From NCBI GenBank assembly GCA_026125795.1, contig JAHCKM010000001.1, positions 310,001 to 374,000 of the forward strand: a DNA stretch of 64,000 nt, given 5' to 3'. The translations under genes were made by a program, and so were the position numbers. This DNA comes from Burkholderiaceae bacterium (lineage in GTDB: Bacteria; Pseudomonadota; Gammaproteobacteria; Burkholderiales; Burkholderiaceae_C). Positions 1 to 64,000 of this stretch are shown here, one piece after another. A model generated the notes under the pieces. It had not been told where the DNA came from. It did no database searches and saw only the letters and a program-made list of their open reading frames with translations. The stretch's first letter is position 1; every line of letters begins with the position of its first letter.

Positions 1-2537
1 CGCTCGGTGCCACCGCCGCCGACATCTCGCGCCAGCTGCGCCAGGTGCAGCAGGAGGCTTCGGGCGGCCGTACCGACGTGGGCGGCGCCGAGCAGTCGGT
101 GCGCACGATCGCCACGGTGCGCTCCGCGCAGGAACTCGCCGCCATGGAGATCGCATGGGCGTCGCCGGCGGGCGAGCGGCGCGTGCGCCTGGACCAACTG
201 GCGCGGGTGATGGATACGGTCGCTGAGCAGCGCGCCGCCGCGCTGCTCGACGGCAAGGCGGTGGTGGCATTCGAGGTCGCACGCTCGCGCGGCGCCGGCG
301 AGGTGGAGGTGCAGGACGGCGTGCGCGCCGCGATCGCCAAGCTGCGCACCGAACACCCCGACGTGGTGGTGACCGAGGCCTTCAACTTCGTCGACCCGGT
401 GGTCGAGAACTACGAAGGCTCGATGGCGCTGCTGGTCGAAGGCGCGATTCTCGCGGTGATCGTGGTGTGGGCATTCCTGCGCAACTGGCGCGCCACGCTG
501 ATCTCGGCAGTGGCGCTGCCGCTGTCGATCATCCCCACGTTCTTCGCGATGCACCTGTTCGGCTTCACGATCAACGTGGTGACGCTGCTGTCGCTGTCGC
601 TGGTGGTGGGCATCCTGGTCGACGACGCGATCGTCGAGATCGAGAACATCATGCGCCACCTGTCGGCCGGCAAGACGCCGTACCAGGCGGCGATGGAGGC
701 GGCCGACGAGATCGGCCTGGCGGTGATCGCCACCACGTTCACGCTAATCGCGGTGTTCCTGCCGACCGCGTTCATGAGCGGTGTGCCTGGGCGCTTCTTC
801 GTGCAGTTTGGCTGGACCGCGGCAATCGCGGTGTGGTTCTCGCTGGTGGTCGCGCGCATGCTGACGCCGATGATGGCGGCCTATCTGCTCAAGCCGCTGG
901 CCCGGCCGCTGAAGGAGCCCGGCTGGATGCGGTGGTACCTCAAGGTCGCGGCCTGGTGCCTGAGGCACCGGCTGAAGACGCTGGCGTTGACCGCGCTGTT
1001 CTCTATCGGGTCGTGCACGCCGCTGTTCACCGGGAAGATCGCCGGCGGCTTCATCCCGCCCGACGACCTGTCGCAGACGCAGGTGATCATCAATCTGCCG
1101 CCGGGAAGCACGTTCGCGCAGACCCTCGAGATCGCCGAGCGGGTGCGCACGATCGTGCAGGGCCATCCGCACGTGACGCGTGTCTACACCGCGGTGGGGG
1201 CGGGGCGCGCCGGGGCCGATCCGTTCACGTCGCAGATGTCGGCCGCCGATCCGCGCAAGGCCACGTTGACCATCAACCTGACGCCGCGCAGCGATCGCAG
1301 CGGCATCAGCAAGCAGGCGATCGAGGGAGAACTGCGGCGCTTGCTTGAGGTGGTGCCGGGCGCGCGCATCAACGTCGGCTTTGGCGGCTCATCGGAAAAG
1401 TACATCCTGGTGCTGGCCGGCGAAGACGGCGACCTGCTGTCCGCGCACGCGCGGCGGGTCGAGCAGGAGTTGCGCACGCTGCCCGGCATCGGCGCCGTCA
1501 CGTCGACCTCGAGCCTGCAGCGGCCCGAGCTGGTGGTGCGTCCCGACGCCGCGCGCGCCGCTGACCTGGGCGTGACCGCTGCGGCGATCGCCGACACCTT
1601 GCGCATCGCCACCGCCGGCGACTACGACCAGGCGCTGGCCAAGCTCAATCTCGCGCAGCGCCAAGTGCCGGTGGTGGTGCGCCTGCCCGATGCCGCGCGC
1701 GAGGATCTGGCATTGATCGAGCGACTCGGCGTGCCGGGTATGCGCGGCACGGTGCCGCTGGGCAACGTGGCGACGCTGTCGATCGACAGCGGCCCGGCGC
1801 AGATCGACCGCTACGACCGTCTGCGCAACATCAACTTCGAGATCGAGCTCAATGGCGTGCCGCTCGGCAAGGTGCAGGAGATGTCCGATGCGCTGCCGAG
1901 CCTGGCCGATCTGCCGGCCGGCGTGATCAAGACCACTGTCGGCGATGCCGAGGCGATGGTGGAATTGGCGCAGAGTTTCGTGCTCGCCATGCTGACCGGG
2001 GTGGCCTGCATCTACATCGTGCTCGTGCTGTTGTTCCACGCCTTCATCCAGCCGGTGACCATCCTGGCCGCGCTGGTGCTGTCGATTCCGGGCGCGATCC
2101 TGGCGCTGTTCGTGTCGAACACCGATCTGTCGATGCCGTCGATGATCGGCATGGTGATGCTGATGGGCATCGCCACCAAGAACTCGATCCTGCTGGTCGA
2201 TTACGTCGTGATGGCGCGCCGCGACCACGGGCTGAACCGCTGGGACGCGCTGCTGGACGCCTGCAGCAAGCGCGCGCGCCCCATCGTGATGACCACCATC
2301 GCCATGGGCGCCGGCATGTTGCCGATCGCCATCGGCTTCGGCACCGACCCGAGCTTTCGCGCGCCGATGGCCATCGTCGTGATCGGTGGCCTGATCACGT
2401 CCACGTTCTTGAGCCTGCTCGTCATCCCGGTGGTGTTTACCTACGTTGACGACTTCGTCACCTGGTTGCGGGGGTTGGGGCGCCATCGAAGCGCTGGCGC
2501 CGCGGGCACACTGGTCGCACCCGCCGACCGTCATTGA
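1..2537 (+). CDS. RND-family multidrug efflux transporter, inner-membrane pump (5' end outside window)
   Basis: This is the C-terminal 844 residues of an AcrB/MexB-like HAE-1 pump; the open frame enters at base 3 and the start lies upstream. RND pumps exchange protons for drugs in the inner membrane and work with a periplasmic adaptor and an outer-membrane channel. Visible hallmarks are the TM4 proton-relay aspartate pair in VDDAIVEIENI (near base 620), the TM10 lysine in GIATKNSILLVDYV (near base 2170), and large periplasmic loops between membrane clusters. Family members are about 1,020-1,050 residues, so roughly 190 residues are missing. The stop is followed closely by a same-strand hydrolase. 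Neither adaptor nor channel gene is in the window, so the substrate is unknown. Confidence 0.93.
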   Translation, partial: LGATAADISRQLRQVQQEASGGRTDVGGAEQSVRTIATVRSAQELAAMEIAWASPAGERRVRLDQLARVMDTVAEQRAAALLDGKAVVAFEVARSRGAGEVEVQDGVRAAIAKLRTEHPDVVVTEAFNFVDPVVENYEGSMALLVEGAILAVIVVWAFLRNWRATLISAVALPLSIIPTFFAMHLFGFTINVVTLLSLSLVVGILVDDAIVEIENIMRHLSAGKTPYQAAMEAADEIGLAVIATTFTLIAVFLPTAFMSGVPGRFFVQFGWTAAIAVWFSLVVARMLTPMMAAYLLKPLARPLKEPGWMRWYLKVAAWCLRHRLKTLALTALFSIGSCTPLFTGKIAGGFIPPDDLSQTQVIINLPPGSTFAQTLEIAERVRTIVQGHPHVTRVYTAVGAGRAGADPFTSQMSAADPRKATLTINLTPRSDRSGISKQAIEGELRRLLEVVPGARINVGFGGSSEKYILVLAGEDGDLLSAHARRVEQELRTLPGIGAVTSTSSLQRPELVVRPDAARAADLGVTAAAIADTLRIATAGDYDQALAKLNLAQRQVPVVVRLPDAAREDLALIERLGVPGMRGTVPLGNVATLSIDSGPAQIDRYDRLRNINFEIELNGVPLGKVQEMSDALPSLADLPAGVIKTTVGDAEAMVELAQSFVLAMLTGVACIYIVLVLLFHAFIQPVTILAALVLSIPGAILALFVSNTDLSMPSMIGMVMLMGIATKNSILLVDYVVMARRDHGLNRWDALLDACSKRARPIVMTTIAMGAGMLPIAIGFGTDPSFRAPMAIVVIGGLITSTFLSLLVIPVVFTYVDDFVTWLRGLGRHRSAGAAGTLVAPADRH

Positions 2538-2544
2538 GTTGGAC

Positions 2545-3624
2545 ATGGATCAAAAGAATCACCCGCGGCGTGGGCCGCGGGTCACGGGAGTGTGTGTTGC
2601 GTGGTGCCTGTGGGCGCTGGCGCTCACGCCGGCGCACGCCGATGACGTCGTGGCGCCGACCGCCGGGACGCCGCGCCAGACCGTGGTGCCGGTCCTGGCT
2701 GCAGCAACCCAAGCTGCACTTGTTGCGAAGTCGGAGCCCGAGCTCGAGCCCCGGGTCACCGACCTCGACTGGGTCGACGCCGCGCGCAAGCGCGAGGTGC
2801 CGGTGCGCCTGTACTGGCCGACGCAGGTGGCGCCTGACGCGCAAGTGCCGCTGGTGGTCTTCTCGCACGGCATCGGCAGCTCGCGCACCGGTTACAGCTA
2901 CCTCGGCAAACACTTTGCCGCGCATGGGATCGCCAGCCTTCATCTGCAGCACGTGGGCAGCGACCGCAAGGTGTGGTTCGGCAATCCGTTCGGGATCATC
3001 GGCCGGCTGTGGAGCGCGGCCAGCGAAACCGAAGCGATTCACCGCGTGCGCGACCTGAGTTTCGCGCTCGACGAGTTGCTCGAGCGCAGCCAATACGGCG
3101 CCCGCATCGACCGTGCGCGCATCGCCGCCGCCGGCCACTCGTACGGCGCCAACACTGTGATGCTGGCTGCGGGTGCCACGCTGCAGCGCAACGGCTTCAG
3201 CGTGCAGTTCCGCGAGCCGCGCATCCGTGCCGCGCTGCTGCTGTCGGCGCCGCCGTTCTACGGCGAGCCCGAACTCAACAAGATCCTCGGCGCGATCACG
3301 CTGCCTAGCCTGCACATCACGGCCACCGAAGACACGATTCGAGTGCCCGGGTACTACTCGCCGCCGGCCGACCGGCTGGCGGTGTTCGATGCGGCCGGCA
3401 GCAAGGTCAAGGCGCTGGTGGTGTTCGAAGGCGGCTCGCACAACATCTTCACCGATCGCCCCGCCAGCGGCGGCCTGACGCTGAACCCTCGGGTCAAGAG
3501 CGCCACACAGGACCTCACGCTGGCGTTCCTGCGCAGCGTGTTCGATGCGAGCGACGAGGGCATGCAGCAGTGGCCCGGCAAACACGGTCCGCTGATCTCG
3601 CGCTGGATCAACCTCGCGCCTTGA
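2545..3624 (+). CDS. Exported alpha/beta hydrolase (PAF-acetylhydrolase/dienelactone hydrolase-like)
   Basis: A 359-residue protein from the ATG at 2545, seven bases after the RND stop. The N-terminus has basic residues, then a hydrophobic stretch (about residues 17-28) and an AHA-type cleavage site, so a Sec signal peptide and periplasmic location are likely. The alpha/beta-hydrolase core shows the oxyanion strand VVFSHGIGSS and the nucleophile elbow GHSYGAN with Ser199. A late histidine in GGSHNIF fits the triad. Family relatives hydrolyse short acyl esters or lipids, but the substrate cannot be inferred. The 3' end overlaps the convergent photolyase gene by 17 bp. An open frame continues upstream of 2545 but reads through the pump gene. 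Confidence 0.82.
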   Translation: MDQKNHPRRGPRVTGVCVAWCLWALALTPAHADDVVAPTAGTPRQTVVPVLAAATQAALVAKSEPELEPRVTDLDWVDAARKREVPVRLYWPTQVAPDAQVPLVVFSHGIGSSRTGYSYLGKHFAAHGIASLHLQHVGSDRKVWFGNPFGIIGRLWSAASETEAIHRVRDLSFALDELLERSQYGARIDRARIAAAGHSYGANTVMLAAGATLQRNGFSVQFREPRIRAALLLSAPPFYGEPELNKILGAITLPSLHITATEDTIRVPGYYSPPADRLAVFDAAGSKVKALVVFEGGSHNIFTDRPASGGLTLNPRVKSATQDLTLAFLRSVFDASDEGMQQWPGKHGPLISRWINLAP

Positions 3625-5089
3625 CCGCCGCGTAGCGCGCCAGCGCCGCCGTGCGCGCGGCCTCGTGCTGCACGATCGGCAGCGGGTAGTCGCGCCCCAG
3701 CACAAGGTCGGCCGCTTGCAGGTCCACCGGCCGGGCACGCCACGGTGCGTGGAGGAGCGCATCGGGCAGCTTGCTCAGCGCCGGCAGGTAGCGCCGGATG
3801 AACGCGCCCTGAGGATCGAACTTCTGGCTCTGCGTCACCGGGTTGAAGATGCGGAAGTACGGCTGTGCATCGCAGCCGGTGGAGGCTGCCCACTGCCAGC
3901 CGCCGTTGTTGGACGCGAGGTCGAAGTCGTTGAGCTTCTCGGCGAAATAGGCCTCGCCACGGCGCCAATCGATGCCGAGATGTTTGGTGAGAAAGCTGGC
4001 GGTGACCATGCGCAACCGGTTGTGCATGTAGCCGGTGCTGTTGATCTGCTGCATCGCGGCGTCGACCAGCGGGTAGCCGGTGCGGCCTTCGCACCAGGCG
4101 GCGAAATGCGCGTCGGCCTTCTTGCCGTGTTCCCAGTGCACGGCGTCGTACTCGCGCCGGAATGCATGTCCCACCACATGGGGGTGGTGGTGCAGCACCT
4201 GGTGGAAGAACTCGCGCCAGATCAGCTCGGACAGCCACGCCTGCGCGCCGACCGATCCGACCTGCGTGCGCTGCCAGGCCGCGCGCACCATGCGGCGGAT
4301 CGACAGCGTGCCGAAGCGCAGGTGCGTGCCCAGATAACTCGGTCCCTTGAGCGCGGGATAATCGCGCGCCCGCGCGTAGTCGTCGATGCGCTCGATGAAG
4401 TCGGCCCACATCGTCTCGGCACCGGACTCCCCGGTCGGCAGGCGCAGATGTTGCAGATTGGTTGGCAAGAATCCCAGCGCCTGGAGCGTCGGCGGCGCGG
4501 CATCGATGGCGTCGGGTACCGGGGCCAGCGCGGCCGCCAGCCCGGTCACCGGGTGCTCGGCGAGCGCGCGTTCGTCGAGTTGGCGCAGCCACGCGTTCTT
4601 GTACGGCGTGAACACGACGTAGGGCAGGCGTGCCGCGTTCAGCACGTCAGTGCGCTCGAAAACCACGTGGTCCTTGCTCGTGTGCAGCGCGACGCCGCGT
4701 TCGGCCAACGCGCCGCGCACCTGGCCGTCGCGCTGCAGCGCGTAGGGGTCGTCGTCGTGGCTCGCGAATACGGCTTGCACGCCGAGCGCGTCGGCGAGCT
4801 TCACGATCTCCCGTGCCGCATCGCCATGGCGGACCAGCAACCGGGTGCCGGGCGAGCCGGCTTGCTGCGCGGTGCGCAGCAACGTCGCATCGAGCTCGGC
4901 CACACTGTCGCGGATGAACTGCACGCGCCGGTCGACGCGCGGCAATGGGTCGAGGATGGTGCGATCGAACACGAACGCACACCAGACGCGCCTTGCGGCA
5001 TGCAGCGCGTGGTGCAGCGCCGCGTTGTCGTGCACACGAAGGTCACGCCGCAACCACACCAGCGCGGCGGCGAGCGGCTTGTCGTGCAT
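3608..5089 (-). CDS. phrB: Deoxyribodipyrimidine photo-lyase (class I CPD photolyase)
   Basis: A 493-residue cytoplasmic flavoprotein that uses blue light to split cyclobutane pyrimidine dimers in DNA. The N-terminal photolyase domain begins with LVWLRRDLRVHDN, the antenna-binding Rossmann part. The C-terminal FAD-binding domain contains TGYPLVDAAMQQINSTGYMH and the late signature NDFDLASNNGGWQWAAST, followed by YFRIFNP. Length matches class I enzymes (about 470-500). I chose the ATG at 5089 because the protein then starts at the usual MxxxLxWLRRDLR position; upstream in-frame residues look non-coding. Transcribed alone, divergent from yqgE. I cannot separate CPD from 6-4 specificity with certainty, but the motif set favours CPD. 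Confidence 0.95.
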   Translation of the reverse strand: MHDKPLAAALVWLRRDLRVHDNAALHHALHAARRVWCAFVFDRTILDPLPRVDRRVQFIRDSVAELDATLLRTAQQAGSPGTRLLVRHGDAAREIVKLADALGVQAVFASHDDDPYALQRDGQVRGALAERGVALHTSKDHVVFERTDVLNAARLPYVVFTPYKNAWLRQLDERALAEHPVTGLAAALAPVPDAIDAAPPTLQALGFLPTNLQHLRLPTGESGAETMWADFIERIDDYARARDYPALKGPSYLGTHLRFGTLSIRRMVRAAWQRTQVGSVGAQAWLSELIWREFFHQVLHHHPHVVGHAFRREYDAVHWEHGKKADAHFAAWCEGRTGYPLVDAAMQQINSTGYMHNRLRMVTASFLTKHLGIDWRRGEAYFAEKLNDFDLASNNGGWQWAASTGCDAQPYFRIFNPVTQSQKFDPQGAFIRRYLPALSKLPDALLHAPWRARPVDLQAADLVLGRDYPLPIVQHEAARTAALARYAAVKARG

Positions 5090-5194
5090 GGCGGATCGCA
5101 GGCGATGCAAAGGCCCGAGTGTGCCGTCGGCCCCGCGGCCGAGGTGGCAGGCCGGGTTTTGCCGCAGGCCAAACCGTGTTCGCGGCATAGAATG

Positions 5195-5207
5195 CATTCA
5201 ATGAATG
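5195..5207. promoter_or_regulatory. Perfect 13-bp palindrome between divergent phrB and yqgE
   Basis: CATTCA-A-TGAATG is a perfect inverted repeat with a one-base centre. It lies in the 193-bp divergent region and directly follows a TAGAAT sequence at 5188-5193 that could be a -10 box reading toward yqgE. Its size and position fit a dimeric repressor or activator site, but no regulator can be named. The TA content stands out against the GC-rich surroundings. Confidence 0.3.
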
Positions 5208-5212
5208 GGCCT

Positions 5213-5280
5213 CCATGCTTGCTGCGCTCGCCGCCCCCCGCGGGGGCGCGCCAGCGGCTTCGGGCGCCCGGGCGCCGCTG
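5213..5280 (+). repeat. Dispersed GC-rich intergenic repeat, copy 1
   Basis: Contains a CGCCCCC/GGGGGCG inverted repeat with a 3-bp loop, followed by a GGCTTCGGGCGCCCGGGCGCC block. A related layout recurs at 12331-12402 and 28660-28788, each time ending just before the start codon of a downstream gene in the same orientation. It ends two bases before the yqgE ATG and so occupies the place of a normal ribosome binding site. Confidence 0.55.
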
Positions 5281-5282
5281 AC

Positions 5283-5861
5283 ATGGCCACGAGTCGTATC
5301 GATCTGACGAACCAGTTCCTGATTGCCATGCCCGGCATGGCCGACGATACGTTTGCCGGCACCGTGGTCTACCTGTGCGAGCACACCGAGAAGGGCGCCC
5401 TCGGCCTGGTGATCAACAAGCCGATCGACATCAAGCTGCGCAACCTGTTCGAGAAGGTCGAGCTGTCGCTCGATCGCAAGGACCTCGCGGAGCAACCGGT
5501 GTACTTTGGTGGCCCGGTGCAGACTGAACGAGGGTTCGTGCTGCACGAGCGCCTGCACGGCGAAGACAGCCCGTACACGTCGACGCTGGCGATTCCCGGC
5601 GGCCTGGAGATGACCACCAGCAAGGACGTGCTCGAGGCCATGTCCAACGGCGCCGGACCGCGCCGCGTGCTGGTGACGCTGGGCTACAGCGGCTGGGGCG
5701 CGGGGCAGCTCGAAGAAGAGATCGGCCGCAACGGCTGGCTCACGGTCAACGCGTCGCCCGAGATCATCTTCGACACGCCGATCGAACAGCGGTATGACAA
5801 GGCGCTGGCGCTGCTCGGCATCGATCCGCGCATGCTGAGCCAGGAGGCTGGGCACGCATGA
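5283..5861 (+). CDS. yqgE: YqgE/AlgH family protein (UPF0301)
   Basis: A 192-residue cytoplasmic protein of the UPF0301 family. The family signature is clear: NQFLIAMPGM near residue 10, then FAGTVVYLCEHTEKGALGLV, and GGPVQTERGFVLH near residue 78. AlgH was linked to alginate regulation in Pseudomonas, but the biochemical role of the family is not settled. The ATG at 5283 is chosen because homology begins immediately after it; no good Shine-Dalgarno precedes it because a GC-rich repeat abuts the start. It precedes ruvX, the usual partner in proteobacteria, separated here by a tandem repeat that begins at its own stop codon. Confidence 0.93.
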   Translation: MATSRIDLTNQFLIAMPGMADDTFAGTVVYLCEHTEKGALGLVINKPIDIKLRNLFEKVELSLDRKDLAEQPVYFGGPVQTERGFVLHERLHGEDSPYTSTLAIPGGLEMTTSKDVLEAMSNGAGPRRVLVTLGYSGWGAGQLEEEIGRNGWLTVNASPEIIFDTPIEQRYDKALALLGIDPRMLSQEAGHA

Positions 5862-6025
5862 GCCGGACGTGCGACCGCACCTGCGTGCGGGCGCGCGCCT
5901 GCGAATGGGCGGCGCGTCCTCGCGCCGCGCGGCCTGCAAGGCTGAGCCGGACGTGCGACCGCACCTGCGTGCGGGCGCGCGCCTGCGAATGGGCGGCGCG
6001 TCTCGCGCCGCGCGTGCTGCAAGCA
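5859..6025 (+). repeat. 84-bp tandem repeat with paired hairpins (two copies)
   Basis: Copy 1 runs 5859-5942 and copy 2 5943-6025; the first 60 bases are identical. Each unit holds two perfect inverted repeats: CCGCAC-CTGC-GTGCGG (5875-5890 and 5959-5974) and GCGGCGCG-N-CGCGCCGC (5909-5928 and 5993-6011). The loop of the second hairpin is four bases in copy 1 and three in copy 2. The array fills the whole yqgE-ruvX gap; its first base belongs to the yqgE stop and its last base is the A of the ruvX ATG. It resembles a REP/BIME-type element. Alternatively it is a simple local duplication of the intergenic segment. Confidence 0.85.
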
Positions 6026-6432
6026 TGAGCGCGCCGGCGCCGCTGCGAAGACCCCAAGCGTTCCTGGCCTTCGATTTTTCTCCCCGCCGCGTCGGCGTGG
6101 CCATCGGGAACACGATGTTGAAGCAGGCGCAGCCGCTCACCACCGTCTCCGCCATGGGCGACGCCCGTTTCGCCGCGATTGGTCGTCTGGTGCGCGAGTG
6201 GCAGCCCGATGCACTGGTGGTGGGGGTGCCGACGCATCCGGATGGCGCGCCGCACGACAACACGCGCCGCGCCAAGGCCTTTGCGCGGCAACTGCACGGC
6301 CGTTTCCGGCTGCCGGTGCACGAGGTCGACGAACGTTATACGTCGGTGGAAGCGATGTCGCAGGACGCAAGCGATGTCGATGCGGCCGCTGCGGCGCTCA
6401 TCCTCGAGCAATACCTGAGGGCTCAAGTGTGA
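6025..6432 (+). CDS. ruvX: RuvX/YqgF-family endonuclease (putative Holliday junction resolvase, pre-16S rRNA nuclease)
   Basis: A 135-residue RNase H-fold protein. The first acidic active-site strand appears as [17 protein letters not shown] (residues about 13-29), the second as [13 protein letters not shown], and the late acidic motif as [10 protein letters not shown]. In E. coli YqgF is essential and processes pre-16S rRNA 5' ends; the junction-resolvase label comes from structural similarity. The start at 6025 directly follows the tandem repeat. Its stop overlaps the pyrR GTG (GTGA), so the two are probably translationally coupled. Length is typical for the family. Confidence 0.92.
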
Positions 6433-6932
6433 GCACGCTCAGCCTCGACGCCGAAGCCCTGTACGACGAGCTGCGAGGCGGCGTGCGCCGTCTGCTGCAC
6501 GCCGACACCGCGCTCGTCGGCATCTGGTCCGGCGGCGCATGGCTGGCCGAGCGGCTGCAGGCCGACCTGAAGCGCGCCGGGCCGTGCGGCGTGATCTCCA
6601 GCGCGCTGCACCGCGACGACTACTCCGCGCGCGGCCTGGCCGGCGGTGGCGATGTGACGCGGCTGCCGTTTGCGATCGACGGCGCCCACATCCTGCTGAT
6701 CGACGACGTGCTGTTCACCGGGCGCACGATCCGCGCGGTGATCAACGAGCTGTACGACTTCGGGCGCCCACGCGCGGTCGACCTCGCGGTGCTCGTCGAT
6801 CGCGGCGGGCGCGAGCTGCCGATCCAGGCCTCGTTCGCCGCCGCCAAGGTGGTGTTGCCCGCGGCGAAGCGCCTCACGCTGGCGCGCGGCGCCGACGGCC
6901 GCTTCGTGTTCTCGCTCGAGCACCAAGACTGA
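6429..6932 (+). CDS. pyrR: PyrR-like bifunctional pyr operon regulator / uracil phosphoribosyltransferase
   Basis: A 167-residue type I phosphoribosyltransferase-fold protein. The PRPP-binding loop is [18 protein letters not shown] (residues about 91-108), and [13 protein letters not shown] follows as in PyrR. The GTG start at 6429 overlaps the ruvX stop; the sequence from there matches the PyrR N-terminus. In Gram-positive bacteria PyrR binds pyr mRNA to control attenuation. In proteobacteria the role is less clear and it may act mainly as a uracil phosphoribosyltransferase. Its place directly upstream of pyrB ties it to de novo pyrimidine synthesis. I saw no attenuator in the 20-bp gap before pyrB. 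Confidence 0.93.
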
Positions 6933-6952
6933 CGCAAGGCGGGTCCCAACGC

Positions 6953-7915
6953 ATGCTGTCGCGCCGCAACCCGCAGCTCAACGCCCACGGCGAGCTGATC
7001 CATCTGCTGTCGATCGAAGGCCTGCCGCGCGAGGTGCTGACGCACATCCTCGACACCGCCGGCACGTTCCTCTCGGTGAACGAGCGCGAGGTGAAGAAGG
7101 TACCGCTGCTGCGCGGCAAGAGCGTGTTCAATCTGTTCTTCGAGAACAGCACGCGCACGCGCACCACGTTCGAGATCGCCGCCAAGCGCCTGTCGGCCGA
7201 CGTGATCAACCTCGACATCGCGCGCTCGTCCACCGCCAAGGGCGAGAGCCTGCTCGACACCATCGCCAACCTGAGCGCGATGCATGCCGACATGTTCGTC
7301 GTGCGCCACGGCGAATCGGGTGCACCGTACCTGATCGCACGCCACTGCGCGCCGCACGTTCACGTGGTCAACGCCGGTGACGGGCGCCACGCGCACCCGA
7401 CGCAGGGCCTGCTCGACATGTACGCCATCCGCCACTACAAGCGCGACTTCTCGCAGCTCACGGTGGCGATCGTCGGTGACATCGTGCACTCGCGCGTGGC
7501 GCGCTCCGACATCCACGCACTCACCACGCTCGGCGTGCCGGAGGTGCGCGTGGTCGGACCGCGCACGCTGGTGCCGGGCGACCTGCGAGCGATGGGCGTG
7601 CGCGTGTGCCACGACATGGCCGAGGGCATGAGGGGCGCCGATGTGATCATCATGCTGCGACTGCAGAACGAGCGCATGAGCGGCGCGATGCTGCCCAGCG
7701 CCGGAGAGTTCGCGAAGACCTTCGGCCTGACGCCCGACAAGCTGGCGCTGGCCAAATCCGATGCGATCGTGATGCACCCCGGGCCGATCAACCGAGGCGT
7801 CGAGATCGACTCCAGCGTGGCCGACGGTCAGGCCAGCGTGATCCTGCCGCAGGTGACGTTCGGCATCGCGGTGCGCATGGCGGTGATGTCGATCATCGCG
7901 GGCAACGAAGCATGA
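6953..7915 (+). CDS. pyrB: Aspartate carbamoyltransferase catalytic subunit
   Basis: A 320-residue enzyme that condenses carbamoyl phosphate and aspartate to N-carbamoyl-aspartate, the committed step of pyrimidine synthesis. The carbamoyl-phosphate motif [13 protein letters not shown] is at residues 62-74. [12 protein letters not shown] follows in the middle and [13 protein letters not shown] near residue 275, as in the Pseudomonas-type enzyme. The ATG at 6953 gives a normal N-terminus; the frame continues open upstream inside pyrR. The next gene encodes an inactive dihydroorotase-like subunit, so the enzyme is probably a class A ATCase assembled as a PyrB/PyrC' dodecamer. No pyrI regulatory-chain gene is present. 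Confidence 0.97.
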
Positions 7916-7988
7916 GCCCCTGCACCCAGATGCGTTTGCTGGCGCCCGCAGGGCGTGCCTCTCCGAGGTGGCGCGTCGGAGGCCCTGC

Positions 7989-9302
7989 ATGAAGCTGCTG
8001 ATCGAACACGGCCGCGTGATCGACCCGGCGTCGGGCCGCGACGAGCACGCCGACATTGCAGTTGCTGCCGGGCGCATCGTGTCGATCGGCCGCGCATCGG
8101 ACGACTTCGACGCCAACCGGCGCATCGATGCGAGCGGCTGCATCGTGATGCCGGGGCTGGTCGACCTCGCGGTGCGCCTGCGCGAGCCCGGGCATGAGCA
8201 CGAAGACATGCTGGAAAGCGAGCTCAGGGCCGCCGCGGCCGGCGGCGTCACCAGCCTGGTGTGCCCGCCCGACACCGATCCGACGCTCGACGAACCCGGC
8301 CTGGTCGAGATGCTCAAGTTCCGCGCGCGCCGCTTGTCGTCGTGCCGGCTGTTCCCGCTGGGCGCGTTGACGCGCGGTCTGCAAGGCCAGGCGCTGACCG
8401 AGATGGCGCATCTGAGCGAGGCCGGCTGCGTCGGGTTCTCGCAGGCCGACGTGCCGGTGAAGGACACCAATCTGCTGATGCGCGCGTTGCAGTACGCGGC
8501 AACCTTCGGCCACACCGTGTGGCTGCGGCCGGAGGATGCGTGGCTGTCGACCGGCGTGGCCGCCAGCGGTGCGGTGGCAACGCGGCTCGGGCTCGCCGGC
8601 GTGCCGGTGGCGGCCGAGACCGTGGCGCTGCACACCATCGTCGAACTGGTGCGCAGCACCGGCGCGCGCGTGCACCTGTGCCGGCTGAGCAGCGCCGCCG
8701 GGGTCGAGCTCGTGCGGCGTGCCAAGGCCGAAAAGCTGCCGATCAGCGCGGACGTCAGCGTGCAGTCGCTGCACCTGACCGATGTGGACATCGGCTACTT
8801 CAACGCCGACATGCGACTGACTCCGCCGCTGCGCCAGCAAGCCGACCGCGACGCGCTGCGCGCCGCGTTGGCCGACGGCACGATCGACGCGCTGGTGTCC
8901 GATCACAACCCAGTGGACGACGACGCCAAGAACCTGCCGTTTGCCGAGGCCGAGCCGGGCGCGAGTGCGGTCGAGTTGTTGCTCAGCCTGGCATTGAAGT
9001 GGGGCCAGGACTGCGGCGTCGACCTCGTGCGCACGCTGGCCCGCGTGACCTGCGACCCGGTGCGCGTGCTCGGCCCGAGCCTCGGCACGCTGGCTTCGAG
9101 CGCCGGCCGGTTGGTCGAAGGCGGCGTGGCCGATGTGTGCGTATTCGATCCGGCGCCCACCTGGCAGGTGACGCGAGACACGCTGCAGAGCCAGGGCAAG
9201 CACACCCCGTTCGCTTTCGCCGCCACTGGCACCGCGCTGCCCGGCCGGGTGCGCACAACCGTGCTCGCAGGCGGCGTGTCGTATCCGGTGAGTTCCCGAT
9301 GA
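7989..9302 (+). CDS. pyrX: Dihydroorotase-like non-catalytic subunit PyrC' of class A ATCase
   Basis: A 437-residue amidohydrolase-fold protein. The metal-binding HxH of active dihydroorotases (D-x-H-x-H-L-R-E-P-G) is here GLVDLAVRLREPG, so both histidines are replaced (Ala61 and Arg63). The later metal-site segment normally reading HxCHVS is VHLCRLSSA, with Arg for His. SDHNPVDDDAKNLPF keeps the late aspartate. This is the pattern of the Pseudomonas PyrC' subunit, needed for ATCase assembly but without activity. An active PyrC should therefore be encoded elsewhere. The start at 7989 places MKLLI at the family N-terminus. Confidence 0.9.
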   Translation: MKLLIEHGRVIDPASGRDEHADIAVAAGRIVSIGRASDDFDANRRIDASGCIVMPGLVDLAVRLREPGHEHEDMLESELRAAAAGGVTSLVCPPDTDPTLDEPGLVEMLKFRARRLSSCRLFPLGALTRGLQGQALTEMAHLSEAGCVGFSQADVPVKDTNLLMRALQYAATFGHTVWLRPEDAWLSTGVAASGAVATRLGLAGVPVAAETVALHTIVELVRSTGARVHLCRLSSAAGVELVRRAKAEKLPISADVSVQSLHLTDVDIGYFNADMRLTPPLRQQADRDALRAALADGTIDALVSDHNPVDDDAKNLPFAEAEPGASAVELLLSLALKWGQDCGVDLVRTLARVTCDPVRVLGPSLGTLASSAGRLVEGGVADVCVFDPAPTWQVTRDTLQSQGKHTPFAFAATGTALPGRVRTTVLAGGVSYPVSSR

Positions 9303-9327
9303 AACGGCGTCTGCGCCGCGTGCACGG

Positions 9328-10098
9328 TTGACGCGGCCTGCGCGTGCGCTGGTCGGTGCCTGGCGCCTGGTGCGCGTGGCCCTGCATGTGTTGCGCGGCA
9401 TGGCCATTGTCGCGCTGCGTTTTCGCAGCCTCGATGCGCCGGGCCGGCAGCGCCACATCGGCCGCTGGTCGCTCGGGCTGCTGCATGCACTCGGTGTCGG
9501 CCTGGTTTCGGAGGGGCAGTTCCGGCCGCGCTCGACGCTGGTGGTGGCCAACCACATCTCCTGGCTCGACATCGCGGCGGTGCACGCGGTGTGTCCGCGT
9601 GCACGCTTCGTCTCGAAGTCCGATGTCAGGCATTGGCCGCTGCTCGGCTGGCTGATCGGTGCCGTGGGCACTTTGTTCATCGAGCGCGAGCGCAAGCGCG
9701 ACGCCATGCGCGTGGTGCACCAGACGGCCGAGGCGCTGGCCGCCGGCGACATGGTGGCGGTCTTTCCCGAAGGCACCACCGGCGACGGACGCGCCTTGCT
9801 GCCGTTTCACGCCAACTTGCTGCAGGCCGCGATCGCGGCCGAGGCACCGGTGCAGCCGGTGGCGCTGCGCTACACCGAGCCGGGGCTGGACTGGAGTCCC
9901 GCAGTCAGCTGGCTCGGCGCGACCACGCTGGTGGGCAGCGTATGGACCATCGCCTGCGCACGCGGCGTGCAGGTGCGTGTGATCGCGCTGCCGGCGCGCG
10001 GCAGCGCGCACGCCGACCGGCGCGCGCTGGCGCAGACCTTGCGCGCCGACATCGAAGAGGCGCTCGCCTCGCGCCCGGGCGGTGCGCCGGCCGACTGA
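9328..10098 (+). CDS. Lysophospholipid (1-acyl-glycerol-3-phosphate) acyltransferase, PlsC family
   Basis: A 256-residue membrane-associated acyltransferase. The catalytic H(X)4D motif is NHISWLDI (about residue 72), followed by FVSKSDVRHWPLLG, the block III sequence TLFIERERKRDA and the glycerol-phosphate-binding FPEGTT (about residue 146). A hydrophobic N-terminal helix probably anchors it. It would transfer an acyl chain to lysophosphatidic acid or a related lipid in the inner membrane. I use the TTG at 9328; no ATG or GTG lies upstream in frame after the previous stop, and the next candidate, a GTG at 9370, would remove part of the N-terminal helix. Probably cotranscribed with pyrX (25-bp gap). 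Confidence 0.87.
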   Translation: MTRPARALVGAWRLVRVALHVLRGMAIVALRFRSLDAPGRQRHIGRWSLGLLHALGVGLVSEGQFRPRSTLVVANHISWLDIAAVHAVCPRARFVSKSDVRHWPLLGWLIGAVGTLFIERERKRDAMRVVHQTAEALAAGDMVAVFPEGTTGDGRALLPFHANLLQAAIAAEAPVQPVALRYTEPGLDWSPAVSWLGATTLVGSVWTIACARGVQVRVIALPARGSAHADRRALAQTLRADIEEALASRPGGAPAD

Positions 10099-10099
10099 A

Positions 10100-10843
10100 T
10101 CAGGCCTTGCCCTGGCTGGCCACTGCGGCCGCGGCCTTGGCCACCGCGTCGGCGTCGCCCAGGTAGCGGCGCGACACCGGCTTGAGCGACGCGTCGAGTT
10201 CGTACACCAGCGGGATGCCGTTGGGGATGTTCAGGCCGACGATGTCGTCGTCGCTGATGCCGTCGAGGTACTTCACCAGCGCGCGCATCGAGTTGCCGTG
10301 CGCGGCCACCAGCACGCGTTGGCCGTTGCGCAGCGCCGGCGCCAGCGTGTCGTTCCAGCAGGGCAGGACGCGCGCCACCGTGTCCTTCAGGCACTCGGTG
10401 AGCGGGACCTGCTCCGGCTTGAGGGCCGCGTAGCGCCGGTCGCCGCGTTCGCTGCGCGGATCGTCGGGCTTCAGCGCCGGCGGCGGCGTGTCGTAGCTGC
10501 GCCGCCAGATCAGCACCTGCTGGTCGCCGTACTGGCGCGCCATGTCGGCCTTGTTGAGGCCTTGCAGCGCCCCGTAGTGGCGTTCGTTCAATCGCCAGTC
10601 GTTCAGCACCGGCAACCAGGTGCGATCCATCTGGTCGAGCGCATGCCACAGGGTCCAGATGGCGCGCTTGAGCACCGACGTGTAGCTGATGTCGAACTCG
10701 AAGCCTTCCTGCTTCAGCAGGCGACCGGCCTCCTGGGCCTGCTTGACGCCGGTGTCGGTGAGGCCGACGTCGGTCCAGCCGGTGAACCGGTTCTCCAGGT
10801 TCCAGGTGGACTCGCCGTGACGAAGCAGCACGAGGGATGGCAT
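10100..10843 (-). CDS. gpmA: 2,3-bisphosphoglycerate-dependent phosphoglycerate mutase
   Basis: A 247-residue cytosolic glycolytic enzyme interconverting 3- and 2-phosphoglycerate. The phosphohistidine motif [12 protein letters not shown] starts at residue 4. [14 protein letters not shown] and the second catalytic histidine in [20 protein letters not shown] follow, as in E. coli GpmA (250 residues). It converges tail-to-tail on the acyltransferase with one base between stops and diverges from the rhodanese gene. Confidence 0.97.
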
Positions 10844-10851
10844 GGCAAGGA

Positions 10852-10882
10852 TTCAAGCTCTCGAGGCGGCGAATTCTATAAT
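10852..10882 (+). promoter_or_regulatory. Candidate promoter in the gpmA/rhodanese divergent region
   Basis: A perfect TATAAT (10877-10882) lies 44 bp before the rhodanese ATG inside the near-palindrome GAATTCTATAATTC, the only AT-rich patch here. TTCAAG at 10852-10857 is a weak -35 candidate with a long 19-bp spacer. The near-symmetry offers TATAGA on the other strand, so the same patch might also serve gpmA. Confidence 0.4.
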
Positions 10883-10925
10883 TCGCGCCCTCGCTCCAAG
10901 CCGACGTGCCACGCGGTCCGACACG

Positions 10926-11354
10926 ATGAACCTGATGCAGTTCTTGCTCGACGGCCACAACTGGGTCTATTTGCTGGCTGCCTTGACCTCGGGTGCGTTG
11001 CTGCTGTGGCCTTCGCTCGCTCGCCCGGGCGGCGCGGCGGTGGGCGCCAGCGAAGCCGTGCGCCTGATCAACCGCGAGAAGGCGGTGCTGATCGATGTCA
11101 GCGAGCCCGAGGAGTTCGCGCAAGGCCATGCGGCGGGCGCGCGCAACGTGCCGTTGAATTCGCTGCAAGGCGCCAAGGAGCTGCCGAGCAACAAACAGCT
11201 GCCGCTGGTCCTGATGTGCCCCAACGGTGCTCGTGCGGCGCGCGCTGCCGGCGAGCTGCGCAAGCTCGGCCACCAGCGTGCACTGGCATTGGCCGGCGGC
11301 CTGAAGGCCTGGCGCGAGGCCAACTTGCCGCTTGAGAAGTCGGCCGCGGCGTGA
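10926..11354 (+). CDS. Membrane-anchored single-domain rhodanese-like protein
   Basis: A 142-residue protein with one N-terminal hydrophobic segment (residues 12-31) and a rhodanese domain. The domain shows LIDVSEPEEFAQGHAAGARN (about 55-74) and the active-site loop LMCPNGARA with Cys98. Such proteins carry persulfide sulfur, but the acceptor is unknown. The ATG at 10926 gives a sensible membrane anchor. It is followed by grxC and secB, an order often seen in Burkholderiales next to gpmA; the glutaredoxin neighbour suggests thiol chemistry. Confidence 0.9.
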   Translation: MNLMQFLLDGHNWVYLLAALTSGALLLWPSLARPGGAAVGASEAVRLINREKAVLIDVSEPEEFAQGHAAGARNVPLNSLQGAKELPSNKQLPLVLMCPNGARAARAAGELRKLGHQRALALAGGLKAWREANLPLEKSAAA

Positions 11355-11459
11355 AATAGCTGCATGCCCCGGCACGCGTCAAGGTCAGTGCCGGTGGCGA
11401 CAATCGACGAGTCGTTGTTGGGACGGGCCACACAAGAACGAGCGGCCCGGCAAGAGAAG

Positions 11460-11720
11460 ATGAAGCTTGTGCGCATGTACACCACCGAGATCTGCCCCTT
11501 CTGCATCCGGGCCAAGGCGTTGCTGAGGCAGCGTGGCGTGGCGCACATCGACGAGATCCGCGTCGATCTCGATCCGTCTCAGCGCGCGCACATGATGCAG
11601 ATCACCGGCCGGCGCACCGTGCCGCAGATCTTCATCGGCGAGACCCATGTCGGCGGTTGCGACGATCTGATGGCGCTCGACCAGCGCGGCGCACTCATGC
11701 CGATGCTGGCAGGATCCTGA
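11460..11720 (+). CDS. grxC: Glutaredoxin 3
   Basis: An 86-residue thioredoxin-fold dithiol glutaredoxin. The active site is CPFC (Cys12, Cys15) in MYTTEICPFC. The cis-proline segment is RRTVPQIFIG and the GSH-binding end is HVGGCDDLMALDQ. It would reduce protein disulfides and ribonucleotide reductase at the expense of glutathione in the cytosol. The ATG at 11460 is preceded by an AAGAGA purine run. Family length is 80-90 residues. Confidence 0.96.
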   Translation: MKLVRMYTTEICPFCIRAKALLRQRGVAHIDEIRVDLDPSQRAHMMQITGRRTVPQIFIGETHVGGCDDLMALDQRGALMPMLAGS

Positions 11721-11779
11721 GCCCATTGGCCGCGCCAGGGCTCGGCGATAATCGAGTCCCAGCCCCCGGACCTTGATCG

Positions 11780-11814
11780 CGGCCCGCTTGTCGACTGCGG
11801 GCCGTTTCATTTTC
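11780..11814 (+). terminator. Rho-independent terminator between grxC and secB
   Basis: A perfect 8-bp stem CGGCCCGC (11780-11787) / GCGGGCCG (11797-11804) with a 9-base loop, followed by TTTCATTTT. It ends about 15 bp before the secB ATG, so it lies in the secB leader if transcription comes from upstream. It could end the grxC transcript or act as an attenuator for secB. Confidence 0.65.
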
Positions 11815-11829
11815 CCCCGAAAGACCCCC

Positions 11830-12318
11830 ATGGCCGATGCCGATACCAACCCGGTGTTCCAGATCCAGCGCGTCTATCTGAAGGACCTCTCGCTGGAGCA
11901 GCCCAATTCGCCGCAGATCCTGCTGGAGCAGCAGCAGCCGCAGGTGGATATCAACCTTGCACTGTCGGCCGAGGGCGTGAGCGAAGGCGTGTTCGAGGTC
12001 TGCGTCACCGCCACGGTGACCACGAAGATCGGCGAGCGCACCTTGTTCCTGGTCGAGGCCAAGCAGGCCGGCATCTTCGAGATCCGCAACCTGCCGCAGG
12101 AGCAACTGCAGGGCGTGGTCAGTGTGGTGTGCCCGCAGATCCTCTATCCGTATCTGCGCGCCATCGTGTCCGACGTGTGCACGCGAGCCGGCTTCCCGCC
12201 GATCCTGCTGACCGAGGTGAACTTCCAGGCCATGTACGAGGCGCAGCAACAGCAGGCCGCTCAGGGCAGCGGCGCTTCCGGCAACGGCAGCAGCGGGCTG
12301 ATCGTCAGCGCCAGCTGA
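11830..12318 (+). CDS. secB: Protein-export chaperone SecB
   Basis: A 162-residue cytosolic chaperone that holds preproteins unfolded and delivers them to SecA. Recognisable blocks are [19 protein letters not shown] (residues 10-28), the strand [19 protein letters not shown], and [20 protein letters not shown] with [11 protein letters not shown]. The C-terminal tail is rich in Gln, Gly and Ser. ATG at 11830 follows a terminator-like hairpin. gpsA follows downstream, as is common in proteobacteria. Confidence 0.97.
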
Positions 12319-12330
12319 TGTTGACCCCCA

Positions 12331-12402
12331 CGCTTGTCGCTTCGCGCCATCGCTTCCCCCCGTGGGGGCGCAGTCCGGCTTGGGGCGGCCCGGCGCCGGA
12401 CT
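12331..12402 (+). repeat. Dispersed GC-rich intergenic repeat, copy 2
   Basis: Same layout as copy 1: a C-run/G-run inverted repeat (CCCCC-CGT-GGGGG) followed by CGGCTTGGGGCGGCCCGGCGCCGG. It lies between secB and gpsA and ends 17 bp before the gpsA ATG. It diverges from copy 1 at several bases but keeps the order of blocks. Confidence 0.5.
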
Positions 12403-12419
12403 GAGCGGCGGTCTGGACG

Positions 12420-13400
12420 ATGCGCATCGCCGTGCTCGGCGCCGGCGCCTGGGGCACCGCCCTGGCCGTCAATGCCAGTGCGCGCAACGAGGTGATGCTG
12501 TGGGCTCGCGATGGCGTGCAAGTGCAGCGCATGCGCGAGCAGGCACGCAACGAACGTTATCTGCCCGAGGTGGCGCTGCCGGGGCAACTGGTGCTGACCG
12601 CGTTGCGCGACGAGGCGATCGCGTTCGCACGAGACGGCCTGCTGATCGTGGCCACGCCCATGGCTGCGCTGCGTGAACAGCTCGCGGCGCTGCCGATCGA
12701 GCAGCCTGCGTTGTGGCTGTGCAAGGGGTTCGAGCCGTCCAGCGGCGCGCTCGGGCACGAGATCGCGCGCGAGCTGCGGCCGCAGGCGGCCTGCGGCGTG
12801 TTGTCGGGACCGAGCTTCGCGCTCGAGGTGGCGCGCGGCCAGCCGACGGCGCTCGTGGCGGCCAGCAGCGACGCGGCGCTGGTCGGGCAAGCGGTGGCGG
12901 CACTGCACGGCAGCACCCTGCGCGTGTACGCCAGCGATGACCCGATCGGCGTCGAGGTCGGCGGCGCGGTCAAGAACGTGCTGGCGATCGCCACCGGCAT
13001 TGCGGACGCGTTGTCACTCGGGCAGAACGCGCGCGCCGCGCTGGTCACGCGCGGGCTGGCCGAGATGACGCGCCTGGGCGTGGCACTCGGCGCACGTCCC
13101 GAGACTTTCATGGGGCTGTCGGGACTGGGCGACCTGGTGCTCACCGCCACGGGCGACCTGTCGCGCAACCGGCAGGTGGGCCTCGCGCTCGGGCGCGGCC
13201 AGCGCCTGCCGCAGATCCTGGCGCAGCTGGGCCATGTGGCCGAAGGCGTGCCGAGTGCGCCGATGGTGCTGGCGCGGGCCGCGCCGCTGCGCGTGGAGAT
13301 GCCGCTGTGCGAAGCCGTGACGCAGGTGCTGGACGGCCAGATCACGCCGGTGCAGGCGCTCGAACAGCTGATGAGTCGCGAGGCGCGCAGCGAGACGTAG
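12420..13400 (+). CDS. gpsA: Glycerol-3-phosphate dehydrogenase [NAD(P)+]
   Basis: A 326-residue cytosolic enzyme reducing dihydroxyacetone phosphate to sn-glycerol-3-phosphate for phospholipid synthesis. The N-terminal nucleotide fold starts [18 protein letters not shown]. The catalytic lysine lies in [14 protein letters not shown] (about residue 184), after [32 protein letters not shown] is also typical. Length is normal (about 330). It ends the secB run and converges on trmL. Confidence 0.97.
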
Positions 13401-13413
13401 CGGCGTCTGCGGC

Positions 13414-13469
13414 CGGTGCTTCGCACCAGCACAATCGTTGCGCGATGTGAGCGCTGTGCCGAAGCACCG
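13414..13469. terminator. Long-loop inverted repeat between convergent gpsA and trmL
   Basis: A perfect 10-bp inverted repeat CGGTGCTTCG (13414-13423) / CGAAGCACCG (13460-13469) separated by 36 bases in the 79-bp convergent gap. There is no T-tract on either side, so it is not a canonical intrinsic terminator. It may act as a transcript-end stabiliser for both genes. Confidence 0.3.
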
Positions 13470-13479
13470 TCGGCGCTTG

Positions 13480-13944
13480 TCACGCCGCGCCGTCGAATCC
13501 GTGCTGGCGCCAGGCCTCGTACACCGCTACTGCGACGGCATTGCTCAGGTTGAGGCTGCGTTGCGCAGGCCGCATCGGCAGGCGCACGAGCCGGGAAGGG
13601 AACAGCCGCTCGCGCAGCGACGCCGGAAGTCCAGCCGACTCGGCGCCGAACACCAGCCAGTCGCCGCGTGCGAACGCCACGTCCTGCAAGCGCTGGGCAC
13701 CGTGGGTGCTGAAGCCCCACAGTCGATCGCCTGCGGCCCGATCCCACCACGACGACCACGACGCGTGGCGCACGACGTTGGCGAACTCGTGGTAGTCAAG
13801 CCCGGCGCGGCGCAGCAGCTTGTCATCCATCGAGAACCCCAGCGGCTCCACCAAGTGCAGCTCGCAGCCGGTGTTGGCCGCCAATCGGATCACGTTGCCG
13901 GTGTTCGGGGGGATCTCGGGTTCGATCAGGACGATGCGAAACAT
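13480..13944 (-). CDS. trmL: tRNA (cytidine(34)-2'-O)-methyltransferase
   Basis: A 154-residue SPOUT-fold methyltransferase that 2'-O-methylates the wobble nucleotide of leucine tRNAs using S-adenosylmethionine. The start MFRIVLIEPEIPPNTGNVIR is the family N-terminus. The knot region shows VFGAESAGLP and the C-terminal RSLNLSNAVAVAVYEA. The ATG at 13944 is chosen because upstream in-frame residues do not match the family. It lies 10 bp downstream of comF on the same strand. Confidence 0.94.
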   Translation of the reverse strand: MFRIVLIEPEIPPNTGNVIRLAANTGCELHLVEPLGFSMDDKLLRRAGLDYHEFANVVRHASWSSWWDRAAGDRLWGFSTHGAQRLQDVAFARGDWLVFGAESAGLPASLRERLFPSRLVRLPMRPAQRSLNLSNAVAVAVYEAWRQHGFDGAA

Positions 13945-13954
13945 CGCAACGGGC

Positions 13955-14674
13955 CTATGGCGTGCGCGCGGCCACCCACACGTCGACGCGCGCGGCACCG
14001 CCGCGTGTCAGCGTCAGTGCCGCGGCGTGCGCGGTGGCGCCGGTGGTGAGCACATCGTCGATCACGGCGACGTGCGCGCCTTGCAGCCGACCGCGCTGCG
14101 ACGGCTCGATCCAGAACGCGTCGCGCAGGTTGTGCTCGCGTTCGGCGCGCGACATGCCGATCTGGTGCGCGGTGTCGCGGCTGCGCTGCAGCACGTCGGC
14201 GCGCGCCGCCAGCCCAAGCCGGCGCGCGAGGCGTCGCGCCAGCTCCCAGGCCTGGTTGTAGCCGCGCTCGCGCAACCGCTCGCGCGACAGGGGCACCGGC
14301 AGCAACAGCGCGGGGCGCGCCACATCGGCGCCCCCGACCGCTGCGCTGCGCAGCACCAGCTCGCACAAGGCGGCGGCGAGCTCGGTCTTCTGGTGGAACT
14401 TGAAGCCGGCGATGAGTCGGTCCCATGGCGCCGCGTAGTCGGTCCCGGTGAGGCAGCGCTGAAAGGCGCTGAATTGCAGCGAGCAGGCGCCACAACGCAG
14501 CACCGGCGCCGGCATCGCACGGGCGCAGGCAGCGCAGCGCGGCAGCAGCGGCGCAAAACGCTGCAGACACGGTTCACACAACGAACGCCGGCCCCAGGCG
14601 CGGCACAACACGCACAACCCGGGGCATGGCGCTGCCATCGAGGCACGGCGCAACAGGCCGAGAGGGGTCGCCAT
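13955..14674 (-). CDS. ComF-family amidophosphoribosyltransferase-like protein
   Basis: A 239-residue protein with N-terminal cysteine pairs of a zinc-ribbon type (CVLC, CEPC, CAAC, CGAC within the first 75 residues) and a phosphoribosyltransferase-like C-terminal domain. The PRPP motif is VAVIDDVLTTGATAHAAA (about residues 200-217). The linker LLPVPLSRERLRERGYNQA is highly typical of ComF/GntX. ComF supports DNA uptake in competent bacteria; the E. coli relative is needed for growth on DNA. I chose MATPLG at 14674, which leaves a 22-bp divergent gap to bioC; other ATGs nearby are possible. Confidence 0.88.
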   Translation of the reverse strand: MATPLGLLRRASMAAPCPGLCVLCRAWGRRSLCEPCLQRFAPLLPRCAACARAMPAPVLRCGACSLQFSAFQRCLTGTDYAAPWDRLIAGFKFHQKTELAAALCELVLRSAAVGGADVARPALLLPVPLSRERLRERGYNQAWELARRLARRLGLAARADVLQRSRDTAHQIGMSRAEREHNLRDAFWIEPSQRGRLQGAHVAVIDDVLTTGATAHAAALTLTRGGAARVDVWVAARTP

Positions 14675-14696
14675 CGGCTCAATATACTGTCTGCAC

Positions 14697-15608
14697 ATGT
14701 CCCCCGCCCCGCGCATTGCACCGCTCGAGCAGTTTCACGAGGCCGCTGCGATGCGCGTGCGCACGCGTTGGGCGAGCGGGACTCAGGCGCCTTGGTTGCA
14801 TGCCGAAGTCGGCCGTCGCATGGCCGAGCGGCTGCCGATCATGCGCCGCGCGCCGCTGCGCTGGCTCGATTGGTGGGCACACGCCGGCGGCAGTGCCGCG
14901 GCCGTGCGTGCCGCATACCCGCAGGCACATCGCATCGCGGTGGAGCCCGACGAGACCGCGCGCACGCAGAGCATCGCGCGGCTGCCGCCGTGGTGGTCGC
15001 GCCGGCGCTGGGGGCCTCAGGCCGATGCAGTGGTAATGCAGGGCGCGGTCGATCCGGCCGGTGCCGAGATGGTTTGGGCCAACATGATGCTGCATGCCTG
15101 CGCCGATCTGCAGGCCGTGATGGCCGCCTGGCATCGCGCGCTGTCGCCCGATGGCTTCCTGATGTTCTCGACCCTGGGTCCGGCGAGCCTGCGCGAGTTG
15201 CGCCTGCTGTACGAGCAGAAGCATTGGGGACCGGCGTTCTATCCGTTTGCCGACATGCACGATCTCGGCGACCTGCTGGTGCATGCCGGTTTTGCCGATC
15301 CGGTGATGGATCAGGAGCTGATCACGCTGACCTGGTCGAGCCCACAAGCCGCACTGAGCGAGTTGCGCACGCTCGGGGGCAACGTGCATGCCGGCCGCCA
15401 TGCCGGGCTGCGCACACCGCGCTGGCGCGACAAGCTGCTGGCCGAGATGCAACGCCGTGTCGATGCCGATGGGCGCGTCGCCTTGAGCTTCGAGGTCGTC
15501 TATGGGCATGCGCTGCGGCCGCGCGCGCGCGCCCGCGTTGCACCGGTGGCAACGGTGGCGTTGGAGGACCTGCGCGCCGATCTGTCGCGACCGCGTTCGG
15601 CGAATTGA
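14697..15608 (+). CDS. bioC: BioC-like malonyl-ACP O-methyltransferase
   Basis: A 303-residue SAM-dependent methyltransferase-fold protein. The second half carries BioC-family features: LMFSTLGPASLRELR, then FADMHDLGDLLVHAGFADPVMD and LRTLGGNVHAGR. BioC methylates the malonyl-ACP carboxyl group so that fatty acid synthesis can make the pimeloyl moiety of biotin. The glycine-rich SAM motif I is weak: the region where it is expected reads WLDWWAHAGGSAAAVRAAYP. Activity is therefore less certain than the family call. It is divergent from comF, the usual bioC neighbourhood in this order. No other bio genes are in the window. Confidence 0.8.
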   Translation: MSPAPRIAPLEQFHEAAAMRVRTRWASGTQAPWLHAEVGRRMAERLPIMRRAPLRWLDWWAHAGGSAAAVRAAYPQAHRIAVEPDETARTQSIARLPPWWSRRRWGPQADAVVMQGAVDPAGAEMVWANMMLHACADLQAVMAAWHRALSPDGFLMFSTLGPASLRELRLLYEQKHWGPAFYPFADMHDLGDLLVHAGFADPVMDQELITLTWSSPQAALSELRTLGGNVHAGRHAGLRTPRWRDKLLAEMQRRVDADGRVALSFEVVYGHALRPRARARVAPVATVALEDLRADLSRPRSAN

Positions 15609-15631
15609 GGGGCTGCTGCCTCCGCTAGAAT
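15605..15631 (+). promoter_or_regulatory. Possible promoter before the cytochrome oxidase block
   Basis: TTGAGG at 15605-15610 and TAGAAT at 15626-15631, separated by a short 15-bp spacer, lie 58 bp before the DUF2244 gene. The -10 hexamer is good, the spacer is not. If real it would start the transcript that runs into coxB. Confidence 0.28.
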
Positions 15632-15688
15632 CCCCGGGTTTTTCGCTTGCGTTGCCCGCAGGGACTGCCGCCGCTGCCGCCTGTACCC

Positions 15689-16225
15689 ATGACCGCCACC
15701 TTTGCCCCGAGTCCCTGGCCCGCCCCGAGCGCAGCGCACCGTGCGGTGTGGCGTTTCGGGCGCGCGCTCGAAGACCGCTCGAGCGCGGGCATGCAGTGGG
15801 TGATGCGGCGCAACTGCTCGATCACGCCGCGCCAGTTGATCGGTGTGTACCTGTCGCTGTGCGTGCTGTCGCTGGGCATCGGCGGCGCCTTCTGGTTCGC
15901 CGGAGCGCCCACCGTGTTGGCCTTCGCCGGGCTGGAGCTGCTGCTGCTCGGCTTGGCGCTCACGCTGTATGCGCGTCACGCCACCGATTGCGAAACCATC
16001 ACGCTGTCCGGCCGCGATCTGGCCATCGAGCACCGCTGCGGCCAAGGCGTGGAGCGCGCGAGCTTCAGGGCCGAATGGGTCCGTGTGGAGCCCGCCAGCG
16101 ACGACGGCTCGCTGGTGGAGGTGTCCGGCGAGGGCCGGCATACCCGCGTCGGCCGTTACCTGCGGCCCGAGTGGCGCGCGCAGCTGGCGCAGGAACTGCG
16201 GCTGGCATTGCGCCTGCGCTCCTGA
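15689..16225 (+). CDS. DUF2244 domain membrane protein
   Basis: A 178-residue protein with a charged N-terminal stretch, two adjacent membrane segments (about residues 52-72 and 76-95) and a soluble C-terminal part containing CETITLSGRDLAIEHRCG. This organisation, and its place just upstream of cytochrome oxidase genes, fits the DUF2244 family. The function is unknown; the constant neighbourhood suggests a role in oxidase biogenesis, which is inference. It is 37 bp upstream of coxB and probably cotranscribed. ATG at 15689 is the first start giving the family N-terminus. Confidence 0.8.
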   Translation: MTATFAPSPWPAPSAAHRAVWRFGRALEDRSSAGMQWVMRRNCSITPRQLIGVYLSLCVLSLGIGGAFWFAGAPTVLAFAGLELLLLGLALTLYARHATDCETITLSGRDLAIEHRCGQGVERASFRAEWVRVEPASDDGSLVEVSGEGRHTRVGRYLRPEWRAQLAQELRLALRLRS

Positions 16226-16262
16226 ATCCCGAACAACCGAAACCGTCCAATCTCGACAAGGC

Positions 16263-17435
16263 ATGAGCATCAACATGACGCTGCGGCAACGATGGAACAA
16301 GGGCTTGCTGGCGCTGGCCGCAGCGACGGCGTTGCCGGCGATCGCGCAGGTGAAGGACCTGCCGGGCGGCCCTTCGGTGAACCAGCTGGATCTGCACCCG
16401 CCGGCCAGCAAGCTGGCTGCCGACATCATCACGCTGCACGACGGCATGCTGATCGTGTGCCTGGTGATCTTCATCGCCGTGTTCGGCGTGATGTTCTATT
16501 CGATCTTCAAGCACCGCCGCTCCAAGGGTCACCAGGCCGCCAACTTTCACGAGAGCGTGTCGGTGGAGATCGCCTGGACCGTCGTGCCGTTCATCATCGT
16601 GATCGGCATGGGCTTCGCGGCCACGCGCACGGTGGTGGCGCAGAAGGACACCAGCAACGCCGATCTCACCATCAAGGCCACCGGCTACCAGTGGAAATGG
16701 GGCTACGACTACCTCAGGGGCGAGGGCGAGGGCATCGGCTTCCTGTCCACGCTGGACGTCGCGCACCGCGAGATGTCGGATTCTGGTTCGCCCAAGGGTG
16801 ATGACTATCTGCTCAAGGTCGACAACCCGCTGGTGGTTCCGGTCAACAAGAAGATCCGCATCATCACCACCGCCAACGACGTGATCCACGCCTGGATGGT
16901 TCCAGCCTTCGCGGTGAAGCAGGACGCCATCCCCGGCTTCGTGCGCGACACCTGGTTCCGTGCCGAAAAGACCGGTGACTTCTATGGCCAGTGCGCCGAG
17001 CTGTGCGGCAAGGAGCACGCCTACATGCCAATCCACGTGAAGGTCCTGCCGCAAGCCGAGTACACCAAGTGGGTCGACGAGCGCATGAAAGAGATCGCGG
17101 CCAAGGCTGACGATCCGAACAAGGTGTGGGCGCTGCCCGATCTCATCGCGCGTGGCGAGAAGGTCTACACCGCGAACTGCGCCGTCTGCCACAAGGCCGA
17201 CGGCAGCGGCACGCCGCCGGCGATCAAGGCGCTGGCCGGCTCGCCGGTGGTCAACGACAGCGACAAGTCCAAGCAGATGCACATCGTGCTCAACGGCACC
17301 GACAAGGGCATGCCGCCGTGGAAGCAACTGTCCGACACCGACCTCGCAGCGGTGCTCACCTACACCAAGAACAGCTGGAGCAACAAGACCGGGCAGCTGG
17401 TGCAGCCGTCCGAAGTGGTTGCCGCGCGCAAGTAA
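16263..17435 (+). CDS. coxB: Cytochrome c oxidase subunit II with fused cytochrome c domain (caa3 type)
   Basis: A 390-residue inner-membrane protein that accepts electrons and passes them to the heme a centre. It has a signal/anchor (residues 8-25), two membrane helices (about 60-80 and 100-125) and a periplasmic cupredoxin domain. The CuA site is CAELCGKEHAYM (Cys244, Cys248, His252, Met255), with the earlier histidine in NDVIHAWMVP. A C-terminal cytochrome c domain carries the heme motif CAVCH (306-310) and an axial-methionine candidate in KGMPPW. The aromatic electron-entry patch YQWKWGYDY is intact. The next gene is coxA after a 19-bp gap. Confidence 0.96.
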   Translation: MSINMTLRQRWNKGLLALAAATALPAIAQVKDLPGGPSVNQLDLHPPASKLAADIITLHDGMLIVCLVIFIAVFGVMFYSIFKHRRSKGHQAANFHESVSVEIAWTVVPFIIVIGMGFAATRTVVAQKDTSNADLTIKATGYQWKWGYDYLRGEGEGIGFLSTLDVAHREMSDSGSPKGDDYLLKVDNPLVVPVNKKIRIITTANDVIHAWMVPAFAVKQDAIPGFVRDTWFRAEKTGDFYGQCAELCGKEHAYMPIHVKVLPQAEYTKWVDERMKEIAAKADDPNKVWALPDLIARGEKVYTANCAVCHKADGSGTPPAIKALAGSPVVNDSDKSKQMHIVLNGTDKGMPPWKQLSDTDLAAVLTYTKNSWSNKTGQLVQPSEVVAARK

Positions 17436-17454
17436 TCAGCATCGAGGATCTTCC

Positions 17455-19080
17455 ATGAGTGCAGTGCTCGACCACGGCCACGACGCAGGCCACCACGATG
17501 ACCACGCCCACGGCCACCCCACCGGCTGGCGGCGCTGGTTGTTCGCCACCAATCACAAGGACATCGGCACGATGTACCTGTTGTTCAGCTTCGCGATGCT
17601 GATGATCGGCGGCTTGCTGGCGCTGGGCATCCGAGCGGAGCTGTTCAGGCCGGGCCTGCAGTTCTTCAATCCAGAGCTGTTCAACCAGCTCACCACGATG
17701 CACGGCCTGATCATGGTGTTCGGAGCCATCATGCCGGCGTTCGTGGGCTTCGCGAACTGGCTGGTGCCGCTGCAGGTGGGCGCGGCCGACATGGCGTTCG
17801 CGCGCATGAACAACCTCAGCTTCTGGCTGCTGATCCCGGCCGCCGGCCTGCTGGCGGCGAGCTTCTTCGTGCCCGGCGGGGCGCCCTCCGCCGGCTGGAC
17901 CATCTACGCGCCACTGACGCTGCAGATGGGTCCGTCGATGGACATGGCGATCTTCTCGCTGCACATCATGGGCGCGAGTTCGATCATGGGCTCGATCAAC
18001 ATCATCGTCACGATCCTGAACATGCGCGCACCGGGCATGACGCTGATGAAGATGCCGCTGTTCTGCTGGACCTGGCTGATCACCGCCTACCTGCTGATCG
18101 CGGTGATGCCGGTGCTGGCCGGCGCGATCACGATGACGCTGACCGACCGCCACTTCGGCACCAGCTTCTTCAATCCGGCCGGCGGCGGCGACCCGATCAT
18201 GTACCAGCACATCTTCTGGTTCTTCGGGCACCCCGAGGTCTACATCATGATCCTGCCGGCGTTCGGCATCGTCAGCGCGATCATCCCCACCTTCTCGCGC
18301 AAGCGCCTGTTCGGCTACACGTCGATGGTTTACGCCACGGCGTCGATCGCCATCCTGTCGTTCATCGTGTGGGCGCACCACATGTACACCACCGGCATGC
18401 CGGTGACCGGCCAGCTGTTCTTCATGTACGCCACCATGCTGATCGCGGTGCCCACCGGCGTGAAGATCTTCAACTGGATCGCCACCATGTGGCGCGGCTC
18501 GATGACCTTCGAGACGCCGATGTTGTGGGCGGTGGGCTTCCTGTTCGTGTTCACCATGGGCGGCTTCACCGGACTGATCCTCGCCATGGCGCCGATCGAC
18601 CAGCAGCTGCAAGACACCTACTACGTGGTGGCGCACTTCCACTACGTGCTGGTGGCCGGTTCGTTGTACGCGATCTTCGGCGGTATCTACTACTGGGGTC
18701 CCAAATGGACCGGCGTGATGTACAACGAGACGCGCGGCAAGATCCACTTCTGGCTGTCGCTGATCTTCTTCAACCTGACCTTCTTCCCGATGCACTTCCT
18801 CGGCCTGGCGGGCATGCCACGCCGCTACGCCGACTACCCGCTGCAGTTCACCGATTTCAACGCCATCGTGTCGATCGGCGCGTTCGGCTTTGGACTGATG
18901 CAGGTGTACTTCTTCTTCGCGGTGGCGCTGCCAATGATGCGCGGCCAGGGCGAAAAGGCGCCGCAGCGTCCGTGGGAATCGGCCGAGGGTCTGGAGTGGG
19001 AGGTACCGTCTCCCGCGCCGTGGCACACCTTCGAGACGCCGCCGAAGCTCGACGCCAGCGCCACCAAGGTGATCGGCTGA
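17455..19080 (+). CDS. coxA: Cytochrome c oxidase subunit I
   Basis: A 541-residue heme-copper oxidase catalytic subunit with about twelve membrane helices. It reduces O2 to water at the heme a3-CuB site and pumps protons. WFFGHPEVY (near base 18220) carries the cross-linked His-Tyr pair and the glutamate of A1-type oxidases. The CuB histidine pair is in WAHHMYTTG, and the heme ligands lie in VVAHFHYVLV. A histidine-rich N-terminus (HGHDAGHHDDHAHGH) precedes the conserved ATNHKDIGTMYL. Complete and of normal length. Confidence 0.98.
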   Translation: MSAVLDHGHDAGHHDDHAHGHPTGWRRWLFATNHKDIGTMYLLFSFAMLMIGGLLALGIRAELFRPGLQFFNPELFNQLTTMHGLIMVFGAIMPAFVGFANWLVPLQVGAADMAFARMNNLSFWLLIPAAGLLAASFFVPGGAPSAGWTIYAPLTLQMGPSMDMAIFSLHIMGASSIMGSINIIVTILNMRAPGMTLMKMPLFCWTWLITAYLLIAVMPVLAGAITMTLTDRHFGTSFFNPAGGGDPIMYQHIFWFFGHPEVYIMILPAFGIVSAIIPTFSRKRLFGYTSMVYATASIAILSFIVWAHHMYTTGMPVTGQLFFMYATMLIAVPTGVKIFNWIATMWRGSMTFETPMLWAVGFLFVFTMGGFTGLILAMAPIDQQLQDTYYVVAHFHYVLVAGSLYAIFGGIYYWGPKWTGVMYNETRGKIHFWLSLIFFNLTFFPMHFLGLAGMPRRYADYPLQFTDFNAIVSIGAFGFGLMQVYFFFAVALPMMRGQGEKAPQRPWESAEGLEWEVPSPAPWHTFETPPKLDASATKVIG

Positions 19081-19096
19081 GACCGGCTTGGACGCC

Positions 19097-19222
19097 ATGA
19101 ACCTGCACGACGCGAAGGAGTCGCAACGCAAGGCCAACGCGCGCCTGGCGTGGATCCTCGCGTCCACAGCGCTCGTGTTTGCGCTCGGCTTCATCGCCAA
19201 GATCTGGCTGTTCTCGCACTGA
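19097..19222 (+). CDS. Cytochrome oxidase small assembly protein (41 residues)
   Basis: A 41-residue open frame fits exactly between coxA (16-bp gap) and ctaG (8-bp gap). It has a charged N-terminus (MNLHDAKESQRKANARLAW) and one membrane helix (about residues 19-38) ending KIWLFSH. Genes of this size and layout, with a Q-R-x-x-N-x-x-x-A/L motif before one helix, sit between coxA and ctaG in many Burkholderiales and are annotated as small cytochrome oxidase assembly proteins. The role is inferred from position only; it is easily missed in annotation. Confidence 0.75.
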   Translation: MNLHDAKESQRKANARLAWILASTALVFALGFIAKIWLFSH

Positions 19223-19230
19223 ACCGAGCG

Positions 19231-19863
19231 ATGGACCCGCACCGGCCGCCTCGCACGATCGCCGCACTGCTGCGCGGCGACAACCTCGCGCTGATGGGCA
19301 AGCTCGCCGTCGTGGCCGGCCTGATGTTCGGCTTTGGCTACGCGCTGGTGCCGCTGTACAAGGCAATCTGCGACGCGCTGGGCATCAACGTGCTGTCGGT
19401 CTCCGAGCGCGGCGGCCCGGTGTCGAAGCAGATGCCGGCCAACACGCAAGTCGACAAGACCCGCACGGTCACGATCGAATTCGACGCCAACGCGCGTGGG
19501 CCATGGGACTTCAAGCCGGCACAGCGCTCGGTGCAGGTGCATCCCGGCGAGGTGGCCACCGTGATGTACGAGTTCCGCAACGTGCAGAACCGCACGATGG
19601 CGGCGCAGGCCATCCCGAGCTTCGCGCCGATGAATTCAGCCGCGCACTTCAACAAGCTCGAGTGTTTCTGCTTCAACGAGTACACGCTCCAACCAGGCGA
19701 GAGCCGGCAGTGGCCGGTGGTCTTCTACGTGGATGCCAAGCTGCCGAAGGACGTGACGACGATCACGTTGTCCTACACGTTCTTCGAGGTGGGTGGCAAG
19801 GTGCCGATGCCGCCCGGCGGCAAGCGGGCCGAGTCCACGGGCACGAAAGGAAGGCGCTCATGA
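19231..19863 (+). CDS. ctaG: Cytochrome c oxidase assembly protein CtaG (Cox11 family)
   Basis: A 210-residue copper chaperone that delivers copper to CuB of subunit I. A single N-terminal membrane anchor (about residues 27-49, ending ALVPLYKAICDALG) is followed by a periplasmic immunoglobulin-like domain. The copper-binding motif LECFCFNEYTLQPGE is near residue 150, preceded by NSAAHFNK. The C-terminal ITLSYTFFEVGGK is also typical. The ATG at 19231 is chosen for length and for its position 8 bp after the small gene. Its stop overlaps the next ATG. Confidence 0.95.
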   Translation: MDPHRPPRTIAALLRGDNLALMGKLAVVAGLMFGFGYALVPLYKAICDALGINVLSVSERGGPVSKQMPANTQVDKTRTVTIEFDANARGPWDFKPAQRSVQVHPGEVATVMYEFRNVQNRTMAAQAIPSFAPMNSAAHFNKLECFCFNEYTLQPGESRQWPVVFYVDAKLPKDVTTITLSYTFFEVGGKVPMPPGGKRAESTGTKGRRS

Positions 19864-20105
19864 TGGCCGGGCACCCGCCGTCCGATGAAGGTCCCGTCAC
19901 CGCGCGCAAAGGCTCGTGGCTGCAGACCGCCAGGGCCGTGGCGTGGTCCTTCCTCGGCATCCGCCGCGGCGCCGACTACGCCAAGGACGTCGAGAAGCTC
20001 AACCCGATCCACGTGGTGATCGCCGGCATCGTCGGCGCTGCCCTGTTTGTGCTGCTGCTGGTGCTGCTGGTGCGCTGGATCATCAGCAGCGGCGTGGCCA
20101 CCTGA
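19860..20105 (+). CDS. DUF2970 small membrane protein
   Basis: An 81-residue protein with a polar N-terminus, a core SFLGIRRGADYAKDVEKLNP and one C-terminal membrane helix (about residues 52-75). These match the DUF2970 family, often found between ctaG and the subunit III gene in betaproteobacteria. Its function is unknown. The ATG at 19860 overlaps the ctaG stop (ATGA), so translation is probably coupled; a second ATG follows immediately at 19863. Confidence 0.85.
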   Translation: MMAGHPPSDEGPVTARKGSWLQTARAVAWSFLGIRRGADYAKDVEKLNPIHVVIAGIVGAALFVLLLVLLVRWIISSGVAT

Positions 20106-20153
20106 ACGCCGATACCCGAATACCGAATCAGACACTCGAGGAGTAGCCACCCC

Positions 20154-21038
20154 ATGTCAGCAGCCACACCCCGCGGGACCCAGCCGTACTACTTTGTGCC
20201 GGCGCCGTCGCGGCACCCGGCGATGACGGCGCTCGGCCTCGGTTTGGTCATCCTGGGCGCAGGCCAATGGGTCAACGGCACCGGCTGGGCCAAGTGGCTG
20301 GTGCTGCTGGGCATAACAATCTGGCTGGCGACGCTTTTTGTGTGGTTCCGCGATGCCATCGGCGAGAGCGAGGGAGGGCTGTATTCCGATCGCGTCGACG
20401 TGTCGTACCGCTGGAGCATGAGCTGGTTCATCTTCTCGGAGGTGATGTTCTTCGGCGCCTTCTTCGGCGCGTTGTACTGGGCGCGTGCCTACACGCTGCC
20501 GATGCTGGGCGACATCGACCATCAGCTGCTGTGGCCGGACTTCAAGGCCGTGTGGCCGAGCCAGGGCGCCGGCTACACCGCGTCGCCGGCCGGCACGACC
20601 GAGCCGTTCACCACGATGGGGCCGTGGCCGATTCCCACGTTGAACACCGCGATCCTGCTGACCTCGGGCGGCACGCTGACGATCGCCCACCATGCGCTGA
20701 TCGCCAACCAGCGCAGCAAGACCATCTTCTGGATGTGGGTCACCGTGCTGCTGGGCATCACCTTCATCGGGTTCCAGGCATACGAGTACATCCACGCCTA
20801 CACGGATCTCAACCTCAAGCTCAACTCCGGCATCTACGGCTCCACCTTCTTCATGCTGACGGGCTTCCACGGCTTCCACGTGTTCGTGGGCATGTTGATG
20901 CTGACGTTCATCACGCTGCGGCTGATGAAGGGCCACTTCACGCCGCAGCGGCACTTCGGCTTCGAGGGCGCGGCGTGGTACTGGCACTTCGTCGACGTCG
21001 TGTGGCTGGGCCTGTACTTCCTGGTGTACTGGCTCTAG
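20154..21038 (+). CDS. coxC: Cytochrome c oxidase subunit III
   Basis: A 294-residue membrane subunit that stabilises the oxidase core and proton uptake. Conserved blocks include YRWSMSWFIFSEVMFFGAFF, LLTSGGTLTIAHHALI, ITFIGFQAYEYIHA and LTGFHGFHVFVGMLML, and it ends WYWHFVDVVWLGLYFLVYWL. Hydrophobic segments are consistent with seven helices. An AGGAG lies before the ATG at 20154. A strong hairpin terminator follows the stop. Confidence 0.98.
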   Translation: MSAATPRGTQPYYFVPAPSRHPAMTALGLGLVILGAGQWVNGTGWAKWLVLLGITIWLATLFVWFRDAIGESEGGLYSDRVDVSYRWSMSWFIFSEVMFFGAFFGALYWARAYTLPMLGDIDHQLLWPDFKAVWPSQGAGYTASPAGTTEPFTTMGPWPIPTLNTAILLTSGGTLTIAHHALIANQRSKTIFWMWVTVLLGITFIGFQAYEYIHAYTDLNLKLNSGIYGSTFFMLTGFHGFHVFVGMLMLTFITLRLMKGHFTPQRHFGFEGAAWYWHFVDVVWLGLYFLVYWL

Positions 21039-21061
21039 GCGAACCGCTGCCCGTCGGACGC

Positions 21062-21091
21062 AAGGCGCCGCCCGCGGCGCCTTCGTTCTTT
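21062..21091. terminator. Bidirectional rho-independent terminator between coxC and DUF2909 gene
   Basis: A perfect 9-bp stem AAGGCGCCG (21062-21070) / CGGCGCCTT (21075-21083) with a 4-base CCCG loop and CGTTCTTT downstream. It lies between the stops of the convergent coxC and DUF2909 genes and can serve both. Confidence 0.8.
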
Positions 21092-21103
21092 GTGGTGTGC
21101 AGG

Positions 21104-21325
21104 TCAGCGGGACAATGGCAGCGCGCTGGGTTGGATCCAACCCAGGGACCAAGCCAGCAGGATGAACACGAACAGGCCGATCGAAAGGATCACCCGCCAC
21201 ATCAGCGCACGGGCCATGCGGGTGTCGTTGGGGCGCGCGTCGCGCGGCTTGCGCAGCATGACCATGCCGGCGCTGGCCAGCACGGCCACGATGGCGATCA
21301 GCACGACGACGATCAGCGCCTTCAC
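21104..21325 (-). CDS. Twin transmembrane protein (DUF2909 family)
   Basis: A 73-residue protein with two membrane helices: residues 2-22 (MKALIVVVLIAIVAVLASAG) and about 43-63, joined by a short basic loop (RKPRDARPNDTRMARAL). This size and topology match DUF2909 proteins encoded opposite SURF1 in many proteobacterial oxidase loci. The function is unknown. It is the only minus-strand gene within the oxidase block and shares a 39-bp divergent region with the SURF1 gene. Confidence 0.8.
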   Translation of the reverse strand: MKALIVVVLIAIVAVLASAGMVMLRKPRDARPNDTRMARALMWRVILSIGLFVFILLAWSLGWIQPSALPLSR

Positions 21326-21364
21326 GCGGCCAGCTTATCGCGTCGCGCAGCGAGGTGCCGCGCG

Positions 21365-22087
21365 GTGACGCTGCGACCCTCGGAAGCTCTGCTGTGGCTC
21401 GGCGTGTTGGTGGCGGTGGCCGGCACCGCCCGCCTGGGCCTGTGGCAGCTCGACCGGGCAGGCCAGAAAACCCGACTCGAACAAGCGGTCAACGAGCGCG
21501 CACGGCTGCTGCCCCTGCCACCGGCGCAGCTGGCACGCGAGATCGAGGAAGTCGAGGGGCAATTGCACCGCCGCGTGGCGATTCACGGTCGTTGGATGGC
21601 ACAGCATACGCTGGCCCTGGACAACCGGCCGCTGCATGGGCGCGCCGGTTTCATCCTGGTCACACCGCTCGAGCTGGCGCCGGGCGATGCGGTGCTGGTG
21701 CAGCGCGGCTGGGCGCCGCGCGACCCGCACGACCGGACCCGCCTGCCGGCCGTGGATCCATCGCCGGGTGTGGTTCGCGTCGAAGGCCGCATCGCGCCGT
21801 GGCCCTCGCATCGCCTGCAGCTGGGCTCTGCGGAGCAGGGGCCGATACGGCAAAATCTCGATGCGGCGCAGTTGGCACGCGAGGCGGGCGTCGTCTTCAG
21901 GCCGCTGTCGCTGCTGCAGCTTGATGGTCCGGGCAGGGACGCGCTGGTGCGCGAGTGGCCGGTGCCCTCGCAAGACGTGTGGAAGCACCACGGCTATGCG
22001 CTGCAATGGTTTGCGATGAGCGCGCTGATTGCCGGGCTGGCTGTGTGGTATCGCCTGATTCGACCCCGACGTGGACAAAGAAGCTGA
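21365..22087 (+). CDS. SURF1-family cytochrome oxidase biogenesis protein
   Basis: A 240-residue inner-membrane protein thought to help insert heme a into subunit I. It has two terminal membrane helices (residues 9-25 and about 213-230) flanking a periplasmic domain. Typical blocks are GTARLGLWQLDRAGQK, GRAGFILVTPLEL, VLVQRGWAPRDPHDR and the C-terminal WKHHGYALQWFAMSALI. I use the GTG at 21365; no in-frame ATG is available near the first helix. The 3' end overlaps the next gene by 17 bp. Confidence 0.9.
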   Translation: MTLRPSEALLWLGVLVAVAGTARLGLWQLDRAGQKTRLEQAVNERARLLPLPPAQLAREIEEVEGQLHRRVAIHGRWMAQHTLALDNRPLHGRAGFILVTPLELAPGDAVLVQRGWAPRDPHDRTRLPAVDPSPGVVRVEGRIAPWPSHRLQLGSAEQGPIRQNLDAAQLAREAGVVFRPLSLLQLDGPGRDALVREWPVPSQDVWKHHGYALQWFAMSALIAGLAVWYRLIRPRRGQRS

Positions 22088-22748
22088 ACCCCTGGCAATG
22101 ACCGTTCATTCGCTGCCGCTGGCGGTGGTGGACGAGCGCACGCGCCGCACCTGGTCGGGCCGCTTGCAGATGGCACTCATCCTGCTGGTGTGCGCGGCGC
22201 CTGTGATCGCCAGCTACCTTGCGGTGTACGTGGTGCGGCCCGACGTGGGTGAGGCCGCCTACGGCGAGCTCATCCAGCCGAGCGTTGGACTGCCGAACGT
22301 GCAAGGCGTCGACCTGCAGGGTCACGGCGTGAAGCTGCACTCGCTCAAGGGCCAGTGGTTGCTGGTGACCGTCGGCCCCTCGGCGTGCGACACCGCGTGC
22401 GAGCAGCGATTGTTCCTGCAGCGTCAGTTGCGCGAGATGCTCGGGCGCGAGCGCGAGCGGGTCGACAAGGTGTGGTTGATCACCGATGGGGCCGCGCCGC
22501 CGCCCGCGCTGCAGCAGGCATTGGCAGGCGGTGTGCCGGTGCGGGCATTGCGCGTGCCCGCAGCGGACGTGCGGGCCTGGCTCAGGCCGGCACCCGGCCA
22601 TGCCCTCGAGGAGCATCTGTACATCGTCGATCCGATGGGCGAGTGGATGATGCGCATGCCGCCGGCGCCCGAGCCGGCAAAGGTCAAGCGCGATCTCGAG
22701 CGGCTGCTGCGCGCGTCGGCGTCGTGGGACACCGCGGGGCGCCCGTGA
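22071..22748 (+). CDS. Membrane-anchored SCO-like (thioredoxin-fold) protein
   Basis: A 225-residue protein with one N-terminal helix (about residues 33-55) and a periplasmic thioredoxin-like domain. The segment WLLVTVGPSACDTAC carries a C-x3-C pair, and the later EEHLYIVDPMGEW keeps a histidine where SCO proteins have their third copper ligand. The usual prolines around the cysteines are missing. It is probably an oxidase-biogenesis copper or thiol protein. It overlaps the SURF1 end by 17 bp and the ctaA start by one base. The second in-frame ATG at 22098 is also possible as start. Confidence 0.7.
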   Translation: MDKEAEPLAMTVHSLPLAVVDERTRRTWSGRLQMALILLVCAAPVIASYLAVYVVRPDVGEAAYGELIQPSVGLPNVQGVDLQGHGVKLHSLKGQWLLVTVGPSACDTACEQRLFLQRQLREMLGRERERVDKVWLITDGAAPPPALQQALAGGVPVRALRVPAADVRAWLRPAPGHALEEHLYIVDPMGEWMMRMPPAPEPAKVKRDLERLLRASASWDTAGRP

Positions 22749-23884
22749 TGTCATCGGTGCCAGCCGTCGACTTCGCACCGGCGCTGCGCCTGCTCGCCGT
22801 GGCATCGGTGCTCGCCGCCGCGTTTTTGGCGCTGTGGTGGTGGCGCCAGCGGCGCGCCGGTCAGGGTGATCGGCGGGTTGCGTTGGCCGCGCTGGCGGCG
22901 TTCCTCACGGCCGACCTGATCGTGTTCGGTGCTTTCACGCGTCTCACGGACTCGGGCCTCGGCTGCCCGGATTGGCCCGGCTGTTATGGCGCCGCCAGCC
23001 CATGGGGTGCTTCGGCGGCGATCGATGCCGCCGAACGCACGCAGCCTTCGGGGCCGGTGACGGTGACGAAGGCCTGGATCGAGATGATCCACCGCTACCT
23101 CGCGATGACGGTGGGCGCGTTGATCCTCGCGCTCACCGTGGTGCTGTGGCGTGCGCGCGCCTCGGTCGGTCGCAGCGGGCTCTGGGCACTGGCGGCGCTC
23201 GTTTGGGTGCTCGTGCAAGGTGCTTTCGGCAAGTACACCGTCACGCTGCGGCTCTACCCGGCGGTGGTGACGGCGCACCTGCTTGGCGGCATGGTGCTGC
23301 TGGGCTTGTTGATGGCACAGCTGGAGGCGCTGCGCCAGCCGCCGCGCTTGACCGCCGCACGCGGCGCCGGCGTCGTGCTGCTGTTGCTGGCGCTGCAGAT
23401 TGCGCTCGGCGGCTGGGTCAGCAGCAACTACGCGGTGCTGGCGTGCCGCGGCTTTCCGCAGTGCAACGGTCAGTGGTGGCCGGCGGCCGACTTTGCGCAG
23501 GGGTTCACCTTGCTGCGCGAGCTGGGGCGTGCCGGCACGGAAGGGTACGTGAGTTTCGAGGCATTGGTGGCGATCCAGATGGCGCATCGCCTGTTCGCCG
23601 CGGTGGTGCTGGCGGCGGTGCTCGCGCTCGCCTGGCGCTTGTGGGTCGGCGGCGATGCCGCTTCTCGCCGCGCCGGGCTGTCGATGCTGGGATTGCTGGC
23701 GCTGCAGGTGCTCAGCGGACTCAGCAACGTGCTGCTCGATTGGCCGTTGCTGGCCGCGCTCGTGCACACCGCAGGCGCCGCCGCCTTGGTGGCGTTGCTG
23801 GTCTCGCTGATGTGCCGTGCCAGCAGGCAAGGCGCACCGGCGGGCGCGACCCTGGATCCGGCGCTCCGACAGCGCGCCGCCTGA
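22748..23884 (+). CDS. ctaA: Heme A synthase (CtaA/COX15)
   Basis: A 378-residue polytopic protein oxidising the C8 methyl of heme O to a formyl group. Motifs include [22 protein letters not shown] (split across the first loop), [12 protein letters not shown] with a heme-binding histidine, [29 protein letters not shown], and late histidines in IQMAHRLFA and ALVHTAG. About eight membrane helices are visible. The ATG at 22748 overlaps the preceding stop (TGATG). ctaB follows after 14 bp. Confidence 0.95.
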
Positions 23885-23898
23885 CGACCTTACCTGCC

Positions 23899-24819
23899 AT
23901 GGCCGCGACCACGCCCACCCCCGCCGCTGCCGTCGCCCCGCGGCGCGCGTCGCGTTGGTCGCAGTACATGGCCCTGACCAAGCCGCGTGTGGTGCAGCTG
24001 ATCGTCTTCTGTGCCGTGATCGGGATGCTGCTGGCGGTGCCCGGCTTGCCCGATTGGCGCCTGGCGCTGCCGGCCACTATCGGCATCTGGCTGGTGGCCA
24101 GCGCGGCGGCCGCATTCAACTGCCTGGTGGAGCAGCAGGTCGACCGAAAGATGCAACGCACGGCCTGGCGGCCCACGGCACGCGGCGTGCTGAGCGACAC
24201 GCAGGCCTTGGTGTTTTCGTTGTTGCTCGGCGCCGCCGGGTCGCTGCTGCTGTTCGTGGTGGTGAACCCGCTCACGATGTGGCTGACGCTGGCCACGTTC
24301 GTCGGCTACGCGGTCGTCTACACCGTGATCCTGAAGCCGCTGACGCCTCAGAACATCGTCATTGGCGGGGCCTCGGGCGCGATGCCGCCGGTGCTCGGCT
24401 GGGCGGCGATGCGCAACGATGTCGGCGCCGAGGCGATGCTGCTGTGCCTCATCATCTTCCTGTGGACGCCGCCGCACTTTTGGGCGCTCGCGCTGTACCG
24501 CACCGAGGACTACCGCCGCGCCGGCCTGCCGATGCTGCCGGTGACCCACGGGTCGGAGTTCACCCGGCTGCACGTGCTGCTGTACACGTTGGTGCTTTTC
24601 GCGGCGACGCTGCTGCCGTTTGTCTACCGCATGAGCGGCTGGGTTTATCTGGCGGCTGCGCTCGTGCTCGGTGCACTGTTCATGCTGCACGCCTGGCGCC
24701 TGTGGCGGCACTACAGCGACGCGCTGGCGCGCAAGACCTTCCGCTTCTCCATCTGGCACCTGTCGCTGCTGTTCGCGGCCCTGCTGGTGGACCACTACCT
24801 CATGCCCTGGATCGGATGA
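23899..24819 (+). CDS. ctaB: Protoheme IX farnesyltransferase (heme O synthase)
   Basis: A 306-residue UbiA-family membrane prenyltransferase that adds farnesyl to heme B to give heme O, the substrate of CtaA. The start of the core is [20 protein letters not shown]. The first prenyl-diphosphate motif is [19 protein letters not shown] with Glu in place of the usual middle Asp, and the loop [20 protein letters not shown] is invariant in the family. Also called cyoE. Its stop overlaps the next ATG. Confidence 0.97.
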
Positions 24820-25448
24820 CTCTCATGCGAATGCGAATGCGCGTGCTCGGAGCGGCAGCCGCCTTGCTGGCCGCGGCCGGCTGCGGCGAAAAGGCCTCTT
24901 CGATGCTCGGTGGCGGCTCGAAGGCGTCGTTCAAGTCGATCGACATCACCGGTGCGCAGTACGCGCGCAAGCTCGAATTGCCCGATGCCGACGGCAATAT
25001 GCGCAACCTGGACGAGTTCAAGGGCAAGGTCGTGGTGGTGTTCTTCGGCTACACCCAGTGCCCCGACGTGTGCCCCACGACGATGGCCGAGCTGTCGCAG
25101 GTGCGCCGCGCGCTGGGCCCCGACGGGGAGCGGCTGCAGGGCATCTTCGTCACGGTGGATCCGGAGCGCGACAGCGCTGCGGTGCTGAAGGCCTATGTCG
25201 ACAACTTCAACGCCGGCTTCATCGGATTGCGCGGCAGCGCCGAGCAGACGCAGGCGGTGGCGCGCGAGTTCAAGGTGTTCTTCGCCAAGGTGCCCGGCAA
25301 GACCGAAACGAGCTACACCGTCGATCACACGGCCGGCGCCTACGTGTTCGACACGCAGGGCAGGATCCGGCTGTTCAGTCGCTACAACTCTGGCGGCCCA
25401 AAGGCGCTCGAGGAGGACATCCGGGTGCTGCTGCGCGAAAGCGCTTGA
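24816..25448 (+). CDS. SCO family copper chaperone lipoprotein (SenC)
   Basis: A 210-residue protein with a lipobox LLAAAGC (cysteine near residue 22), so probably membrane-tethered in the periplasm. The copper site is [18 protein letters not shown] with the C-x3-C pair and a histidine in [14 protein letters not shown]. It should help assemble the CuA site of CoxB. The ATG at 24816 overlaps the ctaB stop (ATGA); ATG 24825 is an alternative that keeps the lipobox. It ends the oxidase block and converges on rpoH. Confidence 0.95.
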
Positions 25449-25490
25449 CCGTGCCTGCAGGCGACGGGGGCCGCCGCCGCACGCCCTGCA

Positions 25491-26417
25491 TCAAGCGGCG
25501 GCGGTTTCGAGCGCCTTGCGCATCTTCTTCAGCGCGGCCACCTCGATCTGGCGCACGCGTTCGGCGCTGACGCCGTACTCGGCCGCCAGTTCGTGCAGCG
25601 TCATGCCGCCGCTGCTGTCGTCGTTCACCGCCAGCCAGCGCTGCTCGACGATGCGACGGCTGCGCGCATCGAGCGTGTCGAGCGCCGTGCCGATGCCTTG
25701 CGCCATCAGCCGGTCACGCCGGCGCGCCTCCAGCACCTGCGTCGGCTCGCCGCTGTCGTCGGCCAGGTAGGCGATCGGGGCGAACGACTCTTCGTTGTCG
25801 TCGACCTGGGGATCGAGCGCCATGTCGCCGCCGGACAGACGGGTCTCCATCTCGACCACTTCTTCCGGCTTCACGTTGAGCTGGCTGGCGACCTGATCGA
25901 CCTCCGACGGGCTCAGCGTGTTGCGGTGGGTGTCGCCGTCGGCGGCCTCGCTCTTGAGGCTCTGCTTCATTGAGCGCAGGTTGAAGAACAGCTTGCGTTG
26001 CGCCTTCGTCGTGGCCACCTTGACCAGGCGCCAGTTGCGCAGGATGTACTCGTGGATCTCGGCCTTGATCCAGTGCAGCGCATAGCTGACCAGGCGCACG
26101 CCCTGGTCAGGGTCGAAGCGCTTCACCGCCTTCATCAGGCCGACGTTGCCTTCCTGGATCAGATCGCCCTGCGGCAAACCATAGCCGAGGTACTGGCGCG
26201 ACACGGACACCACCAGCCGCAGGTGCGACAGCACCAGTCGACCGGCGGCCTGCACGTCACCCTGGTTGCGCCACTGGCGCGCCAGGTTCGATTCGTCCTC
26301 AGCCGTCAACATCGGCAGGCGATTGACCGCCGAGATATAGGCGTCGAGGTTCCCCAGCGAGGGCATCACGGCCCAAGGGTCACGCAGTGCGAGAGCGGAT
26401 GAGGCGGATTGAGTCAT
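25491..26417 (-). CDS. rpoH: RNA polymerase sigma factor RpoH (sigma-32, heat shock)
   Basis: A 308-residue sigma factor directing RNA polymerase to heat-shock promoters. The RpoH box QRKLFFNLR (in ATTKAQRKLFFNLRSMKQ) separates it from RpoD and RpoS. Region 2 is VVSVSRQYLGYGLPQGDLIQ and FDPDQGVRLVSYALHWIKAEI; region 4.2 is EYGVSAERVRQIEVAALKK. The start MTQSASSALALRDPW at 26417 fits family length (about 285-310). Expression is probably controlled by HrcA through the CIRCE element in its promoter, besides the usual control of sigma-32 stability. Confidence 0.97.
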   Translation of the reverse strand: MTQSASSALALRDPWAVMPSLGNLDAYISAVNRLPMLTAEDESNLARQWRNQGDVQAAGRLVLSHLRLVVSVSRQYLGYGLPQGDLIQEGNVGLMKAVKRFDPDQGVRLVSYALHWIKAEIHEYILRNWRLVKVATTKAQRKLFFNLRSMKQSLKSEAADGDTHRNTLSPSEVDQVASQLNVKPEEVVEMETRLSGGDMALDPQVDDNEESFAPIAYLADDSGEPTQVLEARRRDRLMAQGIGTALDTLDARSRRIVEQRWLAVNDDSSGGMTLHELAAEYGVSAERVRQIEVAALKKMRKALETAAA

Positions 26418-26455
26418 GTGCCTTCTGAACGGAGCCGGTCGGATTGGTTCCCGGG

Positions 26456-26485
26456 ATATTAGCACTCAAGGCGCACGAGTGCTAA
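26456..26485 (-). promoter_or_regulatory. rpoH promoter overlapping CIRCE
   Basis: On the minus strand TTAGCA (26485-26480) and TAATAT (26461-26456) are separated by 18 bp and lie about 40 bp before the rpoH ATG. The -35 hexamer is the left arm of the CIRCE repeat; the -10 shares its right-arm bases TAA. A bound repressor would block both elements. Confidence 0.55.
26459..26485. promoter_or_regulatory. CIRCE operator (HrcA binding site) upstream of rpoH
   Basis: TTAGCACTC (26459-26467), nine bases, then GAGTGCTAA (26477-26485): a perfect match to the consensus CIRCE arms and spacing recognised by the heat-shock repressor HrcA. It lies 42 bp upstream of rpoH. No groESL, dnaK or hrcA gene is in the window, so rpoH is the target here. 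A chance 18-base match with exact spacing is very unlikely. Confidence 0.93.
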
Positions 26486-26539
26486 GACGGCTACGTCACA
26501 CCGATACTCAGACAAGCAATATGCGAGCGCATACTCACA

Positions 26540-27634
26540 TCAGACGTTGAACAGGAAGTTCATCACGTCGCCGTCGCGCACGACGTATTCCTTGCCTTCC
26601 GAGCGCATCTTGCCGGCCTCCTTGGCCGCCTGCTCGCCGCCGTGCGCGACGAAGTCGTCGTAGGCGATGGTCTGTGCCCGGATGAAGCCGCGCTCGAAGT
26701 CGGTGTGGATCACGCCGGCCGCTTGCGGCGCGGTGTCGCCGATGTGGATGGTCCAGGCGCGCACTTCCTTCTCGCCGGCCGTGAAGTAGGTCTGCAGGCC
26801 CAGCAACTTGAAGGCAGCTCGGATGAGGCGGTTCAAGCCCGGTTCGTCCTGCCCCATTTCGGCCAGGAAGAGCTTTCGATCCGCCTCGTCCATTTCGGCC
26901 AGCTCGGCCTCGGTCTTGGCGCAGATCGCCACCACGGGCGCGCCGTCGCGTGCCGCATGTTCGCGCAGCCGGTCGAGCAGCGGGTTGTTCTGGAATCCAT
27001 CCTCGGCGACGTTGGCCACGTACATCGCCGGCTTGGCGGTGATCAGGCACAGCGGCCTGAGTACCACCCACTCCTCCTTGCTGAAACTGAGGGCGCGCAC
27101 GGGCTTGCCTTCATTGAGCGCGGCCAGGCAGCGGTTGAGCACGTCGACCAGCCGCTGTGCTTCCTTGTCCCCGCCGGCCTTGGCCAGCTTGCTGTTGCGC
27201 TGCAGGCTCTTTTCCACCGTCGACAGGTCGGCCAGGCACAGCTCGGTCTGGATCACCTCGATGTCGGACACCGGATCGACCTTGCCGGCCACGTGGATCA
27301 CGTTGCCGTCCTCGAAGCAGCGCACCACGTTGACGACCGCGTCGGTCTCGCGGATGTGCGACAGGAACTGGTTGCCCAAGCCCTCGCCCTTGCTGGCGCC
27401 GGCCACCAGCCCCGCGATGTCGACGAACTCGACGATGGCCGGCACCACGCGCTCGGGCTTGACGATGGCCGCCAGCTTGGCGAGCCGCGCGTCGGGCAGC
27501 TCCACCACCCCCACGTTGGGCTCGATGGTGCAGAACGGGTAGTTCTCGGCGGCGATGCCGGCCTTGGTCAACGCGTTGAACAGGGTCGACTTGCCGACGT
27601 TGGGCAGGCCCACGATGCCGCACTTCAGGCTCAT
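26540..27634 (-). CDS. ychF: Redox-regulated ATPase YchF (OBG-family P-loop protein)
   Basis: A 364-residue cytosolic protein of the Obg-HflX group. The P-loop is [21 protein letters not shown] (start at residue 6), followed by [20 protein letters not shown] (G3 region) and a C-terminal TGS domain ending VMNFLFNV. YchF binds ATP rather than GTP, interacts with ribosomes and catalase, and responds to oxidative stress. Length is the usual 363-365. rpoH lies downstream on the same strand but has its own promoter. Confidence 0.97.
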
Positions 27635-27696
27635 GGCTGACTTCCTCTGGGTGGGGGAAATGTGGCGGCGGGATCCGGCGCCAGGGGAAGGACGCG

Positions 27697-27722
27697 ATTT
27701 TAGGGCGCCGGCACGGCGCCCT
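27697..27722 (-). terminator. Strong hairpin between MOSC gene and ychF, with TAAAAT
   Basis: A perfect 9-bp stem (27702-27710 with 27714-27722, arms AGGGCGCCG and CGGCGCCCT, 3-base loop) lies just after the MOSC gene stop in the minus direction. On that strand it is followed by AAAATCG, not a T-tract, so termination is uncertain. TAAAAT (27702-27697) could be the -10 box of ychF; no convincing -35 was seen. Confidence 0.4.
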
Positions 27723-27731
27723 AGGCCGCCG

Positions 27732-28586
27732 TCACCCGAACCGGATCGTCGCCTGCCCCCGTGTGCCCACCGCGAGCCGGCGCTCCAGGCCTTCCTCGAC
27801 GATGGCGTTCATGCCGAACGTGACTTGGCCGTCCATGCGCGCGTCGGCACGGTAGGCGGCCAGTTCGTCGCCAACCGCATGACCCGCTTCGCCAGACTCG
27901 GGATCGACGTCGGGGATCGAGCAGCGGGTACACGGCTTGACCAGCCGCAGCACCACCGGGCCGTCGGGGCCCTCGAACATGATGCGATCGATCCAGTCCT
28001 CCTCGTGCGGCTGCAGCCCTTGGAGCAGCAGGTTGGGCCGGAAGCGATCGGACTGCACCGGACGCTCGCCGCGCGCCTGCAGCCGTGCGTTGAGCCCATC
28101 CACCGCAGCAGATGACAGCACCAGCAGCGAAAACGCGTCGGCGAACGCCGTCAGCGCTCGCAGCTCGCCGGTCCAGCGCGGGTCGCTGACGCGTTGCACC
28201 TCGGGGTAGAAGCGCGCCAGCCGGACGCCTCGGCCCAGGAAATCGCTGAACCATTGCGCCGCCAGATCGCCCATGTCGCCCGCCGCCAGCTCATCGCTCC
28301 ATACGCGCACGCGCGTTTCGCGTTCGATCGCGTCGAGCGCCAGATGCAGCGCCAGCATGCCCGGCGCGCGCAGCACGAGATCGTTGAAGCGCAACGTCGG
28401 ACGCACCAGCGCCAGCTTGGGGCATTCGCGCTGCGAGACGAACTCGCCGGCCTCGTCGACCACCATCCATTGGCGGTCCCACTCGAGGCCCGTCTCGGTG
28501 ACCAGCGCCTGATTGAGCGCGATGCGGGCGCACGACTTGACCGGGTGCACGTACAGCCCGGCGATGGAGACGGTTTGCTCACTCAT
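27732..28586 (-). CDS. MOSC domain protein (MOSC_N plus MOSC)
   Basis: A 284-residue protein with an N-terminal MOSC_N beta-barrel ([14 protein letters not shown] at residues 5-18; [20 protein letters not shown]) and a MOSC domain. The conserved cysteine in the segment [18 protein letters not shown] probably binds molybdenum cofactor. Relatives include YcbX and mARC, which reduce N-hydroxylated compounds; YcbX carries an extra ferredoxin domain that is absent here, so an electron donor would have to be separate. Substrate unknown. Confidence 0.9.
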
Positions 28587-28659
28587 GACGGCGGCGATTG
28601 TGCCGTGCCGGCGGCCGCCGATGGCGCTGCCTACAATGCGCCCATGAAAGGGCCCTCAA

Positions 28660-28788
28660 GCTCGCTTCGTTGGCTGCGGCCGGCACTTCGCGCCTTCACA
28701 TCGCTCCGCGATGTGAGCCCGCGCCGCAACCTTCGGTTGTCACCGCCCCCCGAGTGGATGCATCAGCGGCTTCGGGCGGCCGGGCGCC
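28660..28788 (+). repeat. Dispersed GC-rich intergenic repeat, copy 3 (expanded)
   Basis: Ends with GCGGCTTCGGGCGGCCGGGC directly before the GTG start of the flavoprotein gene, like copies 1 and 2. It carries an inserted middle part with a perfect hairpin TCACATCGC-TCC-GCGATGTGA (28696-28716) and a smaller one, CAACC-TTC-GGTTG (28727-28739). The C-run is present (ACCGCCCCCC) but its G-run partner is degenerate. Confidence 0.5.
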
Positions 28789-28789
28789 C

Positions 28790-29896
28790 GTGAAGACGGC
28801 GGACGTCGCCATCCACGGGCGTGGTGCCGTGGCTTGTTGCCTGGCACTGGCGCTGAACCAACAGGGGTTGCGCGTGGCCCTGAGCGCAGCGCCGCGGGAG
28901 ACGGCCCTGGCCGACGTGCGCGCCTATGCGCTCAACCTGTCCTCGCGCCGGCTGCTGCGCGAGCTCAAGGTCTGGGACACGCTGCCCGGCGATGCGGTGA
29001 CGCCGGTGCACGACATGGACGTTCGCGGCGACCGTGCCGGTGCGCACCTGGGATTTTCGTCGTGGACCCAATGTGTCGACGCGTTGGCGTGGATCGTCGA
29101 CGCGGGCGCGCTGGAGACTGCGCTGCAGCAGGCGTTGCAGTATGCCCCGCACGTGCAGCGGCATGAGGTCTTGCCGCCCGCTGCGCTGCGCGTCTATGCC
29201 GAAGGCAAGGACTCCACATCGCGTGCCGCGCTGCCGGTGCAGTGGCAGCGCCACGCGTATGGCCATTCGGCGATCGCCGCACGGCTGGAGTCGGCGGATC
29301 CCCACGGCAACGTGGCGCACCAATGGTTTCGGGCACCGGATGTCCTCGCCCTGTTGCCGTTCGATCGGCCGGTTGCCGGCCGATCGTTCGCGCTCGTATG
29401 GTCGTTGCCGCAGGCCGAGGCCGACCGCTTGTCGCGGCTCGATGCCGCGTCGTTCGAGGCCGAGTTGGCGCAGGCTTGTGTCGGAGGTCCGCGTGACCTG
29501 AAGCTGGCCAGCGAACGCGCCGCCTGGCCACTGGCGCTGGCCAGCGCCACGCCGGTGTGCGGCCCGGGCTGGGTGCTGATCGGCGACGCCGCCCACGTGG
29601 TGCATCCGCTGGCCGGGCAGGGTCTGAACCTGGGCCTGGGCGACGTGCGGTTGTTGACGGACACGTTGCGGCAGCGCGAACCGTGGCGCGCGCCGGGAGA
29701 CGAGCGCCTGTTGCGCCGCTATGCCCGCGCCCGCGCGTGGCCGGTGTGGGCCATGTCGCGCCTGACCGATGCACTCGTGCACGGTTTTGCCTCAGACGGA
29801 CGCTGGCAGCGGGAACTTCGCAACCGCGGCATGGGTCTGGTTGACCGCGCCCCCGCGATCAAGCGCTGGCTGGCCGCGCAGGCCCTCGAGGGTTGA
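28790..29896 (+). CDS. UbiH/Coq6-family FAD-dependent monooxygenase
   Basis: A 368-residue flavoprotein of the ubiquinone hydroxylase family. The second FAD motif WVLIGDAAHVVHPLAGQGLNLGLGDV (near residue 263) is intact. The N-terminal dinucleotide fold is present but its glycine motif is atypical (VAIHGRGAVACCLALAL). ADVRAYALNLSSRRLL is also family-like. It probably hydroxylates a polyprenyl-benzoquinone ring in ubiquinone synthesis. The GTG at 28790 lies right after a repeat; an ATG at 28652 is in another frame. Longer in-frame starts would read through the repeat. Confidence 0.83.
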   Translation: MKTADVAIHGRGAVACCLALALNQQGLRVALSAAPRETALADVRAYALNLSSRRLLRELKVWDTLPGDAVTPVHDMDVRGDRAGAHLGFSSWTQCVDALAWIVDAGALETALQQALQYAPHVQRHEVLPPAALRVYAEGKDSTSRAALPVQWQRHAYGHSAIAARLESADPHGNVAHQWFRAPDVLALLPFDRPVAGRSFALVWSLPQAEADRLSRLDAASFEAELAQACVGGPRDLKLASERAAWPLALASATPVCGPGWVLIGDAAHVVHPLAGQGLNLGLGDVRLLTDTLRQREPWRAPGDERLLRRYARARAWPVWAMSRLTDALVHGFASDGRWQRELRNRGMGLVDRAPAIKRWLAAQALEG

Positions 29897-29909
29897 ACAA
29901 GGAATGCAG

Positions 29910-30629
29910 ATGTCGAAATTCGCTGCGGTGTGCGCCGCGTTGTCATTGGGCTTGGCCGGTGGCGTCCTGGCTGACGAGGCATCGATCCGCAAGAATCTGG
30001 CCGAGCGCCTGCCCAACTTTCCGCCGATCGACGAGGTCAGCAAGACCCCGATTCCCGGCATCTACGAGGTGCGGGTCGGCGTGGAGGTCTTCTACACCGA
30101 TGAACACGGCCACTACGTCATCCAGGGCAACCTGATCGACACCAAGACGCGCTCCAACCTGACCGAGGCGCGCATCGCCAAGCTGACGCAGATCGATTTC
30201 GCCAGCCTGCCGCTGAAGGACGCGATCCTGATCAAGCAGGGAAGCGGCGCGCGCAAGATCGCCGTGTTCGGCGACCCCAACTGCGGCTACTGCAAGCGGC
30301 TCGAGCGCGACCTTGTGGCGTTGAAGGACGTGTCGATCTACACCTTCCTGTTGCCGATTCTCGGCCCCGATTCCAACGCCAAATCGCGCGACATCTGGTG
30401 TGCGCGCGACCGGGCCAAGGCCTGGCGCACGTGGATGGTCGATGGCAACGTGCCGGCAAAGGCCGCCGGACCGTGCGACACCGGCGCGCTGGAGCGCAAC
30501 CTGGCGCTGGGCGAACGCCACCGCGTCAACGGCACCCCGGCCATCGTGTTCGAGGACGGCACGCGCGCGCCGGGGGCTCTGCCGGCCGAGCAGATCGAGA
30601 ACCGTCTGGTCGCCGCAGCCAAGCGCTGA
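29910..30629 (+). CDS. DsbC-like periplasmic thiol:disulfide interchange protein
   Basis: A 239-residue protein with a Sec signal peptide ending LAGGVLA-DE. The N-terminal dimerisation domain (IYEVRVGVEVFYTDEHGHYV) precedes the thioredoxin fold. The active site is DPNCGYCKRLE with Cys125 and Cys128; the cis-proline loop is VNGTPAIVF. Another cysteine pair (IWCARD, GPCDTG) may form the structural disulfide seen in DsbC. It isomerises wrong disulfides in the periplasm. I chose the ATG at 29910 because AAGGA sits at the right distance; an ATG two codons upstream lies too close to it. Confidence 0.93.
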   Translation: MSKFAAVCAALSLGLAGGVLADEASIRKNLAERLPNFPPIDEVSKTPIPGIYEVRVGVEVFYTDEHGHYVIQGNLIDTKTRSNLTEARIAKLTQIDFASLPLKDAILIKQGSGARKIAVFGDPNCGYCKRLERDLVALKDVSIYTFLLPILGPDSNAKSRDIWCARDRAKAWRTWMVDGNVPAKAAGPCDTGALERNLALGERHRVNGTPAIVFEDGTRAPGALPAEQIENRLVAAAKR

Positions 30630-30681
30630 GGCCTGGGCGCCGGCAGGGGCGCCGCGCGCCCGCGCGCGACAATGCCGCCCC

Positions 30682-32421
30682 ATGCCCGCCTACCGCATCG
30701 AGATTGCCGATCGGCTGACCCACCACTTTCGCGTCACGATGACGCTCAAGGCGCCGGCAGCCGAGCAGGCCCTGAGCCTGCCGGTCTGGATCCCGGGCAG
30801 TTATCTGGTGCGCGAGTTCGCGCGCCACCTGTCGGAGTTCAAGGCGCACCAGGGTGCGCGCGAGGTGCAGTTGCAGCAGACCGACAAGTCCCGCTGGATT
30901 GCGCCGTGCAGCGGCAACGCCACGCTGCAGGTGAGTTACCGGGTGTATGCGTTCGACACGTCGGTGCGCGCCGCCTTCCTCGACACCGACCGCGGCTTCT
31001 TCAACGGCACGGGCCTGTGCCTGCGCGCCGAAGGGCACGAGGCGACGCGTCACCAGATCGAGCTGGCCGGCCTGCCGCGCGACTGGGACGTTGCCACCGC
31101 GATGCCGGTGCTCGCGGGGCGTGCGCGGGTCTACGAGGCGGCAGACTACGACGAACTGGTCGACCATCCGTTCGAGCTCGGAGCGTTCTGGCGCGGCGCG
31201 TTCGAAGCGCGCGGCGTGTCGCACGAGTTTGTCGTCAGCGGTGTCCCGCCGGCGTTCGACGGCGAGCGGCTGCTGGCCGATGCCAAGGCGATCTGCGAGG
31301 TGCAGATCGCGCTGTGGCATGGCCGCGGCGCAAAGGTGCGGCCGCCGTTCGAGCGCTACGTGTTCCTGCTCCACACCGTCGAAGAAGGCCGCGGAGGCCT
31401 GGAGCACCGAGCGAGCACCGCACTGCTGGCCCCGCGGCGCTCGCTGCCCAGGTCCGGAATGGGCGCGCCGACCGATGCATACGTGGACCTGCTCGGGCTG
31501 ATCAGCCACGAGTACTTTCATGCCTGGAACGTCAAGCGCATGCGGCCGAGCGAGTTCGCGCGATTCGACTATGGCCGCGAGAACTACACCGAGCTGCTGT
31601 GGTTCTTTGAAGGCTTCACGTCCTACTACGACGACCTGATGCTGCTGCGTTGCGGCGCCATCGACGCGCCGCGTTACCTCGGGCTGCTGGCCAAGACCAT
31701 CAACGGCGTGCTGGCCACGCCGGGCCGCTTTGTGCAAAGCGTGGCGCGGTCGAGCTTCGACGCCTGGATCAAGCTGTACCGTCCCGACGAGAACTCGCCG
31801 AACGCATCGGTGAGCTATTACGCAAAAGGCGCGTTGGTCGGCCTGGCGCTCGATCTGAGCCTGCGCCAGCTGGGCTCGTCGCTCGATGCGATCCTGCGCA
31901 CGCTGTGGCGCGCCACCGAGGGCGGACCGCTGCACGAAGCGCAGGTGCTGCAGGCCGTCGAAGAGGTGGCCGGCCGCGCCGCCGCGCGCGAGCTGGGCCA
32001 GTGGGTGCATGGCACGCAAGACCCACCGTTGCAGCGGCTGCTCGAAGGCGCCGGCGTGTCGGTGCAGCACGAGCCCACGCCGCTGGCCGCCGGCCTGGGC
32101 TTGCGCCTGAGCGAAGGACCGGTGAGCGGCGTGCAGGTCAAGTCGGTGCTGGTCGACAGCCCGGCGGCACGCGCGGGTGTCAGCGCGGGCGACGAGATCC
32201 TGGCGGTCGACGGCTGGCGCATCCGCCGCCTCGACGAAGCGCTGCAGTGGTCGGGCAAGGACCAGCCGCTGGAGCTGCTGCTGGTGCGTGATCAGCGCCT
32301 GCGCAGCGCGATCGTGGTGCCCGACGCGCGTTCGCCGCTGCGCCAGCAATGGCGCCTTGGCCTCGAGGCATCGCCTTCGGCGCAGGCGCTGACAAGGCGA
32401 CGCGCGTGGCTCGGCTGCTGA
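30682..32421 (+). CDS. M61-family (glycyl aminopeptidase-like) metalloprotease with PDZ domain
   Basis: A 579-residue protein. The N-terminal beta domain opens with the family pattern LSLPVWIPGSYLVREFARH. The zinc motif is HEYFH (residues 276-280) in LISHEYFHAWNVKRMRP, with the third-ligand glutamate probably in LLWFFEGFTSYYDD. A C-terminal PDZ-like part contains SVLVDSPAARAGVSAGDEIL (about residues 490-510). No signal peptide is seen, so it is probably cytosolic. Substrates are unknown; family members cleave N-terminal glycine or alanine. It overlaps the next gene by 16 bp. Confidence 0.93.
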   Translation: MPAYRIEIADRLTHHFRVTMTLKAPAAEQALSLPVWIPGSYLVREFARHLSEFKAHQGAREVQLQQTDKSRWIAPCSGNATLQVSYRVYAFDTSVRAAFLDTDRGFFNGTGLCLRAEGHEATRHQIELAGLPRDWDVATAMPVLAGRARVYEAADYDELVDHPFELGAFWRGAFEARGVSHEFVVSGVPPAFDGERLLADAKAICEVQIALWHGRGAKVRPPFERYVFLLHTVEEGRGGLEHRASTALLAPRRSLPRSGMGAPTDAYVDLLGLISHEYFHAWNVKRMRPSEFARFDYGRENYTELLWFFEGFTSYYDDLMLLRCGAIDAPRYLGLLAKTINGVLATPGRFVQSVARSSFDAWIKLYRPDENSPNASVSYYAKGALVGLALDLSLRQLGSSLDAILRTLWRATEGGPLHEAQVLQAVEEVAGRAAARELGQWVHGTQDPPLQRLLEGAGVSVQHEPTPLAAGLGLRLSEGPVSGVQVKSVLVDSPAARAGVSAGDEILAVDGWRIRRLDEALQWSGKDQPLELLLVRDQRLRSAIVVPDARSPLRQQWRLGLEASPSAQALTRRRAWLGC

Positions 32422-33581
32422 GCGCCGAGTCACCGCTCAAGCGCCCGGCCGGGGTGGCCCTGTTGGTGGGCGTGACCCTGGCTCACCTGTGGCTCGGCGA
32501 CGAGCTGATGGAAGACCGGCTCGGCTTTGGCGCCGGCCAGCGGCAGATGCAGCGCATCGAGGTGACCTATGTGCGCGAGCTGGCGCTGGCGCCGCCGCCC
32601 CAAGCGCCCGCACCGCCGCGCCGCGCGGCGCGGCCGCGCAAGGCGGTGGCGGCCAAGGCCCCGGCATCGGCGCCGCGCGCGGCGTCGGAGCCTTCGGTAC
32701 CGGTGCTCGCCAAGGTCGAAGAGCCGGCCCCGCCACCGCTCGTCGAACCGGTGCTGCCACCACGGGTCGAGCCGGTACTGCCCCCGCTGGGGGAGCCTTC
32801 GCCTCCCATGGCAGTCGCGAGCGAGCCGGCGGCATCGGCCCCGGACCCTGCGCCCACCGCGCCGACGGCGGTGGCCGCGATCGCCCCGGCGCCGGCCAGT
32901 GCTCCGGCCTTCGAATGGCCGCCGTCGACGCGGCTGACCTACGGTCTGACCGGCTACTACCGCGGCGACGTGCAGGGCTCGGCCAGCGTCGAATGGATCC
33001 GCTCGGGCTTGCGCTACCAGGTGCACCTGGAGGCGGTGGTCGGGCCGCCGTTCGCTCCTTTGCTCGTGCGCCGCGCCAGCAGCGAAGGCGAACTGAGCGA
33101 GGCCGGGCTCTCCCCCAGGCGCTTTGAGGGCGAGCAGCGCGTGGCGTTCAGGAGCCGCCGCTGGGCCATGACCTTCGAACCCGACCGGGTGTACCTGCCG
33201 GATGGCCGCGAGGTGCAGGCCGCGCCCGGCGTGCAGGATGAAGCAAGCCTGTTCGTGCAACTGACGTGGCTGTTCACCACGCAGCCGCACCTGCTGCAAC
33301 CGGGGCGTACGGTCGAGGTGCCGCTTGCGTTGCCGCGCCGCGTGGAGCCCTGGCGCTACGACGTGGTGGGCGAAGAGACGCTGCAGATGCCGTTTGCGCA
33401 GGTGCCCACGATGCACGTGAAGCCGCGTCGCCTGGCCAAGCCCGCCGGCGAACTGACCGCCGAGATGTGGTTTGCGCCCGGACTGCAGTACCTGCCGGTG
33501 CGCATCCTGATCCACCAGGACGCGCAGACCTTCATCGACCTGACGCTGCAACGGGCGCCGCAGCAGGCTTCCACGCGTTGA
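32406..33581 (+). CDS. DUF3108 domain protein with proline/alanine-rich linker
   Basis: A 391-residue protein. An N-terminal hydrophobic segment (about residues 15-30) is followed by a roughly 110-residue linker very rich in Pro, Ala, Glu and Val ([28 protein letters not shown]), then a C-terminal domain (from about residue 175) with [21 protein letters not shown] and [14 protein letters not shown] typical of DUF3108. The layout suggests an envelope protein anchored in the inner membrane whose domain reaches through the periplasm, as with TonB-like linkers. Function unknown. GTG 32406 is a guess that keeps the helix; ATG 32349 is the alternative and would overlap the peptidase gene by 73 bp. 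Confidence 0.8.
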
Positions 33582-33633
33582 ATCCGCGCTGCCTGTGCTG
33601 CAATCTTGCATGAACGCCTCCACTGGAGCCCCC

Positions 33634-34422
33634 ATGACCGAGCCGCTGATCCTCACATCGACCCATGGCGACGGCGCACGCCGCATCGGCCTGGCCCGGC
33701 TGAACCGGCCCAAGCAGCTCAATGCGTTGAACGACGCGCTGATGGACGAGCTCGGCGCCGCGCTGCTGGCGTTTGACGCCGACGACGGCATCGGCTGCAT
33801 CGTGGTCACCGGCAGCGACAAGGCCTTTGCCGCCGGTGCCGACATCGCCGCGATGGCGAAGTACAACTACATGGACGTGCATCGCAACGAATTCATCACG
33901 CGCAACTGGGAGACGATCCGGCGCGTGCGCAAGCCGGTGATCGCAGCGGTGGCCGGCTTTGCGCTCGGCGGCGGCTGCGAGCTGGCGATGATGTGCGACT
34001 TCATCATCGCCGCCGAAACGGCCCGGTTCGGTCAACCCGAGATCAAGATCGGCATCATGCCCGGCGCCGGCGGCACGCAGCGGCTGCCGCGCGCGGTGGG
34101 CAAGAGCAAGGCGATGGACATGATCCTGACGGCGCGCATGATGGACGCGGCCGAGGCCGAACGCGCCGGGCTGGTCTCGCGTGTGGTGCCGGCCGACAAG
34201 CTGATGGATGAAGCCTTCAGCGCCGCAGCCGCCATCTGCGCGATGAGTGGCCCGAGCGTGGCCATGGCCAAGGAGGCCGTCAACCGCGCGTTCGAAGCGC
34301 CGCTGTCCGACGGCGTGATGTTCGAGCGGCGCCTGTTCCACTCGCTGTTCGCGACCGAGGATCAGAAGGAAGGCATGGACGCCTTCCTGAACAAGCGCAG
34401 CCCGAAGTTCAAGAACGCCTGA
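33634..34422 (+). CDS. Enoyl-CoA hydratase
   Basis: A 262-residue crotonase-fold enzyme hydrating trans-2-enoyl-CoA in fatty-acid or aromatic degradation. The oxyanion-hole loops are [12 protein letters not shown] and [16 protein letters not shown], containing the first catalytic Glu; the second is in [20 protein letters not shown]. It ends KRSPKFKNA, a common C-terminus for mitochondrial-type ECHS1 homologues. The start at 33634 is favoured by a GGAG five bases upstream; an in-frame ATG at 33610 has no such site. It converges on lysS with a 5-bp gap. Confidence 0.95.
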
Positions 34423-34427
34423 GCGGC

Positions 34428-35939
<1,512 letters not shown>

Positions 35940-35965
35940 GGCGATTCGCGCGGCCAAAGGATCGA

Positions 35966-35971
35966 ATTGTA
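35966..35971 (-). promoter_or_regulatory. Candidate -10 box of lysS
   Basis: TACAAT on the minus strand, 27 bp before the lysS ATG, in the only AT-rich patch of the 125-bp divergent region. No clear -35 was found; the place is taken by a GGGGC/GCCCC inverted repeat (35977-35992). Confidence 0.35.
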
Positions 35972-36064
35972 GGTTTGGGGCTCGCTGGCCCCACTAATCA
36001 AGGTGCGCCAGAGGGCGCGAGGGATAATCCGCCGCATGCGCGGCACACCTTCGCACACGCGACC

Positions 36065-37126
36065 ATGAGCGCCCGGCGTGCCCCCATCGTCGGCCGTCCG
36101 ATCCGGCTTGCGCTTGTGGGCTGCGGACGTATCGCGGCCAGTCACTTTGCCGCCATCGAGCAGCACCGCAGTGAGGTGGAGCTGGTTGCGGTCTGTGACA
36201 GCGATCCGCATGCGTTGGCTGCCGCTGCGAAACGCACCCGCGCCCGGCCACATGCCGAGTTGGCTGCAATGCTGGCGGCTGGCGGCATTGACTGCGTGGC
36301 ACTGGCCACGCCCAGCGGCTTGCACGCTGCGCAGACGATCGAGTGCGCGCGCGCCGGTGTGCACGTGATCACCGAGAAGCCAATGGCCACGCGCTGGCAG
36401 GATGGTCTGAACATGGTGCGCGCTTGCGACGAGGCGGCGGTGCGCCTGTTCGTCGTCAAGCAGAACCGCCGCAATGCCACGCTGCAGCTGCTGAAGGGGG
36501 CCGCGGCGCAGGAACGCTTCGGCCGCATTTACGCGGTGGCGGTCAACGTGTTCTGGAGCCGGCCCCAAAGCTACTATGACAGCGCGGCCTGGCGCGGCAC
36601 CTGGGAGTTCGACGGCGGCGCTTTCATGAACCAGGCCAGCCACTATGTCGATCTGCTCGACTGGATCATCGGCCCGGTGGAAAGTGTGATGGCCTACACC
36701 GGCACGCTGGCGCGCAACATCGAGGTCGAAGACACCGGCGTGGCGGCGCTGCGCTGGCGCAACGGCGCGATGGGCACGCTCAACGTCACGATGCTCGCGC
36801 ACCCCAAGAACTTCGAGGGTTCGATCACCGTGTTGGGCGAGAAGGGCACGGTCCGGATTGGCGGTGTGGCCGTCAACCGCATCGAGCATTGGGAATTCGA
36901 CCAACCGCATGTCATGGATGAGCGGGTTGCGGCTGCCAGCTACGAAGTGCAGTCGGTGTACGGTCACGGGCACGCGATGTACTACGACAACGTGATCCAG
37001 TCGCTGCGCGGACGCGCACAGCCCGATACCGATGGCCGCGAGGGGTTGCGCGCGCTCGAACTGCTGATTGCGATGTACCTCTCGGCGCGCGACGGTCGGC
37101 GCGTGAGCCTGCCGCTACGGTTATGA
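36065..37126 (+). CDS. wbpB: Gfo/Idh/MocA oxidoreductase, WbpB/WlbA-like (UDP-GlcNAcA 3-dehydrogenase)
   Basis: A 353-residue NAD-dependent oxidoreductase. The Rossmann motif is [18 protein letters not shown] (from residue 14) and the family EKP motif is [11 protein letters not shown]. The C-terminal domain has [20 protein letters not shown] with the catalytic-region histidine. With the following acetyltransferase and aminotransferase it forms a wbpB-D-E cassette that oxidises C3 of UDP-N-acetylglucosaminuronic acid, aminates it and acetylates it to a 2,3-diacetamido sugar. It is first gene of an eleven-gene operon; the ATGA at its end couples it to the next gene. The dehydrogenase that makes the uronic acid is not in the window. 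Confidence 0.85.
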
Positions 37127-37713
37127 GGAACGGGTTGGCCATCTCGATCCATCCTTCAGCCATCGTCGACGCGGGCGCACAGATCGGTGATGGCTGCCTG
37201 GTCTGGCACTTCGTTCACATCAGCGCTGGCGCACGCATCGGCCGTGCGTGTTCGATCGGACAAGGGGTCTTCGTCGGCAACGACGTACGCATCGGTGACC
37301 GCGTGAAGATTCAGAACCACGTGTCTGTGTACGACGCGGTGACGATCGAGGACGACGTGTTTTGCGGCCCGAGCATGGTCTTCACCAACGTGTACAACCC
37401 GCGCGCTACTGTCCCGCGCAGGACCGAGTACCGGCCGACGCTGGTCCGCCAGGGCGCAACGCTGGGGGCCAACTGCACCATCGTTTGCGGCGTGACGATT
37501 GGGCGTCACGCCTTTGTGGCAGCGGGCGCCGTGGTGCGCCACGACGTCCCGGACTTCGCGCTGGTGGCTGGCGTGCCGGCGCGCCACATCGGTTGGATGA
37601 GCCGCCATGGCGAACGACTGGACTTGCCGCCGGAAGGCGAAGCCGAAACGGTTTGCCCCCACACCGGCGAGCGCTATCGTCTGCGCAGCGGGCGTGTCGA
37701 GCTGGTGACTTGA
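37123..37713 (+). CDS. wbpD: Hexapeptide-repeat N-acetyltransferase, WbpD/WlbB-like
   Basis: A 196-residue left-handed beta-helix acyltransferase with repeated hexapeptides ([38 protein letters not shown]). The segment [16 protein letters not shown] is typical of WlbB/WbpD, which acetylate the 3-amino group of UDP-2-acetamido-3-amino-glucuronic acid. The C-terminal [13 protein letters not shown] is also typical. The start overlaps the wbpB stop by four bases. Function is supported by both neighbours. Confidence 0.88.
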
Positions 37714-37715
37714 CG

Positions 37716-38846
37716 ATGGCACCGGCAAGCGAGCACGCCCCGCGTCCGATCCCCTTTGCGGACTTGCAGGCGCAGTACCGGGCGCTCAAACCAAAGATCG
37801 ATGCCCGCATCCAGCGGGTGCTCGACCACGGTCAGTACATCATGGGACCGGAGGTGGAGGAACTGGAGCGGGCCTTGTCGGCCTTCACCGGCGCACCGCA
37901 CTGCATCACCGTGGCCAGCGGCACCGAGGCGCTGCTGATTGCGCTGATGGCGCTCGGTGTGGGGCGCGACGACGAGGTCATCACATGCGCCTTCAGCTTC
38001 GCCGCGACTGCGGAAGTCATCGTGTTGCTCGGTGCGAGGCCGGTGTTCGTCGACATCGAACCCGACACCTGCAACATCGACGCCGGGACCATCGAGGCGC
38101 ACATCACGCCGCGCACGCGGGCGATCATGCCGGTCGGCCTGTACGGGCAATGCGCCGATCTCGATGCCATCAACACGATCGCAGCCCGCCATGGGTTGCC
38201 GGTGATCGAGGATGGCGCGCAGAGCTTTGGTGCCTTGTACCGCGAACGGCGCAGCTGCAACCTGTCGACCATCGGCTGCACCAGCTTCTTTCCCAGCAAG
38301 CCGCTGGGCTGCTATGGCGACGGCGGTGCGATCTTCACGAGCGATGCCGCCCTCGCACAGACCATGCGCGAGATCCGCGTGCATGGTCAGAGCGGACGCT
38401 ACCGGCACACGCGGCTTGGCGTGGGTGGGCGCATGGACACGCTGCAATGCGCCGTCGTGCTGGCCAAGCTCGGTCGCTTCGAGTGGGAGCTGCAACGACG
38501 GCGTGAGCTTGCGCGGCGTTACCACGCGGCACTGGCAGGCGTGCGCGGCGTGTCGGTCGTGGCGCAGCGGCCTTACGGTGAGAGCGCCTGGGCCCAGATG
38601 ACTGTTCGGGTACCGCGGCGCGATGAAGTGATTCAAACGCTCGCCAATGTGGGCGTGCCCACGGCCGTGCACTACCCGAAGCCGCTGCATCACCAGCCGG
38701 TGTACGAGCATTTCGCTGCTGCATCGGACTGTCCGCACAGCGCCGCGGCGGCGCGAGAGGTGTTGAGTCTGCCGATGAGTGCCGATCTCCAGGAGGCCGA
38801 TCTCGATGTTGTGGTCGATGCGCTCGCGGGCGCATTGACCGCCTGA
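37716..38846 (+). CDS. wbpE: DegT/DnrJ/EryC1 aminotransferase, WbpE-like
   Basis: A 376-residue PLP-dependent sugar aminotransferase, fold type I. The start IPFADLQAQYRALKPKID is characteristic of WbpE/WlbC. The PLP-binding lysine is in TSFFPSKPLGCYGDGGA and DGAQSFGA carries the ring-contact aspartate. The product would be the 3-amino sugar acetylated by the preceding gene product. ATG at 37716 is two bases after the wbpD stop. Confidence 0.9.
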   Translation: MAPASEHAPRPIPFADLQAQYRALKPKIDARIQRVLDHGQYIMGPEVEELERALSAFTGAPHCITVASGTEALLIALMALGVGRDDEVITCAFSFAATAEVIVLLGARPVFVDIEPDTCNIDAGTIEAHITPRTRAIMPVGLYGQCADLDAINTIAARHGLPVIEDGAQSFGALYRERRSCNLSTIGCTSFFPSKPLGCYGDGGAIFTSDAALAQTMREIRVHGQSGRYRHTRLGVGGRMDTLQCAVVLAKLGRFEWELQRRRELARRYHAALAGVRGVSVVAQRPYGESAWAQMTVRVPRRDEVIQTLANVGVPTAVHYPKPLHHQPVYEHFAAASDCPHSAAAAREVLSLPMSADLQEADLDVVVDALAGALTA

Positions 38847-38852
38847 ATCATC

Positions 38853-40070
38853 GTGGACGCGCAAGGCCTCTGGCGCGCCACGCTGACGCTGGTCGCCGGT
38901 GGTTCGCTGGCGCAATTGGTGCCCCTGGCGCTGGCGCCCCTGCTGACGCGCCAGTACTCGCCCGATCAGTTCGGTACCTACCATCTCTTCGCAGCGGTGC
39001 TGGTCAACGCCGCGGTGGTGGCTTGCGCCCGTTATGAATTTGCGCTGCCGATGGCCGCTGACGATGCCGAGGCGGGCCGGCTTCGTGCGCTGTGCCTGCG
39101 CATCCTTACCGCTTGCACGCTGGCCAGCGTGCTGCCCGCATGGCTGTGGGCTGTGGCAACCGGCGCCCTGTGGCCACTGTGGCTTCCGCCCGGCATCGCG
39201 TTGTTGGGGCTCGTTTCATTGGCCTCGTTGAATGCCTCGCGCGAGCGACGCTTCAGGGCGATGGCCGTGGCGCGAGTCGTGCAGCATGGCGGTGGTGCGG
39301 CGCTGCAGGCGCTCTTCGGATGGTGGCAGGCGGGTGTCACGGGACTCATCGTAGGCCCGCTGCTGGCCGCTGCCGCCGCTCTCGCTTGGTTGCGGCTTCC
39401 GCTTTCTCAAGACGCACTCCAGCCCGCCGCTGTGTCCGATGTGGCGCGCAAGCACCGCGATTTCCCAGTGTTGAATACGCCGCACGCGTTCCTGGGCGCG
39501 CTGCAGGACACCGTGTCCGTGGCGCTGATCGCCGGCATCGCCGGCCCCGCCGCCGCGGGGGCATGGGGCCTTTGCATGCGCGTGCTGAAAGCGCCGGCCA
39601 CGTTGGTCGGTGGCAACTTGTCGCAGGCGCTGTATCCCCAACTCAGCGGCTTGGGGGCGACCCTGCCGGCGCGCGCCGCGGTGGCGCAGACGATCGGCGT
39701 GCTCGGAGCCATGGGCGCCTTGTGGACCGTGCTGTTGTGGTGGGCCGCGCCCGCGCTGTTTGTGTGGGCGTTCGGCGACCAATGGCATCAGGCCGGCGAT
39801 CTCGGACGCGCGCTGTCGCTTTATATCGGCATGCACTTCGTCGCCTCGCCGCTGGCCGTGGTGACGATGGCATGGAACGCGCAGCGCTTTGCGCTGCGGC
39901 TGGCTCTTGTCGGACAGCTGCTGTTCGTGGTGGCGCTCGCAGCGGGCCTGTTGCTCGATGGCCTGGTGTTGGGCGGCTGGATCGTGTCGGCCGTGATGGC
40001 GCTGTACTTCGGCTGGTACTTCGCACGGTTGCTGACTTGGCCCGTGCATCCGACGCCAGTGAGCACGTGA
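38853..40070 (+). CDS. Wzx-like polysaccharide flippase
   Basis: A 405-residue polytopic membrane protein of the MATE/PST group, with about twelve hydrophobic segments. It opens LVAGGSLAQLVPLALAPLLT and PDQFGTYHLFAAVL, the typical first helices of O-antigen flippases. It would move lipid-linked repeat units across the inner membrane. The GTG at 38853 is 6 bp after the aminotransferase stop. Its stop overlaps the next gene's GTG. A second flippase is encoded at 59.2-60.7 kb. Confidence 0.85.
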   Translation: MDAQGLWRATLTLVAGGSLAQLVPLALAPLLTRQYSPDQFGTYHLFAAVLVNAAVVACARYEFALPMAADDAEAGRLRALCLRILTACTLASVLPAWLWAVATGALWPLWLPPGIALLGLVSLASLNASRERRFRAMAVARVVQHGGGAALQALFGWWQAGVTGLIVGPLLAAAAALAWLRLPLSQDALQPAAVSDVARKHRDFPVLNTPHAFLGALQDTVSVALIAGIAGPAAAGAWGLCMRVLKAPATLVGGNLSQALYPQLSGLGATLPARAAVAQTIGVLGAMGALWTVLLWWAAPALFVWAFGDQWHQAGDLGRALSLYIGMHFVASPLAVVTMAWNAQRFALRLALVGQLLFVVALAAGLLLDGLVLGGWIVSAVMALYFGWYFARLLTWPVHPTPVST

Positions 40071-40681
40071 GCCTCGCCCTGCGCGCATCTCTCAACCGAT
40101 GGCGTCGGCGCTTGGCGCACGCGTTGCTGTATCGCGCGGTGTTCGGCGAGCGGTCCGCTGACCGTTGGCTGCCGCACACGCGCATCTCGCCGTCCACATG
40201 CATCGAGCATGAGGATCGACTCGTGCTGGGCGACCATGTCTACATCGGCGTCTTCAACTTCATCGAGGCGAGTGCGGGCGTGACGATCGGCGAAGGGGTG
40301 CAGATCACGCATCACGTCAGCCTGGTCACGCACAGCTCGCACCGTGCACAGCGCCTGCTCGGACAACACTATGTCGAGTGGGTGGGCGAACGTCCAGGTT
40401 GGGTCGCCGCACCGATCGAGGTGGGTGCCTACAGCTTTGTCGGTCCTCACTCCTTGCTCGAGGCCGGCACGCGACTGGGGCGTGGCACCATCGTCCGGGC
40501 AGGGGCGGTTGTGCGCGGTGAGCATCCCGACTTCGCGGTGTTGGACGGCCGACCCGCGCAGGTCGTGGCCGATTCGCGCGATGGCGACCGCAGGTGGCTA
40601 GAGCGCCACCCCGAGTTGCGCGCGCACTACGAGGCTTGGGCGCTTGAAGCGCAACGGGCACTCGCGCGCGAGGAACGATGA
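40067..40681 (+). CDS. Hexapeptide-repeat acyltransferase (WbbJ/CatB-like)
   Basis: A 204-residue left-handed beta-helix protein. DHVYIGVFNFIEASAGVTIG and VQITHHVSLVTHSSHR resemble the active-site turn of sugar O-acetyltransferases with a catalytic-type histidine. The late coil PIEVGAYSFVGPHSLLEAGT and the C-terminal HPDFAVLDGRPAQVVADSRD complete the fold. It probably acetylates a sugar of the repeat unit. The GTG at 40067 overlaps the flippase stop (GTGA), and its own stop overlaps the next ATG. Confidence 0.83.
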   Translation: MSLALRASLNRWRRRLAHALLYRAVFGERSADRWLPHTRISPSTCIEHEDRLVLGDHVYIGVFNFIEASAGVTIGEGVQITHHVSLVTHSSHRAQRLLGQHYVEWVGERPGWVAAPIEVGAYSFVGPHSLLEAGTRLGRGTIVRAGAVVRGEHPDFAVLDGRPAQVVADSRDGDRRWLERHPELRAHYEAWALEAQRALAREER

Positions 40682-41754
40682 AGCGCTATGTGCTGCTTGG
40701 CGATGGCGAGAGCCCTCACCTGCTGAAGTGGGCCCGCGCATTGGCGGATCGTGTGGAGCTCCATGCCTTGTCGACCCGCGGCTTCGCGCCCGGCTTTGAC
40801 GCCGTTGTGCCAGAAGCGCGCCGGCTCGCGTTGCACACGAACCCGGCATTCGAGGGCGGCAACGTATCGGTGCTGCGGGTGCTCCCCCGTCTCGGCCGCT
40901 GGCTGCGTGCGGTCGATGCGGATTGGATCCATGCGCACTACCTGACATCGCACGGCGTGCTGGCGTGGTTGGCCAAGGGGCTGTACCGGCTCCGCGCACG
41001 GCTCATCGGTTCCGCATGGGGCAGCGACATCTTGGTGACGCCTGCTCGCAGCGCGATGCTGCGCTGGATGACGGCGCGTGTGCTGCGTGCCTGTGCGCTC
41101 GGCACCAGTGATTCGGAGCACATGGCAAAGCGGATGCGCGAGCTCGGTGCGCGGGAGGTGATGGTGTTTCCGTTCGGCCTCGACGCCCTGCCGCCCGATT
41201 GCCGCGAAGCCAAGCAAGCCCGGTTGTGCTTCGCCAGTCGTGGGCTGGAGGCGCTGTATGCACCGCGGCGTGTTCTCGATGTCTTTGCGGCGATCGCATC
41301 GGTTTGGCCCGATGCCGAACTGGTGGTGGCCAACGACGGCTCGCTGCGGGCTGAGCTGGAGCGTACGGCCGCGTCGGCCGCGTGGGGCCAGCGTGCGCGC
41401 TTTGTGGGGCGTCTGGGCGCCGTTGAGCAGGTGCAGTGGTATCGCCGCGCAAACTGGTACCTCAGCCTGCCCGCGAGCGACTCGGTTTCGGTGTCGGTGT
41501 TGGAGGCCATGGCGCATGGCTGCGTGCCGGTGCTCTCGGATCTGCCGGCCAACCGAGAACTGGTGACAGACGGGGTCAACGGCGTGATCGCGCACGGTGA
41601 CGCGACCGCCGTGGCGGCCGCCATCCAAGCCATCGCGCCGCGGGCAGGGCAGATCGCGCAGGCCAATCGTTTGTGGATCGCCGAGCACGCGATCTTTCCG
41701 CAGGCGATCGGGCGTTTTCTCGATCGGCTCAGCGAGCTGGAGTCGGCGCGGTGA
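40678..41754 (+). CDS. GT4-family glycosyltransferase
   Basis: A 358-residue GT-B fold enzyme. The N-terminal domain begins KRYVLLGDGESPHLLKWARA and includes DWIHAHYLTSHGVLAW. The C-terminal nucleotide-sugar domain has the EX7E-type region SDSVSVSVLEAMAHGCVPVL followed by NRELVTDGVNGVI. Donor and acceptor are unknown. Coupled by ATGA/GTGA overlaps on both sides. Confidence 0.88.
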   Translation: MKRYVLLGDGESPHLLKWARALADRVELHALSTRGFAPGFDAVVPEARRLALHTNPAFEGGNVSVLRVLPRLGRWLRAVDADWIHAHYLTSHGVLAWLAKGLYRLRARLIGSAWGSDILVTPARSAMLRWMTARVLRACALGTSDSEHMAKRMRELGAREVMVFPFGLDALPPDCREAKQARLCFASRGLEALYAPRRVLDVFAAIASVWPDAELVVANDGSLRAELERTAASAAWGQRARFVGRLGAVEQVQWYRRANWYLSLPASDSVSVSVLEAMAHGCVPVLSDLPANRELVTDGVNGVIAHGDATAVAAAIQAIAPRAGQIAQANRLWIAEHAIFPQAIGRFLDRLSELESAR

Positions 41755-42986
41755 ACATCCTGCTGATCAACCACTATGCGGGCGCGCCACATCTGGGCAT
41801 GGAGTACCGTCCATACTACCTCGCCCGCGAGTGGGTACGCGCAGGTCATCGTGTGTGCGTCGTGGCGGCAACCTACTCTCACGTGCGCGCTCGCCAGCCT
41901 GAGATCATGCAGGGAGCGGTCGAGCAGATCGTCGACGGCATCACCTACCTGTGGGTTCCGACGCCACGATACCAAGGCAACGGCGTGGGGCGTGCCTGGA
42001 ACATCGCTTGTTTCCTGGCTCGGCTTTGGCACTCGGCGCCACGGATTGCGCAGCAATGGCGGCCGGACGCGGTGATCGCCTCCAGCACGTACCCGCTGGA
42101 CATCTGGGTGGCACGCCGAATCGTGTCCTCATGCAGGCCGAAGGCCGCCAAGCTGGTCTACGAGATCCACGATCTGTGGCCGTTGTCGCCGATCGAGTTG
42201 TCGGGCATGTCACCGCACCATCCGTTCATTCGCCTTTGCCAGCGCGCCGAGAACGACGCGTACCGCGCCGCCGATCTGGTGGTGTCGATGCTGCCCAAGG
42301 TGCAGGACCATGTGGCCGCGCACGGGCTCGACCTGAGGCGCCTGGCGATCGTGCCGAACGGCATCGACCCCGATGAGTGGAGCGGGCCGCAGCATGCGTT
42401 GCGCGACGATGTGCGCGCGGCCGTCCAGGCTGCCCGCGCCCGCGGCCTGGTGGTGGGATACGCCGGATCGATGGGTCCGCCCAACGCGCTGGACACCTTG
42501 CTGGATGCGGCCCTGATGCTGCGAACCGAGCCGCTGTGCTTTGTGCTTGTCGGTGACGGACATGAGCGCGCGCGCCTGGCGCAGCGGGTGGAGAAGGAGA
42601 CAATCTCCAATGTGACCTTGTTGCCGCCGATCCCGAAGGCGCAGATCCCGGCATTCCTGCGCGAGATCGACATCGCCTACATCGGATGGCAACGCATTCC
42701 GATTTACCGCTTCGGCATCGCGCCGAACAAGCTGATGGATTACATGATGGCGGGCTGCACGGTGCTGCATTCGGTGGACGCGGGCAATGATCCCGTCACC
42801 GAGGCGGCATGTGGGCTCACGGTAGCACCCGAATCCGCGTCGGCGGTCGGCGAGGGGCTGCGATCGCTTGCATCGATGAGCCCGCAAGAACGCCGCGCCA
42901 TGGGTGAGCGCGGGCGCGCGTACGTGCTCAAGCACCATGCCTATCCTGCGCTCGCCCGCCGGTTCATCGAGGCTCTGCAAGCATGA
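41751..42986 (+). CDS. GT4-family glycosyltransferase (WbuB-like)
   Basis: A 411-residue GT-B enzyme. [37 protein letters not shown] and [13 protein letters not shown] are the marks of the WbuB/WcaI group, which often add N-acetyl-fucosamine or related amino sugars. The C-terminal region with [20 protein letters not shown] replaces the usual EX7E site. GTG start at 41751 overlaps the previous stop. Confidence 0.88.
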
Positions 42987-43690
42987 GCCCGACACAACGC
43001 GAGCGCGAGCCGGAAGCGGTGGCCGAGCGGTATGCGCGCCGCGCCAACGGCAACCGCTACAGCTTTCTGAACCCCGACGTGTGGCAGACCCAGCAAGAGC
43101 GCCAGCGCGCGATGCTCCGGCTGTTCAGACAGCTGCGTTGGACCGATCTTGCGTCGCGCCGTGTGCTGGAGGTGGGTTGCGGCAGCGGCGGCAATCTGCT
43201 GGAGCTGTTGCGATTCGGCTTTGCGCCGCGCAACCTTGCCGGCATCGAGTTGCTGCCAGATCGCTTTGCCCATGCCATGCAGACCCTGCCGTCCGGCGTG
43301 GTCCTGATGCAGGGCGACGCCCTGCAGGTCAAACTGCCCGACGCGAGCGAAGACATCGTGATGCAGTCAACGGTGTTCTCGTCGCTGCTCGACGCGCCGT
43401 TCCAATGGAAGCTCGCGCAGGCCATGTGGCGCTGGGTGCGGCCCGGCGGCGGTGTGCTGTGGTACGACTTCACCTACAACAACCCGCGCAATCCCGACGT
43501 GCGCGCCGTGCCGGTGGCACGCATCCGCGATCTGTTCCCCGGTGGGCGCTTGAGGTATCAACGGGTGACCCTGGCGCCGCCGATCGCCCGGCGCGTCTGC
43601 GCATTGCATCCGTCGCTCTACCCGGTGTTCAATGCGTTGCCGCTGCTGCGTACGCACGTGCTGGCGTGGATCGAAAAACCGCAGACATGA
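42983..43690 (+). CDS. Class I SAM-dependent methyltransferase
   Basis: A 235-residue protein. The SAM motif is [19 protein letters not shown] (near residue 58) and the acidic motif II is [28 protein letters not shown] and [19 protein letters not shown] follow. It may methylate a sugar or a lipid-linked intermediate; the target is unknown. ATGA overlaps link it to both neighbours. Confidence 0.87.
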
Positions 43691-44865
43691 GCCAGCCGTT
43701 CCTGCCTTTTGCGCTGCCCGAGATCGGCGAGGAGGAGATCGCCGAGGTGGTCGATACCTTGCGCTCGGGTTGGCTGACCACTGGGCCGAAGGCCAAGCGA
43801 TTCGAAGTGGAGTTTGCCGCGTTTCTCGGCGACACGTCGCTGCATTGCGTCGCCGTCAACTCGGCCACGGCGGGCCTGCACCTCGCGCTGGAGGCGCTGG
43901 GCATCGCGGCGGGTGATGAAGTGATCGTGCCCACCCACACCTTCACCGCCACCGCCGAAGTGGTGCGCTACCTGGGGGCGGACGTGAAGTTGGTGGACAT
44001 CCACCCCGTCACGCTGAACATCGATCCGCTAGCTGTGGAGGCCGCGATCACACCGCGTACGAAGGCGATCATCCCGGTGCACTACGGCGGGCTGGCGGCC
44101 GACATGCCGGCCATTCTGGACGTCTCGCGCCGACATGGTTTGAAGGTGGTGGAAGATGCGGCGCACGCGCTGCCGGCTACCAGCGGCGGGCGGATGATCG
44201 GCACGCTCGACAGCGATGCCACCGTGTTCAGCTTCTACGCCAACAAGACCATCACCACCGGAGAGGGGGGCATGCTGGTCACGCGCAATGCAGCGCTGGC
44301 GCAGCGCACGCGCGTGATGCGGTTGCACGGCATCAGCCGCGACGCTTTCGACCGCTTCTCTTCCAAAGTGCCGAGTTGGCATTACGAGATCGTGGCGCCG
44401 GGGTTCAAGTACAACCTGACCGACATCGCCGCTGCAATCGGGCTGCACCAACTGAAGAAAGCGCATGCGTTCGCGCGGCGGCGCGGCGAGATCGCCGCAC
44501 GCTATCACGAAGCTTTCGGTACCCAGGGCGGCCTGCCCGTGATCCCCGCGCCGCAGCCACTAACCGGTGAGCTGCACGCCTGGCACCTGTATCCGCTGCG
44601 CCTCGCTGAAGGCGCGGCCGTCGCTCGTAACGGCGTGATCGAACGGCTGTACGCCGATGGCATCGGCTGCAGCGTGCACTACATCCCGCTTCACCAACAA
44701 CCGTACTGGCGAGAGCGTTATGGATTGACTGCGGCGATGTTTCCGCACAGTCAACGCGTGTTCGAACGGCAGTTGAGCCTGCCGGTCTACACGCGCATGA
44801 GCGATGGCGATGTGCAGCGGGTGATTCACGCCGTGACGCGCGCAGTGGCCGAGCCCATGGGCTGA
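43687..44865 (+). CDS. DegT/DnrJ/EryC1 aminotransferase, ArnB/PglE/PseC-like
   Basis: A 392-residue PLP-dependent sugar aminotransferase. [36 protein letters not shown] and [19 protein letters not shown] are typical; the PLP lysine is in [35 protein letters not shown] matches 4-aminotransferases acting on UDP-4-keto-6-deoxy sugars. With the CapD-like dehydratase two genes downstream it could make a UDP-4-amino-4,6-dideoxy-N-acetylhexosamine. It differs clearly from the WbpE-like protein upstream. ATG at 43687 overlaps the methyltransferase stop. Confidence 0.88.
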
Positions 44866-44869
44866 AGCC

Positions 44870-45460
44870 GTGGGCAAGCGCTTGTTCGACGTGATCGTCG
44901 CTACCACCGGCCTTTTGCTGCTGGCACCGCTGCTGCTGGCTGCGATGCTGTGGGTCCGCATCGACTCACCCGGCCCGGTGCTGTTCCGGCAGGAGCGGGT
45001 GGGCCGACACGGCGCGATCTTTCGCATCCACAAGCTGCGCACGATGCGCACCAACGGCGCCGGCTCGGCGATTACGGGGCATGCTGACATACGCATCACG
45101 CGCCCCGGACGCTGGCTGCGGCACTATCGGATCGACGAGTTGCCGCAGCTGATTGACGTGATCAAGGGCGACATGAGCCTGGTGGGTCCGCGGCCCGAGC
45201 TGCCGCGCTTCGTGGCGCTCTATCCGCCCCAATTGCGCACCGAGCTGCTGGCCGTGCGGCCGGGCCTTACCGACCCTGCATCGTTGGAGTTTGCCGACGA
45301 GCACGAGCTGCTGGCTGGCAGCGCGGACCCCGACCGCAGCTATGCCGAGCTGATCCTGCCGCGCAAGCTGCAGTGTCAGGCTGAGTACCTGCGCCAGGCC
45401 AACTGGCGCAGCGATCTGATGGTGCTGGCGCGCACGCTGCGCATGCTCGGTGCGCGTTGA
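44870..45460 (+). CDS. Sugar-1-phosphate transferase (PglC/WcaJ C-terminal type initiating enzyme)
   Basis: A 196-residue monotopic phosphoglycosyl transferase. One N-terminal hydrophobic segment (residues 6-26) precedes the core PVLFRQERVGRHGAIFRIHK, then the catalytic Asp-Glu pair in HYRIDELPQLIDVIKGDMSL and VGPRPELPRF. It lacks the large N-terminal membrane domain of WbaP/WcaJ, as PglC does. It transfers a sugar-1-phosphate to undecaprenyl phosphate and so starts repeat-unit assembly. GTG start four bases after the aminotransferase stop. Confidence 0.9.
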   Translation: MGKRLFDVIVATTGLLLLAPLLLAAMLWVRIDSPGPVLFRQERVGRHGAIFRIHKLRTMRTNGAGSAITGHADIRITRPGRWLRHYRIDELPQLIDVIKGDMSLVGPRPELPRFVALYPPQLRTELLAVRPGLTDPASLEFADEHELLAGSADPDRSYAELILPRKLQCQAEYLRQANWRSDLMVLARTLRMLGAR

Positions 45461-45480
45461 TCAAGGAGTCGATAGCGGAG

Positions 45481-47394
45481 ATGTCTGAGCCCTTGCGAAA
45501 GTCCCGTTCGCCGGGCGGTGAAGGCAACGCGCGTCTGCCCACCGTGTGGCACCGGCTTGACCTTGCGCTGGCGCGCTTGCGTCCGTACCGTGAGCCCGCG
45601 TCGCTGCTGATCGACGCACTTCTGGTGGCGCTGGCCTGGAACGCCACTTACCTGTTCCGGTTGGGGTTTGATCGCTGGTTCAGCGCGCGGCCGGACTACG
45701 ACCACTGGGTCACGCTCGGCATCGTCGGCGTCTATGCGCTGGCGTTCTGGCTCGCCAAGGTGCCCAAGGGCATGTGGCGCTTCTCCGGCTTTGGCGAAAT
45801 CAGCCGACTCGCTGCGGCTTGCGCAGCGGCCGGCGCGGTGAGCGCGGCCGTCGTGCTGGCGCTGCAGCTTTTCAAGGTGCCGCGTGCCGTGCTCGCGCTG
45901 CATCCCGTGTTTACGCTGATGACGCTGGCGCTGGCGCGCATGAGCTATCGCATGCTGTACGAGCACGCGCGCGCGCGCATTACGGGCAGCGATGCCGAGA
46001 TCCGCCGCGCCGTGGTGCTCGGAGCCGGCGAGGCAGCACGGCTGCTAGTGGCCGGCATCCACCGCCAGGGTTGGATCGTGCTCGGTTTCCTGGATGACGA
46101 CCCGCTGAAGCAAGGCGCGCGGATCGCCGGGGTGCCGGTGCTGGGGCCGTTGAGCGCACTCCGCGACAAGGCCACGCTCGGCGCTGCCACCGACCTGATC
46201 ATGGCCATGCCCTCGGTGCGCGGCCCGCGCCGGCGCGAGATACTGGAGCTGGCCGGCACCACCGGATTGCCGGTGGTCACGGTGCCATCTGTGGATGAAC
46301 TGCGCGACGGCAACCAGCGCGTGGACCGTCTGCGCGAGATCGAGCCCGAGGATCTGCTGGGGCGCGAGCCGGTGCAACTGGACGAAGCCGGCATCGCCGA
46401 GACGCTGGCCGGCAAGACCGTGCTGATCACCGGCGCCGGTGGCAGCATCGGCAGCGAGCTATGCCGCCAGGTGGCGCACTACCGGCCGGCACGGTTGGTG
46501 CTCTACGAGTTGAGCGAGTTCAACCTCTACACGATCGAGCAGGATCTGAGCGAGCGGTTTCCTGATCTGCCGTTGGTGACGCTGATTGGTGACGTGAAAG
46601 ACCTCGAGCACCTGCGCCACACGTTTGCCAGGTGGAAGCCGCAGGTGGTGTTCCACGCCGCGGCGTACAAACACGTGCCGCTGATGGAAGGCGACAACGC
46701 CTGGGCCGCGCTGCGCAACAACACGCTGGGAACCTACCATGCCGCGCTGGCGGCAGCCGAGGCGCAGACCGAACGCTTCGTGCTGATCAGCACCGACAAG
46801 GCGGTGAATCCCACCAACGTGATGGGCGCCACCAAACGCGCTGCCGAGATGGTGATCTCTGCGCTGGCTGCCGAGCATAGGGCCACACGCTTCATGGCGG
46901 TGCGCTTCGGAAACGTGTTAGGTTCCAGCGGCAGCGTGATCCCGAAGTTCAAGGAGCAGATCGCCAAAGGCGGTCCGGTGACCGTGACCCATCCGGAGGT
47001 CATTCGCTACTTCATGACGATCCCCGAGGCGGCGCGGCTGGTGCTGCAGGCGGCAGCCATCGGTGAGAGCGGGCAGGTGCTGGTGCTGGATATGGGCGAG
47101 CCGGTGAAGATCGTGGAGCTGGCCCGGCAGTTGATCCGGTTGGCGGGATATTCGGCGGAGGGGATCGGGATCGAGTTCGCAGGATTGAGGTCGGGGGAGA
47201 AGCTGTACGAAGAGTTGCTGGCCGATGCCGACACCACGCTGCCCACGCGCGTCGAGCGGCTGCGGATCGCGCGGCTGAGTGACCGTGTGGAATCCGCTGC
47301 GGTGAAGGCTTGGCTCGCGCCTGCCACCCGGGAGTGCGGCGATGTTGGCGTGCGGGAGTGGCTGCACGAACTCGTGCCGGAGTTCTCCGGCTGA
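45481..47394 (+). CDS. Nucleoside-diphosphate sugar dehydratase/epimerase, CapD/WbpM/PglF family
   Basis: A 637-residue inner-membrane protein. Four N-terminal helices (about residues 40-150) are followed by a CoA-binding-like Rossmann region (RRAVVLGAGEAARLL) and the catalytic SDR domain with VLITGAGGSIGSELCRQ. AAYKHVPLMEGDN and STDKAVNPTNVMGATKR are typical of 4,6-dehydratases acting on UDP-GlcNAc. It would make the 4-keto-6-deoxy sugar for the aminotransferase upstream. I use ATG 45481 with AAGGAG 12 bp upstream; a TTG at 45457 overlaps the previous stop and is an alternative. Last gene of the operon. Confidence 0.93.
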   Translation: MSEPLRKSRSPGGEGNARLPTVWHRLDLALARLRPYREPASLLIDALLVALAWNATYLFRLGFDRWFSARPDYDHWVTLGIVGVYALAFWLAKVPKGMWRFSGFGEISRLAAACAAAGAVSAAVVLALQLFKVPRAVLALHPVFTLMTLALARMSYRMLYEHARARITGSDAEIRRAVVLGAGEAARLLVAGIHRQGWIVLGFLDDDPLKQGARIAGVPVLGPLSALRDKATLGAATDLIMAMPSVRGPRRREILELAGTTGLPVVTVPSVDELRDGNQRVDRLREIEPEDLLGREPVQLDEAGIAETLAGKTVLITGAGGSIGSELCRQVAHYRPARLVLYELSEFNLYTIEQDLSERFPDLPLVTLIGDVKDLEHLRHTFARWKPQVVFHAAAYKHVPLMEGDNAWAALRNNTLGTYHAALAAAEAQTERFVLISTDKAVNPTNVMGATKRAAEMVISALAAEHRATRFMAVRFGNVLGSSGSVIPKFKEQIAKGGPVTVTHPEVIRYFMTIPEAARLVLQAAAIGESGQVLVLDMGEPVKIVELARQLIRLAGYSAEGIGIEFAGLRSGEKLYEELLADADTTLPTRVERLRIARLSDRVESAAVKAWLAPATRECGDVGVREWLHELVPEFSG

Positions 47395-47472
47395 CGGGCC
47401 TTGCAGGGTATCGGCTTGACTTGTTTGCGAGCAGGGCGTCAACTCGCTGCCCCTTGTTGCCCGGTCGATGTC

Positions 47473-48969
47473 ATGCTTCGATACTGCTTGCTGGTCGCGA
47501 CCCTCCTGTTTTTCGCATCCTGTGGCGGTGGCGATGAGTCCCAGGCACGGACGAGCGACATCGCTTCAGTGGGCGGACGAGCAGGCCCCACCGCGTTCAT
47601 CCACTTCGTCGACTTGCGCGGACAGAGCCTGCGAAACGTGACTGCGGTCCGATACAGCATCGAGCCGAAGCCCGGGGCTGTCTCACGGTCTGTGGGTATC
47701 ACCTATTCCAAGTCTGCACTGTCGGGTCGCGGTTATGTCGCTCCGGACGGTGACGCAGCGACGATCCCGGTATTCGGGCTCTACGCGGGTCACCTCAATC
47801 GGGTGTCGCTGAACTTTGCCTTCGAGGATGGTTCAAGCCAGACTCTCATCGCGGATCTGGTTACGCCAGCGTATAGCGACCCCAGCGGCGTGTACGGCAG
47901 CCCAACGTTTGTCAAGCGCCGCGCCGCTGGCAGCGCTCTCGGTTTCGACTACTTCGCAATCAAGTCTGGCCTGGGCTCGCCGGTGGTTGTCGACACCGAT
48001 GGCGAGGTACGCTGGATCGCGCAGGGCATTTCCAGCGGTGTGAGCGCTGCGCTCGACGGAAACGCGTTCGTCATCGGTAGCCAGACCTCACGCAACTTCC
48101 AACGTCTCGAGTTCGACGGCTCGATCAGCCAGGGTACGCTTGCTCAGACAAACTACACCAACTTCCACCACAACATCGATCGTGGCAAGCGTGGCCTGTT
48201 GGCCGAACCCGATGCACTCAGCAACGGCGTGCGCAACATCGAGGCCATCGTGGCGGAGTTCGACGCCGCTGGCAACATTCTGAAGGAGTGGGACTTCTCG
48301 CTCCTGATCGAGCGCCACATGCGTAACCAGGGTGACAGTCCCGAGCTCTTCGTTCGCCCGGGTATCGATTGGTTCCACGTCAACGCCTCGACCTATGATC
48401 CACGCGACGACACCATCATTGCGTCGAGCCGCGAGAACTTCGTGATCAAGGTGGACTACGAGACCGGAGGTATCGTCTGGATCTTCGGTGATCCCTCCAA
48501 GTACTGGTACACGTTCCCATCGCTGCGCGCCAAGGCGCTGACGCTGGAACCCGGTGGGCTCTACCCCATCGGTCAGCACGCGACGTCGATCACATCGGAC
48601 GGCCTGCTGATGCTGTTCAACAACGGCTTGCAGAGCCTCAACCAGCCAGTCGGTGCACCGGCAGGTGGCAGTAGAACCTACAGCACGGCGTCCGCCTACG
48701 CGATCGATCCCACGTCGCGTACCGCGCGCGAAGCGTGGCGATTCGATTACGGTGCGGCGATCCGCTCGGACATCTGTTCCAGCGTGTACGAGGCCGGCGG
48801 CCAGTCGCTGCTGATCAGTTTCGCTACCGCGAACCAGCGCACAAGGGCTCGCCTGGTGGGACTGAACGCGGCGCGTGAGGTTGTGTTCGACTTCGAGTAT
48901 CCGACGACAGTCTGCGGCACCAGCTGGAACGCGCTTCCGGTTGACTTCCACGACATGCAGTTTCGCTAG
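47473..48969 (+). CDS. Aryl-sulfate sulfotransferase (AssT)-family lipoprotein
   Basis: A 498-residue protein with a lipoprotein signal (lipobox-type FFASC, Cys about residue 17), then a domain with repeats typical of the AssT beta-propeller. The sequence keeps the catalytic-type residues: His232/His233 (NFHHNID), His302 (DWFHVNA), Arg320 (SSRENF) and His369 (GQHATSI). His302 and Arg320 are 18 residues apart, the same spacing I recall for the E. coli enzyme. AssT enzymes move sulfate from phenolic donors to acceptors without PAPS. Base composition is more AT-rich than the neighbours. Its 3' end overlaps a convergent glycosyltransferase by four bases. Confidence 0.8.
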   Translation: MLRYCLLVATLLFFASCGGGDESQARTSDIASVGGRAGPTAFIHFVDLRGQSLRNVTAVRYSIEPKPGAVSRSVGITYSKSALSGRGYVAPDGDAATIPVFGLYAGHLNRVSLNFAFEDGSSQTLIADLVTPAYSDPSGVYGSPTFVKRRAAGSALGFDYFAIKSGLGSPVVVDTDGEVRWIAQGISSGVSAALDGNAFVIGSQTSRNFQRLEFDGSISQGTLAQTNYTNFHHNIDRGKRGLLAEPDALSNGVRNIEAIVAEFDAAGNILKEWDFSLLIERHMRNQGDSPELFVRPGIDWFHVNASTYDPRDDTIIASSRENFVIKVDYETGGIVWIFGDPSKYWYTFPSLRAKALTLEPGGLYPIGQHATSITSDGLLMLFNNGLQSLNQPVGAPAGGSRTYSTASAYAIDPTSRTAREAWRFDYGAAIRSDICSSVYEAGGQSLLISFATANQRTRARLVGLNAAREVVFDFEYPTTVCGTSWNALPVDFHDMQFR

Positions 48970-50219
48970 GCCGCCTCTCGGCGCCGCGCGTGTGCAGCGG
49001 CGGCCTGCTCCAGGCTGGACAGCATACTCGCGGCAAGCGCCGAGCGGTCATAACGGGCCGCCGCGCTGGGGCCGTTGGCGCGCAGCCTGGCCAGCAGAGC
49101 CTGATCGTCGTGCAGCATCATCAGCGACTGCACCAGTTGGTCGACGCTCTCCGGCTCGAAGGTCCGCCCTACATCCTCGCGCTGCACGATTTCCGCTGAC
49201 TCTCCGGCGACGCCATGCAGCACCGGGATCCCCATGCCCATGCACTCGAACAGCTTGGACGGGATTACGGTCTTGAAGAGCTCGGTTCGCCGGAGGTGGA
49301 TGATCGAGACATCAAGCAGCGACCACCAGCGTGGCACTTGACTCTTTGCGACCGTGTCGGCGAACGCGACGTTGGTCAGGTGCAGGCCCGCAGCGAGCGA
49401 CTTCAGGTCACTTTTGCACGCGCCGTCACCCAGCAACAAGAAGCGCACGTCACGTCCATCGGCCCGCTGCTGCAGGCGCTGCGCGGCATGCAACAGCGTT
49501 TCGAGTCCGTGGGCCATCCCGTGGGTGCCGATGTAGCCGGCCACGAAGCAGCCCTCCAGGCCGAGATCGCGCTCGAGTTCCCGGTCCTTCGGCCGGGGCG
49601 AATACTGCGCGGTGTCGACCCCGTTCGTGACGACGTCGATCTTGCCGGCGTCGATACCGCGTCCGGCCAGCGTGCGGCGGAATGAATGCGTCACCGAAAT
49701 GATCCGGGCTGCGCGCCGGTACAGGAACAGCTCGAGGGCCTCGAGCGCACGAATGATCCACGAATCCTTCATCGCACCGACGGCTTTGATGGACTCAGGC
49801 CAGATGTCGCGCAGTTCGAACACGAACGGCACGCGTTTGCACGCCCCGACCGCCCAGCCAGCGACGGCGGCGAAGAATTGCGGCGACGAGCCCACGACAA
49901 CATCGACCTGCCGCACGAACAGGCTGCCGAGCGTCGCCGTGACCATGTAGCTCATGTAGTCGAGGACCCGGCGTCCGAGCCCCTCGTTGGCGCTGATATA
50001 GCTCCAGACCCGCACTACGCGGATACCGTCGATGCGCTCCTCCTGCCACAGTGCGTTGCGATAGCCGTCGAAGAGCTTGCCCTGCGGGAAGTTCGGCGCA
50101 CAGGTCAGCACCGTCACCTGGTGCCCCGCGCGCACCCAGGCACGGCAGTGCTCGTGGGTGCGACTGGCCGGTGCGTTGACTTCGGGCGGGAAGTTGTCCG
50201 ACAGGAAGAGAATGTGCAT
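48966..50219 (-). CDS. GT4-family glycosyltransferase (WbuB-like)
   Basis: A 417-residue GT-B enzyme. HILFLSDNFPPEVNAPASRT at the start, FVFELRDIWPESIKAVGAMK and IDVVTNGVDTAQY are strong signs of the WbuB group. The donor site has TVIPSKLFECMGMGIPVLHG. It is the last gene of the minus-strand operon and lies six bases below the heparinase-like gene. Its stop overlaps the AssT gene end. Donor sugar unknown. Confidence 0.9.
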   Translation of the reverse strand: MHILFLSDNFPPEVNAPASRTHEHCRAWVRAGHQVTVLTCAPNFPQGKLFDGYRNALWQEERIDGIRVVRVWSYISANEGLGRRVLDYMSYMVTATLGSLFVRQVDVVVGSSPQFFAAVAGWAVGACKRVPFVFELRDIWPESIKAVGAMKDSWIIRALEALELFLYRRAARIISVTHSFRRTLAGRGIDAGKIDVVTNGVDTAQYSPRPKDRELERDLGLEGCFVAGYIGTHGMAHGLETLLHAAQRLQQRADGRDVRFLLLGDGACKSDLKSLAAGLHLTNVAFADTVAKSQVPRWWSLLDVSIIHLRRTELFKTVIPSKLFECMGMGIPVLHGVAGESAEIVQREDVGRTFEPESVDQLVQSLMMLHDDQALLARLRANGPSAAARYDRSALAASMLSSLEQAAAAHARRREAA

Positions 50220-50225
50220 GGATGT

Positions 50226-51848
50226 CTACCAGGTCCACTGTGTGGACGCAGCGCCGCCGTTCAGCTCGATCGCGAGCGTCTTTGCGGGGAGCAATACCCC
50301 GAACTGCGTCGCGTCGAGCGTGTCATGCGTCGAGGCGCGGCCACCGCGGACCACGACTCGGGCAACGACACTAGAACCGTCGCGCACCAGCCAGCCGTCC
50401 TCGTCGATCGCCTCGAGCGACAGGCCGCTCGCGAGGTGAAAACGCGCGACTGCGCGGTGCGCGCCGTCGCCGGCGCGGTCCAGGATCTGCAGTTCCCGTT
50501 TACCGAAGATCCACCGACGATGGTGGCTGGGCCGGCCCGGCAAGTGGCGATAGCCATCATGGCTGCACGCCACCGAGCGCTCGGTCCACTCGAGCCCGAC
50601 TGGCCGTGCACGCCGACCGACCCGAAACCCGCTCCAGACCTCTGACGAGTCACCATCACCAATTTGAACCGTGCTGTGCAGCGCGGTACCGCGTTCGGCT
50701 AGGCGGCGCGCGCTGGTGCCGTAGCACGAGGTTCCCCGGTTGACGATCACCCGCCTGGGGCCGATCGACAGCTCGAAAGACAGTGTGTCCGCATGCCCGT
50801 GCCCAGGCAGATAGTCTGGTCCCAGAGGAGCCACGTCGAGCAGCGCGACCGCGCCGTCGTATTCAGCTCGCATGTAGCCACTGGACGCAAGGTGAAGCAG
50901 CCGACGCCGCGCGGGCTGCTCCCAAGGCACGTGGGCCTCGCGCGCCAAGCGCTCGAGTTCGGCGGCCGGGGCGGCGACGCCTTCGGCGCAATCGTTGAAG
51001 CGGCCCAACGTGCCGTCCGGGTGTCGCATCGCGCACAGCCACTGCAGCATCCGCGGCGCGACCTGGCGCAGTACATCCTGCAGCGCGTGCAGCCGCTCGA
51101 CTTGCGGCGCGCACGCCGACGCGATCGACAGCAAGTCGAGCACGTCTTCCAGCGCGAGCGCGTGGTACATCGGGCTGCGCTCGTACTGGCCTCCGTCGGC
51201 CAGGATCTGCTCGCCCAGTTCGCGCTCGAGGATCGCTATTCCGCGCTGCAGCCAGCCGTGGGCCTCCGGGCCATCGAAGAAGCAGCCGGCAAAGACCAGC
51301 GCCTTTGCGTTCGAGAACAGGTGGTTGCCCAGCAGGTGCCACTCCAGGCGTCGGCAAAGCCAGCGCACTTGAGTGGCCAGACTTTGCGCCCACTCGGCTT
51401 CGACCGCTGCGCCGCTCATGAACCACTTGATCCAGTTCACGATGCGCAGCGAGGTGGGATAGGGCTCCCAGCCGGTCCCGTCGCCGGGCGGGTTCTCGGC
51501 TATCCAGCGAGTCACGAGTGCGTGCTGTTCGTCTGCGCGGTTGCGGGCACCGAGTGCGTTCAGATCGTCGAAGTAGTGCAGGTTGTAGCGCCAAAGGCGA
51601 TCGATCCGCGGGTCATCCCAGCCGACGTTGTCGAGTTCGTGTTCCTCGTTGAGCAGGCGAAACCTGGAGCGGCCGACGAGGCTGGCGCCACGCCTAGCCG
51701 GTAGGATCCAATGCCGGGTGGGGCGGCGCAACGGCGGGGCAGGCCGCCCATCGGGGTGCGGCCGCCGCAGCACGAACAGGAGCCGGCCGAGTACCTGTTC
51801 GTGCCTCAGGTGACGCACGGTGCGCCAGAACGTGCTGATTTGAACCAT
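50226..51848 (-). CDS. Heparinase II/III-fold protein (polysaccharide lyase-like), no signal peptide
   Basis: A 540-residue protein with an N-terminal alpha-toroid and a C-terminal beta-sandwich domain. Motifs are GNHLFSNAKALVFAGCFFDG, GGQYERSPMYHALALEDVLD (Tyr and His of the usual active site) and the zinc-type GHGHADTLSFELSIG. Heparinase II/III enzymes cleave uronic-acid polymers by beta-elimination. I see no export signal (start MVQISTFWRTVRHLRHEQVL), unusual for a lyase. In EPS loci this family travels with the fused oxidoreductase found next to it; it may act in synthesis or quality control. This is inference. Confidence 0.87.
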   Translation of the reverse strand: MVQISTFWRTVRHLRHEQVLGRLLFVLRRPHPDGRPAPPLRRPTRHWILPARRGASLVGRSRFRLLNEEHELDNVGWDDPRIDRLWRYNLHYFDDLNALGARNRADEQHALVTRWIAENPPGDGTGWEPYPTSLRIVNWIKWFMSGAAVEAEWAQSLATQVRWLCRRLEWHLLGNHLFSNAKALVFAGCFFDGPEAHGWLQRGIAILERELGEQILADGGQYERSPMYHALALEDVLDLLSIASACAPQVERLHALQDVLRQVAPRMLQWLCAMRHPDGTLGRFNDCAEGVAAPAAELERLAREAHVPWEQPARRRLLHLASSGYMRAEYDGAVALLDVAPLGPDYLPGHGHADTLSFELSIGPRRVIVNRGTSCYGTSARRLAERGTALHSTVQIGDGDSSEVWSGFRVGRRARPVGLEWTERSVACSHDGYRHLPGRPSHHRRWIFGKRELQILDRAGDGAHRAVARFHLASGLSLEAIDEDGWLVRDGSSVVARVVVRGGRASTHDTLDATQFGVLLPAKTLAIELNGGAASTQWTW

Positions 51849-51879
51849 CAGCCAACTCGGGCGGCGCGTGGGTGCGCGG

Positions 51880-53994
51880 TCATCGCGCCATCTCTTGGGC
51901 GTCGATCGATACGCGGGAGACTTCGATCAGTTCGTCCAGCGGAATCGGCGTTGGCGCTCCGCTGCGCACGGCCTGCACGAAGGCGCGCACGCAGGCGAGC
52001 TGCCCTTTGTCCTGCCTCCAGAGGTTCATGCTAGAGAAGCCCGGCCAGCCGAATCCGGCCAGGCGGCGAAAGTTGTCGAGTTGCAGCACGCGTCCGGCTG
52101 CAAAGACCTCGAGCCGTTCTTTCGGAAACGCCTTGCTGCCGTTGCTCAGATAGGCGATGGTGGCGATCGATCCGTCGGCGAAGGCCAGGTGGATCGTGGC
52201 GGTGTCGCGTGTGGCCATATGCATCCGGTCAACGCGGACGCTGGCGATAGGGGCAGCCACCAGAAAGCGCACGAGATCGATGAAGTGGCAGGCCTCGCCG
52301 ACGAGTCGACCGCCTCCGATCGCAGGATCCTGGATCCAATGGTCGGCCGGGATTGCTCCGGCATTGATGGTCATGATCAGGGCCTTGGGCCCGGGCGCTG
52401 TATCGAGCAGCCGTTTGATCTGCTGCACTTGCGGTGCGAAGCGGCGATTGAAACCCACCATCAGCCGTTGCCCGGGCACGCCGCGCGCCGCCGACTCCAC
52501 GCGCGCCAGATCCGCGTGGGTGAGCGCAAGCGGCTTCTCGACGAAAACGTGCTTGCCTGCCGCGAGCGCGCTCAGCACGAGCTCGGCGTGGGTGTTGTGG
52601 CGCGTGCAGACCACGACGACATCGGTGCGCGCATCGGCCAGCAGCGCGCCGTTGTCCGTCGTGGCCTGCGCAAAGCCGAACTTGCGGCCGAGGTGAACTC
52701 CGCTCGCGCCCCCGGAGGAACTGACCGTGGCCAGGTGCGCACCCGCGGACTTAAAGGCCGGTATCAATACCGCGCCGGCGTAGTTGCCGGCGCCGACAAA
52801 GCTAGTGCGCAGCGCCGTAGCCGTGCCGGCAGCTGGCGCAGCGGCGCCACTCGCCAACTCGACAGTGCGGGCAACCTGAGCCTGTGCGGACTGATACTGC
52901 AACATGATGCCCAGCGACGGCTCGCTGCCGGCGACGACCTCGTAGGCACGCTCGGCGTGCGCGATCTCGAAGCGGTGCGTCACGAGTGGCGCCACGTCGA
53001 GCCGCCGCTCCGCGAGCATGTCGAGCACGGCCTCGAAGTTGCGCTGCTCGGTCCAACGCACGAAGCCGACCGGATAGTCGTGCCCGTGCTCCTCGTAGTC
53101 CGGGTCGTAGCGCCCGGGGCCATACGAGCAGCTGACCTGGAACGTCAGCTCCTTTTCGTAGAAGTCGGCGCGAGACAGCTCCAGGCCAGCCGTACCGACA
53201 AGCACGATGCGCCCGCGCTTGCGACACATCTGCGCCGCTTGGTGCACGGGATCGTTGCTTTTGGTGCTGGCGGTGATGAGCACAGCGTCGGCCCCGCGCT
53301 CGCGCGAGAACGCGACCACGGCGGCTACGGGATCGACGCCGCGCGCGAGGTCAACCGTTTCGGCGCCGAAGCGCCGCGCGAGCTCCAGGCGCGAGGCGTC
53401 GCGATCGATGCCGAGCACCCTGCAGCCCTGCGCCCTGAGCAACTGCACGGTGACGAGGCCGATCAGCCCGAGGCCCACGACAACGACGGCTTCGCCCAGC
53501 GTCGGCTGCGCCAAGCGCGTACCCTGCAATGCAATCGCGCCGAGCACGGTGAACGCGGCCGCGTCGTCGTCGACGCCCGCGGGGACGCGCGCGCACAGGT
53601 TCACCGGCACAGCAACCAAATCGGCGTGTCGTCCGTTCGACGCGACGCGCTCGCCGACCACGAAACCGCGGACGGCTTCGCCCAGTTCGACCACCTCACC
53701 GACGTTGCAATAGCCCATCGGCAACGGCTGGTCGAGCTTGTTGCGAACCGCGGCGAGCGTCGGCCACAGACCGTCGGTGCGAACCTTGTCGAGCACCATG
53801 CGCACCTTGTCGGGTTGCTGCAGCGCCTTGTCGAGCAGGTTGCCCTTGCCGAACTCCACCAGCATTCGTTCGGTGCCGGCAGACACGAGCGTACGCCTCG
53901 TGCGGATCAGCAGTTGTCCCCGGCCCGCCCGCGGAGCGGGGACCTCGGCGACTTCGGTGGCGCCGTCCTTGAGGTGTTGCAGGACTTGCTTCAT
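51880..53994 (-). CDS. Bi-domain oxidoreductase: zinc-type alcohol dehydrogenase fused to Gfo/Idh/MocA
   Basis: A 704-residue fusion. Residues 1-about 350 are a medium-chain dehydrogenase-like domain: MGYCNVGEVVELGEAVRGF, VVVVGLGLIGLVTVQLLRAQ and GRIVLVGTAGLELS. Residues about 380-704 are a Gfo/Idh/MocA domain: TSFVGAGNYAGAVLIPAFKS, the EKP motif HVFVEKPLALTHADL, and GGGRLVGEACHFIDLVRFLV. Two linked redox steps on one sugar nucleotide or glycoside are possible. The start at 53994 overlaps the preceding gene's stop (ATGA); a longer open frame reads into that gene. Usual zinc-ligand cysteines are not obvious. Confidence 0.88.
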   Translation of the reverse strand: MKQVLQHLKDGATEVAEVPAPRAGRGQLLIRTRRTLVSAGTERMLVEFGKGNLLDKALQQPDKVRMVLDKVRTDGLWPTLAAVRNKLDQPLPMGYCNVGEVVELGEAVRGFVVGERVASNGRHADLVAVPVNLCARVPAGVDDDAAAFTVLGAIALQGTRLAQPTLGEAVVVVGLGLIGLVTVQLLRAQGCRVLGIDRDASRLELARRFGAETVDLARGVDPVAAVVAFSRERGADAVLITASTKSNDPVHQAAQMCRKRGRIVLVGTAGLELSRADFYEKELTFQVSCSYGPGRYDPDYEEHGHDYPVGFVRWTEQRNFEAVLDMLAERRLDVAPLVTHRFEIAHAERAYEVVAGSEPSLGIMLQYQSAQAQVARTVELASGAAAPAAGTATALRTSFVGAGNYAGAVLIPAFKSAGAHLATVSSSGGASGVHLGRKFGFAQATTDNGALLADARTDVVVVCTRHNTHAELVLSALAAGKHVFVEKPLALTHADLARVESAARGVPGQRLMVGFNRRFAPQVQQIKRLLDTAPGPKALIMTINAGAIPADHWIQDPAIGGGRLVGEACHFIDLVRFLVAAPIASVRVDRMHMATRDTATIHLAFADGSIATIAYLSNGSKAFPKERLEVFAAGRVLQLDNFRRLAGFGWPGFSSMNLWRQDKGQLACVRAFVQAVRSGAPTPIPLDELIEVSRVSIDAQEMAR

Positions 53995-55145
53995 GTGGTC
54001 GGTCGTGCCAGTGCGTCCTCGACGGTGGCCCACTGTTCTGCGAACGAAAAGCTCGATTGCCGCTGGTGCTGACGCACCATGTCTGCGATGTGCAGCGTCA
54101 GCAGTGTGGACAGCTCCACTTCGTGCCAGTCGCGCGCGCCGCGATGCTCGAACGGCTGCAGGATCGCGCCGCGATGGCCCACGTCCTTGGGCCAGAAGCG
54201 ATAGCGCGTCCGTCGCGGCCCCTGCCAAATGATCATGCTCCTGAAGTCGTCGATCTTGCAGATGGTGTCACCGAGCTGGAAATTGATGGTCTCGTTGATG
54301 CCTTCGAACGGCTCGGTGCGGGATGTCAGCAGCACCGAGAACAGGTCGTGGCGGTCGCTGCGAATCGAGATGCTGACGTTGTCGTCCGGTTCCGAATCAT
54401 CGGCCCAGGTGACCGAGATCTGCAGCCTGTCGGGCAGGCCGCGCCACGCCAGCAGGTGCACGAACAGGTCGAGCCAGTGACCGATGTTGCCGCACACGCG
54501 CGTGCCTTCCTCGGGCCGGCGATACCAGTGCTCGGGGCCGAGCCGATGACCGGAGACGAAGCACTGCAGTGACATTGCGGCGTCGCGGCTCGCGGTCGTG
54601 CGCTCGCGCAGCGTCCGCACGGCCGCCGAAAACGGCCGGTTGTATCCCGCGAAGATGCGCCGCCCGGACGCTCGCATGGCGCGCAGCAGCTGCAGCAGCT
54701 GCTCGCGCGTCACGGCGATCGGTTTCTCGACGTATACGTCGAGTCCGCGCTCGAGCGCGTGCACGGCATAGTCGGCGTGCGATGCGTGGTTCGACACGAT
54801 GTAGACCAGGCGCAGCCCCGGCGTGCGCAACAGCTGGTCGGCATCAGTGGCTACCTGTGGCACACGCAGCGCTGCGGCCAGCGAGCGCGCTGCGGTGAAG
54901 TCGACGTCGTAGCACGTCAGCACGCGGGCGCCGAAGGCACGCTGCAGGAAGTAGCCGATCGTCGAGAATGCAAACTGGCCGCAGCCGACCAGACCGATGT
55001 CGGCCTCCGTGGAGCGCGCCATCGCTATCGGCCGGAAGCGCAGTCGCCCCGCGGCCTTGTAGATCGCACGCGATGGACCGTAGATCAGCGCGAAGCGCAC
55101 GACCTTCAGGAAGTCGTGGGAACGGCTGCGGGGCTGCGAGCTCAT
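53991..55145 (-). CDS. Gfo/Idh/MocA family oxidoreductase
   Basis: A 384-residue protein. The Rossmann motif is ADIGLVGCGQFAFSTIGYFL (from about residue 48) and the EKP motif is DVYVEKPIAVTREQLLQLL. The C-terminal half has GNIGHWLDLFVHLLAWRGLP with a catalytic-type histidine. A basic N-terminal extension of about 45 residues precedes the fold. It shares little with the WbpB-like protein at 36 kb. Overlap with both neighbours by four bases (ATGA) puts it in one operon with the fused oxidoreductase. Substrate unknown, probably a sugar derivative. Confidence 0.87.
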   Translation of the reverse strand: MSSQPRSRSHDFLKVVRFALIYGPSRAIYKAAGRLRFRPIAMARSTEADIGLVGCGQFAFSTIGYFLQRAFGARVLTCYDVDFTAARSLAAALRVPQVATDADQLLRTPGLRLVYIVSNHASHADYAVHALERGLDVYVEKPIAVTREQLLQLLRAMRASGRRIFAGYNRPFSAAVRTLRERTTASRDAAMSLQCFVSGHRLGPEHWYRRPEEGTRVCGNIGHWLDLFVHLLAWRGLPDRLQISVTWADDSEPDDNVSISIRSDRHDLFSVLLTSRTEPFEGINETINFQLGDTICKIDDFRSMIIWQGPRRTRYRFWPKDVGHRGAILQPFEHRGARDWHEVELSTLLTLHIADMVRQHQRQSSFSFAEQWATVEDALARPTT

Positions 55146-56347
55146 GGGCTGGCGGTGCGAGGGCTTGGCATGGCGCTGTCGTGCCGCGCCAGTGCGCCAC
55201 GCACGATCTCGAGGTACGCGCTCGCACGCTCGCCGGGGCCAGGGTAGCGCCCCAGGAACGCAAAAGCCGCGTCGAGCCGGCGTACGCGCTCGGACTGTTC
55301 GAGCAGGAAATACGCGGCGATGGCGCGCGCGATCGATTCCACGCTCAGCGGATCGAAGTAAATGGCGTGCTCATGACAGCAGTCGCGGATGAACGGCAGG
55401 TCCGAGGCGAAAAGTGGTCGGCGCATACACATCGCTTCCAGAGGCACGGCCGAGAAACACTCGAGCAGGCTCGGAAAGATCACACCGTCCATAGCCGCAT
55501 AGAAGCTTGGGCTCTGCGCCAGCACCAAGGCGCCCGCGTTGTACACGGCGTCGCGGTATGACGGCGCGCACGCCTGCCATTCGGCGTCAGTGAACGTGAC
55601 ATAGAAGTCCACCGCCAGGCCGTGCACCCGCAACAGCCGCTCCTTCAATGCGGGCAGACAGTGCAGGTTCTTGTGAACGTAGTTGCGCGAAACGACGCCG
55701 AGCTTCAAGCCGGTGGACGCCGCGGGCAGCGCCACCGGCTGCCAGCGCGGCGGATCAAGGAACACCGAGTCGACAGTGTTGTAGACGATGTGGATCGGCA
55801 CGCCTCGGAAGATGCTCTTGCGCGCCAGGGCCGCCTGCACATGCTCGAGCTCGACAACCAACTCGTCTGCTCGCGCGAAGAACCATTCCTGCACCAGGTA
55901 CTTCAGACGCTGACTCCAGCGCGCGACCGTGGACATCCGGCGTTCGATCGGGTTGCGCGGGTAAACGATTAGCGGCTGCGCGAAGCCGCACACGTGCAAA
56001 GGCTTTCGGGACAGCGTGTAGGCCGGCCCGAAGACGGTGAACACCACGTCGTGGTGTGCGAAGTGCTCGTGCAGCCCCCGCCACAGCGAACGGAATCCGT
56101 GGTGGTCGACGACTCGGCAATCGGCAAATCCACCGAGATCGGAGCGCATCGCCGCAAGGTTGTTGTGGACCGCCGTCGACAGCAGCAGGCAAACGCTGAG
56201 GTCCTGGGGCGGGTCCTGACTCAGACAGTGGATGAACGAGGAAGCAACCGCCACCGCGCCACCGACGTGCAGGTTGGAGCAGTTGATGAGCACTCGCGGC
56301 CGCCGACCCAGCGGCGAACGAGCACCGCCGGCGGGATTGGCGGCCAT
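55142..56347 (-). CDS. Glycosyltransferase (GT4-like)
   Basis: A 401-residue GT-B-like protein. RVLINCSNLHVGGAVAVASS opens the acceptor domain, KLGVVSRNYVHKNLHCLPAL starts the donor domain, and FPSLLECFSAVPLEAMCMRR is the EX7E-type site. The ATG at 56347 has a weak AAGAG site; a GTG at 56365 overlaps the upstream methyltransferase stop and is equally possible. The stop overlaps the next gene's ATG. Donor and acceptor unknown. Confidence 0.85.
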   Translation of the reverse strand: MAANPAGGARSPLGRRPRVLINCSNLHVGGAVAVASSFIHCLSQDPPQDLSVCLLLSTAVHNNLAAMRSDLGGFADCRVVDHHGFRSLWRGLHEHFAHHDVVFTVFGPAYTLSRKPLHVCGFAQPLIVYPRNPIERRMSTVARWSQRLKYLVQEWFFARADELVVELEHVQAALARKSIFRGVPIHIVYNTVDSVFLDPPRWQPVALPAASTGLKLGVVSRNYVHKNLHCLPALKERLLRVHGLAVDFYVTFTDAEWQACAPSYRDAVYNAGALVLAQSPSFYAAMDGVIFPSLLECFSAVPLEAMCMRRPLFASDLPFIRDCCHEHAIYFDPLSVESIARAIAAYFLLEQSERVRRLDAAFAFLGRYPGPGERASAYLEIVRGALARHDSAMPSPRTASP

Positions 56348-56361
56348 CGGTGCGCGGCTCT

Positions 56362-57105
56362 TCACTCGGCCAGTACCAGGTAGGAGCAGCCGCCAAGGAC
56401 CGTCGCCGCGACAGCGGGCGACATCGCGAACAGGGCCTTGCGCGGTAGCCTCGCCAGCCGCGCCTTCCAGCTGCGCGCCGGTAGTCCGTCGAACGGGGCC
56501 GTGAAGAAACCATCGATGACGCGATAACCGCAATCGGCCAACGTAGCCAGCGCGGTGTCACGGGTGAAGTAGTGCAGATGGCCGACGCTCGAGCGGGCGC
56601 GCATCATCGATGCGTGCACCACCGACAGCAATGAGATGTCCAGCGGGATGTGGAATACCTTGAACTTTGCCTTGCTGCGCAGCCTCCTGAGGAATCCCAT
56701 GTAGTCCTCGACGTGCTCAAAGACGTCGATGCACAGGAGGCAGTCGTAGACCTCGCTCGATTCGAAGATGTCACCGGCTCGAAAGTCGATCTGCGGCACA
56801 TTGCGTGCGCGGCAAAGCGCCATCGCCTGGGGCGAACGCTCGTACCCGACAAAGCGCGCATCGGGTAATGCGCGGGACAGTTCCTGAACGATGCCTCCGG
56901 CCCCACAGCCTACTTCGCACACTGTCGAGGGGATCAGCCGATTCCGCTGCAGCAAGCGCAGTATCTGCAATGACTTCCACATCGAGTCTTCAGAATGCCA
57001 CGTTTGGTTGGCAAGCAAGTAACTACCATCATTGTAGATGGCAGTCGGGTCAAAGGCCTGAGGCGCAGAGGAAGGGTCCCTAGCCATAGATGTGTCGCTC
57101 TGCAT
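56362..57105 (-). CDS. Class I SAM-dependent methyltransferase
   Basis: A 247-residue protein. VCEVGCGAGGIVQELSRALP (near residue 62) is the SAM-binding motif, RFVGYERSPQAMALC the acidic motif, and YDCLLCIDVFEHVEDYMGFL the motif-III region. The C-terminal hydrophobic stretch AMSPAVAATVLGGCSYLVLA could peripherally anchor it. A sugar or lipid-linked glycan is the likely target. ATG 57087 is an alternative start. Confidence 0.87.
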   Translation of the reverse strand: MQSDTSMARDPSSAPQAFDPTAIYNDGSYLLANQTWHSEDSMWKSLQILRLLQRNRLIPSTVCEVGCGAGGIVQELSRALPDARFVGYERSPQAMALCRARNVPQIDFRAGDIFESSEVYDCLLCIDVFEHVEDYMGFLRRLRSKAKFKVFHIPLDISLLSVVHASMMRARSSVGHLHYFTRDTALATLADCGYRVIDGFFTAPFDGLPARSWKARLARLPRKALFAMSPAVAATVLGGCSYLVLAE

Positions 57106-57143
57106 TCCGCTGGCAATGCAGTTCCTGAAACGCGGTCATTGTT

Positions 57144-58232
57144 CTAATTCTCTTCCCACACAAAGCGGTACGGATTGAACGGCGACATCAAGTGGCTCTC
57201 GTCCAAGAATTGCACAGCGGACATGATTGCATCCTCATTGGCTATCGCTGCCAGTGAACCGTACAGCCACATGACGGTCAAGCCCAATAGCGCCATGGAT
57301 CGCAGTTGGCTCTTGAGCCGCGTGAGTGGTTGCTCCAGAACCCAAAAGAGCAAGAGTGCGTTCGCAATCATCTCCACACGAGCAACAAGTGGAACAACGA
57401 TTGTTATTGAGCGCAAGGCTAGCCAGGTCACAAAGAGCGTTGTCACCACCACGCGGTTCTTTTTGCTCGTCACGCAAAAGTACAGGAGCAAGTAGAACGG
57501 GAGGCCGAAGAGAAGACTTCTGCTGGGCGCCTCGGAATCATCGACCGCCACCAGCTCGGAGTAGATAAGGTACTTTGCGGCCAGCACCTCGTTCTGGAGG
57601 ATGAGCAGGTATCCTGCGAAGACTGCCACTGCGGCCAGCCCGATCATTGCGAGCCTTGCGCCTTGTTTCTGTTGTCTGGCTATCAGGATCGGAAGGAATC
57701 CGATCAACGCTGAATAGTGAGTCAATACAGCCGCGGTACCTAAGGCATGAAATCGCCACTGGCCAGGCGCATTCGCTGGAACTCTGTTTGCCAAGAGCAG
57801 AAGAAGGACGGCGGTCCCAGCCCGGAGAATATTGAAGTGAAAGTTGAGGTAGAAGATCGCGAGATAGACAAGCAGAAACTCGGCTGGCCGCCTTGACGTC
57901 TGCGCGAGGCGCAAAAGCAGGATGCCTTGAATCAGAGAGATCAGGAAGATGAAGACGAACGAGCTTTCGGTCAGGTGCCCGGTGAGTCTGAGGAGGAACG
58001 CGAACGCTGGCTCAACGGATTGAAGAAGATCCCCCCAATCTAGGTCGGCGCCAGACTGGAACATCAAGTGGTACGAATAGGTGTCGGTTCCCACGTACCC
58101 GCGTAACGCGCAGAAGCCCGAGAGGACCATAATGCAAAAGGCACCTGTCATTCGTTGCGCATGGCGCTTTCCAACGAGTGTGGCCAGTAGCAGACTGCTG
58201 CAGCCAAGTAGGACAACGAGGTAGATGGCCAA
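57144..58232 (-). CDS. EpsG-family polysaccharide polymerase (Wzy-like)
   Basis: A 362-residue polytopic membrane protein with about ten hydrophobic segments. The segment ALRGYVGTDTYSYHLMFQSG near residue 43 is the EpsG-family mark (R-x-x-x-x-T-D-T-x-x-Y), and FILIFYLNFHFNILRAG-like sequence (YLAIFYLNFHFNILRAGTA) matches the conserved R-Q/A helix. It would polymerise repeat units on the periplasmic side. Its base composition is visibly lower in GC than both flanking genes, which is common for polymerase genes acquired by transfer. It is the only polymerase candidate in the window. Confidence 0.85.
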   Translation of the reverse strand: MAIYLVVLLGCSSLLLATLVGKRHAQRMTGAFCIMVLSGFCALRGYVGTDTYSYHLMFQSGADLDWGDLLQSVEPAFAFLLRLTGHLTESSFVFIFLISLIQGILLLRLAQTSRRPAEFLLVYLAIFYLNFHFNILRAGTAVLLLLLANRVPANAPGQWRFHALGTAAVLTHYSALIGFLPILIARQQKQGARLAMIGLAAVAVFAGYLLILQNEVLAAKYLIYSELVAVDDSEAPSRSLLFGLPFYLLLYFCVTSKKNRVVVTTLFVTWLALRSITIVVPLVARVEMIANALLLFWVLEQPLTRLKSQLRSMALLGLTVMWLYGSLAAIANEDAIMSAVQFLDESHLMSPFNPYRFVWEEN

Positions 58233-58247
58233 GGCGCTCGCCCGACG

Positions 58248-59156
58248 CTACCGCGCTCGTATTTCAGAATGCCAGCGCACCTGCGTGCTGCGCATGCGCT
58301 GCAGGTTGGATCGCAGGTCTTTCCAGTGGATCGGTGCGCACGAGCGCCACGCGAGTGACAAGAAGCTCAGCGCCGTGAACTGGAGGTTCTTGGCGTCGAT
58401 CAGCGCGCGGCACAGCGCCCAGATCAGGAAGTCGCGACGGCGCTCCGGATGCCGCAGCAGGAACTCGTCTGCGTGCTCGATGGCCAGCAGCTTCACTCGG
58501 CGCTGTGACGCCACGGTCAGCGAGCCGGCCGCGGCCACGCGGTAGCGTCCGAGGACCCGGTCCAGGATGTGCCCGTGTCCCTTGGACAGCAGGTCCCATG
58601 TCAGGTACATGTCGAGGACCCGGCGATCGGTGGGCAAGGCGGTTCTGGCGGAGCGGCGATACATCAGCGAGCTGTGCACGCTGAGGAAGCCGAGGCGGAT
58701 CGCGTCAGAGAAGGTGACGCGTCCGCTGTCGAAGGATGCGAGGTCGGCCGTTTGCCCCGAGCAGAAGTGTCCGGCATCGTCGAAGTAGTCCACGCGATGC
58801 CACACCGCATTGCATTGTTGATCGCGGTCCAGCACATCGACCTGGGCTTGCAGTTTGCCCGGCAGCGCGTAGTCATCGCCATCCACGTGAGCGACGTAGG
58901 TCCCGCTGGCAGCGGCGTGCACCTCAAGATAGTTGCGTGCGCCGCCTGTGTTGTGCGGCTGGACGATCAGCCTCACGATGCCGGGATAGCGCGCGACGAA
59001 CTCGCGCACGACTGAGTCCGTGCCGTCGGTCGAGCAGTCGTCGCCCACGATGACCTCGAAGTCGAAATCCGTCTCCTGGTCGACCAGGCTCTGCAGGCAC
59101 TCGCGGACGTAGCGCAGCTGGTTGTATGTGATGACGCAGACGGAAACCTTGGGCAC
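58248..59156 (-). CDS. GT2-family glycosyltransferase
   Basis: A 302-residue GT-A enzyme. The nucleotide fold is KVSVCVITYNQLRYVRECLQ and FEVIVGDDCSTDGTDSVV; the metal-binding motif is VAHVDGDDYALPGKL. The mid segment SVHSSLMYRRSA and DMYLTWDLLSKGHG resemble acceptor-site elements. No membrane helices. It lies 15 bp below the EpsG-like gene's start. Donor unknown. Confidence 0.9.
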   Translation of the reverse strand: MPKVSVCVITYNQLRYVRECLQSLVDQETDFDFEVIVGDDCSTDGTDSVVREFVARYPGIVRLIVQPHNTGGARNYLEVHAAASGTYVAHVDGDDYALPGKLQAQVDVLDRDQQCNAVWHRVDYFDDAGHFCSGQTADLASFDSGRVTFSDAIRLGFLSVHSSLMYRRSARTALPTDRRVLDMYLTWDLLSKGHGHILDRVLGRYRVAAAGSLTVASQRRVKLLAIEHADEFLLRHPERRRDFLIWALCRALIDAKNLQFTALSFLSLAWRSCAPIHWKDLRSNLQRMRSTQVRWHSEIRAR

Positions 59157-59181
59157 TTCGAACTCTCGCGGCTCTGGCTTC

Positions 59182-60687
59182 TCACGCGCCGAGCCAGCGC
59201 ATTGTGCTGCCCAATCGGCTTCGGGCTGCGGACGAGCCGGCGACCGCGAGCCCTGTCAAGGCGGTGTACAGCGCCAGCAGTGTCGCCACCGTTGCCGGCC
59301 GCGAATGCGGCCAGGTCAGCCACTGCCACGCCACCAACCCGGCCAGCGCAGGCGGCACGATGATCGTCGCGATGTCGTGCGACAGCCAGCGCAGATGCTC
59401 GCCATTGAGAATCCTTCGATGGACGTACGGCAACCAGGCCGCGAACGGGAGCAGGTGGGCGACGACCCACGCGTAGCCTGCGCCGACCATCCCGTACCGA
59501 GAGACCGCGAGCAGCAACAGGGGCACGAACAGCACCACGAAGGCGACGTTGCCGACGACGTGGAGGCTGAGGTCCCCGCGGGCGACCTGCAGCAGGTACG
59601 GCAGGCCGGCCAACGCCAGAACACCGTTACCCAGCGCGTACAACGCCAGCACCGGCGCCGCGTTCTGCACGACCTCGGGGTTTCCGGTCCATGCCAGCAG
59701 AACCTGCCCGGGGAACAGCGCCAGAACCAGCGCCAGCGGCGCGACGATCACCGTGATGACCTGCGTGACGTCGCGGTACAGGCGTACGACGGCTTGCTCG
59801 TCCCCCTGCGCCCATAAGCGGGTCAGCCGCGGCAGTATGGCACCTGTGATCGGCGCACACACCAGCAGGATGCCGTTGGCCGCAAGCACGGCCAGTGTGA
59901 AGTAGGCATAGTCGGCCAGCGGAAGCCAGCCCGACAGCAGGAGCTTGTCGGTCTGTGTCACGATCACCCAGATCGCGCTGGTGAATGCGGCGCTGAGCGC
60001 AAAACGCAGCACGCCACGCACCGGCTGCCAATGCCAGCGGATCGGCTGTGCACCGTCCGCAATCGGGAGCAGCCGGTAGGTGCAGCGCAACAACAGCACG
60101 AGCTCGATCAGCGCAGCGCCGAGCTGATAACCGAAATAGTGGGTCGGTGTCGAGCCGACAAAGGCGAGGAATGGAATCACCAGCACGAATCGCAGCGTCG
60201 CGATCGACACGTTGCAGCTGCTGAGCCAGACGATGTGCTCGAAGCCGGTGATCACGCCACGGTAGAGACCACAGATCCACCGCAGCGCGACCACCGCCGC
60301 CAGCAGCGCGACGGCTCGGGAGACCTCGGAAGGGTCTAGCGACTGCAGGTGCAGCCAGTGGCCGGCGATACCCTGGGCACCGGCCATGAGGGCTGACCCG
60401 CCGAGCAGCGCCACTACCAGGAAGATGCCTTCCAGTGCACGCAACAGTCGACGCAACGCGAGGGCGTCGGCTGCGCCGGCCTTGAAACGCGCCGCCTCGC
60501 GCCCGAGGGCGGGAGTCAGCCCAAGGTCCAGCAGCATGAACCAACCCTGAATCATCGTGTAGAAGCCAACCAGCCCATAGGCCTCGACGCCCAGGTACTG
60601 CACATACCAAGGCACCAGGAGAATGCCGATCAAAGCGGCGTAGAGCTGGCTGGCCGTGTTGGCCAGGATGTTGCGTTGGATTGACAT
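59182..60687 (-). CDS. Oligosaccharide flippase (Wzx/RfbX-like)
   Basis: A 501-residue polytopic protein with 12-14 hydrophobic segments. The start IQRNILANTASQLYAALIGI and YLGVEAYGLVGFYTMIQGW are typical of PST-family flippases. Longer than the flippase at 38.9 kb and not closely similar. It overlaps the methyltransferase stop by one base (TGATG). It would export the repeat unit built by this minus-strand operon. Confidence 0.9.
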   Translation of the reverse strand: MSIQRNILANTASQLYAALIGILLVPWYVQYLGVEAYGLVGFYTMIQGWFMLLDLGLTPALGREAARFKAGAADALALRRLLRALEGIFLVVALLGGSALMAGAQGIAGHWLHLQSLDPSEVSRAVALLAAVVALRWICGLYRGVITGFEHIVWLSSCNVSIATLRFVLVIPFLAFVGSTPTHYFGYQLGAALIELVLLLRCTYRLLPIADGAQPIRWHWQPVRGVLRFALSAAFTSAIWVIVTQTDKLLLSGWLPLADYAYFTLAVLAANGILLVCAPITGAILPRLTRLWAQGDEQAVVRLYRDVTQVITVIVAPLALVLALFPGQVLLAWTGNPEVVQNAAPVLALYALGNGVLALAGLPYLLQVARGDLSLHVVGNVAFVVLFVPLLLLAVSRYGMVGAGYAWVVAHLLPFAAWLPYVHRRILNGEHLRWLSHDIATIIVPPALAGLVAWQWLTWPHSRPATVATLLALYTALTGLAVAGSSAARSRLGSTMRWLGA

Positions 60688-61439
60688 CAGGCGCCGGTGG
60701 CCGCGCCGGCGTTCCCGCGCTCGCACAGCAGGAAAATGCTCGCGCACAGGTCGGGATAGACCTGCCCGAGCTGGTAGCACCCCTCGATGTATTCCTTCGA
60801 GACGATGTCAGTCTGCAGCAGGCGATCCCATTGGAAGTTGGCCAGCGCCTTGAAGAAGATGCCGGTGCGGTAGACAACCTTCAGGCCCGCTCGCACTGCA
60901 TCGCGCTCCAACGTGTCGAGCGAGTAGGTACAGCGATGTCCGTGCTCCGCCTCGGCGGGCGTGACCGCGGCGTTGTGCGAAATCAGGCCCATCTTTACTG
61001 CGATTTGCCGCGATGGTGCGTTGGCGTTGGGGCAGACGACAAAGAAGCGTCCGCCATCTGCCAGCCACTCTTCGTTGACTCGCCGAAGCACTGCGACGGG
61101 GTCGTCCAAGTGCTCGAGGACGTGCGTCATCACGATGTTCTCGTAGCGGCGCGGCAGGTGGACACTCTCGAATCGCTCGTGGAAGTAGCTTGGCCCCGGC
61201 AACACGTGGCGCGCATGCTGAATCGCCTCGTCGGAGGCTTCGACGCAACTGATGTCGCTGAAGCGCTGCGCCAGTCGGCGCGTGAAGTCGCCCTTGAAGC
61301 TGCCCAGCTCGAGCAGGCTGCCGTCTCTGAAGAACGGCTCGAACGATCGGAGCATGTACGGGTGCATCACGTCGAAGTCGAACCCGTAGGCGTACTTCCG
61401 TGCTGCGTTGTCGCGGCTCTCCATGTTGTAGTCACGCAT
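60687..61439 (-). CDS. Class I SAM-dependent methyltransferase
   Basis: A 250-residue protein. SLLELGSFKGDFTRRLAQRF is SAM motif I, CVEASDEAIQHAR the acidic motif, and NIVMTHVLEHLDDPVAVLRR motif III. Methyltransferases of this type occur in polysaccharide loci and cap or modify sugars. The start at 61439 overlaps the acetyltransferase end by 8 bp; ATG 61448 is also in frame. Confidence 0.87.
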   Translation of the reverse strand: MRDYNMESRDNAARKYAYGFDFDVMHPYMLRSFEPFFRDGSLLELGSFKGDFTRRLAQRFSDISCVEASDEAIQHARHVLPGPSYFHERFESVHLPRRYENIVMTHVLEHLDDPVAVLRRVNEEWLADGGRFFVVCPNANAPSRQIAVKMGLISHNAAVTPAEAEHGHRCTYSLDTLERDAVRAGLKVVYRTGIFFKALANFQWDRLLQTDIVSKEYIEGCYQLGQVYPDLCASIFLLCERGNAGAATGA

Positions 61440-61902
61440 GCCGTTCACCGCCTTTGCTGCAAAGATCCAGTCTCATGGTTGGCACGGGAGCGCTGGCTGT
61501 TACGGGGATGAATCCGAATCGTTTGTACAGGCGAACGGCATCGGCGTTGAGGGGCGACACTTCGAGCGTCACTTGTTCGAAGCGGAGTTCGGCGGCCCGC
61601 GCGAGTCCGCGCTGGAGCAGGTCCGATGCGATACCGCGCCGGGCCCAGTGCGGCAGCACGCTCACGTTTGTGACATGGGCGACGCCCGCTGCACGATCAT
61701 TCAAATAGACCGCTACCAGCCCGACCAGCACGCCGTCGGCCCAGGCTTCGAAACGCGTCGCGTGGTCGCGGATCTTCTCTGCGTAGGCGCCGAGGTCGAT
61801 GCGTTGGGTCAGCGGCGGCACGAAGCGGCTGTCGCACTGCCGCAGGTGCTGCTCGACCTGGGCGGCCGACGCCTCGTCGACACAAAAGCGCACCCGTTTC
61901 AT
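61432..61902 (-). CDS. GNAT-family N-acetyltransferase
   Basis: A 156-residue GNAT protein. VTNVSVLPHWARRGIASDLL is the acetyl-CoA loop (R/Q-x-x-G-x-G/A), followed by VTLEVSPLNADAVRLYKRFG and FIPVTASAPVPTMRL. The position suggests acetylation of an amino sugar, possibly a 4-amino-4,6-dideoxy sugar as done by PseH/WecD-type enzymes. The ATG at 61902 overlaps the preceding stop (ATGA), which decides the start. Confidence 0.88.
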   Translation of the reverse strand: MKRVRFCVDEASAAQVEQHLRQCDSRFVPPLTQRIDLGAYAEKIRDHATRFEAWADGVLVGLVAVYLNDRAAGVAHVTNVSVLPHWARRGIASDLLQRGLARAAELRFEQVTLEVSPLNADAVRLYKRFGFIPVTASAPVPTMRLDLCSKGGERHA

Positions 61903-62858
61903 CGCTCCAACCGCGCCAGCCCGAAGCCACGGCGTCCGAACTCGTTGCCGTTGTACAGCAGATAAACCTCGCCATCGCAGGCGAACGCATGCGGGTAGCA
62001 CTGCATGTCGCTATCCCAGGCGCCCGGCGTGCCATGCAGGCTCAGGGCGTCGTCGTCCCGGGTCCAGTTCACGAGGTCGTTCGAGCTGGCGTGTCCGACT
62101 CGATAGCCACGATCGGGATTTTTGCGGAAGTCGTCCGAGCGCCGATAACAGAAGAACATGTGGTAAGCATCGCCCACCTGGACCACCGTAGGCAATGCCT
62201 GAGACTCGTCGCTGCCCAACCGGTCGGCGATGATCTGCCGGGCTTCTTCCTTGACCCAGTTGATCCCGTTTACCGATGTAGCGTGGCCGATCTTGTAGGT
62301 GCGTTCGGGCGCACCGTCGGCCGAGAAGCGCTGCCAGCGCGTGCCGAAGATGTACCACATGTGGAAGGTGCCATCGATAGTTGCCACGAACCCGTCACCT
62401 ACGAGGAACGGTTCGTGCAGGGAACTGCCGAGCACGGGTCCGGTGCCGACCCGCTGAAACGTGTTGCCGCCGTCGCGGCTGATGGCCAGGCCGATCGCGG
62501 TTTCCACCGACACCGATCGTCGCCGGCTCCAGCCCGTGGTGTAGCCGTACACGAGATCACCGTACCGCACCACGTTCATCGGAAAGATGCCGTGCTCGTC
62601 GAAGCAGCCCAGGCCGCCCGGTTCGATGGCCGCCCGCTCCGAGACGCGAAGAATGACGCGCAGATCCTTCGCAAAATCGACGAATGCGACGTGGCTCAGG
62701 TACTTGCCGTTCGTTCGATCCACCGACCGGCAAGAGAAGTACACGCGCACGAAGTCATCGAACACCAGCGCCTGGGGCGACTGCGCGAACTGCGTGCAGC
62801 CGTTGGGCAACCGATGCTGTGTCGGATCGAAAATGCAGCCGATCTTCTTCCACCGCAT
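61899..62858 (-). CDS. Glycosidase-like five-bladed beta-propeller protein, paralogue A
   Basis: A 319-residue protein resembling GH43/GH130-like propellers. Repeated blades show VRVYFSCRSVDRTNGKYLSH, AIGLAISRDGGNTFQRVGTG, YHMFFCYRRSDDF and YRVGHASSNDLVNWTRDDDA. Phosphorylases and hydrolases share this fold; here catalysis is unproved. No signal peptide, so probably cytosolic. Strongly similar to the gene just upstream. The ATG at 62858 has AAGGGG six bases before it; ATG 62873 overlaps the previous stop. Confidence 0.8.
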   Translation of the reverse strand: MRWKKIGCIFDPTQHRLPNGCTQFAQSPQALVFDDFVRVYFSCRSVDRTNGKYLSHVAFVDFAKDLRVILRVSERAAIEPGGLGCFDEHGIFPMNVVRYGDLVYGYTTGWSRRRSVSVETAIGLAISRDGGNTFQRVGTGPVLGSSLHEPFLVGDGFVATIDGTFHMWYIFGTRWQRFSADGAPERTYKIGHATSVNGINWVKEEARQIIADRLGSDESQALPTVVQVGDAYHMFFCYRRSDDFRKNPDRGYRVGHASSNDLVNWTRDDDALSLHGTPGAWDSDMQCYPHAFACDGEVYLLYNGNEFGRRGFGLARLER

Positions 62859-62869
62859 TGCCGGCCCCT

Positions 62870-63832
62870 TCAACCCAGTGTTCCGTCGAGGACGGCCAAG
62901 CCGAAACCCTCGCGGCCGACCTGATTGCCAAGGTAGGCTAGGTAAGTGGTGCCGTCGACCTCGAACACATGCGGATAGCTGATCATTTCAGAGTCCCAGC
63001 CCTGCTCCGAAACGTCGATGCCTGCTTTCGCATCGTCGCGCTGCCAATCCGTCAGGTTCGTACTCGACGCGTATCCGATGCGATAGCCCCTGTCCCGGCT
63101 GCGAAAGCCGGTGCTGTGGCGATAGCAGAAGAACATGTGGTATCGGCCATTCGCGAAATGGACGTCCGGGCTGGCCTGTGCCTCGTCTTCCTCGATGCGG
63201 CTCGGAATCAGATCCCGGTTTTCACGCTCCCAATGGATGCCGTCGGCCGACGACGCCATCCGGATTCTGTAGACGGGCTCCATGCGGCCGTCGGCCGGTT
63301 TCCACTTGCGCCCGGCGATGTACCACAGGAACCAACGGTCGCCGAACCGGCGCACCTTGGGACCGCTGACCACGAAAGGCTCGTCAGGCGAATACGGCAG
63401 CACCGGCCCGCGTCCGAGTTTGGCGAATGTTTTGCCGCCGTCGCGGCTGACAGCTGCGCCGATGGCGACATTGAAGGGCACCGATTCGCACCGCGTCCAA
63501 CCGCCGTAGTAGGCACGGACATCGGGGCCGTCACGAACGACTGACACGGGGTAGGTGCCGAATTCGTCGAACTCGCCCAAGCCGCCTAGCTCGAGGATTG
63601 GCCGAGCGGACACGCGGAGGATCCGAAACAGGTCAGCGCGGTCCAGGTCGACGAAGGCCGAGTAGCTTACGTACTCGCCGCGTGCATCGGCCGGCGGCCG
63701 ACACGAGAAGTAGACCCGCACGAAGTCTTCGTGCAGCAGCGTGGCTGGGGCCTGTGCGAATTCCTTCAGCCACGGACGGTGATCGACACCTTGCGGAGAA
63801 AAGACCTTGCCGAGCTTTCTCCAGAAGAACAT
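62870..63832 (-). CDS. Glycosidase-like five-bladed beta-propeller protein, paralogue B
   Basis: A 320-residue paralogue of the previous gene. Matching segments are VRVYFSCRPPADARGEYVSY, AIGAAVSRDGGKTFAKLGRG, YHMFFCYRHSTGFRSRDRGY, RIGYASSTNLTDWQRDDAKA and WDSEMISYPHVFEVDG. The N-terminus MFFWRKLGKVFSPQG aligns with MRWKKIGCIFDP of paralogue A. No export signal. It lies three bases below a WbqC-family gene. Role in the polysaccharide pathway unknown. Confidence 0.8.
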   Translation of the reverse strand: MFFWRKLGKVFSPQGVDHRPWLKEFAQAPATLLHEDFVRVYFSCRPPADARGEYVSYSAFVDLDRADLFRILRVSARPILELGGLGEFDEFGTYPVSVVRDGPDVRAYYGGWTRCESVPFNVAIGAAVSRDGGKTFAKLGRGPVLPYSPDEPFVVSGPKVRRFGDRWFLWYIAGRKWKPADGRMEPVYRIRMASSADGIHWERENRDLIPSRIEEDEAQASPDVHFANGRYHMFFCYRHSTGFRSRDRGYRIGYASSTNLTDWQRDDAKAGIDVSEQGWDSEMISYPHVFEVDGTTYLAYLGNQVGREGFGLAVLDGTLG

Positions 63833-63835
63833 GGC

Positions 63836-64000
63836 TCAGGCCAGCTCGTGGTGAGGAAGCAGCCGCGTGCGCACGGTCGGCAGCGGATTGAACATCAGCA
63901 CATCGATGATCGACAGCCAAGCGACGAACGGCTCGCCGAATTGCTCGTATTCATGCGGCCGGGATTCCAGGAACTTCAGGTCGACTCCTCGATTCTGGAA
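63836..64000 (-). CDS. WbqC-family protein (C-terminal 54 residues; start beyond window)
   Basis: The last 54 codons of a minus-strand gene run into the window edge. The translated end contains VDLKFLESRPHEYEQFGEPF, VAWLSIIDVLMFNPLPTVRT and a terminal LLPHHELA. The pattern Y-x-Q-F-G-x-P-F-V-x-x-L-S-I-I-D-x-x-M-F-N is the C-terminal mark of WbqC-like proteins found in O-antigen loci. Their function is not settled. It shows that the minus-strand operon begins beyond 64 kb. Confidence 0.75.
   Translation of the reverse strand, partial: FQNRGVDLKFLESRPHEYEQFGEPFVAWLSIIDVLMFNPLPTVRTRLLPHHELA

Follow-up and report, generated by a model that had tools for sequence, protein, structure and literature searches.

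The rpoH upstream region

In the window, i.e. the whole stretch of 64,000 nucleotides that was analysed, the gene of the heat-shock sigma factor sigma-32, rpoH, lies on the minus strand at 25491..26417 (308 aa), and it is identified by the NCBIfam model TIGR02392 with 396.8 bits (cut-off 323.1). A second rpoH was considered and rejected, as the next best match in the genome (C3:875876) has RpoS as its top model, with 366.6 bits just below the cut-off of 378.7. The upstream gene ychF (26540..27634; TIGR00092, 505.7 bits) is encoded on the same strand, 122 bp away from rpoH. A terminator-like hairpin, detected by pattern scan only, is found on this strand behind ychF and before rpoH (26521..26540); the scan gave two such sites in 400 bp, as compared to a shuffle mean of 0.3. 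By eye, similar short hairpins are seen between ychF and rpoH in some relatives of the genus.

Between the two genes lies the palindrome TTAGCACTC-N9-GAGTGCTAA (26459..26485, minus strand), which is the HrcA operator CIRCE with 18 of 18 arm bases and 0 mismatches. A perfect CIRCE upstream of rpoH had been claimed in an earlier sequence-only reading of this DNA, and this is borne out. The range given there, 26456-26485, comprises the operator plus a TAT that completes a -10 element (see below), and the location of the operator stands, but the distance of 42 bp to rpoH has to be corrected to 41 nt, measured from CIRCE to the ATG at 26417-26415. A GTG in the right arm of CIRCE was rejected as an alternative rpoH start: in a relative (L052) the same frame runs into a stop before the ATG (by eye), and the ATG at 26417 was therefore kept.

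No other CIRCE with up to 3 mismatches occurs in the window, where 100 shuffles gave a mean of 0.01, and the whole genome of 6.57 Mb contains two such places, the one at rpoH with 0 mismatches and one at groESL with 1 mismatch. The check for hrcA and for further CIRCE sites that the sequence-only reading had proposed was thus positive on both counts, since hrcA is present at C5:236874 (PF01628, 218.7 bits; TIGR00331, 303.1 bits with a cut-off of 197.2). Neither of the two CIRCE places (up to 3 mismatches) is located at hrcA itself. Further CIRCE-like sites look like chance and were dismissed, as a search with the 14 inner bases of the arms, in which 3 mismatches were allowed, gave 167 matches versus 139 in a reversed control. 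The genome also encodes RpoE, the sigma-E factor (C1:393937; TIGR02939, 265.3 bits with a cut-off of 236.15).

Conservation of the operator and co-occurrence with hrcA

The operator at rpoH is not peculiar to the genome of the window. When rpoH loci were drawn by rank and 350 bp of upstream region were searched where present, CIRCE with up to 3 mismatches was found at 6/6 loci of the genus, 58/58 of the family, 48/56 of the order and 16/25 of the class, and it was rare outside the class (4/27 in the phylum draw). Sites with 4 mismatches add two loci in the order and one in the phylum draw. These counts leave out two family entries (L045, contig end; G008, no full rpoH match), three order genomes (G070, G094, G109) and one class genome (G141) with no match, and, in the phylum draw, G172 (no locus retrieved) and genomes counted under other ranks; one order genome contributes two rpoH loci, and the family count includes G113 from the order draw. 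Among the named loci, the best 80 among the matches listed, upstream DNA was available for 78, and each of these carries CIRCE with up to 2 mismatches; they include Rubrivivax, Aquincola, Variovorax, Comamonas, Burkholderia, Paraburkholderia, Cupriavidus, Herbaspirillum and Janthinobacterium. The remark in the sequence-only reading that some betaproteobacteria have HrcA sites at rpoH is therefore correct for all 78 named loci listed and for all family loci whose upstream DNA was long enough, and the comparison of rpoH upstream regions across relatives that it had recommended reveals the operator in most of them.

It could be argued that the palindrome has no function and matches CIRCE by chance or as a relic. 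We regard this as practically negligible. The chance expectation is 0.01 per window, none of the 172 upstream regions had fewer than 5 mismatches when each was shuffled once, and the operator is conserved across the family.

The presence of the operator follows the presence of the repressor gene. In 80 genomes of order and class, with one rpoH locus per genome and CIRCE accepted with up to 4 mismatches, 62 have both CIRCE and hrcA, 3 CIRCE only, 2 hrcA only and 13 neither (Fisher p 1.7e-10, uncorrected for descent). Corrected for descent on the supported branches of the RpoH tree, the count is 3.7 to 0 of 5 independent pairs with a median p of 0.125, which falls short of significance because 5 pairs are too few. 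These p-values were therefore not taken as proof, the one being uncorrected and the other being unable to reach significance. The three genomes with CIRCE and no hrcA match have completeness values of 84%, 62% and 97%. One genome (G098, locus L230), in which rpoE is present and hrcA gave no match, is a natural test of which element stays without HrcA: its CIRCE has decayed to 5 mismatches, and an overlapping GGAACTT-N16-TCATA is intact.

A predicted promoter overlapping the operator

On the rpoH strand, the left arm of CIRCE supplies the -35-like hexamer TTAGCA (26485-26480), which is followed after 18 nt by TAATAT (26461-26456), with a TG preceding the TAATAT. These hexamers and their spacing had been pointed out in the sequence-only reading and are present as described. 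TTAGCA is weak and inseparable from the operator, as the hexamer is fixed by CIRCE in any case, and a generic sigma-70 scan of 26300-26700 returned no promoter-like site because TTAGCA is a poor -35. The support for a putative sigma-70 promoter is comparative and comes from the other end of the operator, where the right arm plus TAT form the extended -10 element TGCTAATAT (26456..26464, minus strand). The three bases nAT after the right arm, which complete TGC-TAAnAT, are kept at 6/6 rpoH sites of the genus, 56/58 of the family, 42/50 of the order and 11/16 of the class, and at 0/5 of the phylum draw. At groESL, where the operator comes after a TTGAA...TATAAT/TTAT-type promoter, the completion is found at only 2 of 30 family sites (30 being the loci retrieved out of 57 genomes with a match), as compared to 62 of the 64 rpoH sites of genus and family (p 2.7e-19). 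A completion that is specific to rpoH, together with a groESL promoter that lies ahead of its CIRCE, suggests that CIRCE forms part of the promoter at rpoH, in line with the sequence-only reading.

Two observations on the operator sites may be added. In the phylum draw, three loci of one family outside the class (L214, L215, L217; f84) have an rpoH-type gene whose CIRCE shows 1 mismatch and is not followed by the -10 completion. In L035, L033 and similar family loci, the N9 spacer begins with G at 25 of the 30 groESL sites, unlike at rpoH, so that CIRCE spacers vary with the gene and are not free sequence. An RNA thermometer was also considered and rejected, as shuffled sequences fold equally well as the 230 nt that follow the presumed sigma-70 start (z -0.19).

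If CIRCE were real but of minor importance, most rpoH mRNA would have to come from ychF read-through or from an unrecognised promoter. The position of ychF 122 bp upstream on the same strand would permit the former and the negative generic scan the latter, but the terminator-like hairpin behind ychF speaks against read-through, and a minor role of the operator is difficult to reconcile with selection on a -10 completion that is specific to rpoH sites and with the loss of the operator where hrcA was lost. We consider this explanation very unlikely. Control of rpoH by HrcA through promoter overlap, the central proposal of the sequence-only reading, is instead well supported at the sequence level by the presence of hrcA, by the CIRCE that tracks it and by the rpoH-specific -10, but the proposal was incomplete, as it overlooked a third element.

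Putative sigma-E promoters in shifting registers

This third element, found in many rpoH regions, resembles a sigma-E promoter (GGAAC, 16-17 nt, TCNNA) and keeps fixed registers with respect to CIRCE, which differ between lineages. Sigma-E promoters have a GGAAC-type -35 and a TC..A-type -10 at a distance of 16-17 nt, and the coupled elements at rpoH fit this consensus (RpoE, ECF02) and may be regarded as putative promoters. NGAAC[T/C] starts 9-18 nt before CIRCE at 74 of 130 CIRCE-bearing rpoH loci from genus to class and at 0 of 30 groESL sites, and it is followed by TCNNA in 65 of the 74 (at 16 nt in 54, at 17 nt in 11). When the -35 offsets were permuted among loci (2000 permutations), 29.9 loci on average and 43 at most showed the coupling, versus the observed 65.

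Two registers dominate, and the -10 shifts together with the -35. Of the 38 loci that have the -35 at -16/-17, 35 have a TCNNA that begins at CIRCE base 8 and none has one at base 12. For the 24 loci with a -35 at -12 the reverse is true, as TCNNA begins at base 12 in 23 of them and in none at base 8. Since the CIRCE arm supplies the TC in the first register, only the A is independent there, and this A is present at 39/45 rpoH loci with the -35 at -14 to -17, as compared to 9/30 groESL sites. In a further arrangement, seen at 15 loci mostly of Burkholderia-type genera, the -35 is placed 28-33 nt ahead of CIRCE, and no more than about 6 nt then separate the end of the -10 from the operator.

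A scoring matrix, trained on 65 of the loci, some of which were later scored, was applied to 200 bp and is passed by 3% of shuffles. Among the 80 genomes already used for hrcA, 52 have both the motif and rpoE, 2 the motif only, 12 rpoE only and 14 neither (p 5e-7); corrected for descent, the count is 2.6 to 0.1 of 5 pairs with a median p of 0.25, so that power is lacking here as well. The arrangement shifts frequently on the RpoH tree, with 52 changes over 223 rows, and 97 of 208 CIRCE-bearing loci fall into none of three named registers; in 220 bp, a motif is present at 37 of these (3.6% in shuffles) and absent from the other 60. At the one locus of a Bordetella-titled MAG, no sigma-E motif was found.

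Both threaded registers are absent from the six members of the window's genus, where a similar pair of elements lies downstream of CIRCE. In the window these are GGAACCA (26451-26445) and, after N16, TCAGA (26428-26424), on the minus strand, the latter ending 6 nt before the ATG. All six members have GGAAC 6-7 nt after CIRCE and TC..A at a spacing of 16-17, and their -10 stops 6-8 nt short of the ATG. Within the genus, the mean identity of pairs amounts to 0.97 for the CIRCE arms, 0.82 for nAT, 0.91 for the -35 and 1.00 for TC..A, as compared to 0.25-0.40 for the stretches between, and the window's own motif scores above 200 of 200 shuffles in the matrix (p 0.04 for the weakest of the six). 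Downstream GAAC occurs in 17 loci in total, with TCNNA at 15-17 nt in 12 (genus 6/6, family 6/10, order 0/1). Of the six family loci, L048, L076, L078 and L095 weigh less, because by eye their TCNNA could also be read as codons that follow an alternative start. Among the matches listed, the named loci with this register are Aquincola, two Rubrivivax and one Burkholderiales MAG. Given the usual start distance of sigma-E promoters, the downstream promoter, if it is used, would yield a transcript whose 5' end lies at the rpoH start codon or a few bases from it.

It has to be considered whether HrcA governs one sigma-70 promoter at rpoH and nothing more, with GGAACCA-N16-TCAGA not being a working promoter in the genus. 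A -10 that leaves almost no leader raises this doubt for the downstream register, and the sigma-E motif is missing from many CIRCE-bearing rpoH loci, i.e. the above 60 of 97. However, a non-working element should hardly leave a footprint in 6/6 genus members in which the bases between the elements have diverged, at a constant spacing of 16-17 and in the presence of rpoE, and coupled elements are found at rpoH of many relatives. We therefore regard a lone sigma-70 promoter as rather unlikely.

Proposed mechanism

The probable mechanism, in our view, is that HrcA represses rpoH by covering a sigma-70 extended -10 promoter, and that sigma-E provides a second input that responds to envelope stress. 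The proposal builds on what the DNA contains, i.e. the operator, the rpoH-specific -10 completion, hrcA, rpoE, and sigma-E-type elements with their conservation and register; from these we infer HrcA binding, the start sites, the use of the elements by sigma-E and the strength of gating. In other bacteria, HrcA activity depends on GroE, and titration of GroE relieves the repression by HrcA. In unstressed cells, HrcA on CIRCE would thus exclude polymerase from the sigma-70 promoter of rpoH. On heat, misfolded protein would fill GroE, HrcA would be released, rpoH would be transcribed, and sigma-32 would raise the chaperone levels. As groESL has its own CIRCE plus a sigma-32-like promoter, HrcA would act on GroE directly and via sigma-32. 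The sigma-E-type promoter would supply the envelope-stress input to rpoH. In many relatives this promoter threads CIRCE or ends just before it, and HrcA should therefore gate the sigma-E input there, while this gating should be weaker in the window's genus, where the core lies just downstream of CIRCE.

A wider reading would see rpoH of beta- and many gammaproteobacteria as a composite node. An HrcA operator, the extended -10 of a sigma-70 promoter and a sigma-E promoter would occupy shared or adjoining bases there, with the sigma-E promoter in at least four fixed registers: its -10 lies just before the operator, across the left arm and the spacer, or within the N9 spacer, or the whole promoter is located downstream. 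The folding state of the cytoplasm, sensed by HrcA and GroE, would then gate the envelope signal of sigma-E in many lineages, and in the window's genus and some of its kin the sigma-E promoter would have moved out, resulting in a (nearly) leaderless mRNA and a nearly independent input. We hold this reading only tentatively, at somewhat less than an even chance, because about half of the CIRCE-bearing loci are outside the named registers. If it is true, envelope-stress control meets both classical heat-shock systems on one short DNA stretch in a large bacterial group. This raises the questions of whether HrcA gates sigma-E at rpoH and whether a promoter outside the operator changes an AND-like into an OR-like logic, for which the differing registers and the hrcA-less G098 are natural comparisons.

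Comparison with known systems

The closest comparison is groESL of the same genome and family, which has the same operator and presumably the same repressor as rpoH. The difference is positional, as the groESL CIRCE follows its promoter and should cover the start site, whereas the rpoH CIRCE would be part of the promoter. In E. coli, the P3 promoter of rpoH is a sigma-E promoter. Together with fam of Bordetella bronchiseptica, it exemplifies a sigma-E input into rpoH as proposed here. The fam (rpoH) promoter region is transcribed in vitro by SigE (PMC3490749), and the available text of that study contains neither HrcA nor CIRCE (0 occurrences). E. coli, used as control in our profile search, gave no HrcA match and differs in this respect from the window's genome; the heat-shock control of the bacteria analysed here is usually read through E. 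coli.

Permina and Gelfand (2003) reportedly treated the sigma-32 and HrcA regulation of betaproteobacteria, and their study may already include CIRCE sites at rpoH of this group. Their work is cited in PMC545781, a study of Geobacter sulfurreducens whose Table 8 gives a predicted CIRCE at rpoH at position -51. Operator consensus and gene are the same as in the window and the distance to the start codon is similar, but Geobacter is a deltaproteobacterium, and the available text describes no sigma-E element or promoter overlap (PMC545781). No CIRCE at rpoH is mentioned in the accessible parts of PMC2194791, PMC12617022, PMC3135505, PMC5911999, PMC3224663 and PMC11764788, and among the papers listed in our literature search none describes a CIRCE/sigma-E composite at this gene. 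CIRCE at rpoH is thus of a kind already known, as judged from the available text on Geobacter sulfurreducens (PMC545781), and what seems to be new is its spread, together with an interlocked sigma-E-type promoter that occurs in differing registers.
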